Source: Actinomycetota bacterium (GTDB lineage: Bacteria > Actinomycetota > Acidimicrobiia > Acidimicrobiales > Ilumatobacteraceae). From it: a DNA stretch of 64,000 nucleotides. Below the pieces are notes generated by a model that made no database searches, was not told where the DNA came from, and saw only the letters and a program-made list of their open reading frames with translations. The first letter of the stretch is position 1. Every line of letters begins with the position of its first letter. Below are positions 1 to 64,000 of the stretch, in pieces. Both the position numbers and the translations under genes were made by a program. The DNA lies in NCBI GenBank assembly GCA_016870775.1, contig VGAK01000006.1:22829-86828 (forward strand), given 5' to 3'.

Positions 1-960
1 CTCGATGTGCGCGGCCACGACCGGGGCCGGCGCACCGGACCCCACGATCACGTCTCCCCGCCCGACATCGACCTGATCGGCGAGTTCGACAGCGATCGCA
101 TCGCCGGGGACCGCCAGATCGGCGGGGGACCCGGCAACCCTCACACTCGTGACGGCAGTCGTGATTCCCTTCGACTGGACGACGACTTGGTCACCCACCC
201 GGATCGCTCCACCGTGGAGCGTGCCCGCGAATCCCCGGTAGTCACTCCCGCCGTGGACCCGATTCACCCACTGAACGGGAAGGACGGCCGCGGAACTCTC
301 GTCGGCCCGGATGTCGAGGGTCTCGAGGAGACCGAGCACGGTCGGCCCCTCGTACCACGGCGTGTTCGGCGAGGACTCCACCACGTTGTCGCCGTTCGAT
401 GCACTCACGGGAATCGGCCGGAGCGGAACGCGGGACCCGATCGACTCGAGGATCGCCCCGACGTCGGTGACGATCGCATCGAACACATCCTCGCGCCACT
501 CAACCAGATCCATCTTGTTCACGGCGAGCACCAGGTGCGACACGCGCAGGAGAGCAGCGATCGAGACATGCCTGCGGGTCTGTTCGACCACCCCGTGACG
601 GGCATCCACCAGGACGATCGCCACGTCGCTGACCGAAGCCCCGGTCACCATGTTGCGCGTGAACTGGACGTGCCCCGGGGTGTCGGCGAGAACGAACGAC
701 CGATTGGGAGTGGCGAAGTAGCGGTACGCAACGTCGATGGTGATCCCCTGCTCGCGCTCGGCGCGGAGACCGTCGGTCAGGAGCGCGAGATTGAACGATC
801 CGTCGCCGTACTTCTTGCTCGCACGCCCGATCGCGGACAACTGGTCCTCGAAGATCCCCTTGGAATCGTGGAGCAACCTGCCGATGAGCGTGCTCTTGCC
901 GTCGTCGACGGAGCCGATCGTGGCGATCCTGATCTGGGTGTTCGAGGCGGTCGCCACCAT
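1..960 (-). CDS. cysN: Sulfate adenylyltransferase large (GTPase) subunit CysN, 3' end cut by window
   Basis: CysN is the regulatory GTPase of ATP sulfurylase; GTP hydrolysis drives formation of adenylylsulfate (APS) from sulfate and ATP by CysD in the cytoplasm. My own translation of the minus strand shows a translation-factor-type G domain: P-loop GSVDDGKST at residues 16-24, DTPGH near 95 and NKMDL near 150, followed by the start of the beta-barrel domain. The frame stays open to base 1, so 320 residues are present and the C-terminus is missing; whether a CysC kinase domain follows cannot be seen. The ATG shares one base with the cysD stop (TGATG), so it is translationally coupled. This gene is absent from the ORF track because it lacks a stop inside the window; the long plus-strand ORF here is its shadow. 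Confidence 0.95.
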   Translation of the reverse strand, partial: MVATASNTQIRIATIGSVDDGKSTLIGRLLHDSKGIFEDQLSAIGRASKKYGDGSFNLALLTDGLRAEREQGITIDVAYRYFATPNRSFVLADTPGHVQFTRNMVTGASVSDVAIVLVDARHGVVEQTRRHVSIAALLRVSHLVLAVNKMDLVEWREDVFDAIVTDVGAILESIGSRVPLRPIPVSASNGDNVVESSPNTPWYEGPTVLGLLETLDIRADESSAAVLPVQWVNRVHGGSDYRGFAGTLHGGAIRVGDQVVVQSKGITTAVTSVRVAGSPADLAVPGDAIAVELADQVDVGRGDVIVGSGAPAPVVAAHIE

Positions 961-1892
961 CAGAAGTAGCCCTCGCGCTTGCGGTCCTCCATCGCCGACT
1001 CGGAGAACTGGTCGTCGGCCCGTGTCGCCCCGCGCTCGGTGATCCGGGAGGCGGCGACCTCGTCGATGATCTCGCGGTGGGTGGTCGCATCGGAGCGCAC
1101 GGCTCCCGTGCAGCTCATGTCGCCCACCGTGCGGTACCTGACGGTCTCCACGCTCACCTTCTCACCGACCTCGGCCACCACCGGTCCCCCGATGGCGAGG
1201 AGCATCCCGCCGCGGTGCACCACCTCGCGCCGGTGGGAGAAGTAGATCGACGGCAACGGCACCTGCTCGCGCTCGATGTACTCCCACACATCGAGCTCGG
1301 TCCAGTTCGAGAGAGGGAACGCGCGGAGGTGCTCACCCTTTGCGATGCGGGGATTGAGGACGTTCCACGGCTCCGGCCTCTGCGCACGGGGCTCCCATGC
1401 CCCGGTGCGGTCGCGGAACGACAGGATGCGCTCCTTGGCGCGCGCCTTGTCCTCGTCTCGACGACCACCACCGAAGGCCGCATCGAACTTGTGCTCCTTG
1501 ATCGCGTCGAGGAGCGTCACCGCCTGCTGCCTGTTCCGGCTCCCCGTCGGGCCCGGGTCGGCGATCCGGCCGTCGTCGATGCTCTTCTGCACCGATGCGA
1601 CCACGAGTTCAAGTCCGAACTCAGAGACGAGCGCGTCGCGGTAGGCGATCACCTCGTCGAAGTTGTGTCCCGTGTCGACGTGCATCACGGGGAACGGCAC
1701 CCGCGCAGGCCGGAACGCCCTCACCGCGAGCCACAGCAGGACTGCGGAATCCTTGCCGCCCGAGAAGAGAAGCACCGGGGAGTCGACCCCCGCGGTCACC
1801 TCTCGGATGATCGAGATCGCCTCGGCCTCGAGGCGATCGAGATGGGAACGCGAGGCGGACACATCCCGGGTGTCATCGGCGAACATCGTCAT
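960..1892 (-). CDS. cysD: Sulfate adenylyltransferase small subunit CysD
   Basis: Catalytic subunit of ATP sulfurylase, partner of CysN; it transfers AMP from ATP to sulfate. The 310-residue product has the PP-loop SGGKDS at residues 44-49 and the typical C-terminal MEDRKREGYF-like end of the family. The track ORF is longer, but the real start is the first ATG of the pair ATGACGATG at 1892, preceded by an AGGAG ribosome site seven bases upstream (AGGAGACCCAACG). Length matches the usual ~300 residues. It lies 29 bases downstream of cysH and overlaps cysN, so cysH-cysD-cysN reads as one assimilatory operon. Confidence 0.95.
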   Translation of the reverse strand: MTMFADDTRDVSASRSHLDRLEAEAISIIREVTAGVDSPVLLFSGGKDSAVLLWLAVRAFRPARVPFPVMHVDTGHNFDEVIAYRDALVSEFGLELVVASVQKSIDDGRIADPGPTGSRNRQQAVTLLDAIKEHKFDAAFGGGRRDEDKARAKERILSFRDRTGAWEPRAQRPEPWNVLNPRIAKGEHLRAFPLSNWTELDVWEYIEREQVPLPSIYFSHRREVVHRGGMLLAIGGPVVAEVGEKVSVETVRYRTVGDMSCTGAVRSDATTHREIIDEVAASRITERGATRADDQFSESAMEDRKREGYF

Positions 1893-1921
1893 CGTTGGGT
1901 CTCCTGTTCTGGGTCTCGGCC

Positions 1922-2614
1922 TCAGGTGTGCAGGCCGCACTCGGTCTTGGCCTGGCCGGACCATCTGCCGGCACGCTTGTCCTCGCCGGGAGCGACGGGA
2001 CGCGTGCAGGGCCAGCATCCGATCGATGGATAGCCCCGGTCGACGAGTGGGTTTCTCGGTAGTTCGTGGATGGTCTCGTACGTGGCCATGTCGTCGTCGG
2101 TGAACCTCGCGAGCGGATTCAACTTGAGGAGGTTCCGCCCCGAGTCGAACGACAGGATCGGCGCATCGGCACGAGTTGGACCATCGACCCTGCGGACTCC
2201 GGTCACCCACAGCACGGCGCCGCGGAGGAGCTCGTTCAACGGTTCGACCTTGCGCACCCGACAACAGGCCTCGGTGTCGGTGCGCCAGAGGTTGTCGGGC
2301 TCGACCCCCGTGGGCGACACGATCCGGAGATTCAGACCGACCGCCGATCGCACTTCACCGACGAACCAATGCGTCTCGGCGAAGAGATACTGCGTGTCGA
2401 TCATCGCGACCTCGATCCCGGGCACCGCAACGGTGGCTGCGTGTGCGAGCACCGCATCCTCGAAACTGCAGGTGACCACCGCGCGACCCTCCGCGAGGGC
2501 TGCGGCACGGGCGATGATGTCTCCGGGCTGGAGCGACTCGAACTCGAGCGAGATCTGGTCGATCTCGTCGCGCCGATGCGCGAGTTCGTCCCTGGTCCAT
2601 GCCGTGACGGCCAC
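1922..2614 (-). CDS. cysH: Assimilatory adenylylsulfate (APS) reductase
   Basis: Reduces activated sulfate to sulfite with thioredoxin-type electrons, the step after CysDN. The sequence carries the two cysteine pairs that ligate a 4Fe-4S cluster in APS-type reductases: CC near residues 117-118 and CWPC near 200-203, plus the C-terminal catalytic ECGLH motif. This points to APS rather than PAPS as substrate; that is inference from the family rule. The track start is GTG 2623, but a TATCGT hexamer (2622-2627) sits exactly seven bases before an in-frame GTG at 2614, so I place a leaderless start there (230 residues). A palindrome at 2631-2658 lies just upstream. Confidence 0.9.
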   Translation of the reverse strand: MAVTAWTRDELAHRRDEIDQISLEFESLQPGDIIARAAALAEGRAVVTCSFEDAVLAHAATVAVPGIEVAMIDTQYLFAETHWFVGEVRSAVGLNLRIVSPTGVEPDNLWRTDTEACCRVRKVEPLNELLRGAVLWVTGVRRVDGPTRADAPILSFDSGRNLLKLNPLARFTDDDMATYETIHELPRNPLVDRGYPSIGCWPCTRPVAPGEDKRAGRWSGQAKTECGLHT

Positions 2615-2621
2615 GGCCGGC

Positions 2622-2627
2622 ACGATA
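2622..2627 (-). promoter_or_regulatory. Leaderless -10 hexamer of cysH operon
   Basis: TATCGT, seven bases before GTG 2614. It fits the TANNNT leaderless pattern seen throughout the window. Confidence 0.6.
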
Positions 2628-2630
2628 GCC

Positions 2631-2658
2631 CAATTCCTGACTATCTCAGTAGGAATTG
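2631..2658. promoter_or_regulatory. Palindromic candidate operator upstream of cysH
   Basis: CAATTCCT and AGGAATTG form a perfect 8-bp inverted repeat with a 12-base spacer. It is unusually AT-rich for this genome and lies immediately upstream of the cysH -10, over the expected -35 region. Position suggests a repressor or activator site responding to sulfur status; the regulator is not in the window. An Rrf2-type regulator is one guess from general resemblance only. Confidence 0.55.
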
Positions 2659-2710
2659 TCGTGAATGAAGAAGTCCAATCAGGACGGGCGAAACGACGCC
2701 TCCGGGCGGC

Positions 2711-3568
2711 TCAGGAGAAGCGGACGAGACCCTGGTCGATGACCTTGCGGTCCCCCACCCAGGTCTCGAAGAGCGCCTCGCCGGCTCCGCTGTTCCACAT
2801 CTTCACGGTGAGAGCGTCGCCCGGGAACACCGGGGAGGCGAACCGACCCTCGATGTGCTTGAACCGGTGGGCGTCTCCCCCGCACAGCGCATTGAGGAGT
2901 GCGCGGCCGGTGAAGCCGTAGGTGCACAACCCGTGCAGGATCGGCTTCGGGAACAGCCCCGCCTTCACGGCGGGGTGGTTCGGGTCCGAATGCAACGGGT
3001 TGCGGTCGCCGTTGAGACGGTAGAGCAGCGCCTGGTCGGGCGTGGTCTGGAACGTGATCTCGTGGTCGGGCGCCGAGGCCGGGGGCTCGTTGGCCGCACC
3101 GCTCGGGCCGCGATCGCCGCCGAATCCTCCGGCGTCACGGATGAACACCGATGACCGCGTCGAGTAGAGCGGCTTGCCCGAGGCATCGGTCGCCTCGGCC
3201 TCGGTCACGATGACGGCGGCCTTGACCTTGTCGTACATCGCCACGACCTTGCCCACCACGGTGGCCGACCCCTCGACGGGGAGCGGTTGGTGCAGGGTGA
3301 TCGCCTGCGATGCGTGCACGAGCTTGGCGAAGTCGAACTCGCCCACATTGCGCATCGGGTTCGAGTTGCCGCCGCCCTGACCCGACCCGAGGACCACCGG
3401 CATCGTCGGGAGGGCCTTTTGCACCACACCCGTCGAGTTCTCGGTGACGTACTCGAGTTGATCCGACCCGACATTGAGACTCACCGCGTACAGCAGCGAG
3501 TCCTTCGATGTCCAAGAGATCTGGTACGGCTCACCGACCGTGCCCACTGCTGCTGGATTGAGTGCCAT
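2711..3568 (-). CDS. MaoC/hydratase-2 family (R)-specific enoyl-CoA hydratase
   Basis: Likely hydrates trans-2-enoyl-CoA to (R)-3-hydroxyacyl-CoA in the cytoplasm. The 285-residue length matches the double hot-dog hydratase-2 type. The N-terminal half is the degenerate hot dog; the C-terminal half holds the hydratase-2 signature YRLNGDRNPLHSDP followed by ILHGLCTYG. The ATG has an AGGGGG ribosome site. The next gene upstream encodes an SDR resembling the dehydrogenase half of peroxisomal multifunctional enzyme 2, 40 bases away on the same strand, so the pair probably supplies consecutive hydration and dehydrogenation steps of a beta-oxidation-like route. Confidence 0.85.
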   Translation of the reverse strand: MALNPAAVGTVGEPYQISWTSKDSLLYAVSLNVGSDQLEYVTENSTGVVQKALPTMPVVLGSGQGGGNSNPMRNVGEFDFAKLVHASQAITLHQPLPVEGSATVVGKVVAMYDKVKAAVIVTEAEATDASGKPLYSTRSSVFIRDAGGFGGDRGPSGAANEPPASAPDHEITFQTTPDQALLYRLNGDRNPLHSDPNHPAVKAGLFPKPILHGLCTYGFTGRALLNALCGGDAHRFKHIEGRFASPVFPGDALTVKMWNSGAGEALFETWVGDRKVIDQGLVRFS

Positions 3569-3608
3569 GTCGTGTTCCCCCTGTTGTTGTTCTGCGTGAT
3601 CGCGTCGG

Positions 3609-4535
3609 TTACTTGGCGAGAGTGCTCTGCGGCCAGCTGCCGTCCTTGCCGTCCATGCCGGCGTTGGCGCGGGCGTTCTTCAGCAGGTCGGCAACGACCG
3701 GGCCGAGCTTGGTCGGGTCGTCGATCGGCGAGGTGCTCGGGCCGCGGTGCCACCCCTCGGCGATGGCGAGGGTCTGCCCGCTCGCCTCGAAGATGCGCCC
3801 GGTCACGTGCGCGGCCTCGGACCCGGCGAGCCAGGTCACGATCGGTGCGATCCAGCGCGGCGAGCGCATCTCGCGCTCCTCGTCGGTCTCGGGGGCGGCA
3901 CCCAGGCCCTCGGTCATGCGGGTCAGTGCGACAGGGGCGACAGCATTCACGGTGACACCGAGACGGGCAAGCTCGAGTGCGGCGATGATCGTGAAGGAGG
4001 CGATGCCGGCCTTGGCGGCGCCGTAGTTGGTCTGACCGAGGTTGCCGTAGATGCCCGACACGGAGGTGGTGTTGATCACGCGTCCGTAGACCTCCTTGCC
4101 GGCCTTGGACTGCTCGCGCCAGTACGCGGCCGCCCAGCGGGTCGGGCCGAAGGTGCCCTTCAGGTGCACCTTGATGACGGCGTCCCACTCCTCCTCGGTC
4201 ATGTTGGTGAGCATGCGGTCGCGGAGGATGCCCGCGTTGTTCACCACGATGTTGATGTCGCCGAAGGTCTCGATGGCGGTGTTGATGAGGCGCTGTGCAC
4301 CCTCCCACGACGAGATGTCATCGCCGTTGGCGACGGCCTCGCCGCCCATGCCCTTGATCTCCTCGACCACCTGCTGGGCCGGCGAGAGGTCGCCACCCGA
4401 TCCGTCGATGCCGCCACCGAGATCGTTCACCACGACCTTGGCGCCCTGGGCGGCGAGGCTGAGCGCGTGCTCGCGCCCGATCCCGCGACCGGCTCCGGTG
4501 ACCACTGCGACCCGACCCTCACACAACTTCGACAC
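3609..4535 (-). CDS. SDR, (R)-3-hydroxyacyl-CoA dehydrogenase-like (MFE-2 type)
   Basis: NAD(P)-dependent short-chain dehydrogenase of 308 residues. It has the cofactor motif TGAGRGIG near residue 14, NNAG and a YGAAKAG active-site Tyr/Lys pair. An extended C-terminus beyond the usual ~250 residues recalls the dehydrogenase domain of 17-beta-HSD4/MFE-2. The track ORF runs to 4964, but the true start is GTG 4535 with AAGGAG seven bases before it; the extension is antisense to the next gene. Adjacency to a hydratase-2 gene supports oxidation of (R)-3-hydroxyacyl-CoA. The exact substrate is unknown. Confidence 0.85.
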   Translation of the reverse strand: MSKLCEGRVAVVTGAGRGIGREHALSLAAQGAKVVVNDLGGGIDGSGGDLSPAQQVVEEIKGMGGEAVANGDDISSWEGAQRLINTAIETFGDINIVVNNAGILRDRMLTNMTEEEWDAVIKVHLKGTFGPTRWAAAYWREQSKAGKEVYGRVINTTSVSGIYGNLGQTNYGAAKAGIASFTIIAALELARLGVTVNAVAPVALTRMTEGLGAAPETDEEREMRSPRWIAPIVTWLAGSEAAHVTGRIFEASGQTLAIAEGWHRGPSTSPIDDPTKLGPVVADLLKNARANAGMDGKDGSWPQSTLAK

Positions 4536-4627
4536 GACTGACTCCTTGGGATGAACGGGTCCTGTCCGGACGCCGACGGACCGATTGTAGGAACCGGCGT
4601 CACAGAACCGCCAAGCCGACTGCGCCG

Positions 4628-4633
4628 TAGCCT
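4628..4633 (+). promoter_or_regulatory. Leaderless -10 hexamer
   Basis: TAGCCT seven bases before GTG 4641; it decides this start over the upstream ATG 4551. Confidence 0.55.
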
Positions 4634-4640
4634 GCCCCGC

Positions 4641-5867
4641 GTGGCGAGAAAGTCGTTGGAGCGAGTGTTGGTCGTGGGGGCGGGTCCCTCGGGGATCGCG
4701 GCCGCGATCGCCCTGCACGGCAAGGGCCACGAGGTGACCGTGGTCGACAAGGCCGTCTTTCCCCGCGACAAATGCTGCGGGGATGGTCTCACCACAAATG
4801 CGCTCCGCCGGCTCGAGGAGCTCGGGTTCGATCCGGCCTCTGTCCCCGATTGGCAGCCGTGCACCGAGGTCGAGATCCGGTCCCCGCGGGGTCGCGTCGT
4901 GGCGGTCCCGCTCCCCGATGTGGGGGTCTTTGCCGCCGTCGCCCCGCGTTCTCAACTCGATCACGCGCTGGTGCGACTGTGCCGCGACAAGGGAATCCGG
5001 GTCGAGGAAGGTCGGGCGTTCGAGTCGATCCTGGTGAACGACGGCTCGCGCGTCGTGGCCCGCATCGAGGGACTCGGCGAGGTCGAGGCCGACTGGATCG
5101 TCGCCGCAGACGGCATGTGGTCGCCGGTGCGACGCTCACTCGGGCTCTCCGAACCCGGTTACCTCGGCGAGTGGCACGCCTTCCGGCAGTATGCCCGCAA
5201 CGTGACGGGCACGGCCGCGCGCACGCTCCATGTCTGGTTCGATCCCGATCTGCTGCCCGGATACGCGTGGTCGTTCCCGCTCCCCGGGGGTCGCGCCAAT
5301 CTCGGATTCGGCATGCCGCGACGCGCCGGCGAGCCGACTCGGGTGATGCGCGAGATCTGGGCCGATCTCCTCGCGCGACCCCACGTCCGCGCCGCGCTCG
5401 GCTCCGATGCCGAGATGGAGGACCGCCACACCGCCTGGCCGATCCCGGCGCGCGTGGACAAGGCGGTGCATTCCTCGGGGCGTGTGCTCTTCGTGGGCGA
5501 TGCGGTCTGTGCCACCGATGTGATGACGGGCGAGGGAATCGGTCAAGCGCTCGAGTCGGGGGCGGCCGCGGCGGCGGCGATCGGCGCGGGCGGCTCACCC
5601 ACCGAGGTGCGTGCACGGCACTCGCGCGAGCTCGGGAGGCTGTTCATCGCCGACCACCGGATGTCGACCGTGCTCGGCAGAATGCTCGGGCGGGTGTCAC
5701 TGGCCGAGACGGCCCTGCGGATCGTCGACACGAACGACTGGACCCGCCGCAATTTTGCCCGCTGGATGTTCGAGGACGAGGCCCGCGCGGTCGCACTCAC
5801 ACCCCGCAGGTGGCACCGCGGCTTCTTCGGCCGGCCCGGTGCGTGGGCGGGCGCATTCGAGCGCTGA
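4641..5867 (+). CDS. Geranylgeranyl reductase family FAD-dependent oxidoreductase
   Basis: Flavoprotein of the geranylgeranyl/menaquinone-reductase type, which hydrogenates isoprenoid double bonds. The N-terminus shows the FAD dinucleotide motif GAGPSGIAAA, then DKCCGDGLT, characteristic of the family, and a second FAD motif FVGDAVCATDVMTGEG near residue 290. I take GTG 4641 (408 residues) rather than ATG 4551: the extra 30 residues look non-homologous and a TAGCCT hexamer sits seven bases before the GTG. Substrate could be the menaquinone side chain, an archaeal-like prenyl lipid or another polyprenol; nothing in the neighbourhood settles this. Confidence 0.8.
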   Translation: MARKSLERVLVVGAGPSGIAAAIALHGKGHEVTVVDKAVFPRDKCCGDGLTTNALRRLEELGFDPASVPDWQPCTEVEIRSPRGRVVAVPLPDVGVFAAVAPRSQLDHALVRLCRDKGIRVEEGRAFESILVNDGSRVVARIEGLGEVEADWIVAADGMWSPVRRSLGLSEPGYLGEWHAFRQYARNVTGTAARTLHVWFDPDLLPGYAWSFPLPGGRANLGFGMPRRAGEPTRVMREIWADLLARPHVRAALGSDAEMEDRHTAWPIPARVDKAVHSSGRVLFVGDAVCATDVMTGEGIGQALESGAAAAAAIGAGGSPTEVRARHSRELGRLFIADHRMSTVLGRMLGRVSLAETALRIVDTNDWTRRNFARWMFEDEARAVALTPRRWHRGFFGRPGAWAGAFER

Positions 5868-5906
5868 CACCCAGACCCGCCTCGGTGGTGTCCGCGCGCA
5901 CGGGTA

Positions 5907-5912
5907 TACGGT
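5907..5912 (+). promoter_or_regulatory. Leaderless -10 hexamer
   Basis: TACGGT (within TATACGGT) seven bases before ATG 5920. Confidence 0.55.
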
Positions 5913-5919
5913 TGGCGTC

Positions 5920-6882
5920 ATGAAGACCCGTCTCACCGAAATGCTCGGAATAGAACTGCCAGTCATGCTCGCCGGAATGGGCGGCGTGTCCTACAGCGAC
6001 CTCGTGATCGCGGTGTCCGAGGCCGGCGGCATCGGCACCTTCGGTGCCGCGCCGATGAGCACCGAGCTGCTCGTGGAGGAGATGGCGCGGGTGCGTGCCG
6101 CGACCAGCAAGCCCTTCGGCGTGGATCTGCTCACTGCCTCGCCGGACTCGGTGGCGCGCAACATCCGCGCCGTCATCGAGGGCGGGGCGAGCATCTACGT
6201 GGCGGGTCTGGGCGTGCCCAGCGAGGTCGTCGACGAACTCCACCGGCACAACATCCTCGTGGGCTCGGTCTGCGGAAAGGTGCGCCACGCGGTCGCCGCC
6301 GTCGAATCGGGCTGCGACTTCGTCGTCGCCCAGGGCACCGAGGCCGGGGGTCACACCGGCCAGATCGCCACGATGGCGCTCGTGCCCCAGGTGGTCGATG
6401 CGGTGAAGGGCAAGGTGCCGGTCGTGGCAGCCGGCGGACTCTTCGACGGGCGCGGTCTCGTCGCATCGCTCGCACTGGGTGCCGAGGGTGTGTGGATGGG
6501 AACACGGTTCATCGCCACGCACGAGGCGCACACCGGTCGCGGCTTCAAGGAGAGGATGCTCGAGACCCCCGAGGACGGCACCGTCATCTCGAAGGGCTAC
6601 ACCGGCAAGACCTGCCGCGTGATCCGCACCGAGTGGACGAACCACTTCGAGCAGCATCCCGAGGAGTTGAAGCCGTTCCCCCAGCAGGTGATGACCGCGA
6701 TGCAGGCCGGCGTGCAGCAACTCGGCACCGGACCCGACGTCGAACTCGACACCAACCGCGCCTTCATGGCCTGCGGGCAGGCGGTCGGCGCGATCGATGC
6801 GATCAAGCCCGCCCGACAGGTGGTCGAGGAGATCATGGACGACGCGCGTCGCACCCTGAAGAGACTCGCCGCGATCTCCTGA
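5920..6882 (+). CDS. Nitronate monooxygenase / 2-nitropropane dioxygenase family protein
   Basis: FMN-dependent TIM-barrel enzyme of 320 residues that oxidises alkyl nitronates or, in some relatives, acts as an enoyl reductase-like flavoprotein. Visible family landmarks are an early PVMLAGMGG, GTEAGGHTG with the catalytic-region histidine, and the phosphate-binding AAGGLFDGRGL. The track ORF starts 309 bases upstream in an overlap with the previous gene; the ATG at 5920 with its TACGGT hexamer is preferred. It stands alone between two genes with their own apparent promoters. Physiological substrate unknown. Confidence 0.85.
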   Translation: MKTRLTEMLGIELPVMLAGMGGVSYSDLVIAVSEAGGIGTFGAAPMSTELLVEEMARVRAATSKPFGVDLLTASPDSVARNIRAVIEGGASIYVAGLGVPSEVVDELHRHNILVGSVCGKVRHAVAAVESGCDFVVAQGTEAGGHTGQIATMALVPQVVDAVKGKVPVVAAGGLFDGRGLVASLALGAEGVWMGTRFIATHEAHTGRGFKERMLETPEDGTVISKGYTGKTCRVIRTEWTNHFEQHPEELKPFPQQVMTAMQAGVQQLGTGPDVELDTNRAFMACGQAVGAIDAIKPARQVVEEIMDDARRTLKRLAAIS

Positions 6883-6919
6883 TCGCCGACCTCATGGTCC
6901 CGGCACCATCGGGCGCATC

Positions 6920-6925
6920 TAGTCT
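6920..6925 (+). promoter_or_regulatory. Leaderless -10 hexamer
   Basis: TAGTCT six bases before GTG 6932. Confidence 0.55.
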
Positions 6926-6931
6926 TCCCGG

Positions 6932-8164
6932 GTGCTCTCCCTGCTGCGGCGCAACCGCGACATCCGGTTGTTGTTCTTCGCCCAGGTGGTGTCGTACCTC
7001 GGTGACTGGTTCACCTTCGTCGCGCTCGCCGGTCTCGTCGAGGATCTGACCGGATCGAGCTTCCTCGTCTCGTTGGTGCTGGTGGCTTTCTCGCTCCCCT
7101 CGTTCCTGATGTCACCGGTTGCCGGCCCCGTCGCCGACCGCTTCGACCGGCGCCGGATCGTCGTCGTCGTCTCGATCGGACAGGCGGCGGGGGCCATGGG
7201 ACTGCTGCTGGTCGGCGAGGGCACGGTGTGGCTCGCCTTCGTGTTCCAGAGCATCATCACCGCGCTCGCCTCCTTCGTCGGCCCCGCCACCGGGGCGGCG
7301 GTGCCGAACCTCGTCGACAACGACGAGGATCTGCGGCGGGCCAACTCGCTTTTCGGGAGCACATGGGGTGTGATGCTCGCCGTCGGAGCGGGACTTGGCG
7401 GGGTCTTCTCCGCGGCGTTCGGCCGCGACGCCGCCTTCATCGCCGACGCCGTGTCGTTCGTGGCAGCCGCCGCACTCATCGCCGGGATACGTCGCCCGAT
7501 GCAGGAGCAGCGCGCGGCAACCGCCACCCGGCGCGTGCGACCGATCGCCGACATGGCAGAGGCCGCCCGGCTCGCGCGCAGCAACAGGGTGATCATGGCG
7601 CTCATGGCGTCGAAGGCCACGTTCGCCGTCGGCGCGGGGATCGTGAGCCAGTTGGCGGTGCTCGCCTCGAGCGCCTTCGATGCCGGCGACGCCGGGCGCG
7701 GCGCGCTGCTGGGAGCGCGCGGGGTCGGGTCCGGACTCGGCCCGATCATCGCGGCGCGGCTCGTGGGTCGCGACATGCCCAAGCTCTTGCGCGTGTGCGG
7801 TCTGGCCGGCCTCGGGTTCTCGGTCGCCTACCTGCTGGCCGGGCTCAGCCCCGCGCTGTGGGTGGCATGCATCTGCGTGGCCTTCGCCCACCTCGGCGGT
7901 GGAGCGCAGTGGACGCTGTCCACGATGGGTCTCCAGATGGAGTCACCCGATGAGTTGCGGGGACGGATCATCGCGGGAGATTTCGCCCTCGTCACGTTGA
8001 TGCTGGGCGTGACCAGCGCTCTCGCCGGAGCCGTCTCGGAGGCGATCGGAGTGCGCCCGACGGTGGTCGTGTTCTCGGTGATGGCCGCGACGGCCTCATG
8101 CACCTATCTCGCGGCGACGTCGCACCTCAGGCGGCGTCTGCGCACCGAACAGCTGCTTCGATGA
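6932..8164 (+). CDS. Major facilitator superfamily transporter
   Basis: Inner-membrane transporter of 410 residues with about twelve hydrophobic segments. The loop between helices 2 and 3 reads GPVADRFDRRR, the MFS motif A, and the overall pattern resembles the enterobactin-exporter/macrolide-efflux (MFS_3) subgroup. Start GTG 6932 is supported by a TAGTCT hexamer six bases upstream. Its 3' end overlaps the convergent gene by 38 bases. Cargo cannot be predicted. Confidence 0.85.
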   Translation: MLSLLRRNRDIRLLFFAQVVSYLGDWFTFVALAGLVEDLTGSSFLVSLVLVAFSLPSFLMSPVAGPVADRFDRRRIVVVVSIGQAAGAMGLLLVGEGTVWLAFVFQSIITALASFVGPATGAAVPNLVDNDEDLRRANSLFGSTWGVMLAVGAGLGGVFSAAFGRDAAFIADAVSFVAAAALIAGIRRPMQEQRAATATRRVRPIADMAEAARLARSNRVIMALMASKATFAVGAGIVSQLAVLASSAFDAGDAGRGALLGARGVGSGLGPIIAARLVGRDMPKLLRVCGLAGLGFSVAYLLAGLSPALWVACICVAFAHLGGGAQWTLSTMGLQMESPDELRGRIIAGDFALVTLMLGVTSALAGAVSEAIGVRPTVVVFSVMAATASCTYLAATSHLRRRLRTEQLLR

Positions 8165-9290
8165 GCCCGGCCCGGCGCGGGTCGGGCTCATATGTCGTCA
8201 GCATCGTGTTCATCACGTAGGCGAAGGCGAGATCACGCGACGGCTGTGCGAACGCACACGAGCCGCCTGCCCCGTCGTGACCGAAACTCGTCGGCCCCGC
8301 CCACGGCGTGCGCTCGCTGTGGATCACGAACCCGCGCGCGAACACCGTCTTCTCCCTGAGCACGAGGTCCACCTCGCCCTCGGGGGTCTCGGACTTCGTC
8401 GCGGCCGCGACGGTCGCCGATTCGAGCAGGCGCACCCCGTTCATCTCCCCGATGCACGCCGCATAGATCGTGGCGAGACTGCGGGCGTTGGTGATCCCGT
8501 TCGCGCCGGGCACCTCGGCGGCGCGCACCTCGGGCCGGTTGAACACGCCCGGTCCGTACGTGCCGAGCAGCGAGAGCGCCTTGTCACCCGTGGTGCCGGG
8601 AGCGGCGCGCTCGGCCATGAGTCGTGCGATCTCGATCGGGAACTTCGGAATGGGGTGGGCCATGATGTGGGCCGCGCGACCCTGGAGCGCATCGGGCAGA
8701 CCGATCCACATCTCCACACCGAGCGGTTCGGCGATCTCGTCGCGCACGAACTCACCGAGACCCTTGCCGGTGACGCAGCGCACGAGGTTCCCCGCGAGCC
8801 ACCCGAAGGTGAGCGCGTGGTACCCGTGCCCCGACCCGGGTTCGAACAACGGCTCCATCGCCGCCAGATGTGCGGTGATCGTCGGCCAGTCGAGGGTGTC
8901 CTCGAGTGGCAACTGCGACGCGGTCGTGTAGAGCCCCGCGCGGTGAGCGAGCAACTGGGCCACGGTGATCCCGCCCTTTCCGCCCGCGGCGAACTCGGGC
9001 CAGTACTCGGCGACGCGCGCGTCGTAGTCGAGCAGGCCGCGCTGCACGCACATCGCGACCGCGATCGAGGCGATGCCCTTGGTGGTGGAGAACACCAGTT
9101 GCAGGGTGTCGGCGTCGTAGGGCACATCGCCGTTCTTGTCGCGGTGGCCCCCGACGAGATCCACGACGAGTCGCCCACGGTGCACCACGGCACAGCCGGC
9201 ACCACGGTCGATGCCCGAGGCGAGGTTCGCCGCGAGCACGTCGCGCACGGGCTCCCAGCCCGGTGCGACATGGTCGACGTGGAGTGTCAT
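8127..9290 (-). CDS. Serine hydrolase, beta-lactamase class C / esterase EstB family
   Basis: Penicillin-binding-fold serine hydrolase of 387 residues. The nucleophile motif SxxK appears as STTK at residues 68-71 and the second-motif region contains YHALTFGW. No signal peptide is visible, so a cytoplasmic esterase is likelier than a periplasmic beta-lactamase. It follows the LLM oxidoreductase gene by 22 bases on the same strand, so they probably share a transcript. The substrate may be a lipid or xenobiotic ester; this is inference. Confidence 0.85.
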   Translation of the reverse strand: MTLHVDHVAPGWEPVRDVLAANLASGIDRGAGCAVVHRGRLVVDLVGGHRDKNGDVPYDADTLQLVFSTTKGIASIAVAMCVQRGLLDYDARVAEYWPEFAAGGKGGITVAQLLAHRAGLYTTASQLPLEDTLDWPTITAHLAAMEPLFEPGSGHGYHALTFGWLAGNLVRCVTGKGLGEFVRDEIAEPLGVEMWIGLPDALQGRAAHIMAHPIPKFPIEIARLMAERAAPGTTGDKALSLLGTYGPGVFNRPEVRAAEVPGANGITNARSLATIYAACIGEMNGVRLLESATVAAATKSETPEGEVDLVLREKTVFARGFVIHSERTPWAGPTSFGHDGAGGSCAFAQPSRDLAFAYVMNTMLTTYEPDPRRAGLIEAAVRCADAA

Positions 9291-9312
9291 CGCGCGTTGT
9301 TCCCGGTGGCCG

Positions 9313-10365
9313 TCAGCCGTCGATGATCGCGCGGAGTTTCTCGATCTCCCTGACGGGATCGGGACCCACGGGATTCACCGACAACACGGTCACGCCGGCC
9401 TCCTTGTAGGCGGCGACGCGCTCCTTGATGAATCCGGGCGGGCCGACGAGGTTCGCGTTCAGGATCCACTCGGCCGGGATCGCGCGGGCTGCCTCATCCT
9501 TCTTGCCGTCGAGGTAGAGGTCCTGCACCTCCACCGCCTCCTTCTCGAAGCCGTAGCCCCGGCACACGTCGTTGTAGAAGTTCTTGCCGCGCGCCCCCAT
9601 GCCGCCCACGTAGAGCGCCATGCTCGGCCGCGCGAAGTCGAGCACCTTGGACTGGGCCTCACCGGCCAGCGACTCGTCGATCGCGAGCATGCCGCCCGCC
9701 GAGATGTCGAGGCGCGCACGCGATGGATCGCGCTTGGCGGTGCCCGCCTTGAGGGCGTCACCCCACACGCTGTGGTACTTCTCGGGATAGAACATGATCG
9801 GAAGCCATCCGTCGGCGATCTCGGCCGTCGCCTCGACGCTCCTGTCCTTGAGCGAGGCCCACCAGATCGGGATGTCGGTGCGCACCGGATGGTTGATGAT
9901 CTTGAGTGGCTTGCCGAGACCCGTGCCCTGGCCCGCCGGGAGCGGCACCTGCACGGTCTTTCCGTCGAAGGTGAGCGGCTCCTCGCGCTTCCAGACCTTG
10001 CGGCAGACCTCGATGTACTCCTTGATCCTCTGCATCGGCTTCTCGTAGGGAACGCCATGGAATCCCTCCACCACCTGGGGCCCGGAGGCGCCGAGACCGA
10101 GGATGAAGCGACCGTCGGAGATGTAGTCGCACCCGGCGGCGGTCATCGCCATCAGTGCCGCGGTGCGCGAGTACACGTTCACGATGCCCGTGCCGATCTC
10201 GACACGGCTGGTCCTTGCGGCGAGGTAGCCGACCTGTGAGATTGCATCGAAGCTGTAGGCCTCGGCGACCCACACCTGATCGAGCCCGGCCTTCTCGAGG
10301 AGGGCGACACGGTCGACTGCCTCCTTGAATCCACCGGCGTAGTTGATCCCCATCGACAACTTCAT
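9313..10365 (-). CDS. LLM class (F420-type) flavin-dependent oxidoreductase
   Basis: Luciferase-like TIM-barrel oxidoreductase of 350 residues; actinobacterial members mostly use coenzyme F420. Family landmarks are the N-terminal LSMGINYAGG, the strand carrying EIGTGIVNVYSR, and LGLGASGPQVVEGFHG. The track ORF reaches 11220, but the start is ATG 10365 with a strong AGGAGGG ribosome site (GGAGGGAACAGC-ATG). This is a good example of a leadered gene among many leaderless ones. It shares a 45-base divergent gap with a hydrolase gene. Confidence 0.9.
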   Translation of the reverse strand: MKLSMGINYAGGFKEAVDRVALLEKAGLDQVWVAEAYSFDAISQVGYLAARTSRVEIGTGIVNVYSRTAALMAMTAAGCDYISDGRFILGLGASGPQVVEGFHGVPYEKPMQRIKEYIEVCRKVWKREEPLTFDGKTVQVPLPAGQGTGLGKPLKIINHPVRTDIPIWWASLKDRSVEATAEIADGWLPIMFYPEKYHSVWGDALKAGTAKRDPSRARLDISAGGMLAIDESLAGEAQSKVLDFARPSMALYVGGMGARGKNFYNDVCRGYGFEKEAVEVQDLYLDGKKDEAARAIPAEWILNANLVGPPGFIKERVAAYKEAGVTVLSVNPVGPDPVREIEKLRAIIDG

Positions 10366-10410
10366 GCTGTTCCCTCCTGATCGGGTGCCCTCTGGCACCA
10401 TACTTGGAGG

Positions 10411-11286
10411 GTGACATCGGTGCCCAGCCCGGAGACGATCCCCGTGCGCGACGGCACCCGTCTCGCGGTGCTCCGCTGGTCCGAGCCCAGCGCCGATGGT
10501 GTCCCCGTTGTTCTCGTCCACGGATTGGCATCGAACGCGCGCCTCTGGGACGGTGCGGCCCGCTCGCTCAGCGAGTGCGGCCACGGGGTCATTGCCGTGG
10601 ACCTGCGCGGCCACGGTCAGAGCGACAAGCCCGACCACGGATACTCGGTCGGCGACGTCGCCGATGACGTCGCCGACGTCCTGGTTGTCCTCGCGCGCGA
10701 GGGTTGGACGCGTCCGCTCGTGTGCGGACAGTCGTGGGGCGGGAACGTCGTGGTCGAACTCGCGGCGCGCCACGGCGCGGCGGTGCGCGGAGTCGTCGCA
10801 GTCGACGGCGGCACGATCGAGTTGTCCCGGATGTTTCCGAGGTGGGAGGACTGCGAATCCGCACTCGCCCCGCCGCGACTCGAGGGCATGCCATTCGAGC
10901 GTCTGCGCTCGTTGATCGCCGCCTCGCACCCGGATTGGTCCGAGGAGGCCGTCGACGGACAGATGCACAACATGGAGCGGCTCGACGACGGCACGATCCG
11001 ACCATGGCTCCTTCGTCGCCGCCACATGACGATCCTGCGCAGCTTGTGGGAGCACTCGCCGGCGTCGTTGTGGGCGTCGATCGAGGTTCCCGTGCTGTTC
11101 ACGACCGCGATTGGCGACGACGCACAGTCGCGCGCCAAGCGCGAACAGATCGCCGATGCGCTCGCGGCGCTCGGGCGGGCCGATGTCGCATGGTTCGAGG
11201 GTGCCGACCACGACCTCCACGCCCAGTACCCGCGGCGCTTCGCGGACGTGGTCGACGCACAGGTGCGCACGGGGATCTTCGCGTGA
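10411..11286 (+). CDS. Alpha/beta-fold hydrolase
   Basis: Cytoplasmic alpha/beta hydrolase of 291 residues. The oxyanion region is VLVHGLASN, the nucleophile elbow GQSWGG, and a late ADHDLH supplies the catalytic histidine. GTG 10411 is chosen because it is the first in-frame start after a CATACT-like hexamer; GTG 10420 is an alternative. Its TGA overlaps the next gene's GTG by four bases (GTGA), so the two are coupled. Specific ester or haloalkane substrate unknown. Confidence 0.85.
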   Translation: MTSVPSPETIPVRDGTRLAVLRWSEPSADGVPVVLVHGLASNARLWDGAARSLSECGHGVIAVDLRGHGQSDKPDHGYSVGDVADDVADVLVVLAREGWTRPLVCGQSWGGNVVVELAARHGAAVRGVVAVDGGTIELSRMFPRWEDCESALAPPRLEGMPFERLRSLIAASHPDWSEEAVDGQMHNMERLDDGTIRPWLLRRRHMTILRSLWEHSPASLWASIEVPVLFTTAIGDDAQSRAKREQIADALAALGRADVAWFEGADHDLHAQYPRRFADVVDAQVRTGIFA

Positions 11287-12581
11287 GCCTCCCCCGTGTG
11301 CTCACCATCATGGGTTCGGGCGAGACCTCGCCGACCATGGTCTCTATCCACCGTCGTCTTGTCGCGCGCCTCCCTGAACCTGTGCGGGCGATCGTGCTCG
11401 ACACCCCCTACGGATTCCAGGAGAACGCACCCGAGCTCGCCGCCCGGGCGGTCGACTACTTCCGCACCTCGGTCAACATCGAGATCGCGATCGCAGGTCT
11501 CCTGCGCCTCCACGACACGCACCTGCCCGCCGATCCGCTCACTGTCGAGCGCGGACTGCGTGCGGTCGAGGAATCGGGATATGTCTTCTCAGGCCCCGGC
11601 TCGCCCACCTATGCCCTGCGCCAGTGGGCGGGCACGCCCGTTCGGGACATCATCTCGGACAAGTTGCGCACGGGCGGGATCGTCACGTTCGCGTCGGCGG
11701 CCGCCCTCACGCTCGGCCGCGTCACCGTGCCGGTGTACGAGATCTACAAGGTGGGCGCCGATGTCGCCCGTCTCGACGGACTCGACATCCTCGGTGCGCT
11801 CGGGATCGACGCCGCGGTGATCCCGCACTGGGACAACGCCGAGGGTGGGCACCACGACACGCGGTTCTGCTATCTGGGCGCCACCCGCCTGGCGATCTTC
11901 GAGTCGATTCTCGACGACACGACGTGGGTGCTCGGCGTCGACGAGCACACGGCGCTCGTCATCGACATCGACGCGGGCGAGGCGTCCGTGGCGGGCAACG
12001 GCACCGTCACGGTCAAGTGCCGTGACCACACCCGGGTGTTCCCCTCGGGAGAGTCGATGACACTGGACTATCTCAGGGACCCCTGGACGAGTGACGCCAA
12101 GGGGGCGTCGACCGGGCGCACCCCGGGATCGGGCGCCGTCGGGTCTGTGATGGTCGAGACCGGGACGGTCGAGGCCGGCTCACGGGCGGGGCTGGGCGCC
12201 GAGGCCGACCGTGCACGCGCAGAGTTCGACGCCGCGATCGCGGCGCGCGACTCGGCCGGCGCCCTGCGCGCATGCCTGGCGCTCGAGCAGGCACTCCACG
12301 ACTGGTCGGGCGACACCACCCAGAGCGACGACCGCGACCGGGCGCGCAGTGCACTGCGTTCCATGATCACCGCGCTCGGCAACGCGGCCGCCGGGGGCGT
12401 GCGCGACCCGCGCGAGGTGGTCGGGCCGTTCGTGGAATCGATGCTCGAGGTGCGCCGCATCGTGCGCGCCGAGAAGCGCTACGACCTCTCCGATGTAATC
12501 CGCGATGCGTTCACCGCGCTCGGAGTCGAGGTCCGCGACACCGCCGGGGGCGTCGAATGGGAGCTCCGCGCGCCGGAGTGA
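11283..12581 (+). CDS. S51/type-1 glutamine-amidotransferase-like protein with CysRS-like C-terminal domain
   Basis: Unusual 432-residue protein. Residues ~1-260 resemble the peptidase S51/cyanophycinase class: an N-terminal LTIMGSGE strand, SGPGSPTYAL in place of the usual GGDQ loop, and FASAAALTLG where the nucleophile elbow GxSAGA normally lies, so Ser is present but the flanking glycines are lost. After a glycine/threonine linker (~270-300), residues ~305-432 resemble the C-terminal DALR/anticodon region of actinobacterial cysteinyl-tRNA synthetases: a VVGPFVESMLEVR helix followed by DLSDVIRDAFTALGVEVRDT. No synthetase catalytic core is present. GTG 11283 overlaps the previous stop. Function unknown. 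Confidence 0.7.
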   Translation: MSLPRVLTIMGSGETSPTMVSIHRRLVARLPEPVRAIVLDTPYGFQENAPELAARAVDYFRTSVNIEIAIAGLLRLHDTHLPADPLTVERGLRAVEESGYVFSGPGSPTYALRQWAGTPVRDIISDKLRTGGIVTFASAAALTLGRVTVPVYEIYKVGADVARLDGLDILGALGIDAAVIPHWDNAEGGHHDTRFCYLGATRLAIFESILDDTTWVLGVDEHTALVIDIDAGEASVAGNGTVTVKCRDHTRVFPSGESMTLDYLRDPWTSDAKGASTGRTPGSGAVGSVMVETGTVEAGSRAGLGAEADRARAEFDAAIAARDSAGALRACLALEQALHDWSGDTTQSDDRDRARSALRSMITALGNAAAGGVRDPREVVGPFVESMLEVRRIVRAEKRYDLSDVIRDAFTALGVEVRDTAGGVEWELRAPE

Positions 12582-12593
12582 ACGCGCGTGTCG

Positions 12594-13445
12594 TCACACG
12601 TGATGGAGGTGTGCGATCCGTGCACGTCCCCGCACGCCGCTGACCGCGTACGAGGCCACGAAGAACACCGTGGCCACGAGGATCACCGTCGCGCTCGCGG
12701 ACAGGTCGAGGTGGTACGAGATGTTCATCCCGAGGAACCCTGCCACCGCTCCGATCAGCGGTGACAACCACAGCATGCGCGAGAACGAGTTCGTGAGCAT
12801 CCGCGCCGTCGAGGCGGGGATCACCAGCATCGCCGAGATGAGGAGAGTGCCGATCACCCGCATGGTCACCAGGATCGTCAGCGACAGCATCACCATGAGG
12901 AGGGCCTCCACGCGCGGCACCCTCACCCCGCTCACCTCGGCGACCTCGGGGTCGAACGTGGCGAACAGCAGGCGACGATAGGCGAGCACCACCGTGGCCG
13001 CGGTGGCCACCGACATCAACGCGACGGCCACGATGTCGGCGGAGTCGACACCGAGGATGCTGCCGAAGAGCACCGCCTCGATGCTCTTGCGCGCTTGCCC
13101 GTAGCGGTTGATGAGCGCGAGCCCGAGTGCGAACGAGGCCGTGGTGACCACTCCGATCGCCGCGTCCGCCCCGATGATGCGCCGACGCGCGATCCGCCCG
13201 ATCAGGAGACCCGAACCCACGCCCCAGATCCCCGCCCCGAGGAAGAAGTTCACGGCCATCACCGCAGATGCTGCGGCCCCACCGAACACCGCGTGCGACA
13301 GTCCGTGGCCGATGTAGCTCATACCACGCAGCACCACGAACACCCCGAGGACTCCGCACAGGGCGCCTGCGAGCGTGGCCACCAGCAAGCCGTTCGTGAA
13401 GAAATCGAACTGGTACGGGGTCCAGATTCCCGCGACAGTGCTCAA
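12594..13445 (-). CDS. znuB: Zinc/manganese ABC transporter permease
   Basis: Membrane subunit of an ABC-3 family (Znu/Mnt/Tro) metal importer, 283 residues with about eight or nine hydrophobic helices. Typical stretches are LRGMSYIGHGLSHAVFGG near residue 40 and ISAMLVIPASTARML near residue 205. The start is a TTG that overlaps the ATPase stop (TTGA) and is preceded by GGAGGT, so it is translated by coupling. It is the last gene of the znuA-znuC-znuB operon. Zinc versus manganese cannot be decided from this subunit. Confidence 0.9.
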   Translation of the reverse strand: MSTVAGIWTPYQFDFFTNGLLVATLAGALCGVLGVFVVLRGMSYIGHGLSHAVFGGAAASAVMAVNFFLGAGIWGVGSGLLIGRIARRRIIGADAAIGVVTTASFALGLALINRYGQARKSIEAVLFGSILGVDSADIVAVALMSVATAATVVLAYRRLLFATFDPEVAEVSGVRVPRVEALLMVMLSLTILVTMRVIGTLLISAMLVIPASTARMLTNSFSRMLWLSPLIGAVAGFLGMNISYHLDLSASATVILVATVFFVASYAVSGVRGRARIAHLHHV

Positions 13446-14221
13446 GTCGCACCTCCGAAGCGGCGTACCGCCTCGTCGGAGGCGGTGTCGAGGACCACCG
13501 CCACTCCCCCGTGCAGGAGAACCTCCATCGGGGCGCCGTGGGTCTCTTCGAGCACCGCGGGTGTCAGTACGTCCAGCGGCGCACCGTCAGCAACGATTCT
13601 CTTGTTCATACAGACCAATCTCGGCAGGTGGGCCGCGAGACCGTTCAAATCATGGGTCGTGAGCACGATCGACACACCGCCTTCGTGCAGATCGGCCAGC
13701 AGGTGGAGCACCTCGTGCCGCGTGCGCACGTCGACCCCCGAGGTGGGCTCGTCGAGCACCAACAATTCGGGCCGATGGAACAACGCCCGCGCGATGAAGA
13801 CCCGCTGCTGTTGACCGCCGGAGAGCTCGCGTATGTGGCGATCACCGAGTCCCCCGAGGCCGAGGCGCTCGAGAACCGTCTCGGCCTCGGTGCGCTCCTC
13901 GGGTCTGATCCGCGGCGAGAGGCGCGTCCGCGAGCGGGTCATGACCATGACCTCGAGGACGGTGACCGGGAAATTCCAGTCGACCGACTCGACCTGGGGC
14001 ACGTACGACATACGCAGTCCCGGCTTCTTCGTCACGTGCCCGTTGACCGGCTTGATGGTCCCGAGGATGGCCCGCAAGAGCGTCGTCTTGCCGGACCCCG
14101 ACGGACCGACAACACCGACGAAGTCACCGTGGCGGATCTCGAAGTTCACGTTCGAGATCGCGAGATTCTGGTCGTAGGCGCAGGACAGATGCGCGCACTC
14201 GACCAGAAGCTCGTGGCTCAC
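13442..14221 (-). CDS. znuC: Zinc/manganese ABC transporter ATP-binding protein
   Basis: ATPase of the metal importer, 259 residues. Walker A is GPSGSGKTT, the ABC signature LSGGQQQR and Walker B LLVLDEPTSG, with the H-loop in TTHDLNG. The track ORF extends 40 codons upstream into znuA; the real start is GTG 14221, which overlaps the znuA stop by four bases (GTGA). It sits between the binding protein and the permease genes. Confidence 0.93.
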   Translation of the reverse strand: MSHELLVECAHLSCAYDQNLAISNVNFEIRHGDFVGVVGPSGSGKTTLLRAILGTIKPVNGHVTKKPGLRMSYVPQVESVDWNFPVTVLEVMVMTRSRTRLSPRIRPEERTEAETVLERLGLGGLGDRHIRELSGGQQQRVFIARALFHRPELLVLDEPTSGVDVRTRHEVLHLLADLHEGGVSIVLTTHDLNGLAAHLPRLVCMNKRIVADGAPLDVLTPAVLEETHGAPMEVLLHGGVAVVLDTASDEAVRRFGGAT

Positions 14222-15318
14222 TGCGGGTAGTACGCCTTGTCGATCAAGCCGACATCGAGATTCACCGCCTCGATCGCCGAGGGGTCTCCGCCGAGTGCCC
14301 TGACCATCGTGGCAAAGTTGTACTTCATGAGCCCCGCCCACGAGTGCTCGAGCTCCCCGGGCTTGCCGGGAAGGTCATCGTCGCGGAGCGTGTCGATGTA
14401 GGTCGCACCGGTCTCCTTGCCGATCTGCTCGAGCACGGGGGACGGGAACACCTCGCTGCCGAAGATGGCGGGCACCTGCTCGGCCCTGACCTGCTCGATG
14501 ATCCCGGCGATGTCCTGGGGGCTCGGCTCCTCGAAAGACTGCGGCTGGATCGCCCCGATCACCTCGTAGCGGTACTTCAGGGCGAAGTACGCGTACGCGT
14601 CGTGGTATGTCAGCAGTTTTCGGTTGCGGACCGGCACGGTGGCCGTCGCCTGGACCATCGCCTCGTCGAGCGCAGAGACCAACTTCGAGGCCTTCACGTA
14701 GTTCGCATCGTAGCTGTCCGCGTTCGCGGGGTCGAGGGTCACGACCGCGTCACGGATGACGGTGAGCATGCTCAGCACCATCGGCGGATTCGTCCAGATG
14801 TGGGGATTTGGCTTGCCGCCCTCCCTCGGGAATGAGAAGTCGTAGACCCATGAGCCCTCGGGCAGGATCGCCGTGCCGATCTCACAAATGATCGATCCCT
14901 TCATATTCTGCGATGCGAGCTCTGACGTCGGTTCCTCGAGCCCGAGACCGTTCAGGAAGACGACGTCGCTCTTGGCGAGCAACTCCGCCACGCTCGGGGG
15001 TGGCTCGTAGGTGTGCGAGTTCGTGCCCTCGGGCACGATGCCGACCACCTTCGGCCCCAGATCGCCGACGACCATCGACACGATGCTCGTGATGGGCGCC
15101 ACGGTGGACGCCAGGTTCACCACGTCGCCCATCGGTGTCACGGTCCGCTTGCACTCTGCCGTCGCCTCCTGGGCCCCCTGGTCCGAGACCGCGGTGGGAT
15201 CGGCGAGTTCCGCGCCGGGCGGTTGGGACACTGTGTCGGAGGGACTAGCCGACGTGGAGCACGCGACCAGCGACGCGGCCGCGATCAGGGACATGACTGC
15301 TGAGAATGGACTCTTCAT
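14218..15318 (-). CDS. znuA: Metal-binding lipoprotein of zinc/manganese ABC importer
   Basis: Extracytoplasmic solute-binding lipoprotein (cluster A-I) of 366 residues that captures Zn2+ or Mn2+ for the permease. A signal peptide ends in the lipobox LVAC at about residue 20. Candidate metal ligands are His in TNSHTYEP, His in NPHIWTNP, His in TYHDAYAYF and an acidic residue in FGSEVFPSP. There is no His-rich loop of the kind often found in zinc-specific ZnuA, leaving Mn2+ possible. The ATG is six bases after TAGCCT, and an inverted repeat lies just upstream, consistent with metal-dependent repression. Confidence 0.9.
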   Translation of the reverse strand: MKSPFSAVMSLIAAASLVACSTSASPSDTVSQPPGAELADPTAVSDQGAQEATAECKRTVTPMGDVVNLASTVAPITSIVSMVVGDLGPKVVGIVPEGTNSHTYEPPPSVAELLAKSDVVFLNGLGLEEPTSELASQNMKGSIICEIGTAILPEGSWVYDFSFPREGGKPNPHIWTNPPMVLSMLTVIRDAVVTLDPANADSYDANYVKASKLVSALDEAMVQATATVPVRNRKLLTYHDAYAYFALKYRYEVIGAIQPQSFEEPSPQDIAGIIEQVRAEQVPAIFGSEVFPSPVLEQIGKETGATYIDTLRDDDLPGKPGELEHSWAGLMKYNFATMVRALGGDPSAIEAVNLDVGLIDKAYYPQ

Positions 15319-15324
15319 TCCGTC

Positions 15325-15330
15325 AGGCTA
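15325..15330 (-). promoter_or_regulatory. Leaderless -10 hexamer of metal uptake operon
   Basis: TAGCCT six bases before ATG 15318. Confidence 0.6.
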
Positions 15331-15335
15331 GGGAA

Positions 15336-15349
15336 GGAACCACTGTTCC
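15336..15349. promoter_or_regulatory. Candidate metalloregulator operator
   Basis: GGAAC-N4-GTTCC perfect inverted repeat placed directly upstream of the znuA -10. Position fits a Zur-, MntR- or DtxR-type repressor site; the short arms mean chance is possible. Confidence 0.4.
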
Positions 15350-15365
15350 GTCCACTGGAGAATGT

Positions 15366-16934
15366 TCAGTTGACCTGGCGTTCGCGGCCGACCCAGTACG
15401 GGGCGCGCAGATCCTTCTTCAGTATCTTGCCACTCGGGTTGCGCGGGAGCGACTCGACCCAGTCCACGCTCGTGGGGCACTTGAACTTCGCGAGGCGCTC
15501 CTTTGCGTACTCGATGATCTCGCGCTCGGTCACCTCGACACCGGCCGCCTTCACCACCATCGCCTTGACCGTCTCGCCCCACTTCTCGTCGGGCACACCG
15601 ATCACCGCGACGTCGGCGATGCCGGGATGGCTCATCAGTGCGCTCTCCACCTCGGCGGGGTACACATTCTCGCCACCCGAGACGATCATGTCCTTCACAC
15701 GGTCGTGTATGTAGATGTAGCCATCGGCATCGTTGTAACCGGCGTCACCAGAGCGAAACCAGCCGTCGGCTGTGATCGATTCCTCGGTGGCCCTCTGGTT
15801 GTTCCAGTAACCCTTCATCACCTGGGGCGACTTGATCCAGATCTCGCCCACCTCACCGACGGGCATGTCCTTGCCGGTCGAGGAGTCGACGATGCGGATG
15901 TCCACGCCGGGTGCGGGCATGCCGCACGAGCGCAGCCGATGGGTGTTCGGGCCCTTCGGATCGTGATCCGAGGCTGGAAGCAGGGTCGTCGCACCAGTGG
16001 TCTCGGTGAGGCCGTACACCTGCATGAAGTCGCACTTGAACGTCTCCACACTCTTGGTGAGGACATCGAGCGAGATCGGTGACGCCCCGTAGACCATCAG
16101 GCGCAAGCTCGAGAAGTCCGCCTCCGCGACGCCGGGCATGATCAGCATGAACTGCAGGACGGCGGGCACGAGGAACGCGTGTGTGATGCCGTGGCGCGCG
16201 AAGATCTGGATCAGATCGTTGAAGTCGAGCTCGCGAACGATGATCGATCGCGCACCCACGTACTGGCCGGCCGTGGCCCATCCGCCACCACCGATGTGGA
16301 AGAGCGGCATTGCGACGAGGTTCACCATGTCATCGGAGAGTTTCCAGAAGTCACGTGCACCGGGGAGCAGGCAGAAGAAGTTGTGGTTCGTGAGCATGAC
16401 GCCCTTCGGGCGACCCGTGGTGCCGCTCGAGTAGAGCTGGAAAGCGACATCGTCATCGGCCGAGGGAGCCCGCGGATCGGTGGCGGGGGCACCGGCAAGC
16501 CAGGTCTCGTAGTCAACGTCGTCGCCGTCGGCACCGATCGTCACCACGAGGGCGGTGTGCACCAGGTTGCCCCTGATCGACTCGAGCACGGGGACGAAGT
16601 CCTTGTGCACGATGAGCACCTTGGCGTTCGCATCGTTGACGATGAACTCGACCTCGGGCGGTGCGAGACGCCAGTTGATGTCGCACGACACCGCGTTCAG
16701 CAGTGCGCAGCCATAGAACACCTCGAAGTGCTCGATGGAGTTCTTGTCGAGGAATGCGACGCGATCCTGGGCGCCGACACCGGCCGCGCGGAGTGCATTC
16801 GCCACGCGTGACGCACGCTCGTAGAGCGCGGACCAGGTCCGTGTGCGCGAGCCCTCGACGAGTGCGACGTCATTTGCCTTGTCCGCGCCGTGGGTGCGAA
16901 CGATGTCTCCGATGGTGGTGGGTGATGCGACCAT
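15366..16934 (-). CDS. Acyl-CoA synthetase (fatty-acid/steroid-type AMP-forming ligase)
   Basis: ANL-superfamily ligase of 522 residues that activates a carboxylic acid to its CoA ester through an acyl-adenylate. Motifs: P-loop-like YSSGTTGRPKG near residue 167, the YGLTETTG region near 310, FRSGDAGYNDADGYIYI containing the adenylate-binding Asp, and the C-terminal PRNPSGKILKK with the catalytic lysine. ATG 16934 lies six bases after TAATTT. Close to a P450 and acyl-CoA dehydrogenases, so medium/long-chain fatty acids or steroid side chains are plausible substrates; this is inference. Confidence 0.9.
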   Translation of the reverse strand: MVASPTTIGDIVRTHGADKANDVALVEGSRTRTWSALYERASRVANALRAAGVGAQDRVAFLDKNSIEHFEVFYGCALLNAVSCDINWRLAPPEVEFIVNDANAKVLIVHKDFVPVLESIRGNLVHTALVVTIGADGDDVDYETWLAGAPATDPRAPSADDDVAFQLYSSGTTGRPKGVMLTNHNFFCLLPGARDFWKLSDDMVNLVAMPLFHIGGGGWATAGQYVGARSIIVRELDFNDLIQIFARHGITHAFLVPAVLQFMLIMPGVAEADFSSLRLMVYGASPISLDVLTKSVETFKCDFMQVYGLTETTGATTLLPASDHDPKGPNTHRLRSCGMPAPGVDIRIVDSSTGKDMPVGEVGEIWIKSPQVMKGYWNNQRATEESITADGWFRSGDAGYNDADGYIYIHDRVKDMIVSGGENVYPAEVESALMSHPGIADVAVIGVPDEKWGETVKAMVVKAAGVEVTEREIIEYAKERLAKFKCPTSVDWVESLPRNPSGKILKKDLRAPYWVGRERQVN

Positions 16935-16940
16935 GGTCGC

Positions 16941-16946
16941 AAATTA
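16941..16946 (-). promoter_or_regulatory. Leaderless -10 hexamer
   Basis: TAATTT six bases before ATG 16934. Confidence 0.6.
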
Positions 16947-17004
16947 CAACATTTATTCGCACCCGCAAGAATGACTCGGCGGGAGTCACCTGGGGGGCTG
17001 GGCC

Positions 17005-18201
17005 TCAGCGCGGCGTCAGTCGGAGATGGAATGATTTCACCGCACGGGCAAAGATGTTCGCCTCGACATCGGGCTCCGTCACCGGCACCAGATCATGCGC
17101 CCGGGCCGACAGTTCCCTGAACAGCGCGACCAACACCGATCGCGCCAGGTTGGCCCCGACGCACAGGTGGGTCCCGAATCCGAACGACAGGTGCGGGTTC
17201 GGTGAGCGCCGGATGTCGAACTCGAAGGGCCGGTTGAACACCGTCTCGTCGCGGTTCGCCGACGGATAGAGCATGATCACCCGGTCACCCTCGGCCACCG
17301 GTTGGTCCCCGATCCGGTCGGGCGAGGCCACCGTGCGGAAGAAGTTGTTGAGTGGGGTCACCCACCTCAGGACCTCCTCCACCGCTCCGGGCACGAGCGT
17401 GGGATCGGCCGCCATGGCGTCCCACTGTTCGGGATGGTCGCAGAAGACCCGCAGCCCGTGGCTGATCGCGGTGCGCGTCGTCTCGGCCCCGCCCGCGATG
17501 AAGAGACCGACCTCGTGGAAGATCGCCTCGGGTGGCAGTGGTTCGCCCCCGATGCGCGCATGGGCCCAGATCGACATGAGGTCGTCCGCCGGACACGTCG
17601 CACGGTCCGCCATGATCGGGGCCATCGCAGCCAGGAACTCCCGGTTCGCGTCGATGAACTCGGCCATCGTGGTCTCGTCTCGGTCGCGCATGTCGGTGCG
17701 CATCAGTCTCTCGCTCCAGGACTTCACCTGTTCCCAACTCGACTCCTCGAAACCGAGCAGCCGCGCGGTGAGCCGCGCCGGGAGTTGCCCCGCGAGTTCG
17801 GAGACCACCTCGAACGAGCCCTTGGCGAGGCACCGAGCGACGAGATCGGCCACAAGTGACGCAATGTCGACCTCGCGCTTGGAGACTCCTGCACGGGTCA
17901 ACTCGGGCTGCACGAGCATGCGCTGCTGGCGATGGCGCGGATCGTCCTGGGCGATCATGTTGCACTCGCGCGACTCCCAGATCGCCCGGTACCCGCGCCC
18001 CGAGACGAACACCGTCGAGCGGCGCTCCACATCCATCACGTCGGCGTGGCGCGTGACCGCCCACAACCCGTTCGCCCTGTCGCGGTACACGGGCTCGTTC
18101 GCTCGCATCCACGACCACACCTCGTGCGGATTCTGCGCGTACAGCGCGGGATCGAGGAGGTCGATGTCGGGGCGCTCGGCGGTGGACACGGAAACGGACA
18201 C
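17005..18201 (-). CDS. Cytochrome P450
   Basis: Soluble bacterial P450 of 398 residues. The oxygen-binding I-helix motif is AGGAETTR near residue 245, the ExxR pair lies in EEVLRW, and the haem-thiolate loop is FGFGTHLCVG near residue 350 with the ligand Cys. The track ORF starts 20 codons earlier; GTG 18201 is preferred because it overlaps the stop of the upstream acyl-CoA dehydrogenase (TAGTG). Coupled expression with an acyl-CoA dehydrogenase suggests hydroxylation of a lipid or steroid destined for CoA-linked breakdown. Redox partners are not in the window. Confidence 0.93.
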   Translation of the reverse strand: MSVSVSTAERPDIDLLDPALYAQNPHEVWSWMRANEPVYRDRANGLWAVTRHADVMDVERRSTVFVSGRGYRAIWESRECNMIAQDDPRHRQQRMLVQPELTRAGVSKREVDIASLVADLVARCLAKGSFEVVSELAGQLPARLTARLLGFEESSWEQVKSWSERLMRTDMRDRDETTMAEFIDANREFLAAMAPIMADRATCPADDLMSIWAHARIGGEPLPPEAIFHEVGLFIAGGAETTRTAISHGLRVFCDHPEQWDAMAADPTLVPGAVEEVLRWVTPLNNFFRTVASPDRIGDQPVAEGDRVIMLYPSANRDETVFNRPFEFDIRRSPNPHLSFGFGTHLCVGANLARSVLVALFRELSARAHDLVPVTEPDVEANIFARAVKSFHLRLTPR

Positions 18202-19397
18202 TACGACCCCGGTTCCCCCGCGTGCGAGGCGCGCACGCTGCCGACCAGCGCCTCTGCCCATGGAAGTCCGCGGGTCGGATCAGGCTCGGCCGGCAGGCCC
18301 AGCACCTTCTCACCGAGGATGTTCTTCTGCACCTCGGTGGTCCCACCACCGATCGTGAGCGCGCGGGAGAACATGTAACCGCTGTACCAACTCCGCGATG
18401 CGAGGGTCTTGGTCCCCCCGCGCTCCCCGGTGAGCATCGCCTCGGCACCGAGGACATCACGTGCGGCCTCCATGACGCGCTGGCCGTGCTCGTCGGCCAT
18501 CAACTTGCGGATGCTGGCCTCGGGTCCGGGTTGGTCGCCGCGCAGTCGCGCCGAGATCGTGCGGAGACGGATGATGTCGAGCACCTTCTCCTCGCAGTGG
18601 AGCCGTGCGAGTCGGTGGCGCATGACATCGTCGAGGCGTCCCCGGCTCCGGCACTCTGCGATCAGGTCCGATGCGGTCGGACCATGCCCCCACAGCACAC
18701 CTCCCGTGGAGAGCGACACACGCTCGTTGCCGAGCGTCACCTTGGCGAGCCTCCAGCCGTCGTTGACCTCGCCCACGACATTGGCATGCGGTATCCGCAC
18801 GTCGGTGAAGAAGACCTCGTTGAAGCTCTTCGCGCCGACGATGTTGGTGATGGTGCGGATCTCGATCCCCGGGGCGTCCATCGGGCAGATGAAGAAGGTG
18901 ATCCCCTCGTGCTTGGGGCGATCGGCATCGGTGCGCGCGATGAGGATGCCGAATCGCGAGTAGTGGGCTCCCGTCGTCCAGACCTTCTGTCCGTTGACGA
19001 CCCACTCGTCGCCGTCGCGCTCGGCCCTCGTCGACAGACCCGCGAGATCACTCCCCGCGCCGGGCTCGGAGAACAACTGGCACCAGATCTCCTCGCCGGC
19101 GAGCGCCGGCAGAACGTACCGCTGCTTCTGTTCCTCGGTGCCGGCGTGGATGATCGTGGGTGCCGCCCACCCGATGCCGATCTGATTCGACGGTCGCTCG
19201 ACCCGGGCGCGGGAGAACTCATCGTCGATCACGATCTGGGTGAGCGCATCGGCGCCGAGACCCCACGGCTCGGGCCAGTGCGGAGCGACATAGCCGGACT
19301 CGGCGAGTTGCCGTGGAGTGGGATCGGGATGCGCGGCGAGCCAGTCGCGCACCGCCACCCGACGCGGATCATTCTCCGGTGGGAGGAACGGCTCCAT
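18201..19397 (-). CDS. Acyl-CoA dehydrogenase family protein
   Basis: FAD-dependent acyl-CoA dehydrogenase of 398 residues that introduces an alpha-beta double bond. It carries the family signature WCQLFSEPGAGSDLAGLSTRA near residue 110, and the C-terminal LASRSWYSGYMFSRALTIGGGTTEVQ-type flavin/substrate region. The start at ATG 19397 is supported by TACTGT seven bases upstream and discards 33 codons of the track ORF. It begins a two-gene transcript with the P450. A divergent gene encodes a second, related dehydrogenase; such pairs can form heterotetramers in steroid degraders, but there is no proof here. Confidence 0.9.
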   Translation of the reverse strand: MEPFLPPENDPRRVAVRDWLAAHPDPTPRQLAESGYVAPHWPEPWGLGADALTQIVIDDEFSRARVERPSNQIGIGWAAPTIIHAGTEEQKQRYVLPALAGEEIWCQLFSEPGAGSDLAGLSTRAERDGDEWVVNGQKVWTTGAHYSRFGILIARTDADRPKHEGITFFICPMDAPGIEIRTITNIVGAKSFNEVFFTDVRIPHANVVGEVNDGWRLAKVTLGNERVSLSTGGVLWGHGPTASDLIAECRSRGRLDDVMRHRLARLHCEEKVLDIIRLRTISARLRGDQPGPEASIRKLMADEHGQRVMEAARDVLGAEAMLTGERGGTKTLASRSWYSGYMFSRALTIGGGTTEVQKNILGEKVLGLPAEPDPTRGLPWAEALVGSVRASHAGEPGS

Positions 19398-19404
19398 CGC
19401 CGAC

Positions 19405-19410
19405 ACAGTA
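19405..19410 (-). promoter_or_regulatory. Leaderless -10 hexamer
   Basis: TACTGT seven bases before ATG 19397. Confidence 0.55.
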
Positions 19411-19465
19411 CGCAGGTTCGCAGCCCGCCCCGGAGCCGCCGCGTGGATCGCCGCCGACTGCGCAC

Positions 19466-19471
19466 TACCGT
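19466..19471 (+). promoter_or_regulatory. Leaderless -10 hexamer
   Basis: TACCGT eight bases before ATG 19480, diverging from the preceding promoter. Confidence 0.5.
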
Positions 19472-19479
19472 GATCGTCC

Positions 19480-20658
19480 ATGGCCGACTCGACCACGACC
19501 GACGATCTCGACCTCTTCCGCGCCCGGGCCGCCGCGTGGATCGCCGCGAACAGAGGGCATGCGCCGCGCGACTACGGGGCAATCTGCCCACCCGATCTCC
19601 TGGACGCCGCGCGTGACTGGCAGCGCCGCCTCCACGGCGACGGCTGGGCGGGCATCCACTGGCCGACCGAACACGGTGGACGGGGCATGGGACCGGCGCA
19701 CCATGGTGTCTGGCTCGAGGAGTGCGCGAGAGCGTCGGTGCCCGCGATCCTCAACATGGTCGGGCTGGTGCTCGCGGGCGGCGCCGTGATGGCCTTCGGG
19801 ACGGACGAGCAGAAGACGCGCCACCTTCGCGCGACTCTGTCCGCCGACCATGTGTGGTGCCAGTTGTTCTCCGAACCCGGCGCGGGGAGCGACCTCGGAT
19901 CACTCTCGACGCGGGCCGAACGGGATGGCGACGAGTGGGTCGTCAACGGCCAGAAGGTGTGGTGCAGCGGCGGACGCGCCAGCAACTGGGGAATCCTGAT
20001 GGCGCGCACCGATTCCTCCGCGCCCAAGCACGAGGGCATCTCGTTCTTCCTCTGTCCGATGGACGCACCGGGGATCGAGGTTCGCCCGTTGCGCCAGATG
20101 ACCGGCGAGGCCGAATTCGACGAGGTCTTCTTCACCGACGCCCGAATCCCCGCCGACAGCCTGATCGGTCCGCTCCACGGTGGCTGGGGCGTGGGAATGG
20201 CGGTCCTCACGAACGAGCGTGGTCACATCGGGGCGAGTGTGATCGGTCTCGAGCGGCGCCTCGAGTCGATGGCATCGCTCGGCAGGGGACGCGTCGACGA
20301 GGCGCGCCTCGATGCGACCGCACGCCAGCACCTCGCCGCACTGCTCTCGCGTGGTCACGCCCTCAAGGCCATGGCCCAGACACAGGGGCCCGTCGCTTCC
20401 ACCGCGTCGTCGCTGATGAAACTCGGGATCACCGAGATGATGTTCGATGTCGCGATGTTGCGCGGTGCCGTCTCGGGTGCCGACGCGATGCTCGAGAGCC
20501 CCGACGCCACCGGAATGCTCGCAGCGCCCGGTGGCCGCATCGCCGGAGGGTCGAGCCAGGTGCAACGCAACATCATCGGCGAGCGCCTGTTGGGACTGCC
20601 CCGTGAACCGAAGCCGTCGGGACCCGCGCTGGGCGACAGCGGGGGCACCGGGAGGTGA
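19480..20658 (+). CDS. Acyl-CoA dehydrogenase family protein
   Basis: Second FAD-dependent acyl-CoA dehydrogenase, 392 residues, with WCQLFSEPGAGSDLGSLSTRA near residue 125 and a C-terminal GGSSQVQRNIIGERLLGLPREP end typical of the family. It is transcribed divergently from the P450-linked dehydrogenase across an 82-base gap. Its TGA overlaps the GTG of the downstream hydrolase by four bases. Likely acts on a fatty acyl- or steroid-side-chain CoA. Confidence 0.9.
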   Translation: MADSTTTDDLDLFRARAAAWIAANRGHAPRDYGAICPPDLLDAARDWQRRLHGDGWAGIHWPTEHGGRGMGPAHHGVWLEECARASVPAILNMVGLVLAGGAVMAFGTDEQKTRHLRATLSADHVWCQLFSEPGAGSDLGSLSTRAERDGDEWVVNGQKVWCSGGRASNWGILMARTDSSAPKHEGISFFLCPMDAPGIEVRPLRQMTGEAEFDEVFFTDARIPADSLIGPLHGGWGVGMAVLTNERGHIGASVIGLERRLESMASLGRGRVDEARLDATARQHLAALLSRGHALKAMAQTQGPVASTASSLMKLGITEMMFDVAMLRGAVSGADAMLESPDATGMLAAPGGRIAGGSSQVQRNIIGERLLGLPREPKPSGPALGDSGGTGR

Positions 20659-21533
20659 CGGCGCACATCGCGTGCTCGGACGCCACGATCATCGAATCGC
20701 TCGACGGCGTGCGGATCGTCGTGCACGACTTCGGTGGATCCGGCTCTCCGGTTCTTCTCTCGCATGCCACGGGCTTCCACGCCCATTGTTGGGAACCCCT
20801 CGCGGCGAGTCTCGCACGGACGCACCGCGTGTTCGGCCTCGACCATCGCGGTTACGGCGACGCCGAGACGGTCGATCCCTCATCCATCTCGTGGCGCAGC
20901 TACGGCGACGACGCACTCGCGGCCGCGCGCCACGTGTCGAGATTGACCGATGGCGCACCAATCGTCGGGGTGGGCCACTCCATGGGGGGCGCCTCGCTCC
21001 TCATGGCCGCGCACCGGGAGCCGGCGTTGTTCGATTCGCTGTTCGGGTTCGAGCCGATCGTGTTCCCCCCACCCGATCCGGCCGCGGGGGACCGACCCGA
21101 GAGTCCCCTCCCGGCAGGTGCGCGGCGGCGCCGCGCGTCGTTCCCCTCGTTCGAGGCCGCGCTCGAGAACTTCGCGTCCAAGCCCCCTCTGGCCTCGTTC
21201 CATCCGCTCGCGCGCGAGGCCTACGTGCGCCACGGCTTCAAGCCATCCGCTGACGGCGTGGAGTTGAAGTGCCTCCCCGAGCACGAGGCGCGCACGTACG
21301 AGACCGGCGGCACGAGCGGAGCCTGGGACGATCTACCCGATGTGTCGGTTCCGACTTGGGTGGTGTCGGGGGCGATCGCTGCGTTCCAGCCCTCGGCGTT
21401 CGCGATCCGCGTGGCCGAGAGAATTCCCGGGTCGACCTACGTCCGGTACGACGAGATGGGCCACTTCGGTCCGCTCGAGAGGCCCGACATCATCGCTCAA
21501 CTCGTCGAGCGCACGCTCGCGTCACGCCGATGA
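20655..21533 (+). CDS. Alpha/beta-fold hydrolase
   Basis: Alpha/beta hydrolase of 292 residues: VLLSHATGFHAH oxyanion loop, GHSMGG nucleophile elbow near residue 108 and a C-terminal EMGHFGP carrying the catalytic His. GTG 20655 overlaps the upstream dehydrogenase stop (GTGA) and its own stop overlaps the next ATG (ATGA), so three genes are tightly coupled. Probably hydrolyses an ester or thioester in the same pathway. Confidence 0.85.
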   Translation: MTAHIACSDATIIESLDGVRIVVHDFGGSGSPVLLSHATGFHAHCWEPLAASLARTHRVFGLDHRGYGDAETVDPSSISWRSYGDDALAAARHVSRLTDGAPIVGVGHSMGGASLLMAAHREPALFDSLFGFEPIVFPPPDPAAGDRPESPLPAGARRRRASFPSFEAALENFASKPPLASFHPLAREAYVRHGFKPSADGVELKCLPEHEARTYETGGTSGAWDDLPDVSVPTWVVSGAIAAFQPSAFAIRVAERIPGSTYVRYDEMGHFGPLERPDIIAQLVERTLASRR

Positions 21534-22063
21534 CACCCGGCGCCGAGCGTCTCGACGCCCGCATCGACGCACTGCTCGAGCCGGCGCGGCACAGTCGCAC
21601 CGTGCGTTCGATCTCCGGGGCCGCGAGCACGGTCGGGGACTTCAGCATCATCTGGCACGTGATCGGTTTCGTGCGCGCGATCGACTCGCGCGACAGGCTC
21701 GGTCAGGCGGTGTTCCTGTCGTGTGCCCTCGGCGTCGAGAGCCTCGTGGTGAACCAGGGTGTCAAGCGGCTCTTCCGTCGCGCACGGCCGACGGTCTCAG
21801 GTGACGATCGCTTCGCCATGCGCACACCCTCGACCACGAGTTTCCCGAGCGGTCACGCATCGTCGGCGGTGTTCGCCACCATCCTGTTGGGGTCGTTCAC
21901 CGGGGCACCGCTCGTGTGGCTCTGGGTCGGACTCGCGGTCCTGGTGGCGATGAGCCGGGTCATCGCGCGCATCCATCACTTCACCGACATCGTCGGGGGT
22001 GCTGCGGTGGGGGCCCTGCTCGGCCTCGCCGCCCTCGCAACGGTCCCCGTCGTGCTCGGCTAG
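21530..22063 (+). CDS. PAP2-family membrane phosphatase
   Basis: Membrane phosphatase of 177 residues with the three-part PAP2 signature: KRLFRRARP, SFPSGHASS and SRVIARIHHFTD. Such enzymes dephosphorylate phosphatidate, isoprenoid diphosphates or similar lipids. The ATG overlaps the hydrolase stop (ATGA). Its TAG stop uses the palindrome CTAG, which is also the stop of the convergent gene. With the adjacent wax synthase gene region it may feed diacylglycerol, but that link is inference. Confidence 0.85.
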   Translation: MTPGAERLDARIDALLEPARHSRTVRSISGAASTVGDFSIIWHVIGFVRAIDSRDRLGQAVFLSCALGVESLVVNQGVKRLFRRARPTVSGDDRFAMRTPSTTSFPSGHASSAVFATILLGSFTGAPLVWLWVGLAVLVAMSRVIARIHHFTDIVGGAAVGALLGLAALATVPVVLG

Positions 22064-23541
22064 GGAGCCTTCGTCACCTGGACGGGGAGATTCTGGATGG
22101 TCACGGACTGCACCTTGCCCTTGAGCTTCTTCCCTGCCATGTACACCTTGAGCACGTAGGCACCGGACTTTGCCGTGCGCGGGATTCGCACGTCGGCCCG
22201 GCCCTTGGTCACGGACTTGACGGTGCGCGACGACTTGGCGACGAGTGATCCCGCCTTGTTCCTCAATTCCACGATGAGCGTCCCGGACGTCCTCGACGAT
22301 GTCTGGTACCCGATGTCCACATAACCTCCTGTTGACGCATCGGTGGAGACTTGCCACACCGCTGCACCCGTCCGCGAGACCGTGAGCACCGGGGATGAGT
22401 AGTGGACGTCCGCGTAGATGGACACGCTCACGGCACCGGACTCACTGATGACGAGCGTGATCTGGCCCGCAATGTCCGGCTGTTCCGAGGACGACAGCCT
22501 GAAATCCTTCGCCACCCGTGCCTCCAGTGCTGATCTCTCCGCGCCGGAAAGCTTTCTGCCGTCGGTGACTGGCCTTCCTGCAGAGTCCGCCAAGTGGTAC
22601 CCGGCGCGTGCCAGCATCGGCTGGGTGAGCACGAGTCGGTAGTAACCGACGTTCAGCGAGCCGTCCGCCCTGAAGTGCGGGGCGCACACTTTCACGGAGA
22701 ACGTTCCCGTCCGCGTGTCGAATACCGGGAATGCGTCACCCGTCCCGTAGGCGTCAGACTCCAGCACGGCGCCGTCGAACGGGGCGAACTTGGTGAAGAT
22801 CTTTCGGTCAAAGAGGCTCGCCGACCACGCGGCGGCGTGACTGCGGGTGGCACGTGCGTTGGGATTCTTGCAGGCATCGGTCGGCGGGATCATCACACTC
22901 CGGGCCCCCGGACGGGACGAGACCGTCACCACCCGTCCGCCGGAGGGCTCAGTCGTCTGCGTGAACGCACCGCCCGAGCCCACCGACCTCATCACCGACA
23001 TGTCGAAGGTCCCGATGTGAACCGAGATGCGGTACTCCACCGCCGGGTCGAGGTCATTGACACCGTCCCAAAGGTCGATCAACAGGGCACCACCCACCGT
23101 GCGCACGCTCGGGCTGACCCGCCCACCCACGCCCGACCTGCCCGTGCCACCGGCCCATTCAGTGCTCCATGCCGGACTCCTCGGGTCCGCCCCCTGCAGC
23201 CGGGGGGTCAGTCGCGTCCAGGGGACATCAGCAGAGATCTGCCTAGCATCGAGCGACCGCACGCAGTACGTCGACCTGCCCCCGGAGTAGGAGGACCCGT
23301 CGTCGAGGGTGGTGCCTGAGCAGACCGGCCAGAAGCCCCACATCGTCGGTCCGGCCGGGTTTGACTGCCAGCCGGACTCCTGCGGGTAACTCTGGAAGTC
23401 GAATGGCCGGCCGTCAACGGGGTTGAGCGCCCATGATTCCCCCGTGTCGGCGCTAGCGACACCCGACACGGCCACACAAGGCACGACACTCGCCAGAACC
23501 AGTGCAATCCCGGCTGTCAGTCGCTTGGTCAGCACGATCAC
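22060..23541 (-). CDS. Secreted protein of unknown function with C-terminal Ig-like domain
   Basis: I do not recognise this 493-residue protein. A signal peptide (basic start LTKRL, hydrophobic core, ASA cleavage near residue 31) indicates export. The mature part is rich in Ser, Thr, Gly and Trp/Tyr, has few cysteines, and ends in a lysine-rich region (KAGSLVAKSSRTVKSVTKG...) that reads like a beta-sandwich/pre-peptidase-type domain. The track ORF extends to 24720, but GTG 23541 follows TACAAT by six bases and starts the signal peptide. The two convergent genes share the CTAG stop. Probably surface or extracellular. Confidence 0.75.
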   Translation of the reverse strand: MIVLTKRLTAGIALVLASVVPCVAVSGVASADTGESWALNPVDGRPFDFQSYPQESGWQSNPAGPTMWGFWPVCSGTTLDDGSSYSGGRSTYCVRSLDARQISADVPWTRLTPRLQGADPRSPAWSTEWAGGTGRSGVGGRVSPSVRTVGGALLIDLWDGVNDLDPAVEYRISVHIGTFDMSVMRSVGSGGAFTQTTEPSGGRVVTVSSRPGARSVMIPPTDACKNPNARATRSHAAAWSASLFDRKIFTKFAPFDGAVLESDAYGTGDAFPVFDTRTGTFSVKVCAPHFRADGSLNVGYYRLVLTQPMLARAGYHLADSAGRPVTDGRKLSGAERSALEARVAKDFRLSSSEQPDIAGQITLVISESGAVSVSIYADVHYSSPVLTVSRTGAAVWQVSTDASTGGYVDIGYQTSSRTSGTLIVELRNKAGSLVAKSSRTVKSVTKGRADVRIPRTAKSGAYVLKVYMAGKKLKGKVQSVTIQNLPVQVTKAP

Positions 23542-23547
23542 GCCCAA

Positions 23548-23553
23548 ATTGTA
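23548..23553 (-). promoter_or_regulatory. Leaderless -10 hexamer
   Basis: TACAAT six bases before GTG 23541; among the closest to the canonical TATAAT in the window. Confidence 0.6.
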
Positions 23554-23619
23554 TCCGAGAGACGGCGTGATGCGCCGCTCGTGAGGAATAGCGGGCGGTT
23601 TGGCGTTGTTCTTCAATGG

Positions 23620-24219
23620 ATGAACGCAACGTTCGCGATCACGTACGACTACCGGTGCCCGTTCGCGCGGCTGGTCCACGACCATGTGGTCACGGGGCTT
23701 CAGGACGGTGCCGACTGGGACGTCACGTTCCTTCCCTTCTGCCTGGGCCAGGCGCACGTGGAAGAGGGCGAGACGGACATCTGGGACCGCCCCCACGAGG
23801 ACACGGGTCTTCTCGCGCTGCAGCTCTCCGTGGCCGTGCGCGACCGCCAGCCGGGATTCTTCCTCGCCGTGCACCACGCGCTGTTCGAGCACAGACACAA
23901 CGGCGGGGGCTCGCTCCGCGACGAGGCCACGCTCCGCAGGGTGATCAGCGACGCAGGCGCGGACGCCGACGCCGCGTTCACGGAGGTCGCTTCCGGCCGA
24001 CCGCTGGCCGCGATCCGCGAGGAGCACACCCGCTACGTGACGAGCCACAGCGTGTGGGGCACCCCCACCTTCGTGGTGGGCGACAGCGCCATCTTCGTGC
24101 GATTGCTCGACCATTCCCACGGCGACGCCGCGACCGCACGCTCCACCGTGGACCGCATCATCGCCGACATCCGCTGGCCGATCCTGAACGAGTTCAAGCA
24201 CACCGTCATCCCAGGCTGA
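23620..24219 (+). CDS. DsbA-like thioredoxin-fold protein (FrnE/mycothiol-nitroreductase-like)
   Basis: Cytoplasmic thioredoxin-fold protein of 199 residues. The N-terminal active-site position reads DYRCPFAR, giving CPFA rather than CxxC, and a cis-proline TPTFVVGDSAIF follows near residue 148. Related actinobacterial proteins use mycothiol, and a Mca gene lies 9 kb away. The missing second cysteine implies a monothiol mechanism or a 2-hydroxychromene-carboxylate-isomerase-like role. ATG 23620 starts the fold; the track's extra 13 codons are unlikely. Exact function unknown. Confidence 0.7.
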   Translation: MNATFAITYDYRCPFARLVHDHVVTGLQDGADWDVTFLPFCLGQAHVEEGETDIWDRPHEDTGLLALQLSVAVRDRQPGFFLAVHHALFEHRHNGGGSLRDEATLRRVISDAGADADAAFTEVASGRPLAAIREEHTRYVTSHSVWGTPTFVVGDSAIFVRLLDHSHGDAATARSTVDRIIADIRWPILNEFKHTVIPG

Positions 24220-24288
24220 TCCCCCGGCCCGGGCAGACGACACATCCGGACCGGACCGGTCCCCCCGTCGATGCCGCCGGTCCGGAAG

Positions 24289-24294
24289 TAGGTT
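24289..24294 (+). promoter_or_regulatory. Leaderless -10 hexamer
   Basis: TAGGTT seven bases before GTG 24302. Confidence 0.55.
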
Positions 24295-24301
24295 GGATCG
24301 C

Positions 24302-25768
24302 GTGATCGACGCAGAGCGCCGCATGAGCGACACCGAGACATTGATGTGGCGTCTCGAGAAGGATCCGTTCCTCGCGTCGTCGTTCGCCAACATCACGATC
24401 CTGGACCGACCCCCCGACATGGATCGCCTCGCCGCGCGGATGGAGCGCGCGACCCTCTTGATGCCGCGCCTGCGCCGCCGTGTCCAGCCCGCGCCGGGCA
24501 ACTTCGGGAACCCGACATGGGTCGACGACACCGACTTCGACATCCGCCGCCATGTGCGTCGCATCGCGATCGCCGCGCCCGGCACTCTGGCCCAGTTGCG
24601 CGACCTCGTCACCCTGCTGCTCGCCGACCCGTTCGACAGGTCGCGTCCGTTGTGGCAGTTCATCGTCGTGGACGGACTCGAGGCCGGACGCAGTGCCCTC
24701 ATCGAGAAGGTGCACCACACGGTCGGGGACGGTCAGGGCATGGTCGAGTTGTCGATGCTCTTCCTCGACCTCGAGCGCGACCCCGCACCGTTGCCCCCCG
24801 TGGAAGCCGAGACCATCGCACGCCTGGCTCCGGCGACCCAACCCGACGCCACCGAGGCCCTGCGCGACGCGATCGGTGATTCGCTGCGCATCCCGATAGC
24901 AGTGCTGCGCCAGGTGCGCGACGTGCTCTCGGATCCCGCCTCGATCGGAACGATCGGGTCCTCGACGTCGGCCACCGTCAAGGGCGTCCTCGCCCAACTC
25001 TCCGAGACCGATCCGGCGCGCTCGCCGCTCTGGACGGAGCGTTCCCTCCGTCGCCGGCTCGAGACCATGCGCGTGCCGTACGCGACCCTGCGCGCGGCCG
25101 CCAAGTCGATGGGTGGAACCCTCAACACCGCGTTCGTCACGGCCGCCGCGCATGCCGCCGGCGAATACCACCGCCAACTCGGCGCACCGGTGGAGAGCCT
25201 GCGCGCCTCGATGGCGATCAGCACCCGCACCGACGACAGCGGGGCGAACGCCTTCTCGCTCGTGAGGATGCTGGTACCGACGGCAGAGATGCCGATCGCC
25301 GAGCGCTTCAGCGCGGTCAACGAGATTCTCGCCACGGCACGCGCAGAATCGCAATCGGCGAGCCTGGATGCGATCGCTGCGGTGGCGACCCTCATCCCCA
25401 CGTCCGTGGTGACGCGACTGGCACGTGCCCAGGCCGAGACGGTCGATTTCGCGACCTCGAACGTGCGGGGAGCCGGCGTGCCCCTCTACATGGCCGGATC
25501 CAAGCTCCTGGCCAACTACCCGGTCGGTCCGCTGGCCGGGGTCGCCTTCAACGTCACGCTCATGTCGTATCTCGGGAGCATGGATGTGGGCATCAACATC
25601 GACGAGGCGGCGGTGAAGGAGCCAGAACTGCTCACCGACCTGCTGCGCTCGTCGTTCGCCGCGATCAGCCTCGTGGGCGGGGACAAACTCCCGGCACGGG
25701 ACTTGGACGACCCGTCGGGTCCCGCCCCCTCGCCGGTCAGGCGTCGGTGGTTGGCGCGACGGCGCTGA
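24302..25768 (+). CDS. Wax ester synthase / diacylglycerol acyltransferase (WS/DGAT)
   Basis: Bifunctional acyltransferase of 488 residues that makes triacylglycerol or wax esters from acyl-CoA. The catalytic HHxxxDG motif is HHTVGDG near residue 139, and the family's later NVTLMSYLG-type and PLYMAGSK-type segments are present. GTG 24302, seven bases after TAGGTT, is preferred over the in-frame start nine bases upstream. The 3' end overlaps a convergent small ORF by 32 bases. It indicates storage-lipid synthesis alongside lipid catabolism. Confidence 0.9.
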   Translation: MIDAERRMSDTETLMWRLEKDPFLASSFANITILDRPPDMDRLAARMERATLLMPRLRRRVQPAPGNFGNPTWVDDTDFDIRRHVRRIAIAAPGTLAQLRDLVTLLLADPFDRSRPLWQFIVVDGLEAGRSALIEKVHHTVGDGQGMVELSMLFLDLERDPAPLPPVEAETIARLAPATQPDATEALRDAIGDSLRIPIAVLRQVRDVLSDPASIGTIGSSTSATVKGVLAQLSETDPARSPLWTERSLRRRLETMRVPYATLRAAAKSMGGTLNTAFVTAAAHAAGEYHRQLGAPVESLRASMAISTRTDDSGANAFSLVRMLVPTAEMPIAERFSAVNEILATARAESQSASLDAIAAVATLIPTSVVTRLARAQAETVDFATSNVRGAGVPLYMAGSKLLANYPVGPLAGVAFNVTLMSYLGSMDVGINIDEAAVKEPELLTDLLRSSFAAISLVGGDKLPARDLDDPSGPAPSPVRRRWLARRR

Positions 25769-25943
25769 GCAACGATCGCAGATCGAGCAGGAGGTCCGAG
25801 ACCTCGGACGCAGAGACGAGTTCGCGCTTCATCATCCGGGCGAGCGCCTTGTCGATGACGGCAACGGCCTCGGTGACGACTGGTTCGCGCGTCTCGATCA
25901 TCTCTTCCTCCCGTTCGGCGGTGAGCGGGCCGGTGACTGGCAC
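25737..25943 (-). CDS. Small hypothetical protein
   Basis: Possible 68-residue acidic, helical protein starting at GTG 25943 (PVTGPLTAEREEEM...); a shorter form could begin at the ATG encoding MIETREP. The heptad-like pattern VAVIDKALARMMKRELVSASEVSDLLLDLRSLL suggests an amphipathic helix pair. It occupies the only non-coding strip between the wax synthase and the SDR and overlaps the synthase end by 32 bases. No ribosome site or clear promoter is visible. Not recognised; it may be real because composition is protein-like, but evidence is thin. Confidence 0.4.
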   Translation of the reverse strand: MPVTGPLTAEREEEMIETREPVVTEAVAVIDKALARMMKRELVSASEVSDLLLDLRSLLSAVAPTTDA

Positions 25944-26099
25944 CGGGACCTGCTCGCCGCCCTCATGGTACAGAGGTGGACCCGCGCACAACCGGCATGG
26001 TCCCGCCCGCGCCGCAGGCCACGAGTGACAATCGACCGCCACGGTGGCCTAGGGTTCAGCAGGGTTCAGCCCGTACCGGGCCTGGAGCGTGCAATCGAC

Positions 26100-26915
26100 A
26101 TGGAATTGAAGGACAGGACGACCGTCGTCACCGGCGCGGCGAACGGGATCGGTGCGGCCCTCGCCCGGCGGTTCCACGCGGCCGGGGCGCGCGTGGTGGT
26201 CGCCGACCGCGATGCGGCGAACCTGCGCGCGATCGCCGACGAGCTGAACGCCGTGCGGCCCGGCTCGGCGCACGCCGTGATCGCCGACGTCTCGACCGAG
26301 GCCGGGAACGCACATCTCATCGGCGAGGCACGGCGAGCGTTCGGCTTCATCGACCTCTTCTTCGCGAACGCCGGCGTCGCGGTGGGGACCGACCTCGCCT
26401 CGACGGACGAGGCGATGTGGAGCACGGCGATGGACATCAACCTGCACGCGCACCGCTGGGCCGCCAAGCACCTCATGGAGGACTGGCTCGACGCCGGCGA
26501 GGGCTACTTCTGCTCGACGGCCTCGGCCGCGGGGTTGTTGGCCCAGATCGGCAGTGCCACCTACAGCGTCTCCAAACACGGAGCCGTCGCCTTCGCCGAA
26601 TGGCTCGCGATCACCTACGGCGACCGGGGCATCAGGGTGACGTGCCTGTGTCCCCAGGGCGTCAACACGAACATGCTGAACCCGCCCGGGACCGTGCAGG
26701 GAGCCGACAAGCGCGGTGGCGATGTGGTGAAGGCGTCCGGTGCGGTGCTCGAGCCCGCGCAGGTGGCCGATGCCGTGCATGACACGATCGTGGCGGAACG
26801 GTTCCTGGTGATGCCCCACCCCGAGGTGCACACCTACGAGAAGCGCAAGGTCGACGACCGTGACCGCTGGTTGGCCGGCATGCGCAGACTGCAGGCCCGG
26901 GTGATCGGCGGCTGA
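26100..26915 (+). CDS. Short-chain dehydrogenase/reductase
   Basis: NAD(P)-dependent SDR of 271 residues: TGAANGIG cofactor loop near residue 11, FANAGV in place of NNAG, Ser in STASAAG and the YSVSKHG active-site pair. The ATG at 26100 starts the Rossmann fold; the track's 45 extra codons are discarded. A TAGGGT hexamer lies 45 bases upstream, so a short leader is possible. The stop codon falls inside the first unit of a 29-bp tandem repeat. Substrate unknown; a hydroxyacyl or steroid alcohol would fit the neighbourhood. Confidence 0.85.
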   Translation: MELKDRTTVVTGAANGIGAALARRFHAAGARVVVADRDAANLRAIADELNAVRPGSAHAVIADVSTEAGNAHLIGEARRAFGFIDLFFANAGVAVGTDLASTDEAMWSTAMDINLHAHRWAAKHLMEDWLDAGEGYFCSTASAAGLLAQIGSATYSVSKHGAVAFAEWLAITYGDRGIRVTCLCPQGVNTNMLNPPGTVQGADKRGGDVVKASGAVLEPAQVADAVHDTIVAERFLVMPHPEVHTYEKRKVDDRDRWLAGMRRLQARVIGG

Positions 26916-27021
26916 GGCCGTCGAGACAGGCACACGGCGGCTGAGGCCGTCGAGACAAGCACACGGCGGCTGAGGCCGTCGAGACAGACACACGGCGGCT
27001 GAGGCCGTCGAGACAGACACA
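26911..27021. repeat. 29-bp tandem repeat, four copies, overlapping SDR stop codon
   Basis: Units begin at 26911, 26940, 26969 and 26998 (GCTGAGGCCGTCGAGACA... then RRCACACGGCG); the fourth matches for only about 24 bases. Each unit contains CGGC-TGAG-GCCG, a small hairpin whose loop carries TGA, and the first of these TGAs is the real SDR stop. Units are contiguous with no spacers, so this is not a CRISPR array. Confidence 0.9.
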
Positions 27022-27038
27022 GAAACGGAGACGGTGAC

Positions 27039-28064
27039 ATGGGTGTGAGACTGGATGAATCCGACGAGTACATGCACGAGCTCGGCCCCGAGTCGAACTT
27101 CAACGAGAGCATGTACATCAACTGTTTCGACCCGCGCAGCGAGGTCGGCGGCTGGTTCCGGATGGGCAACCGCGCCAACGAGGGTTACGCCGAGATGACG
27201 GTGTGCCTCTACCTGCCGGGCGGTCGCGTGGGGTTCATGTTCAAGCGACCCACGATCGACTCGAACGATGCCCTCGATGCCGGTGGTCTCACCTGGACCA
27301 TGGTGAAGCCCTTCGAGGAACTGCGCATCGACTACACGGGCAAGGTGGTGGTCCTGGACGATCCGAGCCAGATGTCGGACCCGAAGACCGCATTCGCGAA
27401 CAACCCCTTCGTGGAGTGCGAGGCCCGCATCACGTTCGGCGGCAAGGGTCGCGCCAGCATGTTCGGAGGCGAACCGGACCAACCCCACGAGAAGCCCGGC
27501 GAGGAGTTCGCCAAGGGCCACTACGAACAACTCGTCTCGGCGAGGGGTTCGATCAGGGTCGGCGAGGAGGAGTGGCAGATCGAGGGTTTCGGACTGCGGG
27601 ACCATTCGTGGGGTCCCCGCTACTGGCAGGCACCGTTCTACTACCGCTGGCTCACGGCGAACTTTGGCGACGGGCTCGGCTTCATGGCGAGTCGTGTCGC
27701 ACGTCGCGACTCGGACGGTTCGCGCGGTGGATTCGTGTGGGACGACGGCCAGATCCACCTCTGCGACGACGTGCGCATCTCGACGGTCACCGAGGGTGAG
27801 GACAACTACCACGACAAGGTGACGGGCGTGATCTCGTCGTCGCGGTCGGGCCGCGAGTGGCACTTCGAGGGTCAGGTGCTCAGCCTCATCCCCCTGCGCA
27901 ACCGGCGCCAGGATCCCGACGGGAACTGGCTGATGACCCGGATCAGCGAGGGCATGACGCGGTGGCGCATCACCTCGGGCGAGCACCAGGGCAGGGTCGG
28001 CTACGGGATGAGCGAGTACCTCGACCAGATCGTGGATGGTCAACCCGTCGGCATCGCCGAGTGA
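27039..28064 (+). CDS. AttH/CrtC-like lipocalin-fold protein (DUF7064/7065 type)
   Basis: Protein of 341 residues with no signal peptide. The motif GFGLRDHSWGPRYW near residue 185 and the alternating beta-rich pattern recall the AttH/hydroxyneurosporene-hydratase-like fold, which often accompanies actinobacterial lipid or steroid genes. Biochemical role unknown. ATG 27039 has an ACGGAG ribosome site (GGAGACGGTGAC-ATG). It lies just downstream of the 29-bp repeat array and converges on an LLM oxidoreductase gene. Confidence 0.65.
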   Translation: MGVRLDESDEYMHELGPESNFNESMYINCFDPRSEVGGWFRMGNRANEGYAEMTVCLYLPGGRVGFMFKRPTIDSNDALDAGGLTWTMVKPFEELRIDYTGKVVVLDDPSQMSDPKTAFANNPFVECEARITFGGKGRASMFGGEPDQPHEKPGEEFAKGHYEQLVSARGSIRVGEEEWQIEGFGLRDHSWGPRYWQAPFYYRWLTANFGDGLGFMASRVARRDSDGSRGGFVWDDGQIHLCDDVRISTVTEGEDNYHDKVTGVISSSRSGREWHFEGQVLSLIPLRNRRQDPDGNWLMTRISEGMTRWRITSGEHQGRVGYGMSEYLDQIVDGQPVGIAE

Positions 28065-28072
28065 CGACCCGC

Positions 28073-28088
28073 CGGGATCACGTTCCCG
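28073..28088. terminator. Candidate hairpin between convergent genes
   Basis: CGGGA-N6-TCCCG lies exactly in the 24-base gap between two convergent stops. There is no T-tract, so efficiency is uncertain. Confidence 0.35.
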
Positions 28089-28982
28089 TCAGAGCAGAAC
28101 CGAGGCGAGCCTGCGCCACTGATCGACCGGCGCGGTGCGGATGTCCTCGGTGAGGACCTGCACGCACACGTGGTCAGCGCCCTGTGCATGGTGCTCCCCG
28201 ACGCGCGCGGCGATCTTGTCATCGCTCCCCCACGCCACGATCGCGTCCACCAGACGATCGCTGCCGCCGTTCTCCCAGTCCTCCTCGGTGAATCCGAGGC
28301 GACGCAGGTTGTTGAAGTAGTTCGGCAGGCCGAGGTAGATCTTCATGCCGGCGCGTGCGATGCGCCGCGCCTCGGTCGGATCGGTCTCGAGCACGACCAT
28401 TTGTTCGGGCGCCAGGAGTGCATCCGGACCCATCTCCGAGCGCGCGATGGCCGTGTGCTCGGGGGTCGTGAAGTACGGGTGCGACCCGTTCGCGCGGGTG
28501 GCGGAGAGCTTGAGCATCTTCGGGCCGAGTGCCGCGAGCACGCGGCCGGGATCCTCGCTCGGGCCGACCGCCATGAAGAGCGCCTTGTCCATCTTGTCGA
28601 GGTACTCGACCATGTAGCTGTAGGGCTTCGACCAGTCGTGCTTGCGCACACCAGCCACCAGGTGTCCGTGGCTCACCCCCATCCCGAGGAGGAACCGACC
28701 GGGGTAGGCCTCGGCGAGCGTCTTCTGCCCTGCGACCATCGTCATCGGATCACGCGCATAGATGTTGGCGATGCCCGTCGCTATCGGGAGTCGCTCGGTG
28801 GCCGAGAGCAGCACCGAGGCCGACACGAAGGGGTCTCGGCCGACGGCCTCGGCGAGCCAGAGCGCGTGGAAACCGAGGTCCTCGATGGTGGCCGCGGCGC
28901 GCCTGGCATCCGATGTGGCGAGTGCATCGATCGTTCCGTACCAGATGCCCACTCGTCCGATGTCGACTGATGGCTTGCCCAT
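28089..28982 (-). CDS. LLM class F420-type oxidoreductase
   Basis: Luciferase-like oxidoreductase of 297 residues. Visible family features are the N-terminal VGIWYGTID strand, FHALWLAEAVGRDP, ATGIANIYARDP and FLLGMGVSHGHL, which matches the actinobacterial TIGR03620-like group of F420-dependent enzymes. ATG 28982 has an AAGGAG ribosome site. It is downstream of the small SCP2-like gene and nudC on the same strand. Substrate unknown. Confidence 0.85.
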   Translation of the reverse strand: MGKPSVDIGRVGIWYGTIDALATSDARRAAATIEDLGFHALWLAEAVGRDPFVSASVLLSATERLPIATGIANIYARDPMTMVAGQKTLAEAYPGRFLLGMGVSHGHLVAGVRKHDWSKPYSYMVEYLDKMDKALFMAVGPSEDPGRVLAALGPKMLKLSATRANGSHPYFTTPEHTAIARSEMGPDALLAPEQMVVLETDPTEARRIARAGMKIYLGLPNYFNNLRRLGFTEEDWENGGSDRLVDAIVAWGSDDKIAARVGEHHAQGADHVCVQVLTEDIRTAPVDQWRRLASVLL

Positions 28983-29037
28983 TCCGTGCTCCTTGCCTGT
29001 GTGTCCGCGCTCGCAGCCGCGGAATCCCCTGCTCTCT

Positions 29038-29349
29038 CTAGTTCATCCGGAGTGCGGCCACGAAACTCTCGGCCACGACAGTGTCGCCGATCACCTCGAG
29101 GTCGGCCAGCACCCCCGCTCCGCCGAGGACGGCGAGCATCGCAGCCGCGGTCCCGCGGATCGCACAGTCTCCCTTGGCATGGCGGTGCGACAACTCGAGA
29201 TCGCCGGTGGATCCCCGCTCGATCATCCATTCGCCGTGGGCATCGGTGCAATGCAGGTGCACCGAGCCGGCCAACGACACCGCCGGTGCACGGGACACGA
29301 ACGCCGTGAGCAATCCGTCGATCGCGCCGACGGGGTCCACGTCAGACAC
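29038..29349 (-). CDS. Small SCP2/MDMPI-C-like domain protein
   Basis: Protein of 103 residues whose C-terminal half (CAIRGTAAAMLAVLGG followed by LEVIGDTVVAESF) resembles sterol-carrier-protein-2-like domains, including the C-terminal domain of mycothiol-dependent maleylpyruvate isomerases. Free-standing versions are thought to bind lipids. GTG 29349 overlaps the nudC stop by eight bases, so it is coupled to nudC. Family assignment is tentative. Confidence 0.6.
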   Translation of the reverse strand: MSDVDPVGAIDGLLTAFVSRAPAVSLAGSVHLHCTDAHGEWMIERGSTGDLELSHRHAKGDCAIRGTAAAMLAVLGGAGVLADLEVIGDTVVAESFVAALRMN

Positions 29350-30133
29350 GGTGGAGGATCCAATCGTCGATCAACCGTCGTGCGATCGAGATGCTCGGGG
29401 GGATCATCGGCGTCTCGTCGCGGCGGTACCAGTTGGCGTCGGCGATCTCGGTCGCGTCCAGCACCAGCTCGCCCGAGACCCACCGCGCGCGGAATCCCAG
29501 CATCAGCGAGTGGGGAAACGGCCATGGCTGGCTCGCCACGTAGGTGACGGAGTCGACGACGACACCCACCTCCTCCTCGACCTCGCGTGCGACGGCCTGC
29601 TCCAGGTTCTCGCCCGGTTCGACGAAACCCGCAAGGCACGAGTACATCGGGACACCGAAGTTGGCGCCGCGCGCGAGGAGAGCCTCCTCGTCGTCGCCCT
29701 CACCGCGCGTGACCAGGGTGATGATCGCCGGTGCGAGCCGTGGAAACGCCATCAACCCGCACGACGGGCAGACGAAGGCGCGCTCGTTGTCGGCGAGGCG
29801 GGTGCGCTCACCACAGCGACCGCAGAACCGATGGGTGCGCGCCCACTCCACGAGCTGCACGGCTCGACCCGCCACCGCCCACTCCGTCTCGTCGACCCGA
29901 CCGAAGAGCACACGCAGGTCCGTCTCTGCTCCGTAGCCGGGATCCTCACCCGCGGGCACATCGATCCCCCAGCAGGCGACGTCGCCGTGCATCCCGAGGA
30001 AGTGCGATTCCCATGCATCGTCCGCCGCGCGGTCGTCGACGAAGACCTTGGTGCCCACGACGTGGATGAAGCGGTGCGAGGTGGCATTGGCAGATGGGAC
30101 CAGGAGGGGTCGGAACAGGGTCGGGGTCGGCAT
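29342..30133 (-). CDS. nudC: NADH pyrophosphatase NudC (Nudix hydrolase)
   Basis: Nudix hydrolase of 263 residues that cleaves NAD(H) and, in characterised NudC enzymes, removes NAD caps from RNA. It has the zinc ribbon CGRC...CPSC near residues 105-125 and the Nudix box GFVEPGENLEQAVAREVEEEVG near 170. The following SQPWPFPHSLM is the diagnostic NudC SQPWPFPxS motif. The start ATG 30133, eight bases after TACCGT, removes 160 spurious codons from the track ORF. Divergent from the thiolase gene across 43 bases. Confidence 0.93.
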   Translation of the reverse strand: MPTPTLFRPLLVPSANATSHRFIHVVGTKVFVDDRAADDAWESHFLGMHGDVACWGIDVPAGEDPGYGAETDLRVLFGRVDETEWAVAGRAVQLVEWARTHRFCGRCGERTRLADNERAFVCPSCGLMAFPRLAPAIITLVTRGEGDDEEALLARGANFGVPMYSCLAGFVEPGENLEQAVAREVEEEVGVVVDSVTYVASQPWPFPHSLMLGFRARWVSGELVLDATEIADANWYRRDETPMIPPSISIARRLIDDWILHRV

Positions 30134-30141
30134 CGCCGATG

Positions 30142-30147
30142 ACGGTA
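30142..30147 (-). promoter_or_regulatory. Leaderless -10 hexamer of nudC
   Basis: TACCGT eight bases before ATG 30133. Confidence 0.5.
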
Positions 30148-30164
30148 GTGGCGTGGGCGACCCA

Positions 30165-30170
30165 TAGGCT
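30165..30170 (+). promoter_or_regulatory. Leaderless -10 hexamer of thiolase gene
   Basis: TAGGCT six bases before ATG 30177. Confidence 0.55.
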
Positions 30171-30176
30171 TCCCGT

Positions 30177-31367
30177 ATGTCGAACAACCAGAATTCAGTC
30201 GTCATCGTCGATGCCCTGCGCACCCCGATCGGCCGCCGCGGCGGCGGATTGTCGGGCATGCACCCCGGCGAGGTTCTCGGCCTCGTGCAGAAGGGGATCA
30301 TCGACCGCGCCGGGATCGACCCGGCGATCGTCGAGCAGGTCGTCGGTGGCTGCGTGAGCCAGGTCGGTGAGCAGTCCTTCAACATCACCCGCACCGCGTG
30401 GCTCGCCGCCGGACTCCCGCTGTCGACCGCGGCGACCACCGTCGACACCCAGTGCGGTTCTTCGCAGCAGGCCACGGGGCTCGCCGCCTCGTTGATCGGC
30501 GCGGGTGTCGTCGATGCAGCGATCGCCTGCGGCGTCGAGGTGATGAGTCGCGTGCCGATCGGCTCGAACAGCCGCAAGGACCTCGGACTCGGAGTGCCGA
30601 TCCCGCGCACCTACTTCGGTCGCTACGAGATGACCTCGCAGTTCGAGGGTGCCGAGCGCATCGCCGACAACTGGAGCATCACCCGCGACGACACCGACCG
30701 GTTCGGTCTCGCCTCGCAGGAGCGCGCGATCCGCGCGTGGAACGAGGACCGCTTCGCCGGCCAGTACGTCGAGGTGGAAGCACCCGAGGTCGACGCCGAG
30801 GGCAAGCCCACCGAATCGACCCGCCGTGTCGCCCGCGACGAGGGCCTCCGCGAGACCTCGCTCGAGAAACTGTCGGGCCTCAAACCCGTGGCGCGCGAGA
30901 ACGGCGTGCACACGGCCGGCAACTCCTCGCAGATCTCCGATGGCGCCGCCGCGGTGCTCATGATGAACGAGGCCAGGGCCGCGCAGTTGGGCCTGCGCGC
31001 ACGTGCGCGCATCGTCGACACGTGCCTCGTGGGCGTTGACCCGGTGTTCATGCTCACCGGCCCGATCGACGCGACCCAGCGCCTCCTCGAGCGCAACCGG
31101 CTCAAGATCGACGACATCGATGTGTTCGAGATCAACGAGGCGTTCGCCTCGGTGGTGCTCGCGTGGGCCAAGGAGGTCGGTGCCGACCTCGACAAGACGA
31201 ACCCGAACGGCGGAGCGATCGCGCTCGGACACCCCCTCGGTGCCACCGGCGCGTTCCTCATGACGAAGGCCCTGAACGAACTCGAGCGCGTTGGCGGACG
31301 CTATGCACTCGTGTCCATGTGCTGCGGTGGCGGACTGGGCACCGGCACGCTCATCGAGCGTCTCTGA
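30177..31367 (+). CDS. Acetyl-CoA acetyltransferase / thiolase
   Basis: Thiolase of 396 residues that cleaves 3-ketoacyl-CoA or condenses acetyl-CoA. The nucleophilic Cys is in DTQCGSSQQA near residue 88, the catalytic His in GGAIALGHPLGATGA near 350 and the second Cys in SMCCGGGLGTG near 383. The length is that of a normal type-II thiolase. Leaderless start at ATG 30177. It completes the beta-oxidation steps provided by acyl-CoA dehydrogenases, hydratase and SDRs elsewhere in the window. Confidence 0.93.
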   Translation: MSNNQNSVVIVDALRTPIGRRGGGLSGMHPGEVLGLVQKGIIDRAGIDPAIVEQVVGGCVSQVGEQSFNITRTAWLAAGLPLSTAATTVDTQCGSSQQATGLAASLIGAGVVDAAIACGVEVMSRVPIGSNSRKDLGLGVPIPRTYFGRYEMTSQFEGAERIADNWSITRDDTDRFGLASQERAIRAWNEDRFAGQYVEVEAPEVDAEGKPTESTRRVARDEGLRETSLEKLSGLKPVARENGVHTAGNSSQISDGAAAVLMMNEARAAQLGLRARARIVDTCLVGVDPVFMLTGPIDATQRLLERNRLKIDDIDVFEINEAFASVVLAWAKEVGADLDKTNPNGGAIALGHPLGATGAFLMTKALNELERVGGRYALVSMCCGGGLGTGTLIERL

Positions 31368-31433
31368 CCTCACCCGACCACCGCGACCTGACCTGACGGG
31401 CACGGGTCACTCCTGAGCGCACACATCCAAGGG

Positions 31434-31946
31434 GTGAATTCCCGTTGGTCACCACTCACCGCTTGCGCGGCCGCACTTCTTCTGGTGGCGTCGTGCGGTG
31501 GCGCGTCACCGCGGAGCGACGCCGGCCAGTTCGGTCTGGAGGCGCGCGTCGAGGAGGTCGTCGACGGCGACACCGTGCGCCTCGTCATCGATGGCCGCTC
31601 AGAGACCGTGCGCTTGATCGGAGTCGACACTCCCGAAACCAAGCACCCGACCAAACCCGTTGAGTGCTACGGCCCCGAGGCCTCGGCGCACCTCGCCGCC
31701 GTCCTGCCGGCGGGCACCGTCGTCGGGATCAGGCGGGACGTCGAATCACGCGATCGCTACGGACGACTCCTTGCCTATCTCATCCGCACCGACGACGGCC
31801 TGTTCGTCAACCTCGATCTCGTCGAGGGCGGATGGGCCACGACGCTTGCGATCGAGCCGAACATCGCGCACGCCGAGGAGTTCGCCGCCGCCGCCGAGCG
31901 AGCGCGGGCATCGTCACTCGGTCTGTGGGGCGCGTGCGAGCGATAG
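31434..31946 (+). CDS. Thermonuclease (SNase) family lipoprotein
   Basis: Secreted or lipid-anchored nuclease of 170 residues. A signal peptide ends in the lipobox-like LLVASC near residue 21. The staphylococcal-nuclease core follows: VVDGDTVRLVIDGR, VRLIGVDTPET with the catalytic Arg/Asp, RDVESRDRYGRLLAYL, and FVNLDLVEGGWA. GTG 31434 is preceded by AAGGG only; no leaderless hexamer. Likely scavenges or degrades extracellular nucleic acid. Confidence 0.88.
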   Translation: MNSRWSPLTACAAALLLVASCGGASPRSDAGQFGLEARVEEVVDGDTVRLVIDGRSETVRLIGVDTPETKHPTKPVECYGPEASAHLAAVLPAGTVVGIRRDVESRDRYGRLLAYLIRTDDGLFVNLDLVEGGWATTLAIEPNIAHAEEFAAAAERARASSLGLWGACER

Positions 31947-31949
31947 CGT
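31944..31949 (+). promoter_or_regulatory. Leaderless -10 hexamer
   Basis: TAGCGT seven bases before ATG 31957; it overlaps the preceding gene's TAG stop. Confidence 0.55.
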
Positions 31950-31956
31950 CTCGTCC

Positions 31957-32787
31957 ATGGCATCGCTCGCCTCCCGGCTAGGCCACGATGACGACGCTCG
32001 ACTCGTCATCATCTCCTGCGACGATCTGGGTTCGTGCCATGCGGCGACGGTGGGTGTCTACACGGCCTTGCGCGAGGGTGTCGCCACGTGCGCCTCGATC
32101 ATGGTGCCGGCCCCGTGGGCGCGATTCGCCGCTCTCCAGAGCGAGGGCGAGGACATCGGCGTGCACCTGACGCTCAACGCCGAGCACCCGAACTACCGGT
32201 GGGGCCCGATCACCCACGCCCCCTCGCTTCTGTCCGGCGAGGGGGGCTTCCCCCGCTCGATCGACGATCTGTGGGAGCACGCCGATGCCGATGAGGTCCT
32301 GCGGGAGTGCCGGGCCCAGATCGAGCGTGCGATCGCCTGGGGCATCGATGCCACGCACCTCGCGCCCCACCTGAGCGCCATCACGCTGCGCCCAGAGTTC
32401 TTCAACGTCTATCTCGACCTCGCGGTCGAGTTCCGGCTCCCGATCCGTCTTCCCTCCACCGTGTCCGTGGAGGCGGCCGGGTTCGATTTCCGGCGTCTCG
32501 CGGCCGAGGAGGGCGTCGTCTTCCCCGACCACTTCGATCACGACTGGCGGGCAGGGTCGCGCGAGAGACTGATGTCGGCGATCGCCAACCTCTCACCCGG
32601 GGTGACCGAGATCCACGTGCAGCCCTCGATCGCCACCCCCGAGGTCCGCGCGCTCGGCGCCGTCGCCGAGGGGTGGATCGATGATCTCGCACTCGTCACG
32701 GGCGGGGAGGTGCGGGACGCGCTCGAGACCGCCGGCGCCTCGCTGATCGGCTATCGCGAGCTCAGGGACGCGATGCGAGCCGGCTGA
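31957..32787 (+). CDS. ChbG/YdjC-like carbohydrate deacetylase
   Basis: Metal-dependent deacetylase-like protein of 276 residues. The N-terminal SCDDLGSCHAA supplies the DD metal motif and DIGVHLTLNAEH the conserved His region, with DATHLAPHLSAI later. YdjC/ChbG enzymes remove acetyl groups from acetylated oligosaccharides such as chitooligosaccharides. The track ORF begins in the nuclease gene; ATG 31957 with TAGCGT upstream is the real start. The 3' end overlaps a convergent 75-residue gene by 26 bases. Confidence 0.8.
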   Translation: MASLASRLGHDDDARLVIISCDDLGSCHAATVGVYTALREGVATCASIMVPAPWARFAALQSEGEDIGVHLTLNAEHPNYRWGPITHAPSLLSGEGGFPRSIDDLWEHADADEVLRECRAQIERAIAWGIDATHLAPHLSAITLRPEFFNVYLDLAVEFRLPIRLPSTVSVEAAGFDFRRLAAEEGVVFPDHFDHDWRAGSRERLMSAIANLSPGVTEIHVQPSIATPEVRALGAVAEGWIDDLALVTGGEVRDALETAGASLIGYRELRDAMRAG

Positions 32788-32989
32788 TCGTCCGCGCAGC
32801 CTCGCCAGACCACAGCGCCTCGAGCAGCACCCCCGTGTGACCCTCAGCCTTCAGACGGCCGCGCATGTACGACGCGGTGGGGTCGTCGGCCGCCCACTTC
32901 GCATCGATCGCCACGACCACGTCGGCATCGTCGGGGCCCTCCACGGCAGTGTCGGACTTGCCGAAGGAGACGCGGTACTGCACGCTCAC
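32762..32989 (-). CDS. Small conserved-looking protein coupled to mca
   Basis: Protein of 75 residues starting at GTG 32989, which overlaps the mca stop by four bases (GTGA). The sequence VQYRVSFGKSDTAVEGPDDADVVVAIDAKWAADDPTASYMRG... has ordinary codon use and an acidic centre; I do not recognise a domain. Coupling to the mycothiol amidase gene suggests a related role, but this is position only. Its end overlaps the convergent ChbG gene by 26 bases. Confidence 0.65.
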   Translation of the reverse strand: MSVQYRVSFGKSDTAVEGPDDADVVVAIDAKWAADDPTASYMRGRLKAEGHTGVLLEALWSGEAARTISRLASRP

Positions 32990-33939
32990 CGCTCCGCACC
33001 ACCCACGAGTGCGTCGTCGACCGCGCGCACACCGGCGAACAGATCGGACTCGACCCCACCCTCGGGGGGTCCCCCCACCGTCGAGCGCGCCAGGATCCAG
33101 TCCTCCCACGGGTACACCCGGCCCATCTCGGCGTCGTCGAGGCCGAACCACCACTTGGACGTCGGGTTGACCTGTGTGGCGTGGGCGAGCAACGAGCCGG
33201 TGCGCACCCAGAACCACTCGGCCACGTCCAACTTGGTGGTGATGCGGTGGTCCTGGGAGGGACGCGAGCGCCAGTTCTCGTCGAAGGGCGACTCACCCCA
33301 CCTCGCCAGGAGCGCCTCGTGCAGCTTCTCGATCCGGTCGCGCGACCAGAGCGTGTAGTACATCTTCGATGGCTGCCACACCGGCCCCGCCGCGGGATAC
33401 CACGAGGGATCACCGGCGCGCTCGAAGGCGAGCACGCTCGCGTCGTGGACGCGCAGGTGATCGGGATGGGGATACCCGGTCTGGTCGTCGTTGTAGGTGA
33501 GGATCACCTGCGGGCGTTCGGCACGGATCAGTCGCACGAGGCGCTCGGTTGCCTCGTCCAGATCGGCGGCAGCGAAGCATTCGGGATGAGAGTTGGCCTC
33601 CGAGCCCGCCATCCCCGAATCGCGGTAACCGAGCATGTGCACCGCGGAGAACCCGATGATCGAGGTGGACTCGGCCAACTCGCGGCGGCGCACCTCGGCG
33701 AGCAGAGCCCTCTCACCCTCGGGGGTCAGCCCGTGGAACGGTTGTCCCTCCTCGCGCAGTGCGGGGTTCTGCAGATCTCCCTCCTCGCCGCCGGTGCAGC
33801 ACACGAGCACGGTGCGCACACCCTCGGCGAAGTACCGCGCCACCGTCGGTGCACCCTTGGAGGCCTCGTCGTCGGGATGGGCGTGCACGGTCATCAGACA
33901 GAGGTCCTCGCCGGTGACCGAGACGGGGGTGCGACGCAT
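32986..33939 (-). CDS. mca: Mycothiol S-conjugate amidase Mca
   Basis: Zinc amidase of the LmbE/PIG-L family, 317 residues, that cleaves mycothiol conjugates of toxins and electrophiles to a mercapturic acid and GlcN-inositol. Motifs: the metal-binding VHAHPDDEASKG near residue 20, VLVCCTGGEEGD, and PHPDHLRVHD supplying the third ligand. The SKGA-type sequence after HPDDE matches Mca better than MshB. ATG 33939 is set by TATCGT seven bases upstream, nine bases inside the track start. Presence implies mycothiol metabolism, an actinobacterial hallmark. Confidence 0.9.
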   Translation of the reverse strand: MRRTPVSVTGEDLCLMTVHAHPDDEASKGAPTVARYFAEGVRTVLVCCTGGEEGDLQNPALREEGQPFHGLTPEGERALLAEVRRRELAESTSIIGFSAVHMLGYRDSGMAGSEANSHPECFAAADLDEATERLVRLIRAERPQVILTYNDDQTGYPHPDHLRVHDASVLAFERAGDPSWYPAAGPVWQPSKMYYTLWSRDRIEKLHEALLARWGESPFDENWRSRPSQDHRITTKLDVAEWFWVRTGSLLAHATQVNPTSKWWFGLDDAEMGRVYPWEDWILARSTVGGPPEGGVESDLFAGVRAVDDALVGGAER

Positions 33940-33946
33940 CGGGCAC

Positions 33947-33952
33947 ACGATA
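33947..33952 (-). promoter_or_regulatory. Leaderless -10 hexamer of mca
   Basis: TATCGT seven bases before ATG 33939. Confidence 0.55.
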
Positions 33953-33970
33953 CCGATACCCGGGGAGCCG

Positions 33971-33976
33971 TAACCT
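33971..33976 (+). promoter_or_regulatory. Leaderless -10 hexamer of PEBP gene
   Basis: TAACCT seven bases before GTG 33984. Confidence 0.55.
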
Positions 33977-33983
33977 GAGGCGG

Positions 33984-34619
33984 GTGCGAGGTGGTATCGC
34001 GATGCGACACGAGGCGAGCACCGCGGGGCCCCGGAGAATTCGGCACTCCGTGGCGCGACTCGTCACGCTGGTCATGGCGTGCACTCCCGTGCTGGCCGCG
34101 TGCTCGACCAACGACGGACGCACCATGAAACCTCCCCGTCCGGACCAGGGCGAATCGGTCGCCCCGGCCACCACTGCTCCTCCCGCCTTCGCGGTGACCG
34201 GCCCATGGGCGGACGGTGCCGCAATCGACGTGCGCCACACCTGCGACGGACTCAACATCTCTCCCGCCGTGTCGTGGTCGTCGGCGCCCGCAGCCACCGC
34301 CGCCTTTGCCGTCGTGCTCCGCGACGACGATGCACCCGACTTCCTGCACTGGGTCGCCGTCGACGTCGACCCGGGCGTGCTCGCCCTCGAGGAGGGAAGA
34401 CTGCCCGAGGGTGCACTCGCCGCGGAGAACTCGGCGGGGCGCAATGGCTATGTCGGACCCTGCCCGGCGATGGGGACATCCCAGACCTACACACTCACGG
34501 TGTACGCGCTCTCCCGCGAGCTCGGGATCGCCCCGTCGTCTCCTGCCCGAGATGTGCTCGGCGCCATCGAGCAGGCCAGGATCGACTCGGCGGACACCAC
34601 CTTCACCTTTGCTCGATAG
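33984..34619 (+). CDS. PEBP (YbhB/YbcL family) lipoprotein
   Basis: Raf-kinase-inhibitor-like phosphatidylethanolamine-binding protein, 211 residues. A signal peptide ends in the lipobox LAAC near residue 39. The PEBP core contains LNISPAVSWSSAP, FLHWVAVDVDPG and NGYVGPCPAMGTSQTYTLTVYAL, which includes the ligand-site GPCP. Function of bacterial PEBPs is not well known. Leaderless GTG 33984 is shared with the track start. Divergent from mca across 44 bases. Confidence 0.88.
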   Translation: MRGGIAMRHEASTAGPRRIRHSVARLVTLVMACTPVLAACSTNDGRTMKPPRPDQGESVAPATTAPPAFAVTGPWADGAAIDVRHTCDGLNISPAVSWSSAPAATAAFAVVLRDDDAPDFLHWVAVDVDPGVLALEEGRLPEGALAAENSAGRNGYVGPCPAMGTSQTYTLTVYALSRELGIAPSSPARDVLGAIEQARIDSADTTFTFAR

Positions 34620-34728
34620 TCGGACGCTGACGCTCGGTCGCCGGGCAGGTGCGCCCGATCACCGGGCGCGGGGCTCCACGCATCCTCCGCGGAGACACCG
34701 CCACCCAACGGGGTCGTTCCACCGCTTT

Positions 34729-36837
34729 GTGCGGTCGATCTGGGAGAATGATTCCATCGATCCGGTACTCGCCGCCCTGCCCCTCGGAGTCTTCGAGACC
34801 GACGCCGAGTGCCGCGTCCGCTCGGCGAACCAGGCGTTCCGCGACCTGGTCCTCGGCGGTGCACCGGTGGTTGCCGGCACCGCACCGTGGTCGGTGGCAC
34901 TGCCACGGGAGCGCACCGAATGCGAGAAGCGCTGGGTGGAGAGCCGCGAGTCGGGCACCGCGTTCTCGGTGCGCTTCCGCACCGGCACCGCGAGCGGCGA
35001 GACGAGATGGATCCGCATCGAGACACGTCCCGTCGTCGTCGACGGCCACCTCCACGGTCACGTGGGCACCGCCGTCGACTGCAGCGGGGAGATGACGCGC
35101 GAGGTGCTGTCGGACCAGTTGGTCGGCCTCCTCGATGTCTCTGGTGATGCCGTGCTCGTCTTCGACCGGGCGGGCGAGCCGGTGTTCGCGAACGATCCGG
35201 CGCGCGCCATGCTCGGGGTGACCGACCCGGGGACCGGTGCGCCCGATGCCGCGGCCCGCGCCTATGTGCAGGCCGTGCGCGACCAACTTCCGCGCGAATT
35301 GCTCACTCCCGAGCGGGCCGACAACAGCAGCGACAACCGGTGGCACGGGGAGATCGTCGTCCGCTCACCCGATGGTCTCGCGCGGGTGCTCGCGGTGGTC
35401 GTGCAGGTTGTGCGCGCGAGCGACGGCAGCGTCGACCACTGGGCCACGATCGCGCGCGACATCACCGAGGATCGACGCGTGCAGGCCGAGCTCGCGCGCC
35501 AAGCCACCCACGACGCGCTGACCGGGCTGCCCAACAGGGTGCTGATGCTGCGCAAGACCGCCGAGGCCCTCGAGCGCTCGCGCACCACGGGACAGTCGGT
35601 GGCGGTGCTCTTCATCGACCTCGACAAGTTGAAGCACGTCAACGACACCATCGGCCACGCCGTGGGCGACCAGTTGATCGTGGCGATCTCGCGCCGGCTC
35701 GCGGCCGCGACGCGCCCGAGCGACCTCGTCGCGCGCATCAGTGGGGACGAATTCACGGTGCTGTGCGAGGGACTCCTCGACGACCAGGTGGCCCTCGACA
35801 TCGCCGAGCGCATCCGCACCGCGATCACCGGCCCGGTCGTGCTGCAGGGGGTCGAGATCGAGGCGGGAGCGAGCGTGGGCGTCGCGATGTCGACCACCGA
35901 CCTGCTGGCGAGCGAATCGCCGGCCGACGCCGCCGTCACCCTGCTTCGCTCGGCAGACACGGCGATGTACCGCGCCAAGCAACGCGGCCGCGGGAGATCG
36001 GAGTTGTTCTCCGACGACATGCGCGCCGCCGCGCGTGACCGTCAGGTGCTCGGCGCCGAACTCGAGCAGGCGCTCGCGCGCGGCCAGTTCGCCCTCCTCT
36101 ACCAACCGATCGTGTCGGCCCAGACCGGTCGGACCGTCGCTGTCGAGGCACTGCTGAGGTGGCGGCACCCGGTGCGGGGCGAGATCGCGCCCGCGGAATT
36201 CCTCGAACTCGCCGAGGAATCGGGGCTGATCTCCCCGATCGGCGACTGGGTGCTCGCCACCGCCGCGGCGGACGTGGCGCACTGGATCGCCGGTGGTTTC
36301 GTCGATGCGCGGCTCGCCCTCCACGTGAACGCGTCGCGACGGCAGCTGTCGGATGCGACCTTCGTCGATCGAACACTGTCGATCCTGCGCGAGCACTCGC
36401 TCGACGCCGGTCAACTCGTTCTCGAGACATCGGAGTCCGCGCTCGTGGAGACGAACCCGTCGGTGATGCGCACCGTCAACGCGTTGAAGCGGCTCGGTGT
36501 GCGCGTCGCGGTGGACGACTTCGGTGCGGGGCACTCCTCGTTGGCGGCTCTGCGCAGTTTCCCCGCCGACATGCTCAAGTTGGACGGGACACTGGTGCGC
36601 GACGTCGGTCGAACCGACGGGGCCGACGACCCGATGGTGCGCTCCCTCATCCAGTTGGCTCACTCGCTCGATCTCACCGTGTGCGCCGAGTGGGTCTCGA
36701 CCGAGGACCATCTGCAGCGTCTCAAGGTGCTCGGGTGCGATCTCCTGCAGGGCAACCGGATCGCAGAGCCGATCGATGCGGGCCGCTTCGCCGAGCGAGA
36801 ACGCCGTCGGGCGTCGGTCGGCCCCTCGCCCACCTGA
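34729..36837 (+). CDS. PAS-PAS-GGDEF-EAL cyclic-di-GMP signalling protein
   Basis: Cytoplasmic protein of about 702 residues with no membrane segments. Two PAS-like domains (~10-120 and ~130-245) precede GGDEF (~255-415) and EAL (~430-690). The cyclase motif reads SGDEF with an RPSD inhibitory site five residues before it, so the cyclase is probably active and product-inhibited. The EAL domain keeps EALLRW, HVNAS, ETSES, DDFGAG, KLDG and LLQGN, but the usual AEGVE(T) has become AEWVST, which may weaken phosphodiesterase activity. The track ORF starts inside the PEBP gene; GTG 34729 is my choice, though no promoter hexamer supports it. Confidence 0.88.
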   Translation: MRSIWENDSIDPVLAALPLGVFETDAECRVRSANQAFRDLVLGGAPVVAGTAPWSVALPRERTECEKRWVESRESGTAFSVRFRTGTASGETRWIRIETRPVVVDGHLHGHVGTAVDCSGEMTREVLSDQLVGLLDVSGDAVLVFDRAGEPVFANDPARAMLGVTDPGTGAPDAAARAYVQAVRDQLPRELLTPERADNSSDNRWHGEIVVRSPDGLARVLAVVVQVVRASDGSVDHWATIARDITEDRRVQAELARQATHDALTGLPNRVLMLRKTAEALERSRTTGQSVAVLFIDLDKLKHVNDTIGHAVGDQLIVAISRRLAAATRPSDLVARISGDEFTVLCEGLLDDQVALDIAERIRTAITGPVVLQGVEIEAGASVGVAMSTTDLLASESPADAAVTLLRSADTAMYRAKQRGRGRSELFSDDMRAAARDRQVLGAELEQALARGQFALLYQPIVSAQTGRTVAVEALLRWRHPVRGEIAPAEFLELAEESGLISPIGDWVLATAAADVAHWIAGGFVDARLALHVNASRRQLSDATFVDRTLSILREHSLDAGQLVLETSESALVETNPSVMRTVNALKRLGVRVAVDDFGAGHSSLAALRSFPADMLKLDGTLVRDVGRTDGADDPMVRSLIQLAHSLDLTVCAEWVSTEDHLQRLKVLGCDLLQGNRIAEPIDAGRFAERERRRASVGPSPT

Positions 36838-36838
36838 G

Positions 36839-36860
36839 CCGGGCACCGCGATCGGCCCGG
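36839..36860. terminator. Candidate hairpin between convergent genes
   Basis: CCGGGC-N10-GCCCGG lies in the 32-base gap between two convergent stops. No T-tract follows on either strand. Confidence 0.35.
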
Positions 36861-36869
36861 GTCGGGGGC

Positions 36870-37883
36870 TCAGCCCGGCGGGGGCGGTGCCTGACCCACT
36901 CCCGAGAAGTACCCGAGCAGGGGCTGTGCCTCCTTGGCGAGGCGGAAGACGAAAGCATCCCCGGCCCAGCCCGAGTCGACCGGCAGGTTGTACGACACCG
37001 ATGCCCCATCGGCGAGCGGACGCAACTGGCGGCCCAGATCGACCAGGTCCAGAGCCGGGTCGACGCTCACGGCCGAGGTGACGGCACCGAACACCGACGA
37101 GGACTCGAGCGGGTGTCGCGACAGGTACGCGAGTGCATCCTCGGCGAGCCGACCGACGAACATGCGCTGTCGCGCACCGCGGCCCACGTCGCCGGTGCCG
37201 TCCTTGCGCCACGATCCGTCGATCTTTTCCTCGAAGAACCGGGAGCGGGCGTACGCGAGCGCCTGCGCCCCGCCGACCTTCTTGCAGGCCCTCTTGCCGA
37301 TGTAGAAGCCGGTGGCCTTGTCGCGCGAGGGTGCGTCGACGCACACGTGCACTCCCCCGATCGCATCGACCACCCTCTTGAAGCCGCTGAAGTCGATCTC
37401 CAGGTAGTGGTGGATCGGGATGTTCAGGGCGCGCTGCACCGTGCGCACGAGCACGTCGGGGCCGCGCTGGTAGGCGGCGTTGATCCTCTGGTGCTGCCCG
37501 GAGTCACCGATCTTGACCCACAGGTCGCGCGGAACCGACATCAGCGCGATCTCGCCGGTGCGCAGGTCCCGGCGCACCACGATGATCGTGTCGCTGCGCA
37601 TGCCGGGAGTCGCATCCTCCGAACCGACCGCGGCGAAATCCTCGTCGTCGGGGTCGGCGCCCACGCGCGAATCGGATCCGACGAGGAGGTAGTTCACGAC
37701 CTCGTCGCTCGGCCCCGACAGAACGGGGGCGACGGCCTCGAGGCGTGCCACATCGGCGAGTGCCGAGTTCGTGGCCCGCACGATCCCGAGCGCACCCGCG
37801 AGCGACAGCACGAGCGCGAACGATGCGGTGATCATCCACCGCGGGGCCCCCGTGAAGCGCGAGAGGGGCCGTTCCGACGTCAC
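36870..37883 (-). CDS. LytR-CpsA-Psr (LCP) family cell-wall ligase
   Basis: Membrane-anchored enzyme of 337 residues that transfers glycan polymers from undecaprenyl carriers to peptidoglycan. One transmembrane helix (~16-36) is followed by the LCP domain: YLLVGSDSR, GMRSDTIIVVRRDL with the conserved Arg/Asp, SVPRDLWV, HQRINAAY and ALAYARSRF. A proline-rich tail (APPPPG) ends the protein. GTG 37883 is fixed by TACCGT six bases upstream. It is 13 bases downstream of birA but has its own apparent promoter. Partners the UppP and galactofuran genes functionally. Confidence 0.9.
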   Translation of the reverse strand: MTSERPLSRFTGAPRWMITASFALVLSLAGALGIVRATNSALADVARLEAVAPVLSGPSDEVVNYLLVGSDSRVGADPDDEDFAAVGSEDATPGMRSDTIIVVRRDLRTGEIALMSVPRDLWVKIGDSGQHQRINAAYQRGPDVLVRTVQRALNIPIHHYLEIDFSGFKRVVDAIGGVHVCVDAPSRDKATGFYIGKRACKKVGGAQALAYARSRFFEEKIDGSWRKDGTGDVGRGARQRMFVGRLAEDALAYLSRHPLESSSVFGAVTSAVSVDPALDLVDLGRQLRPLADGASVSYNLPVDSGWAGDAFVFRLAKEAQPLLGYFSGVGQAPPPPG

Positions 37884-37889
37884 CGTCAC

Positions 37890-37895
37890 ACGGTA
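37890..37895 (-). promoter_or_regulatory. Leaderless -10 hexamer of LCP gene
   Basis: TACCGT six bases before GTG 37883, located between the birA stop and the LCP start. Confidence 0.55.
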
Positions 37896-37896
37896 G

Positions 37897-38640
37897 TCAC
37901 GGTGATGCGGCGCGGAGATGCACCACCTCGGCGGTGTCCAGACGGTGCGTGATCGCGCATTCATCGAGCACCACGAGACGACCGTCGCGCTCCACCGCGA
38001 CGGCGTGACCGGTGATCTCCCCCGCGTCGGTGATGGCCCGCACACGATTCCCGATCGTGGCGAGGTGCGTGCAGTACTCGTCGTGGAGAGCCTCCGATCC
38101 AAGTGGCAGGACCGCGTCGAGCGCCCCGAGCAGCGCCGCGCACAGGTCGTGCGGCGAGGGGAGCCGGGCCGTCGCGTCGCGCAACGACGCCGCCCCCGGC
38201 GGCGACCATCCGATGTTGAGCCCGAGCCCCACGACCGTGAACCCGCCGTGCGTCGTGGCACCGGATTGGGCGAGCACGCCCGCGATCTTGGTGCCGTCGA
38301 GGAGCAGGTCGTTGGGCCATTTGATGACCAACTCGACGCCGGTCGTGGAACGGCATGCGACGATCGCCGCGAGGGAGACGCAGCGCACCAGATCGCCCGG
38401 GGTGAGACCCGGGTGCTCGCCGGTGCGGAACAGGATCGACACGAGGAGGTTCTGCCCCGACGGTGCCTCCCATGTGCGGTCGCGCCGCCCCCTTCCGGCG
38501 ATCTGGTGGTCTGCGCGCAGAACAAGTCCGTCGGGCGCCCCCGAGTGGGCCGCAGCCACCAGATCGGTGTTGGTGCTGCCCGTCTCGGCGACTGATTTCA
38601 CCAGCCACCGCCCGAGTTGGTTCGCACCGGCGAGGTCCAT
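37897..38640 (-). CDS. birA: Biotin-[acetyl-CoA-carboxylase] ligase
   Basis: Biotin protein ligase of 247 residues that attaches biotin to the AMKM lysine of carboxylase carriers. It has the TGSTNTDL start of the catalytic domain, the biotin/AMP loop GRGRRDRTW, KWPNDLLLDGTKIAGVL, and the C-terminal SH3-like end. There is no N-terminal DNA-binding domain, so it is a type-I ligase and not a repressor. The ATG at 38640, six bases after TATCTT, replaces the track start. It is divergent from its own likely substrate gene across only 19 bases. Confidence 0.95.
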   Translation of the reverse strand: MDLAGANQLGRWLVKSVAETGSTNTDLVAAAHSGAPDGLVLRADHQIAGRGRRDRTWEAPSGQNLLVSILFRTGEHPGLTPGDLVRCVSLAAIVACRSTTGVELVIKWPNDLLLDGTKIAGVLAQSGATTHGGFTVVGLGLNIGWSPPGAASLRDATARLPSPHDLCAALLGALDAVLPLGSEALHDEYCTHLATIGNRVRAITDAGEITGHAVAVERDGRLVVLDECAITHRLDTAEVVHLRAASP

Positions 38641-38646
38641 GGGGGC

Positions 38647-38652
38647 AAGATA
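38647..38652 (-). promoter_or_regulatory. Leaderless -10 hexamer of birA
   Basis: TATCTT six bases before ATG 38640. It overlaps the only plausible -10 of the divergent carboxylase gene (GATAGT, 38649-38654). Confidence 0.55.
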
Positions 38653-38659
38653 GTCCCCT

Positions 38660-40423
38660 GTGCTGAAGAAGATCCTGGTCGCCAACCGCGGTGAGATCGC
38701 AGTGCGCGTGATTCGTGCGGCCCGCGAGATGGGCATCGCGACCGTGGCCGTGTATTCCGAGCTCGACCGCGACTCCCTCCACGTCCGACTCGCCGACGAG
38801 GCCTATGCCCTCGGCGGCCAGACCGCCGCCGAGAGCTACCTCAACACCGAGGCGATCCTGGATGCGATCACCAAGAGCGGCGCCGACGGCGTGCACCCCG
38901 GGTACGGATTCTTCAGTGAGAACGCCGACTTCGCCCGCGCGATCACGGCGATGGGTGTCGAGTTCATCGGCCCGCCGCCCGAGGCGATCGACGAGATGGG
39001 CGACAAGGTGTCGTCGCGCAAGGCCGCTCTGCGCGGTGGCGCCCCGATCGTGCCGGGCACGACCGAGTTCGTCTCGTCCGCGGCCGAAATCACCGCCTTC
39101 GGTGACGAGAACGGCTGGCCAGTCGCGATCAAGGCCGCCTTCGGCGGTGGCGGACGCGGGATGAAGGTGGTGCACTCGGCCGACCAGGTGCAGGACGCGA
39201 TGGACTCGGCGCAGCGCGAGGCGCGCAACTTCTTCGGCCGCGACGAGATTTACGTCGAGCGCTACCTCACGTGGCCGCGCCACATCGAGGTGCAACTGGT
39301 CGGCGACAAGCACGGCAACGTGGTGTGGGTCTCGACCCGCGACTGCTCGGCACAGCGCCGCCACCAGAAACTGATCGAGGAGGCGCCGGCACCGGCGCTG
39401 CCCGACGGCGTCGAGGAGGCGATGGGCGGGGCCGCCGTGAAGGCCGCCAAGGCCGTCGGCTACTGGAACGCCGGCACGGTCGAGTTCATCTACCAGGACG
39501 GCGATTTCTTCTTCCTCGAGATGAACACCCGGCTCCAGGTGGAGCACCCCGTCACCGAGATGATCACGGGGATCGACCTCGTCGAGTGGCAGATCCGCGT
39601 GGCCTCGGGTGAGAAGCTCCCGATGACCCAGAAGCAGGTTCTCGCCGCGCGTCGCGGACACGCGATCGAGATCCGGATCAACGCGGAGGACCCGGCCGGT
39701 GGCAAGTTCCTCCCCTCTCCGGGACCGATCACGAGGCTGGTGACACCGGACGGCTTCGGTGTGCGCTTCGACGGCGGGTATCAGTCGGGTGACTCGATCA
39801 GCCAGTACTACGACAACCTCGTCGGCAAACTCATCGTGTGGGGCCGCGACCGCGACATGGCGATCGCTCGCACGATCCGCGCGCTCGAGGAGATGGTCGT
39901 GGAGGGAATCGCCACGACCATTCCGGCCGATCTGGCGATACTCAAGCACCCCGATTTCGCTGCGTGTTCGCACTCGACCAAGTGGGTCGAGGAGCGACTC
40001 GACCTCTCGGGCGTCTCGGCGACCCCCGCCGCGCCCCCTGTCGAGAGCGACGAGCCCCTCGTGCAGCGCACCACCACTGTCGAGGTGAACGGTCGTCGAT
40101 TCGACGTGAAGATGTGGGTGCCCGAGACCGCGGGTGTCGCGGCTCCCGCCAGGGCGAGGAAGACCGCACGCGCGTCGTCGGGTGGTGCCGGCGGCGGCCC
40201 GGGTGGCGGCAGCGGCAAGGTGAGCGTGCCGATGCAGGGCACGATCGTCAAGATCCTCGTCGAGGTCGGCCAGCGCGTCGAGGCGGGCCAGGGCGTGGTG
40301 GTGCTCGAAGCGATGAAGATGGAGAACCAGATCGAGGCCGACAAGTCGGGAACGGTCAAATCCATCAACGTCAAGCCCGGCGACACCGTGGGCGCCGGAG
40401 ACATCGTCGTCGAGATCGAGTGA
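38660..40423 (+). CDS. Acetyl-/propionyl-CoA carboxylase biotin carboxylase-BCCP subunit
   Basis: Fused biotin carboxylase and biotin carrier subunit of 587 residues (AccA3-like), which carboxylates biotin for acyl-CoA carboxylases. Biotin carboxylase features: ILVANRGEIAVRV at the N-terminus, the ATP-grasp loop FGGGGRGMK near residue 163, and EMNTRLQVEHPVTE near 290. A Gly/Ala/Ser-rich linker (~495-515) leads to the BCCP domain with EAMKMEN near 555, the biotinylated lysine. GTG 38660 gives MLKKILVANRG. The carboxyltransferase beta subunit is not in the window, so acetyl- versus propionyl-CoA use is open. Confidence 0.93.
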   Translation: MLKKILVANRGEIAVRVIRAAREMGIATVAVYSELDRDSLHVRLADEAYALGGQTAAESYLNTEAILDAITKSGADGVHPGYGFFSENADFARAITAMGVEFIGPPPEAIDEMGDKVSSRKAALRGGAPIVPGTTEFVSSAAEITAFGDENGWPVAIKAAFGGGGRGMKVVHSADQVQDAMDSAQREARNFFGRDEIYVERYLTWPRHIEVQLVGDKHGNVVWVSTRDCSAQRRHQKLIEEAPAPALPDGVEEAMGGAAVKAAKAVGYWNAGTVEFIYQDGDFFFLEMNTRLQVEHPVTEMITGIDLVEWQIRVASGEKLPMTQKQVLAARRGHAIEIRINAEDPAGGKFLPSPGPITRLVTPDGFGVRFDGGYQSGDSISQYYDNLVGKLIVWGRDRDMAIARTIRALEEMVVEGIATTIPADLAILKHPDFAACSHSTKWVEERLDLSGVSATPAAPPVESDEPLVQRTTTVEVNGRRFDVKMWVPETAGVAAPARARKTARASSGGAGGGPGGGSGKVSVPMQGTIVKILVEVGQRVEAGQGVVVLEAMKMENQIEADKSGTVKSINVKPGDTVGAGDIVVEIE

Positions 40424-40498
40424 GCCGCCGCTACTCGGCGACGCAATCCGAAGCCGCCGCTACTCGGCGACGCAATCCGAAGCCGCCGCTACTCGGCG
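40424..40498. repeat. 29-bp tandem repeat, two full copies and a partial third, between convergent genes
   Basis: Units begin at 40424, 40453 and 40482 (GCCGCCGCTACTCGGCG... then ACGCAATCCGAA); the third is a 17-base partial inside the lpdA 3' end. The array starts directly after the carboxylase stop. Every unit carries the CTACTC core that encodes the lpdA stop codon on the minus strand. Confidence 0.9.
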
Positions 40499-40503
40499 GC
40501 TTC
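40479..40503. terminator. Strong hairpin containing the lpdA stop codon
   Basis: GAAGCCGCC-N7-GGCGGCTTC is a perfect 9-bp stem with a seven-base loop that holds the lpdA stop (TAG at 40491-40489). It may act as a bidirectional terminator between the convergent genes; there is no T-tract. Confidence 0.5.
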
Positions 40504-41856
40504 TGTCAACGCTTCGGCGAGGGAGGGATGCACCAGAAGGCTCTCGAGGATGTCGGACACCTTCAGGTTCGCGGTCACCGCAAGCGCCACCACACTGATC
40601 AACTCGCCCGCATGGCGACCCACGATCGTTCCCCCGAGCACCACACCGGTGTTCGGGTCCGAGATCAGCTTGACGAACCCGTGCGGATCGTTGTGGATCA
40701 GCGCCTTCGGTGTCGAGGAGAACGGCACCTTGGTCACCCGGATCTTGCGACCCGACGAGAACGCCTCGGCCTCGGCCAGCCCCACATCGGCGATCTCGGG
40801 CTGGGTGAAGATCGCCGACGCCGCCTTGTCGTAGTCGAGCACGCGGTGGTCCACGCGCAGCATGCCCATCACGTGCTCGGCGATCTTGCGTCCCTGCATC
40901 GAGGCCACCGACGACAGCGGCAACTTCCCGCTCACGTCGCCCGCGGCATAGATGTGCGGGACATTGGTGCGGCAGTAGGCGTCCACACCGATGTAACCGC
41001 GCTCGTCGAGCTTCACCCCGGCGTCATCGAGCCCGATGCCCTCCACGTTCGCATCCGATCCGATCGCCAGCACCGCATGGGTCCCGCGTGCGACACGACC
41101 GTCGTCGCACCGCACGACCACCTCGTCACCCTCGTGCTCGATCGACTGCGCGCGGGCGCCCTTCAACAGTTTCACCCCGCGCGCGAGGAACCGGTCCTCC
41201 AGCGCGGCGGCGGCCTCGGCATCCTTGCCGGGCAGCACCTGCTGGCGGCTGACCACGAGCGAGACCTCGGAACCGAACGAGGAGAACATGTGGACGAACT
41301 CCACTCCCGTCACACCGGAGCCGACAACCACGATGCTCTTCGGGAAGACCTTCGGTGGGTAGCAGTCGCGGGTCGTGAGGATGCGCTCGCCGTCGGGTGA
41401 GCACCATGTGGGGATGCGCGGACGCGAACCCGTGGCGACGAGGAACGCATCACCCTCGATCCGCGCCTCGCCCTCTGCGGAGGTCACCACGACCTCCCGA
41501 TCCGAGACGAAGCGGGCCTCGCCGCGCAGGATCGTCACGCCCTGGCTCTGGAGGAGCTCGGTCGTGGTCGACTGGATCCGCCCGACGATCCCCGAGATCC
41601 GCTCGGCGATCGAATCGACATCGATCTCCACGTCGTGCTGCTCGATCCCCATGCCGGCGAACCGCTTGGTCGCGCTCATCGCACCACCCGTTGCGATCAT
41701 CGCCTTGGAGGGGATGCAATCGAGCAGGTGGGCCGCCCCTCCCACGATCTCGCGCTCCACGAGCGTCACCTGGGCACCGAACCGCGCGGCCCATGTGGCG
41801 GCCGAGTTTCCCGCGGGACCCCCGCCGATGATCACGAGATGGGTGCCGTTGCTCAC
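40489..41856 (-). CDS. lpdA: NAD(P)H:quinone oxidoreductase LpdA-type flavoprotein
   Basis: Pyridine nucleotide-disulfide reductase family protein of 455 residues with FAD motif IIGGGPAGNSAA at the N-terminus and NAD(P) motif VVVGSGVTGVEF near residue 175. The redox motif GGTCxxxxC is replaced by GGAAHLLDC, leaving only the second cysteine, as in mycobacterial LpdA (Rv3303c), which reduces quinones rather than lipoamide. GTG 41856 follows TAGCCT by seven bases, trimming 27 codons from the track ORF. Convergent with the carboxylase gene. Confidence 0.8.
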   Translation of the reverse strand: MSNGTHLVIIGGGPAGNSAATWAARFGAQVTLVEREIVGGAAHLLDCIPSKAMIATGGAMSATKRFAGMGIEQHDVEIDVDSIAERISGIVGRIQSTTTELLQSQGVTILRGEARFVSDREVVVTSAEGEARIEGDAFLVATGSRPRIPTWCSPDGERILTTRDCYPPKVFPKSIVVVGSGVTGVEFVHMFSSFGSEVSLVVSRQQVLPGKDAEAAAALEDRFLARGVKLLKGARAQSIEHEGDEVVVRCDDGRVARGTHAVLAIGSDANVEGIGLDDAGVKLDERGYIGVDAYCRTNVPHIYAAGDVSGKLPLSSVASMQGRKIAEHVMGMLRVDHRVLDYDKAASAIFTQPEIADVGLAEAEAFSSGRKIRVTKVPFSSTPKALIHNDPHGFVKLISDPNTGVVLGGTIVGRHAGELISVVALAVTANLKVSDILESLLVHPSLAEALTEAAE

Positions 41857-41863
41857 GCTCCCG

Positions 41864-41869
41864 AGGCTA
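41864..41869 (-). promoter_or_regulatory. Leaderless -10 hexamer of lpdA
   Basis: TAGCCT seven bases before GTG 41856. Confidence 0.55.
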
Positions 41870-41941
41870 CCGATGCGTCTCGCACCGGGAGCGGAACCGG
41901 TGTGACACCCAATGCACTTCGGTGACCATCCCCGCAAGAAC

Positions 41942-41947
41942 TACCGT
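41942..41947 (+). promoter_or_regulatory. Possible -10 hexamer of lysS
   Basis: TACCGT ten bases before GTG 41958; spacing is longer than elsewhere. Confidence 0.35.
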
Positions 41948-41957
41948 GTGTGACATT

Positions 41958-43535
41958 GTGAGCGGTGAGTCCCCCGGATCAAAACACACCTCGGGCCGGG
42001 TGGATGGCGAGGTGGACCACGAAGCGACGGTCGGCGACTCGGGGGCCGATGACCCGGCGGCCGGTCTCGAATTCGAGCGGAACCGCCGCACCGCGCACAT
42101 CGACGCACTCCGCGGTGCGGGAACCAACCCCTACCCGCACCGCTTCGACCGCACCCACACCCTCGGCGAGCTCCGCGAGCTCCACGGTGCGCTCGAACCC
42201 GGCACCGAGACCGACGTCCCGGTCCGCGTCGCGGGCCGGATCATGCTCAAGCGCGACCAGGGCAAGTTGATCTTCATCACCGTGCAGGACCGCACCGGCA
42301 CGATCCAATTGTTCGTGTCCAAGTCCGAGGTCGGCGAGGACGGGTTCGCGGCCATCGTGGAGTTGGACCTCGGCGACTGGGTGGGTGCAGCCGGAATCAT
42401 GATGGCCACGCGCAAGGGCGAGCTCTCCGTGAAGACCTCGTCGGTCAGCCTGCTGTCCAAGGCCGTGCGCCCCATGCCCGACAAGTGGCGGGGGCTCTCC
42501 GATGTCGAGACCAGGTACCGCCAGCGCTACGCGGACCTGATCGTGAACGACGAGGCGCGGCGCATGTTCGCGGTGCGCCACGAGATCATCGCCAGTTTCC
42601 GGCGCACCCTGCACGATCACGGCTTCATCGAGGTGGAGACCCCGGTGCTGCATGTCGAGGCGGGCGGAGCACCCGCCACGCCGTTCGTGACGCACCACAA
42701 CGCCCTCGACATGCAGCTGTACCTGCGCATCGCACTCGAGTTGCACCTGAAGCGACTGATCGTGGGCGGCATGGAGCGCGTCTACGAGATCGGCCGCGTG
42801 TTCCGGAACGAGGGCCTCTCGAGCCGCCACAATCCCGAGTTCACGTTGATGGAGCTGTACCAGGCCTTCGGTGATTACACGGAGATGATGGGGATCACCG
42901 AGCACCTCATCACGACAGCGGCGCGCGACGCCACCGGGTCCTCCGTGGTGACGATCGACGGGACCGAGATCGATCTCGCCGTCGGCTGGCGCAGGGCACG
43001 GATGATCGACCTGGTGGCCGAGGCGACCGGCAGGGAGGTGCACCCGAACCAGCCGCGCGAGACGCTCGTCGCGCTCGCCGCCGAGCACGAAGTGCGGGTC
43101 CAGCCCTACTGGGGCACCGGCAAGATCATCGAGGAGCTCTTCGGGGCCACCGCTGAGTCGTCGCTGCGCGAGCCCACCTTCGTGACGCACCACCCGGTGG
43201 AGGTGAGCCCGCTCGCACGGGTCGACCCGGCCGATCCGCACCTGACGGAGAGATTCGAGTTGCACGTCGGCGGTCGTGAGCTCGCCAACGGCTACAGCGA
43301 GTTGAACGACCCGCGCGAGCAGCGCGCCCGCTTCGAGGACGAGCAGCGCGCCAAGGATGCGGGCAACCTCGAGGCCGGCACGGTCGACGAGGACTACCTG
43401 CGCGCGCTCGAGTACGGCATGCCGCCCACCGGGGGCCTCGGCATCGGCATCGACCGTCTCACTATGCTGATCAGCGGCGCCCAGTCGATCCGCGACGTGA
43501 TCCTGTTCCCCACACTGCGACCGGAGGTGTTCTGA
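41958..43535 (+). CDS. lysS: Lysyl-tRNA synthetase, class II
   Basis: Charges tRNA-Lys. The N-terminal OB-fold anticodon domain includes [26 protein letters not shown] (read in part). The class II core has motif 2 [25 protein letters not shown] and motif 3 [14 protein letters not shown]. The start is uncertain: GTG 41958 (525 residues) lies after TACCGT, while the track gives GTG 41922 with 12 more codons; both lie before the conserved [14 protein letters not shown]. The stop overlaps the dapD start (TGATG), linking aminoacylation with lysine biosynthesis. Confidence 0.95.
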
Positions 43536-44461
43536 TGACCGCGAACGAGACCTGCGCCTGGGGTGCGGGCATCGAGACCCTCGATGCCGACGGCGCCGTG
43601 TTGGAGGTGCGGTTCCGCGCACTCGGCCTCGGCGAGATGCCCGCGTCGTTGCCCTCGATCGACCCGGCCGTCGACACCGATCCGGAGCGCGCCGTCGCCC
43701 TCCGAGCCGTCACGGTGTCGATCGACACCGCGTCGGCGCCGCGCGACACCGCCGACGCATGGTTGCGGCTCCATCTGTTCTCCCACCGTCTCGTGCTGCC
43801 CCGCACACAGAACCTCGACGGCCTCTTCGGATTGCTCCAGAACGTGGCGTGGACCACCCGCGGCCCGGTCCCCCTCGCGGCGCTCGAGTCCGTCAGGTGG
43901 AACCTGGCCCGCAAGGGTGAGCACCTCGTCGTCCACGGAGTCGACAAGTTCCCGCGCATGACCGACTACGTGGTGCCGTCGGGGGTGCGGATCGCCGATG
44001 CGGGCCGGGTGCGGCTCGGTGCGCACCTCGCGGCGGGCACCACGGTGATGCACGAGGGCTTCTGCAACTTCAACGCCGGCACTCTCGGTGTCTCGATGGT
44101 CGAGGGCCGCATCTCCCAGGGCGTGGTCGTGGGAGACGGCAGCGACATCGGTGGTGGCGCCTCGATCCAGGGCACGCTCTCGGGAGGCGGCAAGGAGATG
44201 GTCACGATCGGCGAGCGGTGCCTGCTCGGTGCCAACGCGGGACTCGGGATCAGCCTCGGCAACGACTGCATCGTCGAGGCCGGCCTCTACGTCACCGCCG
44301 GAACCGTCGTGATCGACCCCTCCGGCAACGCGATCAAGGCGCGACTCCTCTCGGGCCAGGACAATCTGTTGTTCCGCCGCAACTCGCTCACCGGCACCGT
44401 CGAGGCGATCTCGCGGTCGGGTTCCTGGGGCGGCCTGAACGCCGATCTCCACAAGAACTGA
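43535..44461 (+). CDS. dapD: Tetrahydrodipicolinate N-succinyltransferase
   Basis: Succinyltransferase of the lysine/meso-diaminopimelate pathway, 308 residues, forming trimers with a left-handed beta-helix. It matches the actinobacterial DapD type: [19 protein letters not shown] near residue 180 and [14 protein letters not shown] near 206, then [17 protein letters not shown] 43535 overlaps the lysS stop and its own stop overlaps the nitroreductase ATG (both TGATG). Supplies precursors for both lysine and peptidoglycan. Confidence 0.95.
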
Positions 44462-45015
44462 TGACACCCGACGATCTCGAATCCCTCATCCATCGCCGTG
44501 CGAGCGGGATGACGATCGATCGCGAGGCCTCCGTCGACGAGACGGTCATCGCCCGTGTCGTCCGCGCCGCGGTCGCAGCACCGAACCACCGCAAGACCCG
44601 TCCGCTGCGCGTGGCCGTGCTGCGCGGAGATGCACGGCTGCGCTTCGGGGAGGCCGTCGCCGACGTGATGGCCGCCCGGGGCGAGGAGAAGAACAGGGTC
44701 GACAAGACCCGCGGGAAGTACGGACGCGCACCCGTTGTTCTCGTCGTCGCGGCCGCCGAGGGCGAGAGCGGGCTCGAGACCGATGAGAACCGCTACTCGG
44801 TGGCGGCCGGGATCCAGAACATGCTGCTCATGATCGAGTCGTTCGGGATGACCGCGCTGTGGAGCTCGCCCACCAAGGGCGCAAACACCGAGATGGCCGC
44901 GTTCTGCGGGTTCGCCGAGACCGATCACGTGCTCGGGGTCGTCTATCTCGGTCACTCGGCACGACCCGCTCCCCCGCGGGATCGTCCCGATCCGACGGTG
45001 AACTGGATCGACTGA
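44461..45015 (+). CDS. Nitroreductase family protein (YdjA-like)
   Basis: FMN-dependent nitroreductase-fold protein of 184 residues. The phosphate-binding RRASG near residue 13, AAVAAPNHRKTRPLRV near 39 and GIQNMLLMIESFGMTALWSS near 120 match the small YdjA-like group. The ATG overlaps the dapD stop by one base. Its place in a lysS-dapD operon may be incidental. Physiological substrate unknown. Confidence 0.85.
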   Translation: MTPDDLESLIHRRASGMTIDREASVDETVIARVVRAAVAAPNHRKTRPLRVAVLRGDARLRFGEAVADVMAARGEEKNRVDKTRGKYGRAPVVLVVAAAEGESGLETDENRYSVAAGIQNMLLMIESFGMTALWSSPTKGANTEMAAFCGFAETDHVLGVVYLGHSARPAPPRDRPDPTVNWID

Positions 45016-45028
45016 TCGCGCGTCGCTC

Positions 45029-45838
45029 TCAGCCGATGCGCACGCCCATCCCGCCGTCCACGGCCAGCAGCACACCGGTGACGAACCCCGCATCGTCGGA
45101 GGCCAGGTACAGCACCGCGTGGGCCGTGTCCCACGCGGTTCCCATCCGGCCGCGCAGGGGCACGCGCGCGTCGCGCCCGGCGCGCACATCCTCGGTGCTG
45201 CGGCCGGTCGCCGCGGCGATGCCCTCGACGGCCATCGGGGTGTCGATGAACCCCGGCAGCACCGCGTTGCACCGCACACCGTGCTTGGCATTGGTGTTCG
45301 CGACGCTGACGGTGAGCCGGTTCACTGCCGCCTTCGAGACCTCGTAGGCCAATTGCGTCGCACCGGCGAGGGAGGCGAGAGAGGAGATGTTCACGATCGA
45401 GCCGGCACCCTCGCGGCGCATGGGGCCGAGCACCGCGCGCACGATGCGCCATGTGCCGGTGAAGTTCACCTCGAGCGTGCGCTCGAGCACCTCGTCGGAC
45501 ACGATGTGGGCCGGCCCGTCACCCGACAGACCGATGCCCACATTGTTCACCACGATGTCGATCCCACCCCAGAGCGACCCGGCATGCTCCACGAGTCGCT
45601 CACCGGCGTCGGGGGCGGTGATGTCGAGTGCCATCGCAGTGGCGACCCCACCGTGCGCGACGATCTCGGCGGCGGTCCCCTCGGCGCGTGCGGGCACCCT
45701 GTCCACACACAGGACCTCGGCGCCCTCGCGCGCGAGCAACAATGCCGTGGCCCTGCCGTTGCCGAGTGTCTCGCCGGGAGTCTGACCCGCTCCGACGACG
45801 ATCGCGCGCTTTCCCGCGACCCGTCCCCCCGCGGTCAT
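45029..45838 (-). CDS. Short-chain dehydrogenase/reductase
   Basis: SDR of 269 residues. The cofactor loop is atypical, GAGQTPGETLGNGRATA, with a longer glycine-rich turn than the usual TGxxxGxG. NNVG, Ser in NISSLAS and YEVSKAA complete the active site. ATG 45838 is chosen over the adjacent GTG 45841. It follows the mutase gene by seven bases on the same strand, so it is probably co-transcribed and may act on a CoA-linked hydroxyacid. Substrate unknown. Confidence 0.85.
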   Translation of the reverse strand: MTAGGRVAGKRAIVVGAGQTPGETLGNGRATALLLAREGAEVLCVDRVPARAEGTAAEIVAHGGVATAMALDITAPDAGERLVEHAGSLWGGIDIVVNNVGIGLSGDGPAHIVSDEVLERTLEVNFTGTWRIVRAVLGPMRREGAGSIVNISSLASLAGATQLAYEVSKAAVNRLTVSVANTNAKHGVRCNAVLPGFIDTPMAVEGIAAATGRSTEDVRAGRDARVPLRGRMGTAWDTAHAVLYLASDDAGFVTGVLLAVDGGMGVRIG

Positions 45839-45845
45839 CACGGTC

Positions 45846-47444
<1,599 letters not shown>

Positions 47445-47450
47445 GCGGCA

Positions 47451-47456
47451 AGGCTA
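47451..47456 (-). promoter_or_regulatory. Leaderless -10 hexamer of mutase gene
   Basis: TAGCCT six bases before ATG 47444. Confidence 0.6.
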
Positions 47457-47491
47457 CGAGCCGGGCACCGCGGCGACCCAAGCCGGTCCCC

Positions 47492-47890
47492 TCAGCGCGC
47501 AGCGACGAGCGCGATCTCCATCGACCACTCCGGGCGCGCGAGAGCCGGCACGGTGACGAGCGTGCTGGCGGCCCGGTGGTCCCCCATCACCTCGTCGCGC
47601 ACCGCCATCACCGAGGCGAGATCAGCCGGAAGGGTCTCCCGTGCCACCACGTAGGTGGTGATGCTCACGACGTCGGCGATCCCCATGCCGGAGGACCGCA
47701 GGATCTCGATCAGGTTGGCCCAGACGCACCTCGCCTGGCCCTCCAGCGACGAGGGCACCGTCCCGTCGGGCATCGTGGGCACCACTCCCGAGGTGAAGAC
47801 CATCGTGGCCGGGCCGTCGACGCGCACCGCATGGGCGTACTTGGCCGCGGGCGGCGCCAAGTGCTCGGGGCGCACCTCACTGATCGGCAT
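47492..47890 (-). CDS. RidA/YjgF family protein
   Basis: Small RidA-fold protein of 132 residues; the family hydrolyses reactive enamines/imines from PLP enzymes. Features are VFTSGVVPTMPDG near residue 31, QARCVWANLIEILRSSGMGIADVV and a C-terminal PALARPEWSMEIALVA. The canonical catalytic Arg region appears as ALARPEW, so activity is uncertain. Divergent from the aldolase gene across 41 bases; ATG 47890 has no clear ribosome site. Confidence 0.85.
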   Translation of the reverse strand: MPISEVRPEHLAPPAAKYAHAVRVDGPATMVFTSGVVPTMPDGTVPSSLEGQARCVWANLIEILRSSGMGIADVVSITTYVVARETLPADLASVMAVRDEVMGDHRAASTLVTVPALARPEWSMEIALVAAR

Positions 47891-47919
47891 GGCTGATTCC
47901 CATCACCGCCATTGTGCCC

Positions 47920-47925
47920 TAGGGT
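47920..47925 (+). promoter_or_regulatory. Leaderless -10 hexamer
   Basis: TAGGGT six bases before ATG 47932. Confidence 0.55.
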
Positions 47926-47931
47926 TGGGGT

Positions 47932-48768
47932 ATGACCATCACTCCAGACGCACCGGTGACACAGCCCCGCCAGATCGACGGCGTGCCCCTCACCCCCAAG
48001 GACGTGACCACCCTCTACATGGAGGACCTCGCGCCGAAGCCCACCGTCGAGGCAGAGCGTGAGTGGCGCAAGCAGAAGCTCGCCGGCTCGCTGCGCATCT
48101 TCGGCCGATTCGGATTCGGCGAGGGCGTGGCCGGGCACATCACGGCGCGCGACCCCGAATTCCCCGAGCTCTTCTGGGTGAACCCGCTCGGTCTGTCGTT
48201 CCGCCACGTGCGCGTGTCGGACCTGATCCTCGTCGACCACGAGGGCCATGTCGTCTACGGCGAGCACAGCGTCAACCGCGCCGCCTACGTGCTGCACTCG
48301 GCGGTCCACGAGGCACGGCCCGATGTCGTGGCCGCCGCACACGCCCACAGCGTCTACGGCAAGGCGTTCTCGAGCCTCGGCATCCCCCTCGACCCGCTGA
48401 CACAGGACTCGTGTGCGTTCTACGAGAACAACACCGTGATCTCGGACCACGGTGGCGCCGTGGTGTTCGAGGTCGAGGCGGGCCGGGACTTCGCGCGCGC
48501 CTTCGGCGACAACCGAGCAGCCATCCACCAGAACCACGGTCACTTCACCGTGGGGACCACGATCGACTCGGCGGTGTTCTGGTACGTGTGCTTCGAGCGG
48601 TGCGCCCAGGCCCAATTGGCCGCCATGGCGGCGGGCACGCCCAAGCACATCCCGCACGATCTCGCCGTGTACACCCGCGAGAACGCCGGCAACGAGATCA
48701 CCGGCTGGATGCACTTCCAACCGCTGTGGCAGGAGATCTGCCGCACCGATCCCGATCTGTTCGACTGA
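47932..48768 (+). CDS. Class II aldolase/adducin family protein
   Basis: Protein of 278 residues with the zinc-dependent aldolase fold: GHITARDPEF near residue 65, AAHAHSVYGKAFSS near 138 with two of the metal histidines, and NHGHFTVGTT near 200 with another. Family members act on sugar phosphates, but many actinobacterial versions of this long form are uncharacterised. Leaderless ATG 47932. An EamA transporter gene follows by 20 bases and may share the transcript. Confidence 0.85.
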   Translation: MTITPDAPVTQPRQIDGVPLTPKDVTTLYMEDLAPKPTVEAEREWRKQKLAGSLRIFGRFGFGEGVAGHITARDPEFPELFWVNPLGLSFRHVRVSDLILVDHEGHVVYGEHSVNRAAYVLHSAVHEARPDVVAAAHAHSVYGKAFSSLGIPLDPLTQDSCAFYENNTVISDHGGAVVFEVEAGRDFARAFGDNRAAIHQNHGHFTVGTTIDSAVFWYVCFERCAQAQLAAMAAGTPKHIPHDLAVYTRENAGNEITGWMHFQPLWQEICRTDPDLFD

Positions 48769-48787
48769 CCCGGATCGACCCCACCCC

Positions 48788-49690
48788 GTGACCCTCCGGG
48801 AATCGGTGTCCCTGCGCGCCTCCGCGATGCTGGAGCGCTCGCCGGCTGAATTCCTCTTCCTCCTCTCCGCTGCCGGCCAGTACGCCGGCGCCGTGATCGC
48901 GATCGGGCTCTTCGATGACCTCTCCCCCGCGACAGTCGCGTGGTTGCGGGTGCTGTCGGCGGCGGTCATCCTCCTCGCCGTCGGTCGTCGCGCGCACCAC
49001 ACCAACTGGAGCGCCCACGACCTCGCATGGGTCGGGATCTTCGGCGCTTCGACGGCGCTCATGAACCTGTTCTTCTACCTCGGTATCGAGAGTCTCCCCC
49101 TCGGCAAGGGAGTGGCGATCGAGTTCATCGGCCCGGTCGCAGTGGCGGCCGCACGCACCCGCACCGCGCGCAACTGGTGGGCTCTGGTGCTCGCGGCCGG
49201 TGGTGTCGTGGTGCTGGGTGGAGTGGAATTGGGCGATGAGCCCCTCGCGCTGTTGTTCATCCTCGTGGCATCGGTGATGTGGGCGGGATACATCGTGGCA
49301 GGATCCCGGGTCGCGCTCGGCGAGCGCGGCGTGGCCGGACTGGGCCTCGGCATGGCGATGGGATCGCTCGTGATCATGCCCTTTTCACTCGCCGATGCGG
49401 GCACGGCGCTCACGACCCCCTCCCTGCTCGGCGCGTGCGTGCTGGTGGGACTCCTCTCGAGCGTGGTCGGCTACGGCATCGACCAGTCGACACTGCGGCG
49501 GATCCCGATGCGCCGGTTCTCGGTGCTCCTCGCGCTGCTCCCGGTGTGCGCGATGGTGTTCGGCCTCGTCTTCCTCGACCAGACACCGACCCTGATCGAC
49601 CTCGGTGGAATGGCGCTCGTTCTCGCGGGCGTGGCGATCCAGGAGCGCGAGGAGATCGAGCGCCACCAACCAGTCGGCACCACCACCTAG
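48788..49690 (+). CDS. EamA/RhaT family transporter
   Basis: Inner-membrane drug/metabolite transporter of 300 residues with about ten hydrophobic helices in two EamA repeats; the second ends with FSVLLALLPVCAMVFGLVFLDQTP, and GKGVAIEFIGPVAVAA resembles RhtA-type threonine/homoserine exporters. GTG 48788 is the first in-frame start after the aldolase stop; the track ORF extends far into that gene. Possible amino-acid exporter; substrate not provable here. Confidence 0.85.
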   Translation: MTLRESVSLRASAMLERSPAEFLFLLSAAGQYAGAVIAIGLFDDLSPATVAWLRVLSAAVILLAVGRRAHHTNWSAHDLAWVGIFGASTALMNLFFYLGIESLPLGKGVAIEFIGPVAVAAARTRTARNWWALVLAAGGVVVLGGVELGDEPLALLFILVASVMWAGYIVAGSRVALGERGVAGLGLGMAMGSLVIMPFSLADAGTALTTPSLLGACVLVGLLSSVVGYGIDQSTLRRIPMRRFSVLLALLPVCAMVFGLVFLDQTPTLIDLGGMALVLAGVAIQEREEIERHQPVGTTT

Positions 49691-49693
49691 CGT
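49688..49693 (+). promoter_or_regulatory. Leaderless -10 hexamer
   Basis: TAGCGT six bases before ATG 49700; the hexamer begins in the EamA stop codon. Confidence 0.6.
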
Positions 49694-49699
49694 TGCCGC

Positions 49700-52165
49700 A
49701 TGTCCCCGACGCGGCGCGCCGTCTCCGTGATCGCCACTGCCCTGGCCGGGTCCCTCGTCGCAACCCTCGTCAGCCCCGGGCTCGCACCACGAGCGGGTGC
49801 GACCCCCGCCCCACCGGTCGCCACCACGGTGCCCCCGACCGTGCCCGCGCCCGCCACCGCCACCGCCCCGACTCCCCTTCCCTCTGCTGCGCTCGTGGTG
49901 AACGGTCGCGGAAACGGCCACGGCCGCGGCATGAGCCAGTGGGGCGCGTATGGATGGGCCACGAAGAAGGCCCTCGCGTGGCAGGACATCCTCCTCTTTT
50001 ATTACGGCGGGAACGGCCGGACGGTGGCACTGCTGACCGAGACCGACGCAGCGTCGGCACCGGGGGGACTCATGACCGTGCGACTGACCGCCCTCGACAA
50101 CACCCAGACCGCGGTGCTCAGCGACACCAGTGCCCTCTCGTGGTCGGGGGCGCCCGGCACCTTCGGTGCCTTCGTGGCACGGCAGGTGGCACGCGACGTC
50201 TTCGATGTCTGGGCCGCCCCGAAACCCGCGTGCGGTGCACCGTCGGGCGACCCCACCGGCTTCACCCAGGTGGGCAACGACGTGAAGGGACCCGTCGAGT
50301 TCACCGTCCCCAAGTCGGCCGACCCTCTCGCGACCTCGCCGGGAGAGATGATCGGCGTGTGCGAACCACCGTCGACCGAGGCAAAGCGCGGACGGGTGCG
50401 CTACTACCGCGGCACGGTGCGGGCAGTGAGTGATGCGACCGGGGCGGCGCGCACCGTGAATGCCGTCGCCGTCGAGTCGTATGTGCGCGGAGTGGTGCCG
50501 CGCGAGTCACCCCCGGGCTGGGGCGATGGCGCCGGAGGCGCGGGCATGAACGCACTGCGCGCCCAGGCGGTTGCTGCGCGCAGCTACGGCCTCACCGAGT
50601 CCCGGTACACCTACGCCAAGACCTGTGACAGCATGGACTGCCAGGTCTACGGCGGAGCAGTGCGCCGCAGTGTCGGCTCGAAGGTCTACGAGACGCTCGA
50701 GCACCCGCTCTCGGACACCGCGGTGGCAGAGACGGTGAACTTCGTCGTCAAGGACACTGCGGGCCGCCTCGTGCGCACCGAGTACACGTCCTCGAACGGG
50801 GGCCGCACCGCCGGGGGCACCTTCCCGGCAAAGGACGACGAGGGTGACCTGCTCGCCGACGCGGCCCAGCAGGTGTGGACCCGGGTGTTCAGTGCCTCCG
50901 AGGTGCAGAAGCGATACCCCTCGATCGGTGTCTTCATGTCGGCCGTCACCACCCACGACGGACTCGGTGGAGAGTGGAACGGCTACGCGTTGTCGGTCAC
51001 CATCTCGGGAACCGCGGGCCGCGTCATTCGCAGTGGCCCCCAATTCAGGCGCGACTTCGACCTCTACAACCACTGGTTCGAGACCTCCACCGTCACCGGT
51101 GCCGATCCGGCGGCGGCACCGGTGGGTCGGGTGCTGCTGGTGGGCGACTCGGTCTCGGAGTCGATCGCCACAGAGTTCGCCGCCCTCGTCACGCCCGCCT
51201 ACCCCGCGATGGACTTCCAGGCCTGTTCCGGCCGAGGCATGGCGGGCGCGGACTGCAACGCGCCACAGAGCCCGCCGAGCCTCGACCTCGACGGCGTCGG
51301 TGTGGTCAATGCCTCCGAGTCGCCCGCGGCGGCGATCATTGCGCTCGGCTACAACGACGACCCCGCCACCTTCGAGGGTGAACTGCAACAGATGCTCTCG
51401 GCTCTCACCGCAAAGGGCGTGCAACGGATCATCTTCGTGGCGCTGTCGACGCGCAGCACCACCCGCAACTACGCACGGATCAACGAGCTCGTCGTGGCGG
51501 CCTCGGCGGTCAACCCGGCGATCACGGTGCTCGACTGGAACACCGCGAGCGCAGAGACCGCGCGTTGGCGGTGGTTCGAGAACTCCTCGTTGTGCTGTTG
51601 GGTGCACCTCTCGGCGAGCGGGCAGGCGGAGTTCGCACTCTTCCTGCGCCGTCAACTGGATGCACTGCGCGCACAGGGGATGCTCCCCGTGTCGGCGCCG
51701 GCGGTGCCGGTGCTGCTCGGCCTGCCTCTGAAGAAGAGCAACGCGGGCGTCATGGTCTCGTCCGTCCAACGACGCCTGAACCGGGCCCTCAACCTGACGG
51801 GCCGCAAGAGACTGGCAACCGACGGCGCCTTCGGTGCAGCGACGGATCGCGCGGTGCGCACCTTCCAGGCCGCGACCGCCCTGCCCGTGACCGGGGAGAT
51901 CGACCGGACCACATGGGATGCACTCGGGCTCGCGGGGAGGTCCGATCTCACGATCCTGCGCGTCGGCACGTTCCACCCCGCCGTGGCCACGGTCCAGACC
52001 GCACTCGGCAAGGTTCTCCGCAAGAAGATCCCCGCCACCGGGCGCTACGACGAATCACTCGCCGCCCTCGTGCGCGAGTTCCAAAAGAACGTCGCGCTCA
52101 AGCCCTCGGGTCGGGTCGGGCCCTCCACCTGGGCGGCACTGATGGCAGCCGCCGCGCGCAGCTGA
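49700..52165 (+). CDS. Secreted SpoIID/LytB - SGNH hydrolase-like - double peptidoglycan-binding protein
   Basis: Exported protein of 821 residues with three modules. A signal peptide (1-35) and a Pro/Thr/Ala linker lead to a SpoIID/LytB domain (~65-470): NGHGRGMSQWGAYG, ESYVRGVVPRESP and LRAQAVAARSYGL. Residues ~476-665 look like an SGNH/GDSL esterase: GRVLLVGDSVSES near 483, ALGYNDDP near 550 in the block III position, and VHLSASG near 635 in the catalytic Asp/His block. Two peptidoglycan-binding type-1 repeats (~680-818) follow, each with a TFQAAT/EFQKNV core. Probably cleaves wall glycan and edits an O-acyl group at the wall; the combination is inference. Confidence 0.85.
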   Translation: MSPTRRAVSVIATALAGSLVATLVSPGLAPRAGATPAPPVATTVPPTVPAPATATAPTPLPSAALVVNGRGNGHGRGMSQWGAYGWATKKALAWQDILLFYYGGNGRTVALLTETDAASAPGGLMTVRLTALDNTQTAVLSDTSALSWSGAPGTFGAFVARQVARDVFDVWAAPKPACGAPSGDPTGFTQVGNDVKGPVEFTVPKSADPLATSPGEMIGVCEPPSTEAKRGRVRYYRGTVRAVSDATGAARTVNAVAVESYVRGVVPRESPPGWGDGAGGAGMNALRAQAVAARSYGLTESRYTYAKTCDSMDCQVYGGAVRRSVGSKVYETLEHPLSDTAVAETVNFVVKDTAGRLVRTEYTSSNGGRTAGGTFPAKDDEGDLLADAAQQVWTRVFSASEVQKRYPSIGVFMSAVTTHDGLGGEWNGYALSVTISGTAGRVIRSGPQFRRDFDLYNHWFETSTVTGADPAAAPVGRVLLVGDSVSESIATEFAALVTPAYPAMDFQACSGRGMAGADCNAPQSPPSLDLDGVGVVNASESPAAAIIALGYNDDPATFEGELQQMLSALTAKGVQRIIFVALSTRSTTRNYARINELVVAASAVNPAITVLDWNTASAETARWRWFENSSLCCWVHLSASGQAEFALFLRRQLDALRAQGMLPVSAPAVPVLLGLPLKKSNAGVMVSSVQRRLNRALNLTGRKRLATDGAFGAATDRAVRTFQAATALPVTGEIDRTTWDALGLAGRSDLTILRVGTFHPAVATVQTALGKVLRKKIPATGRYDESLAALVREFQKNVALKPSGRVGPSTWAALMAAAARS

Positions 52166-52184
52166 GCCACACCGACGGGCCCGC

Positions 52185-53930
52185 TCAGCCGACGAAGCGT
52201 TCCTTCCACGCCTCGTCGCTGACGAGATCGGGATAGGCCGCGCGGTAGTCGCGCTTCAACCGGCCGTACGTGCGCGCGAGACGCCAGGACGTGGCGAACA
52301 CCTCGCGTTGGATCGCCACGAACCTCTTGTAGTCGCGTTCGCAGAGGAAGCCCTCCTCCACCCGCGGGTGGCGGTAGAGGATCGTGTCGTGACGGATCGC
52401 CAGGCCGACCGCGCGCACGTCGATCTGGGCCACTCCGGTCCCCCTCGACTTCATGAACCGGGGCAACCACCGGCCCGCCCCGGTGAGCGGTGAGAGGAGG
52501 AACCCACCGAGGCGCACCACTTTCGGGCGGGGCGAGGTGAAGCCGAGGCTGCTCAGGTCCGCGGACAGCGGTCCGGCCTTCTCCTCGTCGACCCGGCGAA
52601 CCTCGTCGTGGCGTGCCGCATGGTCGATCCCGGCCCAGGCCGCGGGGCCGGCGAGGAAGTCCTCCATCCCGCGGATCATGAACTCGGCGCTCGCGTAGCG
52701 GTGCGAGTACGCGTTGCGGAACCCGAACCCCAGGTACCGCCACGCCAGGTGCCACCACTTGTGGTCGTCGAACACCAGAGTGTCGATGAGCGCGAAGTTG
52801 CGGATCTCGTAGTAGAGCGACGTCGGATTGTTCTTCAGCGCGAAGTCGGCGTGCCACACCACGATGCCGTTCATCGTGACCGTGTGGCGTCCGGTGTGCA
52901 TCAGCCCGAAGGCGACGTCGTCACCGCGCACGAAGACCGGCAGGGGATTCTCGGTGCCGAGGTGCATCGGGAAGACCGTGTACCACCACGCGGAGTAGGC
53001 GATCTCGGGCTCGATCTTGTCGCGCACGACCTCGGCGCGCTTGCGCAGGTCGACCTCGCGACCGATCGCACGCAACGGATACACGCTGCGGAACTCGTAC
53101 TCGGATCCCGCCTCGAACTGCATCCACGGCTGCTCCTCGCTGATCATCGCGCCGTGGACACAGAGATCCTCCGACACTGCGTGCGACAACAGGGCGATCG
53201 TGCGCAGGATCGACTCGGGCTCGAGCCGTATGTCGTCGTCCATGAAGGCCACATGGGTGCTCCACCCCTCCTCACGGAACTCGATCAGTCCGCGCGCGAA
53301 ACCGCCGGCTCCCCCGAGGTTCGGGTTCGGCACGAGCCGCACCGGGGCACCGGCGGGAATGGCGGGCTCGAGGTTGCGTGCGTTGTCGACCACCACCACG
53401 CGCAGGCGACCGCGCACCGCGGGATCGTTCGCCTCGAGGGCCACGAGGCTCGCGATCGTGGCGAGCACGTACTGCTGACGGTTGAAGGTGGTGATCGCCA
53501 CCCCCATGCGCACCTCGCGCACCGGTGCGGTGCGCGTGAGCCATTCGCCACCGTGGACGACCACTCCGTCGGCGAGTGCCGTCACCGCCACATAGAACGA
53601 CTCGGCCCCCACCGCACGCATGTCGTCGCACCAGAGCTCGGCCTCCTCGACCGAGGCCGCGACCACCGTGTCCACACCGTCGGCGTATGCGACCAGCTCG
53701 ACCAGTGCGGGCCCGGTGATGCACATCCGCGCGCCGAGATCGGCGAGATTCGTCAGGCGACTCCAGCGACCCGCCGAAAAGACCCCGAACGCCGTGTCGA
53801 AGGTGACCTTGCCACCCGAGGCCAAGGTGATGCCGTCGGCGGCGGTGTCACCATCGCGACACCTGGCATAGAGCGTGGGTTCGGCGAAACCGGGTGCGGG
53901 CGGGTTCATCCTGCCGAGAAGCCGGGCCAT
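52185..53930 (-). CDS. GlfT2-like galactofuranosyltransferase
   Basis: Glycosyltransferase of 581 residues related to mycobacterial GlfT2, which polymerises galactofuranose from UDP-Galf at the inner membrane face. It shows an N-terminal beta-sandwich (~1-135), a GT-A core with FMDDDIRLEP (metal DDD at 231-233) and WHADF near 362, and a long C-terminal helical region. No transmembrane helix, as in GlfT2. ATG 53930 is 10 bases after the glf stop, so the two are one operon. A second possible ATG lies at codon 8. Confidence 0.88.
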   Translation of the reverse strand: MARLLGRMNPPAPGFAEPTLYARCRDGDTAADGITLASGGKVTFDTAFGVFSAGRWSRLTNLADLGARMCITGPALVELVAYADGVDTVVAASVEEAELWCDDMRAVGAESFYVAVTALADGVVVHGGEWLTRTAPVREVRMGVAITTFNRQQYVLATIASLVALEANDPAVRGRLRVVVVDNARNLEPAIPAGAPVRLVPNPNLGGAGGFARGLIEFREEGWSTHVAFMDDDIRLEPESILRTIALLSHAVSEDLCVHGAMISEEQPWMQFEAGSEYEFRSVYPLRAIGREVDLRKRAEVVRDKIEPEIAYSAWWYTVFPMHLGTENPLPVFVRGDDVAFGLMHTGRHTVTMNGIVVWHADFALKNNPTSLYYEIRNFALIDTLVFDDHKWWHLAWRYLGFGFRNAYSHRYASAEFMIRGMEDFLAGPAAWAGIDHAARHDEVRRVDEEKAGPLSADLSSLGFTSPRPKVVRLGGFLLSPLTGAGRWLPRFMKSRGTGVAQIDVRAVGLAIRHDTILYRHPRVEEGFLCERDYKRFVAIQREVFATSWRLARTYGRLKRDYRAAYPDLVSDEAWKERFVG

Positions 53931-53940
53931 GCCCCCAGTC

Positions 53941-55089
53941 TCACAGGGGATCGACCACCAGTGAGCGCATCGGAGAATTCTTCACCCGGGACTCGATGAA
54001 GACCCGGGCCACCTCGAGCGCCTCCTTGATGGTCACGTCCATGTCCAGGTAGCGGTAGGTGCCGAGCCGACCGAGGAAGGTGACCCCGGTGGCGGACCGC
54101 GCCGCGCTCACGTAGTCGTGGAGCTGTGCCTTCTCCTCCACCAGACGGATCGGGTAGTACGGGATGTCCCCCTCGCCCGCGAGGCGGCTGAACTCGGTGA
54201 AGGTCACCGTCCTGTCATGGGACTCCCAGGGGGCGAAGTGCTTGTGCTCGGTGACCCGCGTGTGGGGGACGTCGACATCGCAATAGTTCAGGACCGGGCA
54301 CCCTTGGTGGTCACCCCCGGATTCGTCCGCGACGAAGTCGAGCGTGCGGTACCCGAGTCGGCCGTGGCGGTGGGCGAACCACTCATCGATCGGGCCGGAC
54401 CAGAACACGTGCTCGGCGTCGGTGAGGTCCCCCGCCGACACCTGGCGACCGAGCGAGACCTCGATGAGGGGATGGTCGAGCATCGCCTCCACGATCGGGG
54501 TGTACCCGTTGCGCGGGATCGCCTGCCACGGATGGTTGAAGTAGCTGTCCTCGTAGGAGAACCGCAGCGGCAGCCGCGCCAGGATCGATGCCGGCAGTTC
54601 ACTCGGCGCCATCCCCCATTGTTTCTGCGTGTACCCGGCGAAGAACGCCTCGTAGAGCTCGCGACCGACGAACTTGAGGGCCTGGTCCTCGAACGAGACC
54701 GGCTCGCCGATCGAGGAATCGGCCTTGCCGGCGATGAACGCGCGGGCCTGCGCGGGCGTGAACGTCGTGCCGAAGAATTGGTTGATCGTGTGCAGGTTCA
54801 CCGGCAGCGAGTAGACCCTCCCGGCCGACACCGCCTTGACCCTGTGGTTGTAGGGAACCATGTCACCGAACCGGTTGATGTAGTCCCACACCTCGGCATG
54901 CCCGGTGTGGAAGATGTGCGGCCCATAGACATGGACCATCACTCCGTTGTCATGCCGCTCGGTGTGGGCGTTGCCCGCGACATGGGACCTTCCGTCGACG
55001 ACCCACGAGGCGATTCCGGCCTCTGCCAGCTGGCGCGCGACCACCGCACCGGAGAATCCGGCACCGACGATGACGATGGGTGCGGTCAC
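53941..55089 (-). CDS. glf: UDP-galactopyranose mutase
   Basis: FAD enzyme of 382 residues that converts UDP-galactopyranose to UDP-galactofuranose. FAD motif IVGAGFSGAVVARQLAE at the N-terminus, VYGPHIFHTG near residue 54, FFAGYTQKQWG near 149 and YYPIRLVEEK with the conserved Arg all match Glf. GTG 55089 follows TAGCGT by seven bases. It supplies donor for the adjacent GlfT2-like enzyme, giving a complete galactofuran module. Confidence 0.95.
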   Translation of the reverse strand: MTAPIVIVGAGFSGAVVARQLAEAGIASWVVDGRSHVAGNAHTERHDNGVMVHVYGPHIFHTGHAEVWDYINRFGDMVPYNHRVKAVSAGRVYSLPVNLHTINQFFGTTFTPAQARAFIAGKADSSIGEPVSFEDQALKFVGRELYEAFFAGYTQKQWGMAPSELPASILARLPLRFSYEDSYFNHPWQAIPRNGYTPIVEAMLDHPLIEVSLGRQVSAGDLTDAEHVFWSGPIDEWFAHRHGRLGYRTLDFVADESGGDHQGCPVLNYCDVDVPHTRVTEHKHFAPWESHDRTVTFTEFSRLAGEGDIPYYPIRLVEEKAQLHDYVSAARSATGVTFLGRLGTYRYLDMDVTIKEALEVARVFIESRVKNSPMRSLVVDPL

Positions 55090-55096
55090 GCGAACG

Positions 55097-55102
55097 ACGC
55101 TA
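55097..55102 (-). promoter_or_regulatory. Leaderless -10 hexamer of glf operon
   Basis: TAGCGT seven bases before GTG 55089. Confidence 0.6.
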
Positions 55103-55153
55103 GTTGCTCGGGTCCGCTCCCACGGGGCGTGGTGACGACGACTCGAGCCGGTG

Positions 55154-56320
55154 TCAGTGCGACAGACCCGGGGCGCAGAGCCCGTCGAGCTCCATGATCT
55201 GGATGCGGTCGCGGTTCTCCCACGTCACCTCGTTCGAGGGGTCGGGACGAAGGTTGAAGACCCGGAACGACATCTCGGTGGTGTCCACGGCGAGGATCCG
55301 ACCGATCAACGGATCGCCCAGATCGAGCAGGATCTTCAACGTCTCGAGCGCCTGGATCGACCCGATGATCCCGGGCAGCACGCCCAGCACACCGGCCTCG
55401 GCGCACGAGGGAGCCAACTCGGCCGGCGGCGGCACCGGAACCATGTCGCGGTACGTCGGCCCGCGCAACGGGTGGAACACCGACACCATCCCCTCGAACC
55501 GGAAGATGCTCCCGTGCACGACCGGGATGCCGAGCTTCACGCTGGCGTCGTTCAGGAGATACCGGCTGGGGAAGTTGTCGGCGCCGTCGACGATCACGTC
55601 ATATCCCTCGATGATCCCCATGATGTTGTCGGCCGACAACCGCGCGTCGTAGGTGACGACATCGACGTCGGGGTTCAACTTCGTGAGGGTCTGGCGGGCC
55701 GAGTCGACCTTGCGCTGGCCGACCCGGTCGAGGTTGTGGAGGATCTGGCGTTGAAGGTTCGACTCGTCCACCTCGTCCATGTCGACGATCCCGATCGTGC
55801 CGACCCCTGCCGCCGCCAGGTACAGCGCGGCGGGCGATCCGAGCCCGCCGGCTCCCAGCATCAGCACCTTGCTGCCGAGCAACTTGGCCTGGCCCTCGAT
55901 GCCGACCTCGGGCAGCAGGAGATGGCGCTGGTAGCGATTGCGCTGGTCGGCCGTGAGCGTGACAGGGGCGAGCCACGCGCGTCCCTCGTCCTTCCACTTG
56001 CCAAAGCCCCCCGCCATGGAGAGCACGTTCGTGTACCCGAGTTCCTGCATGGTCGCGGCCGCGAAGGCGCTGCGCACGCCACCGGCGCAATACACGACGA
56101 TTTCTTGGTTCTTGTCGGTGGCGCGTCCCTCGATCTGGGCCTCGAGGTGCCCACGGGGGATGTGCAGTGCACCGGGGAGTGCACCCTGGTCGAACTCGTC
56201 GGGCTCGCGCACGTCGAGCACGAGCACGCCACCGGAATTGATGCGGGCCTCGGCGGTCGCAGTGTCGACTTCGACGATCCTGGACTTTGCCTGGGCGAGA
56301 AGATCCCTGAATGACGGCAT
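55154..56320 (-). CDS. Rhodanese - MoeB/ThiF adenylyltransferase fusion (MoeZ-like, reversed order)
   Basis: Sulfur-carrier-activating enzyme of 388 residues. Residues 1-115 are a rhodanese domain (VLDVREPDEFDQG, active-site VVYCAGGVRS); residues ~125-388 are a ThiF/MoeB adenylyltransferase with GAGGLGSPAALYL, DMDEVDESNLQRQ and PSCAEAGVLGVLPG. MoeZ proteins usually carry the rhodanese at the C-terminus; here it is first. Zinc CxxC pairs of MoeB are absent, as in MoeZ. Activates MoaD/ThiS/CysO-like carriers for molybdopterin, thiamine or cysteine synthesis. ATG 56320 is seven bases after TAGGAT. Confidence 0.88.
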   Translation of the reverse strand: MPSFRDLLAQAKSRIVEVDTATAEARINSGGVLVLDVREPDEFDQGALPGALHIPRGHLEAQIEGRATDKNQEIVVYCAGGVRSAFAAATMQELGYTNVLSMAGGFGKWKDEGRAWLAPVTLTADQRNRYQRHLLLPEVGIEGQAKLLGSKVLMLGAGGLGSPAALYLAAAGVGTIGIVDMDEVDESNLQRQILHNLDRVGQRKVDSARQTLTKLNPDVDVVTYDARLSADNIMGIIEGYDVIVDGADNFPSRYLLNDASVKLGIPVVHGSIFRFEGMVSVFHPLRGPTYRDMVPVPPPAELAPSCAEAGVLGVLPGIIGSIQALETLKILLDLGDPLIGRILAVDTTEMSFRVFNLRPDPSNEVTWENRDRIQIMELDGLCAPGLSH

Positions 56321-56327
56321 GCAAAAA

Positions 56328-56333
56328 ATCCTA
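56328..56333 (-). promoter_or_regulatory. Leaderless -10 hexamer of the rhodanese-MoeB gene
   Basis: TAGGAT seven bases before ATG 56320, followed by a T6 run between hexamer and start. Confidence 0.55.
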
Positions 56334-56337
56334 CCGT

Positions 56338-56369
56338 CGGGGTCGGGATTTCAGTCTCGGGTGACCCCG
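56338..56369 (-). terminator. Candidate terminator of sir2 with T-tract inside next promoter
   Basis: CGGGGTC-N18-GACCCCG, a 7-bp inverted repeat 24 bases after the sir2 stop. On the minus strand a T6 run follows about ten bases later, inside the next gene's promoter. It could instead be an operator. Confidence 0.4.
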
Positions 56370-56392
56370 CGCCGGACCGTCGCCGGCGATGC

Positions 56393-57175
56393 TCAGCCCC
56401 GACGGGCGGCGGCCACGATCGACACCAACGCCGGAGTGATCGAGCCCACCACGACCCGATCCGCGTAGCCGTCCATCGCCGTGGGTTCACCGTTCACGAT
56501 CACCACCCGGGCTCGCGATGCTCGCGCACGCGGCACCACCATGTTCGCCGGTGAGACCTGCAGCGTGCTGCCCACCGCGAGAAGCAGATCGCACTCCTCG
56601 GCCTCGGTGAGCGCACGCTCGATGACCTCGGGCACGAGGGCTTGACCGAACAGGATCGTGTCGCTCTTGACGATCCCCCCGCACAGTTCGCACCGCGGAT
56701 CCGGGTCGCCGGCGCGCACGCGCTCGATGAACTCCCCCATCGGTCGCCGGTCGTTGCACCCCCAGCAGCGGGCCCACTTCACGGTGCCGTGCACCTCGAC
56801 CACCCGGTCCTCGGGGACACCGCCTGCTTGGTGCAGACCATCCACGTTCTGGGTGACGACGGCGGCGAGCGATCCCATCGCATGGATCTCGGCGATCGCG
56901 CGGTGACCGTCGTTGGGCTCGGCCGTGCCGTTGAAGGTGCGGACCCGTCCCTCCCACGCGACGCGTCGCACCTCGGGGTCACCGAGATAGTGCGACAAGG
57001 TCGAGGTGCGCTCCGCGAGTGGGTTGCGCGTCCACAGCCCGTTCGGCCCGCGGAAGTCCGGGATTCCCGAGTCGGTCGAGATGCCCGCTCCGGTGAACAC
57101 CACCACGCGCCGCGCCGCACCCAACCACTCACCGACCTCGTCGAGGACCTCGGCTGGAACGTTCTCCTCGTACAT
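56393..57175 (-). CDS. cobB: Sir2-family NAD-dependent protein deacylase
   Basis: Sirtuin of 260 residues that removes acyl groups from lysines using NAD+, for example to reactivate acyl-CoA synthetases. NAD pocket [17 protein letters not shown] near residue 28, [11 protein letters not shown] near 110 with HG for the catalytic His, and a Cys4 zinc site CWGC...CELC. The substrate-pocket Tyr/Arg pair of desuccinylases is not obvious, so deacetylase is likelier. ATG 57175 lacks a clear ribosome site. Confidence 0.92.
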
Positions 57176-57264
57176 CGGGCCCCATTCTGCCCTCCCGGGC
57201 CCACACCAGCGGCGGCTGAACCTGCTGCCAAAAATGCCGGTCGGGCGGGGCGGGCGGTCGCGCG

Positions 57265-58626
57265 TCAGCGTGCGTGCAACGACTCGGGGATCCAGCCCCG
57301 GTGCGCCTCGAGCAGATCATCGACGAGCGCCCAGATCTGGTCGAGGTCGAGTTCGGCCGCGGTGTGCGGGTCGAGCATCGCGGCGTGGTACACGTGGTCG
57401 CGGCGACCGGTGAGGACGGCTTCCACGGTGAGCGACTGCACGTTGATGTTGGTCTGCATGAGGGCCGCCAGGTGCGCAGGGAGCGGTCCGATCCGACGCG
57501 GGTGGATGCCACCGGCGTCCACGGTGCAGGGCACCTCGACACAGCAGTCCGCGGGCAGGTTGTCGATGATCCCCCGGTTCGGGACGTTGCCGTACACCAC
57601 CGTCGGCTCACCGGTCTCGACGGCATGGATGATCGCGCTGCCGTACTCGAGGCTCGGAACCACGCCGAGGCGACCCTCGGGATCCTCGAGGCGCGTGCGC
57701 AGCCTCTCCCATCCCTCGATCTGGCGCTCGCACCGTCGGGGGTATTCATCGAGCGGGATCCCGAACCTGTCGATCAGGTCGTCGCGGCCGCGCTTGATGA
57801 ACCAGGGCACGTACTCGCTGAAATGCTCGCTCGACTCGGTGACGAAGTAGCCGAGCCTGCGGAACATTTCGTAGCGCACGGCGTCGGAGAGCCCCTCGAA
57901 CCCGCCGTCGGAGCGGTCCTCCCCGCCGCGCATCGGCGCCGGCATCGATGCGGCGAACTCGGCGATCGCGGGATAGAGGTCCCGTGTGCCGGTCGCGGTG
58001 CGCTCGGCGAACTCGAGGAAGAACGCCATGTGATTGATCCCGGCGCAGCGGTACTCGAGCGATCCCGGATCGACTCCCAGGTCGCCGGCCAACTGGTGAG
58101 CCGTGTGCTGGACGCTGTGGCACAGGCCGATCGCCCGGATCGTCGAGGCTCGCGAGACCGCCCAGCACAGCATGCTCATCGGATTCACGTAGTTCAGCAG
58201 GAGCGCGTCGGGGCACACCTGCTCCATGTCGCGGCACGCATCGAGCAGCACCGGGATCGTGCGCAGGCCGCGCATGATCCCCCCCACCCCGAGCGTGTCG
58301 GCGATCGTTTGGCCGAGCCCGTAGCGCCTGGGGATCTCGAAGTCGACCACGGTCGAGGGGCGGTAGCCACCCACCTGGAACATCGTGACCACGTGGTCGG
58401 CACCCTCGAGGGCGCGGCGCCTGTCCACCGTCGCCTCCACCCGAGCCGGCACACCGAGGGTCTCGATGATCTTGTTGCCCACGATCTCGGAGGTCCGCAG
58501 GCGTTCGGCGTCGATGTCGTGCAACACGATCGTGGAGTCGGCCAGTGCGGGCCGCGACAAGATGTCGCCCATCAGGTTGCGGGCAAAGACGGTGCTGCCG
58601 GCCCCGACAAAGACGATGCGCGCCAC
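57265..58626 (-). CDS. Glycoside hydrolase family 4 (alpha-galactosidase/glucosidase type)
   Basis: NAD+- and Mn2+-dependent GH4 glycosidase of 453 residues that works by a redox-elimination mechanism. It has a Rossmann start [24 protein letters not shown] near residue 145, the metal Cys/His in [10 protein letters not shown] near 165, and AGINHMAFF near 195. MelA-like alpha-galactosidase is the closest match by motif; alpha-glucosidase or alpha-glucuronidase remain possible. GTG 58626 lies six bases after TACGCT. No sugar transporter is nearby. Confidence 0.9.
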
Positions 58627-58632
58627 GGGTCA

Positions 58633-58638
58633 AGCGTA
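58633..58638 (-). promoter_or_regulatory. Leaderless -10 hexamer of GH4 gene
   Basis: TACGCT six bases before GTG 58626. Confidence 0.55.
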
Positions 58639-58688
58639 GGGCGGTCGATCCCCGGGTCCGTGCTCGTCGGTGTCGGCGCGCCGCGGTG

Positions 58689-59513
58689 TCAGAGAACGCC
58701 GGCGACGAGGAGCGTCGCGCACACCGCGCCGAGGCCGACTCGGTACCAGCCGAAGATGCGCAACGAGTGCGTGCCCAGCCAGCCCACCACCCACCGCACC
58801 GCGATGATCGCGGTCGCGAACGCGGCCACCAACCCCGCCGCCGGGGCCGCGACGCCGAACTGGTCGATCATGTCGGCGCCGTTCCGGACACCATCGAGGA
58901 CCCCGGCCGCCGACAGGGTGGCCACTCCCAGGAGGAAACTGAACTCGAGAGCAGCACCGAGGCTCAGCCCGACCGCGAGTGCAGCCACCAGCGTCACGAG
59001 GCTGCGGCTCACGCCCGGCCACAATGCCAGAACCTGGGCGCACCCGATGATCACCGCTCCATGGATCCCGAGCGACTCCAGTGTCCCCGTGCGCGGGGTC
59101 GGCGACCATGCGAGCAACACGACCCCACCGACAATCCATGCGATGGTCACCGGCACGGGCCCGAACAACGCCGACTTGGCGGCATCCCCGACGACGAGTC
59201 CCACCACCGCGGCCGGCAGGAACGCGAGCACCAATCGCGATGCCAGCACCCGACCCGCGGGGTCCGCACCCACCACACCGCGGATCACCGACCGCGCGCG
59301 CACCCTGTAGAGCCAGAGCACCCCAAGGATCGCCCCCGATTGGATCGCGATCGCGAAGGTGTCGGCGGCGGAGTCGATCTCGGGCCCGGACAGACCCAGC
59401 AGGTCCGAGACCACAAGCAGGTGCCCCGTCGAGGAGACGGGCACGAACTCGGTCAATCCCTCCACGATCCCGAGCAGCAACGCCTCGGGGATCGACAGAA
59501 CGCCGGCGATCAT
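58689..59513 (-). CDS. uppP: Undecaprenyl-diphosphatase UppP (BacA)
   Basis: Membrane enzyme of 274 residues that recycles undecaprenyl diphosphate for wall synthesis and gives bacitracin tolerance. The hallmark GIVEGLTEFVPVSSTGHLLV lies at residue ~14, and a second conserved region with LWPGVSRSLVT near 150 carries the catalytic Arg/Ser. About eight helices. ATG 59513 replaces the track start; it is 19 bases downstream of the lipoprotein gene, so probably the last gene of a three-gene operon. Confidence 0.93.
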   Translation of the reverse strand: MIAGVLSIPEALLLGIVEGLTEFVPVSSTGHLLVVSDLLGLSGPEIDSAADTFAIAIQSGAILGVLWLYRVRARSVIRGVVGADPAGRVLASRLVLAFLPAAVVGLVVGDAAKSALFGPVPVTIAWIVGGVVLLAWSPTPRTGTLESLGIHGAVIIGCAQVLALWPGVSRSLVTLVAALAVGLSLGAALEFSFLLGVATLSAAGVLDGVRNGADMIDQFGVAAPAAGLVAAFATAIIAVRWVVGWLGTHSLRIFGWYRVGLGAVCATLLVAGVL

Positions 59514-59532
59514 CCCGGGGCGACGCCGGGCA

Positions 59533-60291
59533 TCAGTCGAGCCGTGCCCACAGCGACCCGATCGAAACACGACCGTCGAGTGTGAGCGATCCCGAACTCT
59601 TCGGGTACTTCCACTTGGAGCTCATCGCCACGAACGTCGCGATGTCACGCGCCGCGCAGGCGGGCCCCCTCACGATCGAGAGCACGTAGCGCTCGTTGGG
59701 GATGAGGACCGACTCGAGCGGCACCTCGAGTTGCTGGGTCGCCCCGCGGGTGCTCTTGACGGTGTAGCCGATGCTCGCTGCCGGCAGCCCACCCTCGGCC
59801 CCGAGCGTCACCCGCACGCAGACCTGGTCGTTCGTCGTCTGGTCGGTGGCCTCGGTCAGCGTCCCGATCGTGAGGCTCGTGATCTCGACGGTCGCCGCCG
59901 ACACGTACTCATCGGTCGCCGTGAAGACCTGGTCGATCGAGAGGTTGAACTGGGCGATGCGGCTGTTGTTCACCGTCCGGTCCATGGGTTTGTTTCCCCA
60001 CACGCAGTACACCGTGCCGTCCGACGACTCGCAGGGACCCGTCGCGTTCTTCGGGCGCGGCTTCTCGACGGGCTTGGTGGTCGACGGCACGAGCGGCACC
60101 GTCTCGGGTGCCACCGGGATCGTGCTCGAAGTGGTGGTGGTGGTGGTCGTTGTCGTCGAGGTCGTCGAGGTCGTCGAGGTCGATGTCGTGGGAAGCGTCG
60201 TGGTGGGCGCGGCCTCGCCGCTGCTGCATGCCGCGACCAGCAGCATCACTGCGACAGCGAGGGCCCACCGGCGTGCTTCTGGGATTTTCAC
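59533..60291 (-). CDS. Thr-rich-linker lipoprotein of unknown function
   Basis: Lipoprotein of 252 residues: signal peptide with lipobox LVAAC near residue 21, then a threonine/serine linker (~28-56) and a folded domain of ~170 residues with two Cys pairs (CESSDGTVYC and later CVRV/PAC). I do not recognise the domain; its beta-strand pattern resembles DUF4352-like/telomeric-repeat-type immunoglobulin folds, but weakly. ATG overlaps the protease stop (ATGA). The linker DNA has 9-base repeats of GTCGTCGAG, which may vary in number without frameshift. Confidence 0.7.
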   Translation of the reverse strand: MKIPEARRWALAVAVMLLVAACSSGEAAPTTTLPTTSTSTTSTTSTTTTTTTTTSSTIPVAPETVPLVPSTTKPVEKPRPKNATGPCESSDGTVYCVWGNKPMDRTVNNSRIAQFNLSIDQVFTATDEYVSAATVEITSLTIGTLTEATDQTTNDQVCVRVTLGAEGGLPAASIGYTVKSTRGATQQLEVPLESVLIPNERYVLSIVRGPACAARDIATFVAMSSKWKYPKSSGSLTLDGRVSIGSLWARLD

Positions 60292-62753
60292 TTGACCACC
60301 ACAGACTCTCTCTTGCTCGCGGATCCCGACGTGCCGCGGGCGAGCACCGCGACCTGGATCGTCTCACCGCTCGTGAGGCCCGTGATCACGCACGAGGCCT
60401 TGCCGGACGACTTGCACTTCTTCTGCGACGACTTCACCTCTACCCCCACCTTGCCGCCGAAGGAGTCCTTGGTCTTCCACGACACGGTGACCTGACCCTT
60501 CTTGGTGGAGGTCACCGACGTGGTCAACGAGACCTTGCCGGTCTCGAACTTGCCCGCTTTGGAGACTTTCATGGCCGAGAAATTGCTGGTGAGGAACCCC
60601 CGCGCCCCGAGCGCGATCGCGGCACCGTAGCAGTGCAGCGCGACACCCTTGGACTGCGAGATCCTCACGCTCGCCTTCGGCGCCACCCCGGCCGCGACCG
60701 CGACGGTCTGGCTCCACCTCATGCCGCCACCGAGGCACTCGACGTAGGCGTGGTCGATGTTCGAGACGTCGTCGGACCCCGGGGCGAGCGAGACCACGAG
60801 GTCCTTGCCGGTGAAGGCGCCCGACATCACGGGCCCGCCGGGTTTGCCGGCGGTTGTCTGAGGGGTGAACGTGGTGGTGCGCGGCCCGAGCGCGTTCGCG
60901 GCGCGCGCGACCACCGTCTGTGTGGCGCGCCGCGGCAGACCGATGAAGGTGCACGTGGTCGGCGCAGTGGCGCTCAGGGTGCACACCTGATCGGTGCCCA
61001 CGCTCAGGGTCGCCGGCTCGGTCAGGGCCGAGCCGGCCGCATCGACGGTCGCCACGGCGGTGAGGGTGCTGTCGGTCGCCGTGAACGTCACCCCGACAAC
61101 GGGCGGCGAGAGCGACAAGTTGAAGGGTGCACTCACATAGGGTGCCGAGGAGTTCAAGCCGTTCTTCGCCACCACGCGAACCGTGTAGTTGGTCTGGCGG
61201 GCAAGACCCTCGAATCGGCACGTGGGCGAGAGGGCCAGCGCGATGCAGGTGAGCGCCGGATTCTCCACCACCGTCATCTCGACGGTGACCGGCTCGTTCG
61301 TGCCCCGGGCCGCGCGTGGGGACGACAACGTCACGGTGGCGGTGGATAGACCGTTCTCGTCCGGCACGATCGCGACCTCCGAGGGCGTGGGCACCGACGG
61401 TGCACCCACGGGATCGACCCGCACGGTCGCGGTGGTGCCATCGGTGGCGACCACTGTCACGGTGAAGCGGTTGCGCGGATCGGTCCAGGACAGACCCGCG
61501 AAGAGGCGAGGATCGCTCGACATGTCGGCGGTCTGCCCCGGCATGGTGGCCGACGGCGTGATGTCGCAGAGGTAGCTGTCGGTGTTCGCCCGACCCACGG
61601 AGCCGTCGACCGAGATGAGATTCTCGATGAACGCCGCGGTGGGCGTCATCGTGAGCACCACCCCGCCGTTCGTGCCCCGAGTCGCGGCATCGGCGAAGCC
61701 GAAGGTGTTCGGGTTGTACTGGAGCCAGAACCCGTTGTCGCCCACCGAGGAGTCGGCCGGATTGATCTTGACCGCCGTCGTGCCGAGGTCACTTCGATCG
61801 GCCCTCACGAGGCTGTAGGTGGTGGACACGCCCAACCACAGCGCCTGGTTGGCCGCGGGGAGCCAACCGGTCGAGTCGAGGAACTGGGGCGAGTAGTAGC
61901 CCCTGAGGTCCACGCCGAGCCCCATCACGTCGACGGAGTTCGCGTACTCGACGTCGGTGCAGGTCTCCATGTACGTCAGCGTCACGCCCGACCAGCAGAG
62001 ATTTCCGTGGCTGAAGCCGAGGTTGTGGCCGAGCTCGTGGGCCCATACCCCGGTGTACCCGGGTGCGGTGTAGGTCCACGACTCCTTGCCACCAACCGCG
62101 GCGAGACCACCGAAGGCGCAGTCCTGGTTGTCGCCGGTGAAGGTGGCCATCACATGGTCGTAGGCCAGACCGAGCGATGCGACACGATCCTTGACGCGGT
62201 CCATCATCACCGCGATGTCGCACGAGCCGGCCGGGAGCACCGCGTCGAGGTCGAGTTTCTCGGTCACGGTCGTCGACAACGTCTCCTGTCGTGCCGACAT
62301 CGAGTTCCACCAGGGCTCAAGTTCCGACAAAATCGAGGCGACCGTTGCCGCGTCGGCGGGCTTCCATTGCGCGGTCGGCCATTCCACGGGCACAACCACC
62401 AGTCGTCGGTTCGGCACCATCCCGGCTCCGGTGACCCGGCCGCGGGTCTTTGCGCGGCGGAGACTTGCGATCCCCACCTCTCCCGAGGTCACCGTCGCAG
62501 ACGAGAACTCGAGGAGGGTCCCGCTCGGCACCTTCACGTCGATTCCATGCGCGACCGTGGCGACGTCGTTGCCCGTGGTCACGATCCACCGGGCCGCCGA
62601 CGTGCGCTCCCACGCGCCGTCGTTCGAGGCGAGCCGGTAGAGGGTCGAGGCACTCTTCGCCGGCCGGGCCGAGACCGTCGACGTTGGTGCGACGACCACG
62701 AGTGCACCGGACGCCGCTAGAAGTGCGGCGAGCATCCGCATCGAGGTCCTCAC
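60288..62753 (-). CDS. Secreted M11-like (gametolysin-type) metalloprotease with C-terminal beta domains
   Basis: Exported zinc protease of 821 residues. Signal peptide (1-30); catalytic metzincin motif HELGHNLGFSH near residue 240 and a Met-turn-like VDVMGLG about 35 residues later, as in peptidase M11. The C-terminal half (~470-821) contains several fibronectin-III-like beta domains. It is followed without gap by a lipoprotein and uppP. The GTG at 62753, seven bases after TAGTGT, starts VRTSMRMLAALL; the track start 62882 is too early. Substrate may be surface or extracellular protein. Confidence 0.88.
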   Translation of the reverse strand: MRTSMRMLAALLAASGALVVVAPTSTVSARPAKSASTLYRLASNDGAWERTSAARWIVTTGNDVATVAHGIDVKVPSGTLLEFSSATVTSGEVGIASLRRAKTRGRVTGAGMVPNRRLVVVPVEWPTAQWKPADAATVASILSELEPWWNSMSARQETLSTTVTEKLDLDAVLPAGSCDIAVMMDRVKDRVASLGLAYDHVMATFTGDNQDCAFGGLAAVGGKESWTYTAPGYTGVWAHELGHNLGFSHGNLCWSGVTLTYMETCTDVEYANSVDVMGLGVDLRGYYSPQFLDSTGWLPAANQALWLGVSTTYSLVRADRSDLGTTAVKINPADSSVGDNGFWLQYNPNTFGFADAATRGTNGGVVLTMTPTAAFIENLISVDGSVGRANTDSYLCDITPSATMPGQTADMSSDPRLFAGLSWTDPRNRFTVTVVATDGTTATVRVDPVGAPSVPTPSEVAIVPDENGLSTATVTLSSPRAARGTNEPVTVEMTVVENPALTCIALALSPTCRFEGLARQTNYTVRVVAKNGLNSSAPYVSAPFNLSLSPPVVGVTFTATDSTLTAVATVDAAGSALTEPATLSVGTDQVCTLSATAPTTCTFIGLPRRATQTVVARAANALGPRTTTFTPQTTAGKPGGPVMSGAFTGKDLVVSLAPGSDDVSNIDHAYVECLGGGMRWSQTVAVAAGVAPKASVRISQSKGVALHCYGAAIALGARGFLTSNFSAMKVSKAGKFETGKVSLTTSVTSTKKGQVTVSWKTKDSFGGKVGVEVKSSQKKCKSSGKASCVITGLTSGETIQVAVLARGTSGSASKRESVVVK

Positions 62754-62760
62754 CGGTTGG

Positions 62761-62766
62761 ACACTA
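62761..62766 (-). promoter_or_regulatory. Leaderless -10 hexamer of protease operon
   Basis: TAGTGT seven bases before GTG 62753. Confidence 0.55.
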
Positions 62767-62811
62767 TTCCGATCGCGGCCGATGAACACGGAGTGCGCAG
62801 CCCGCGCGCCA

Positions 62812-62817
62812 TACCCT
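62812..62817 (+). promoter_or_regulatory. Leaderless -10 hexamer of acyltransferase gene
   Basis: TACCCT six bases before GTG 62824. Confidence 0.55.
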
Positions 62818-62823
62818 TGCCCT

Positions 62824-63918
62824 GTGGAGCGGGTCGGGGATCGAATCGAGGGTCTGGACGGGCTCCGCGCCCTCGCCGTCACGGTGGTCTACCTCTCCCA
62901 CCTGCCGATCGCCCTCTCGTCGCTGGACAGTGTCGGCTGGTTCGAGAACTTCCCCGAGGCGGGATTCCTCGGGGTGAACCTCTTCTTCGTGCTGAGTGGA
63001 TTCCTGATCACCGACCGCCTGCTCGCGACATCGCGCGACGGTGGCCAACCGGCCCTTCGCCGGTTCTGGGTGCGCCGCGCCGCGCGCATCCTCCCGGCGG
63101 TGACGGCGTTCCTCGTCGCACATGCGATCTATGCGGTCGTTGCGGGGTTCCCCCCCGACGGCAGCATCTTCGATGAGTTCCTGATGCTCGCATCCACCCT
63201 CGCGCAGTTCCCGAACTACGCGATCCTCGCCGACATCGACAACCTCTCCGACAACGGCGCACTCTGGTCGCTCGGTGTCGAGGGTCAGTTCTACGTCGTC
63301 TGGCCACTCGTCACGTGGTTCCTCCTGCGCAAAGTGTGGCGGCCCGAGTGGGTGATCGTCGCGCTCGTCGTGGTGATCGCGGTCCTCTCACGGCACCGCG
63401 CCGGCGTCTTCGATGCGCGCGGGTCCTTCGACGCCTACCTGCGCACCGACACGCGCATCGAGAGCCTGATCATCGGTGCGGTCGGGGCATGGGCGTGGAT
63501 TCGCACGGACCGTGTTCCCGTCCGGGCCCTGCGGGTGCTCACCCTGCCGGCGCTGGTGGCGATGGTTGCGATCTTCCTGAACGCCACGCAGTGGAGCACG
63601 TTCATCTGGCATTGGGGCATGACCGCATTCGACCTCTGTGCCCTCGTTGTGATCCTGGCACTTGCGACCGGGGTGTCGCCTGTGCGGAGGATCCTGGAGT
63701 GGCGCCCCGTCGCGTGGGTGGGGATGGTCTCCTACGGTCTCTACATCTGGCAGGTGCCCGTGCTGCACATCCTTCTGCGCCACGCCGACTCGCTCGGCAC
63801 CGCGACCAAGGGGATCGTCTCGGTGACGGCCACCCTTGCGCTCGCCACGGCGTCGTGGCACGTGGTGGAGAAACCGATCAGGTCATCGGCGTTCGTCGCA
63901 CGAATGTCCGGCAACTGA
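62824..63918 (+). CDS. OafA/YrhL-type membrane acyltransferase
   Basis: Acyltransferase family 3 protein of 364 residues with about ten membrane helices; these enzymes O-acylate surface glycans. Family features: EGLDGLRALAV at the N-terminus, LSHLPIAL with the catalytic-type His, FLGVNLFFVLSGFLIT near residue 53, RRFWVRRAARILPA, and SLGVEGQFYVVWP. GTG 62824 (after TACCCT) trims 14 codons from the track start. There is no SGNH domain at the C-terminus, unlike larger OafA proteins; an SGNH-like module occurs separately at ~51 kb. Confidence 0.9.
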   Translation: MERVGDRIEGLDGLRALAVTVVYLSHLPIALSSLDSVGWFENFPEAGFLGVNLFFVLSGFLITDRLLATSRDGGQPALRRFWVRRAARILPAVTAFLVAHAIYAVVAGFPPDGSIFDEFLMLASTLAQFPNYAILADIDNLSDNGALWSLGVEGQFYVVWPLVTWFLLRKVWRPEWVIVALVVVIAVLSRHRAGVFDARGSFDAYLRTDTRIESLIIGAVGAWAWIRTDRVPVRALRVLTLPALVAMVAIFLNATQWSTFIWHWGMTAFDLCALVVILALATGVSPVRRILEWRPVAWVGMVSYGLYIWQVPVLHILLRHADSLGTATKGIVSVTATLALATASWHVVEKPIRSSAFVARMSGN

Positions 63919-63924
63919 CCCAAT

Positions 63925-64000
63925 TGGCACTCCCAACGGGATTCGAACCCGTGCCGCCACCTTGAGAGGGTGGTGTCCTAGGCCACTAGACGATGGGAGC
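63925..64000 (-). tRNA. tRNA-Glu (anticodon CTC)
   Basis: Complete 76-base tRNA reading from 64000 leftwards, ending in an encoded CCA. The anticodon arm is CCACC-CTCTCAA-GGTGG, giving CTC (Glu). The T loop GGTTCGAATCC is canonical. Acceptor stem pairs GCTCCCA with TGGGAGT, with a G-U at position 1:72. It lies 6 bases after the acyltransferase stop, tail to tail. Confidence 0.97.

Follow-up and report, generated by a model that had tools for sequence, protein, structure and literature searches.

An S51-like hydrolase domain joined to the anticodon-binding region of cysteinyl-tRNA synthetase in Actinomycetota: a candidate tRNA-Cys-guided hydrolase

Stand-alone trans-editing factors of the YbaK/ProXp type hydrolyze wrong aminoacyl-tRNA in trans. 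In the prevailing view, cysteinyl-tRNA synthetase (CysRS) does not require editing; we know of no trans-editing factor for tRNA-Cys, nor of a YbaK/ProXp-type factor for this tRNA with a peptidase S51 domain. Among S51 peptidases, PepE has the catalytic triad Ser120, His157, and Glu192, and MccG cleaves isoaspartyl-nucleotide inhibitors of AspRS, which mimic an aminoacyl-nucleotide; most MccG homologues are encoded by stand-alone genes (PMC9239234). The CysRS residues reported to contact G34 of tRNA-Cys are R423, R427, W432, and D436 (PMC12684709). Here we describe an actinobacterial protein that joins an S51-like domain to the CysRS anticodon-binding domain (CysS_C). Both domains are individually known; an open-access literature search found no paper on the S51-CysS_C architecture, and annotated homologues carry the label "hypothetical protein."

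The fusion is encoded in the window, the whole 64,000-nucleotide stretch of DNA that was analyzed, by an open reading frame at 11283-12581 (+) with a GTG start and a product of 432 aa, in the frame given by the initial annotation. The GTG overlaps the stop codon of an upstream alpha/beta hydrolase gene by 4 nt (GTGA). The AlphaFold2 model of the protein has a pLDDT of 82. Taken alone, the window protein scores under the Pfam and NCBIfam cut-offs, those of the CysRS models included, except that for CysS_C it falls on either side of the cut-off depending on the method; single-sequence annotation would therefore be likely to miss both domains. The features are as follows.

10411-11286, + strand: alpha/beta hydrolase (Abhydrolase_6), conserved operon partner with a 4-nt overlap with the fusion gene
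11283-12581, + strand: S51-CysS_C fusion gene, 432 aa, GTG start; both halves in 152/153 relatives
11283-12077, + strand: S51/cyanophycinase-like hydrolase domain, residues 1-265 (6nqc profile, 2.2e-11; Foldseek, 2.4e-13; hhalign to PepE, 5.4e-6)
11694-11696, + strand: Ser138 codon, predicted nucleophile in FASAAA (PepE Ser120 equivalent, 153/153)
11826-11828, + strand: His182 codon, predicted triad His (PepE His157 equivalent, 153/153)
11853-11873, + strand: family-specific HDTRFCY loop past the triad His, residues 191-197 (D192, T193, and C196 invariant)
11943-11945, + strand: Glu221 codon, predicted triad acid in VDEHT (PepE Glu192 equivalent, 153/153)
12078-12191, + strand: low-confidence linker, residues 266-303 (pLDDT < 50 at 273-301)
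12192-12410, + strand: DALR-like helical bundle, residues 304-376 (profile alignment to CysRS; eroded in f4, L106, and L107)
12432-12563, + strand: CysS_C anticodon-binding domain, residues 384-427 (PF23493; residue mapping)

The N-terminal half had been likened to S51/cyanophycinase, and this assignment was borne out by profile and structure searches. A family profile built from 29 relatives (A1) matched the full length of the cyanophycinase-like exopeptidase 6nqc with an E value of 4.7e-6, and one of two wider profiles (A3; the other is A4) did so with 2.2e-11. At E <= 0.001, a Foldseek search with the fusion model returned solely S51 structures, namely, 6nqc (2.4e-13), 3en0, 6a4r, and 1fy2, which include CphB and PepE. 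PF03575 was matched at E <= 1 by 20 of the 29 family members (best, 5.5e-6), the window protein itself being without a match, and the cyanophycinase model TIGR02069 gave the window protein 18.6 bits against a curated cut-off of 126.6. The label "GAT-like" was not upheld, since the matches are to peptidase S51 and not to amidotransferases. When aligned to PepE with hhalign (E of 5.4e-6; PepE sequence checked against 1fy2), Ser138, His182, and Glu221 pair with Ser120, His157, and Glu192, and all three are invariant in 153 of 153 relatives. On this alignment, the triad positions of peptidase S51 are predicted to be intact in the fusion family.

The nucleophile elbow is unusual. In the model, a strand (residues 132-137) leads through FASAAA (136-141) into a helix (138-143). 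Compared to the usual GxSAGA or GxSxGA, the serine is kept and the flanking glycines are replaced, and the protein therefore belongs to a divergent S51-like branch rather than being a standard S51 member. The initial annotation had called this elbow degenerate. Its departure from GxSAGA stands, but Ser138 is invariant and the triad positions are kept; a dead-enzyme reading of ASAAA is weakened by the Ser/His/Glu invariance and is not supported. Additional invariant residues of this half (Y152, E153, Y155, K156, D192, T193, C196, and R202) mark, at the sequence level, a distinct S51 branch. Thus, the fusion resembles 6nqc, CphB, PepE, and MccG in fold, element order, and Ser-His-Glu positions but differs from S51 proteins in the FASAAA elbow, in the motifs MGSGET, DTPYGFQEN, PVYEIYK, and HDTRFCYLG, and in the CysRS tail. 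It also differs from MccG (S51 clade V), which has Asp as the third triad residue, whereas Glu221 aligns with Glu192 of PepE.

The C-terminal half (residues 304 to 428) shares homology with the final ~125 residues of CysRS, comprising a DALR-like bundle and CysS_C. This agrees with the earlier proposal of a CysRS-like C terminus without the synthetase core; the profile searches assigned the C terminus to CysRS and not to an unrelated helical domain. The window protein matched CysRS 8qhp in phmmer with an E value of 1.5e-4, and the profiles matched CysRS residues about 360 to 486 of 490 with 1.8e-9 (A1) and 1.5e-11 (A4). PF23493 (CysS_C) matched 29/29 members at E <= 1, several of them above the cut-off of 23; the window protein scored 18.6 to 23.4 bits depending on the method (E of 0.0021). 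Modeled separately with genome-derived sequences only, plasmid-collection sequences being left out, the C-terminal half has a pLDDT of 89, and its sole Foldseek match that was strong by probability was E. coli CysRS:tRNACys 1u0b (prob 0.99, but an E of only 0.017). The likeness to the CysRS C-terminal region (DALR_2 plus CysS_C, 8qhp/1u0b) includes the anticodon contacts and a C-terminal beta hairpin with an invariant Trp. Unlike CysRS, the fusion is joined to a hydrolase and has no class I catalytic core, the match being confined to the last ~125 residues. The window genome has a separate cysS.

Alignment to 1li5/1u0b mapped R391, R395, Y400, D404, R407, D419, and W426 to E. coli CysRS R423, R427, W432, D436, R439, D451, and W458. 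Five columns of the A4 C-half alignment are invariant (R391, R395, D404, R407, and D419), and W426 is likewise invariant in the larger set, giving six invariant residues. At the G34-contacting positions, Arg 423 and Arg 427 are each found in 152/152 proteins, an aromatic residue (F/Y/W) at 432 in 151/152, and Asp 436 in 152/152. The DALR scaffold positions are far more variable than these contact residues, and in the f4 lineages most of the DALR-like bundle is gone but the CysS_C residues remain (A4/A5, model m14e9c2c08711). In families f4 and f2 (L101, L107, and L109 to L112), the S51-to-CysS_C spacing is 54 to 79 residues versus ~115, with eroded DALR-like helices and a retained CysS_C.

In f1, the family to which the window belongs, true CysRS has diverged at R423, D451, and W458 but retains R427, the aromatic residue at 432, D436, and R439, and this core therefore marks a working tRNA-Cys reader. 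All 30 sampled f1 genomes have L, T, and V/L/I at these three positions, where other CysRS have R, D, and W (L264 / L084:1492-2853, - strand; L238 to L267). We rejected an origin of the tail by recent duplication from the host CysRS, as L423/T451/V458 of f1 CysRS stand against R/D/W in the fusion. CysS_C has also been recruited into other nonsynthetase proteins, with different partner domains. It lies N-terminal to a GT2-type glycosyltransferase in proteins of ~305 to 330 aa that keep the anticodon-contact residues (L119 to L126, e.g., L119:1739-2659, + strand; f21, f24, and f27), and it is C-terminal, without the W432 and D436 equivalents, in a YqeB-type PH-domain membrane protein (L118:2233-3222, - strand; L227 to L231). 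In the YqeB proteins of five Streptomyces genomes, the CysS_C fold is kept and the W432 aromatic and D436 are lost. Together with the f1 CysRS pattern, this loss argues that the invariance of the anticodon residues in the fusion exceeds fold maintenance, although the GT2-fused CysS_C calls for caution. These residues lend weight to the tRNA-Cys recognition module suggested earlier.

The linkage of the two halves is conserved. A GTDB genome scan confirmed 261 relatives, and the best 80 of the 261, which were kept, all align across essentially the whole protein. Among the 153 proteins that bear the family motifs, 152 have the CysS_C tail, which disposes of the concern that the halves might never be linked in homologues; the exception (L200) is severed by a contig end. 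The 153 relatives, from across Actinomycetota, form 46 clusters at 60% identity. The S51 half was found at E <= 1e-5 in 32 of 397 Actinomycetota genomes, in the window's order and in families f15, f23, f38, f45, and f52, five of the weakest matches being distant or tail-less S51 proteins. An order-level survey found it in 65/148, and in Streptomyces the count was 6/101. Full-length homologues also occur on Streptomyces plasmids (megaplasmids) and in Nonomuraea. More distant S51 proteins (L114 to L117) are without the tail. A contig-end fragment in f15, outside the set of 153 (L113:3419-3874, - strand), has no tail in any frame, and Ser replaces the invariant C196.

Within f1, 22 of 41 genomes have the fusion gene, and the carriers' genomes are smaller (median of 2.05 versus 3.8 Mb; Mann-Whitney p of 1.3e-4, with no correction for relatedness). 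The gene is therefore accessory, yet retained in streamlined genomes. Two Streptomyces genomes have broken copies, one split between frames (L236) and one truncated (L237), and the gene is therefore dispensable in those two. A viral origin was rejected, as no relative was confirmed among viral contigs and there was no viral structure match at E <= 0.001. A 122-aa phage protein annotated as a CysRS anticodon-binding domain (BFVD A0A6J5SUU1) matches the tail over 47 columns with an rmsd of 1.5.

Of 81 close loci, 75 have the alpha/beta hydrolase gene directly upstream of the fusion gene; at the order level, it is there in 23 of 40, part of these loci ending at contig edges. The alpha/beta hydrolase gene adjoins the fusion gene in f3, f23, and f52 as well. 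A convergent ZnuABC lies downstream, but only in close relatives. The neighboring genes are metabolic, and no pathway emerged from the analysis of these neighbors (conserved alpha/beta hydrolase and convergent ZnuABC). Neither an adjoining translation quality-control gene nor a nearby mcc-like cluster was found. On two Streptomyces plasmids (L183 and L185), the gene is near DUF4331, TPR, "nickel transporter," and class F sortase genes.

A role close to mycothiol synthesis had also been suggested. Like MshC, the fusion is CysRS related and outside translation, but it has only the CysRS tail, whereas MshC-like proteins keep the CysRS-like catalytic core. Alongside cysS, the window genome carries an MshC-like gene (G000:C3). 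In f23, the fusion carriers G024, G216, and G227 match the MshC model TIGR03447 just once and at CysRS level; the mshC-rich families f37 (Mycobacterium-like) and f32 are largely without the fusion, as are most Streptomyces, where mshC is present. Since there are carriers without mshC and many mshC genomes without the fusion gene, the phylogenetic profile does not support a mycothiol link, which was rejected.

We tentatively propose that the fusion is a serine hydrolase guided to tRNA-Cys, where it would act on an acyl group carried by the tRNA, most likely aminoacyl or peptidyl; this whole chain is quite possible, though short of probable. Its parts are firmer: hydrolase activity is very likely, and the fusion probably binds tRNA-Cys. 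The C-terminal CysS_C would dock on the GCA anticodon in the manner of CysRS, and the DALR-like bundle and flexible linker would allow the S51 domain to reach the tRNA 3' end. Ser138-His182-Glu221 would then attack the carbonyl of the group esterified to tRNA-Cys, candidate targets being mis-acylated, oxidized, or peptidylated cysteine. The product would be free tRNA-Cys, and the enzyme would be a trans-acting deacylase or quality-control enzyme, working like the YbaK/ProXp-type factors with an unrelated fold. A speculative substrate is cysteine-sulfinyl-tRNA-Cys, proposed because sulfinated cysteine mimics the aspartate preferred by known S51 enzymes. Since the S51 serine attacks a carbonyl beside an Asp-like residue and MccG provides a precedent, the substrate range could plausibly extend to an aminoacyl- or peptidyl-tRNA ester.

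The proposed tRNA-Cys-guided hydrolase is consistent with linkage in 152/153 relatives and 46 clusters, with the operon shared with the alpha/beta hydrolase, with anticodon contacts that are invariant here while YqeB has lost W432 and D436, with the retention of CysS_C residues in f4 lineages that lose the DALR bundle, and with an invariant, PepE-aligned Ser/His/Glu set in a family whose member MccG acts on aminoacyl-nucleotides. Against it, the contact residues could be partly structural, and the GT2-fused CysS_C keeps them too; the FASAAA elbow is without the usual glycines, so that catalysis is a prediction; the anticodon and CCA end are far apart; S51 enzymes are known for amide bonds and not tRNA esters; and no translation quality-control gene adjoins. 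An alternative is an ordinary small-peptide hydrolase of the S51 Asp/isoAsp type, in which CysS_C is a re-used fold for dimerization, stability, or general nucleic-acid contact rather than for reading tRNA-Cys. Free peptides are the substrates of known S51 enzymes, the neighboring genes are metabolic, and CysS_C is mobile, standing at the N terminus of GT2 enzymes but at the C terminus of YqeB membrane proteins. We nevertheless consider this reading rather unlikely: base contacts, including the G34-stacking aromatic residue (151/152) and D436, are kept, whereas YqeB shows that the fold can persist without them, and the DALR scaffold is far more variable than the contact residues.

The MccG precedent on AspRS inhibitors, the patchy distribution, and the homologues on Streptomyces megaplasmids would also fit immunity or detoxification, with an MccG-like enzyme held near tRNA-Cys or CysRS by its CysS_C tail and directed at a cysteinyl-nucleotide or similar CysRS-directed inhibitor. 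This is improbable, as the triad acid is Glu221 whereas the MccG clade typically has Asp, no mcc-like cluster is nearby, and an anticodon reader would be superfluous for a nucleotide hydrolase. The altered FASAAA elbow could instead point to a noncatalytic tRNA-Cys sensor or decoy, with the S51 fold serving as a pseudoenzyme that binds a ligand and the tail detecting free tRNA-Cys; together with the alpha/beta hydrolase, such a protein might regulate the use of cysteine. S51 clade II does include proteins without peptidase activity (PMC9239234). However, none of the 153 relatives departs from Ser138, His182, or Glu221, a constancy that would be uncommon in a dead enzyme, and we regard this as the least likely explanation.

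The finding of a widespread, strongly conserved predicted hydrolase with exactly the residues that read the tRNA-Cys anticodon raises the question of whether charged tRNA-Cys is policed or used outside translation in actinobacteria. A more specific and somewhat doubtful version of the tRNA-Cys-guided hydrolase is a deacylase or peptidyl-tRNA hydrolase specific for tRNA-Cys that would proofread the decoding of cysteine, e.g., by removing oxidized cysteine, and that would be the first S51 enzyme on tRNA. If the proposal is true, the fusion would be the first hydrolase known to be guided by the anticodon-binding domain of CysRS, S51 peptidases would extend to RNA-bound substrates, and CysS_C would be a portable tRNA-Cys tag, occurring elsewhere as well, as in the GT2 enzymes.
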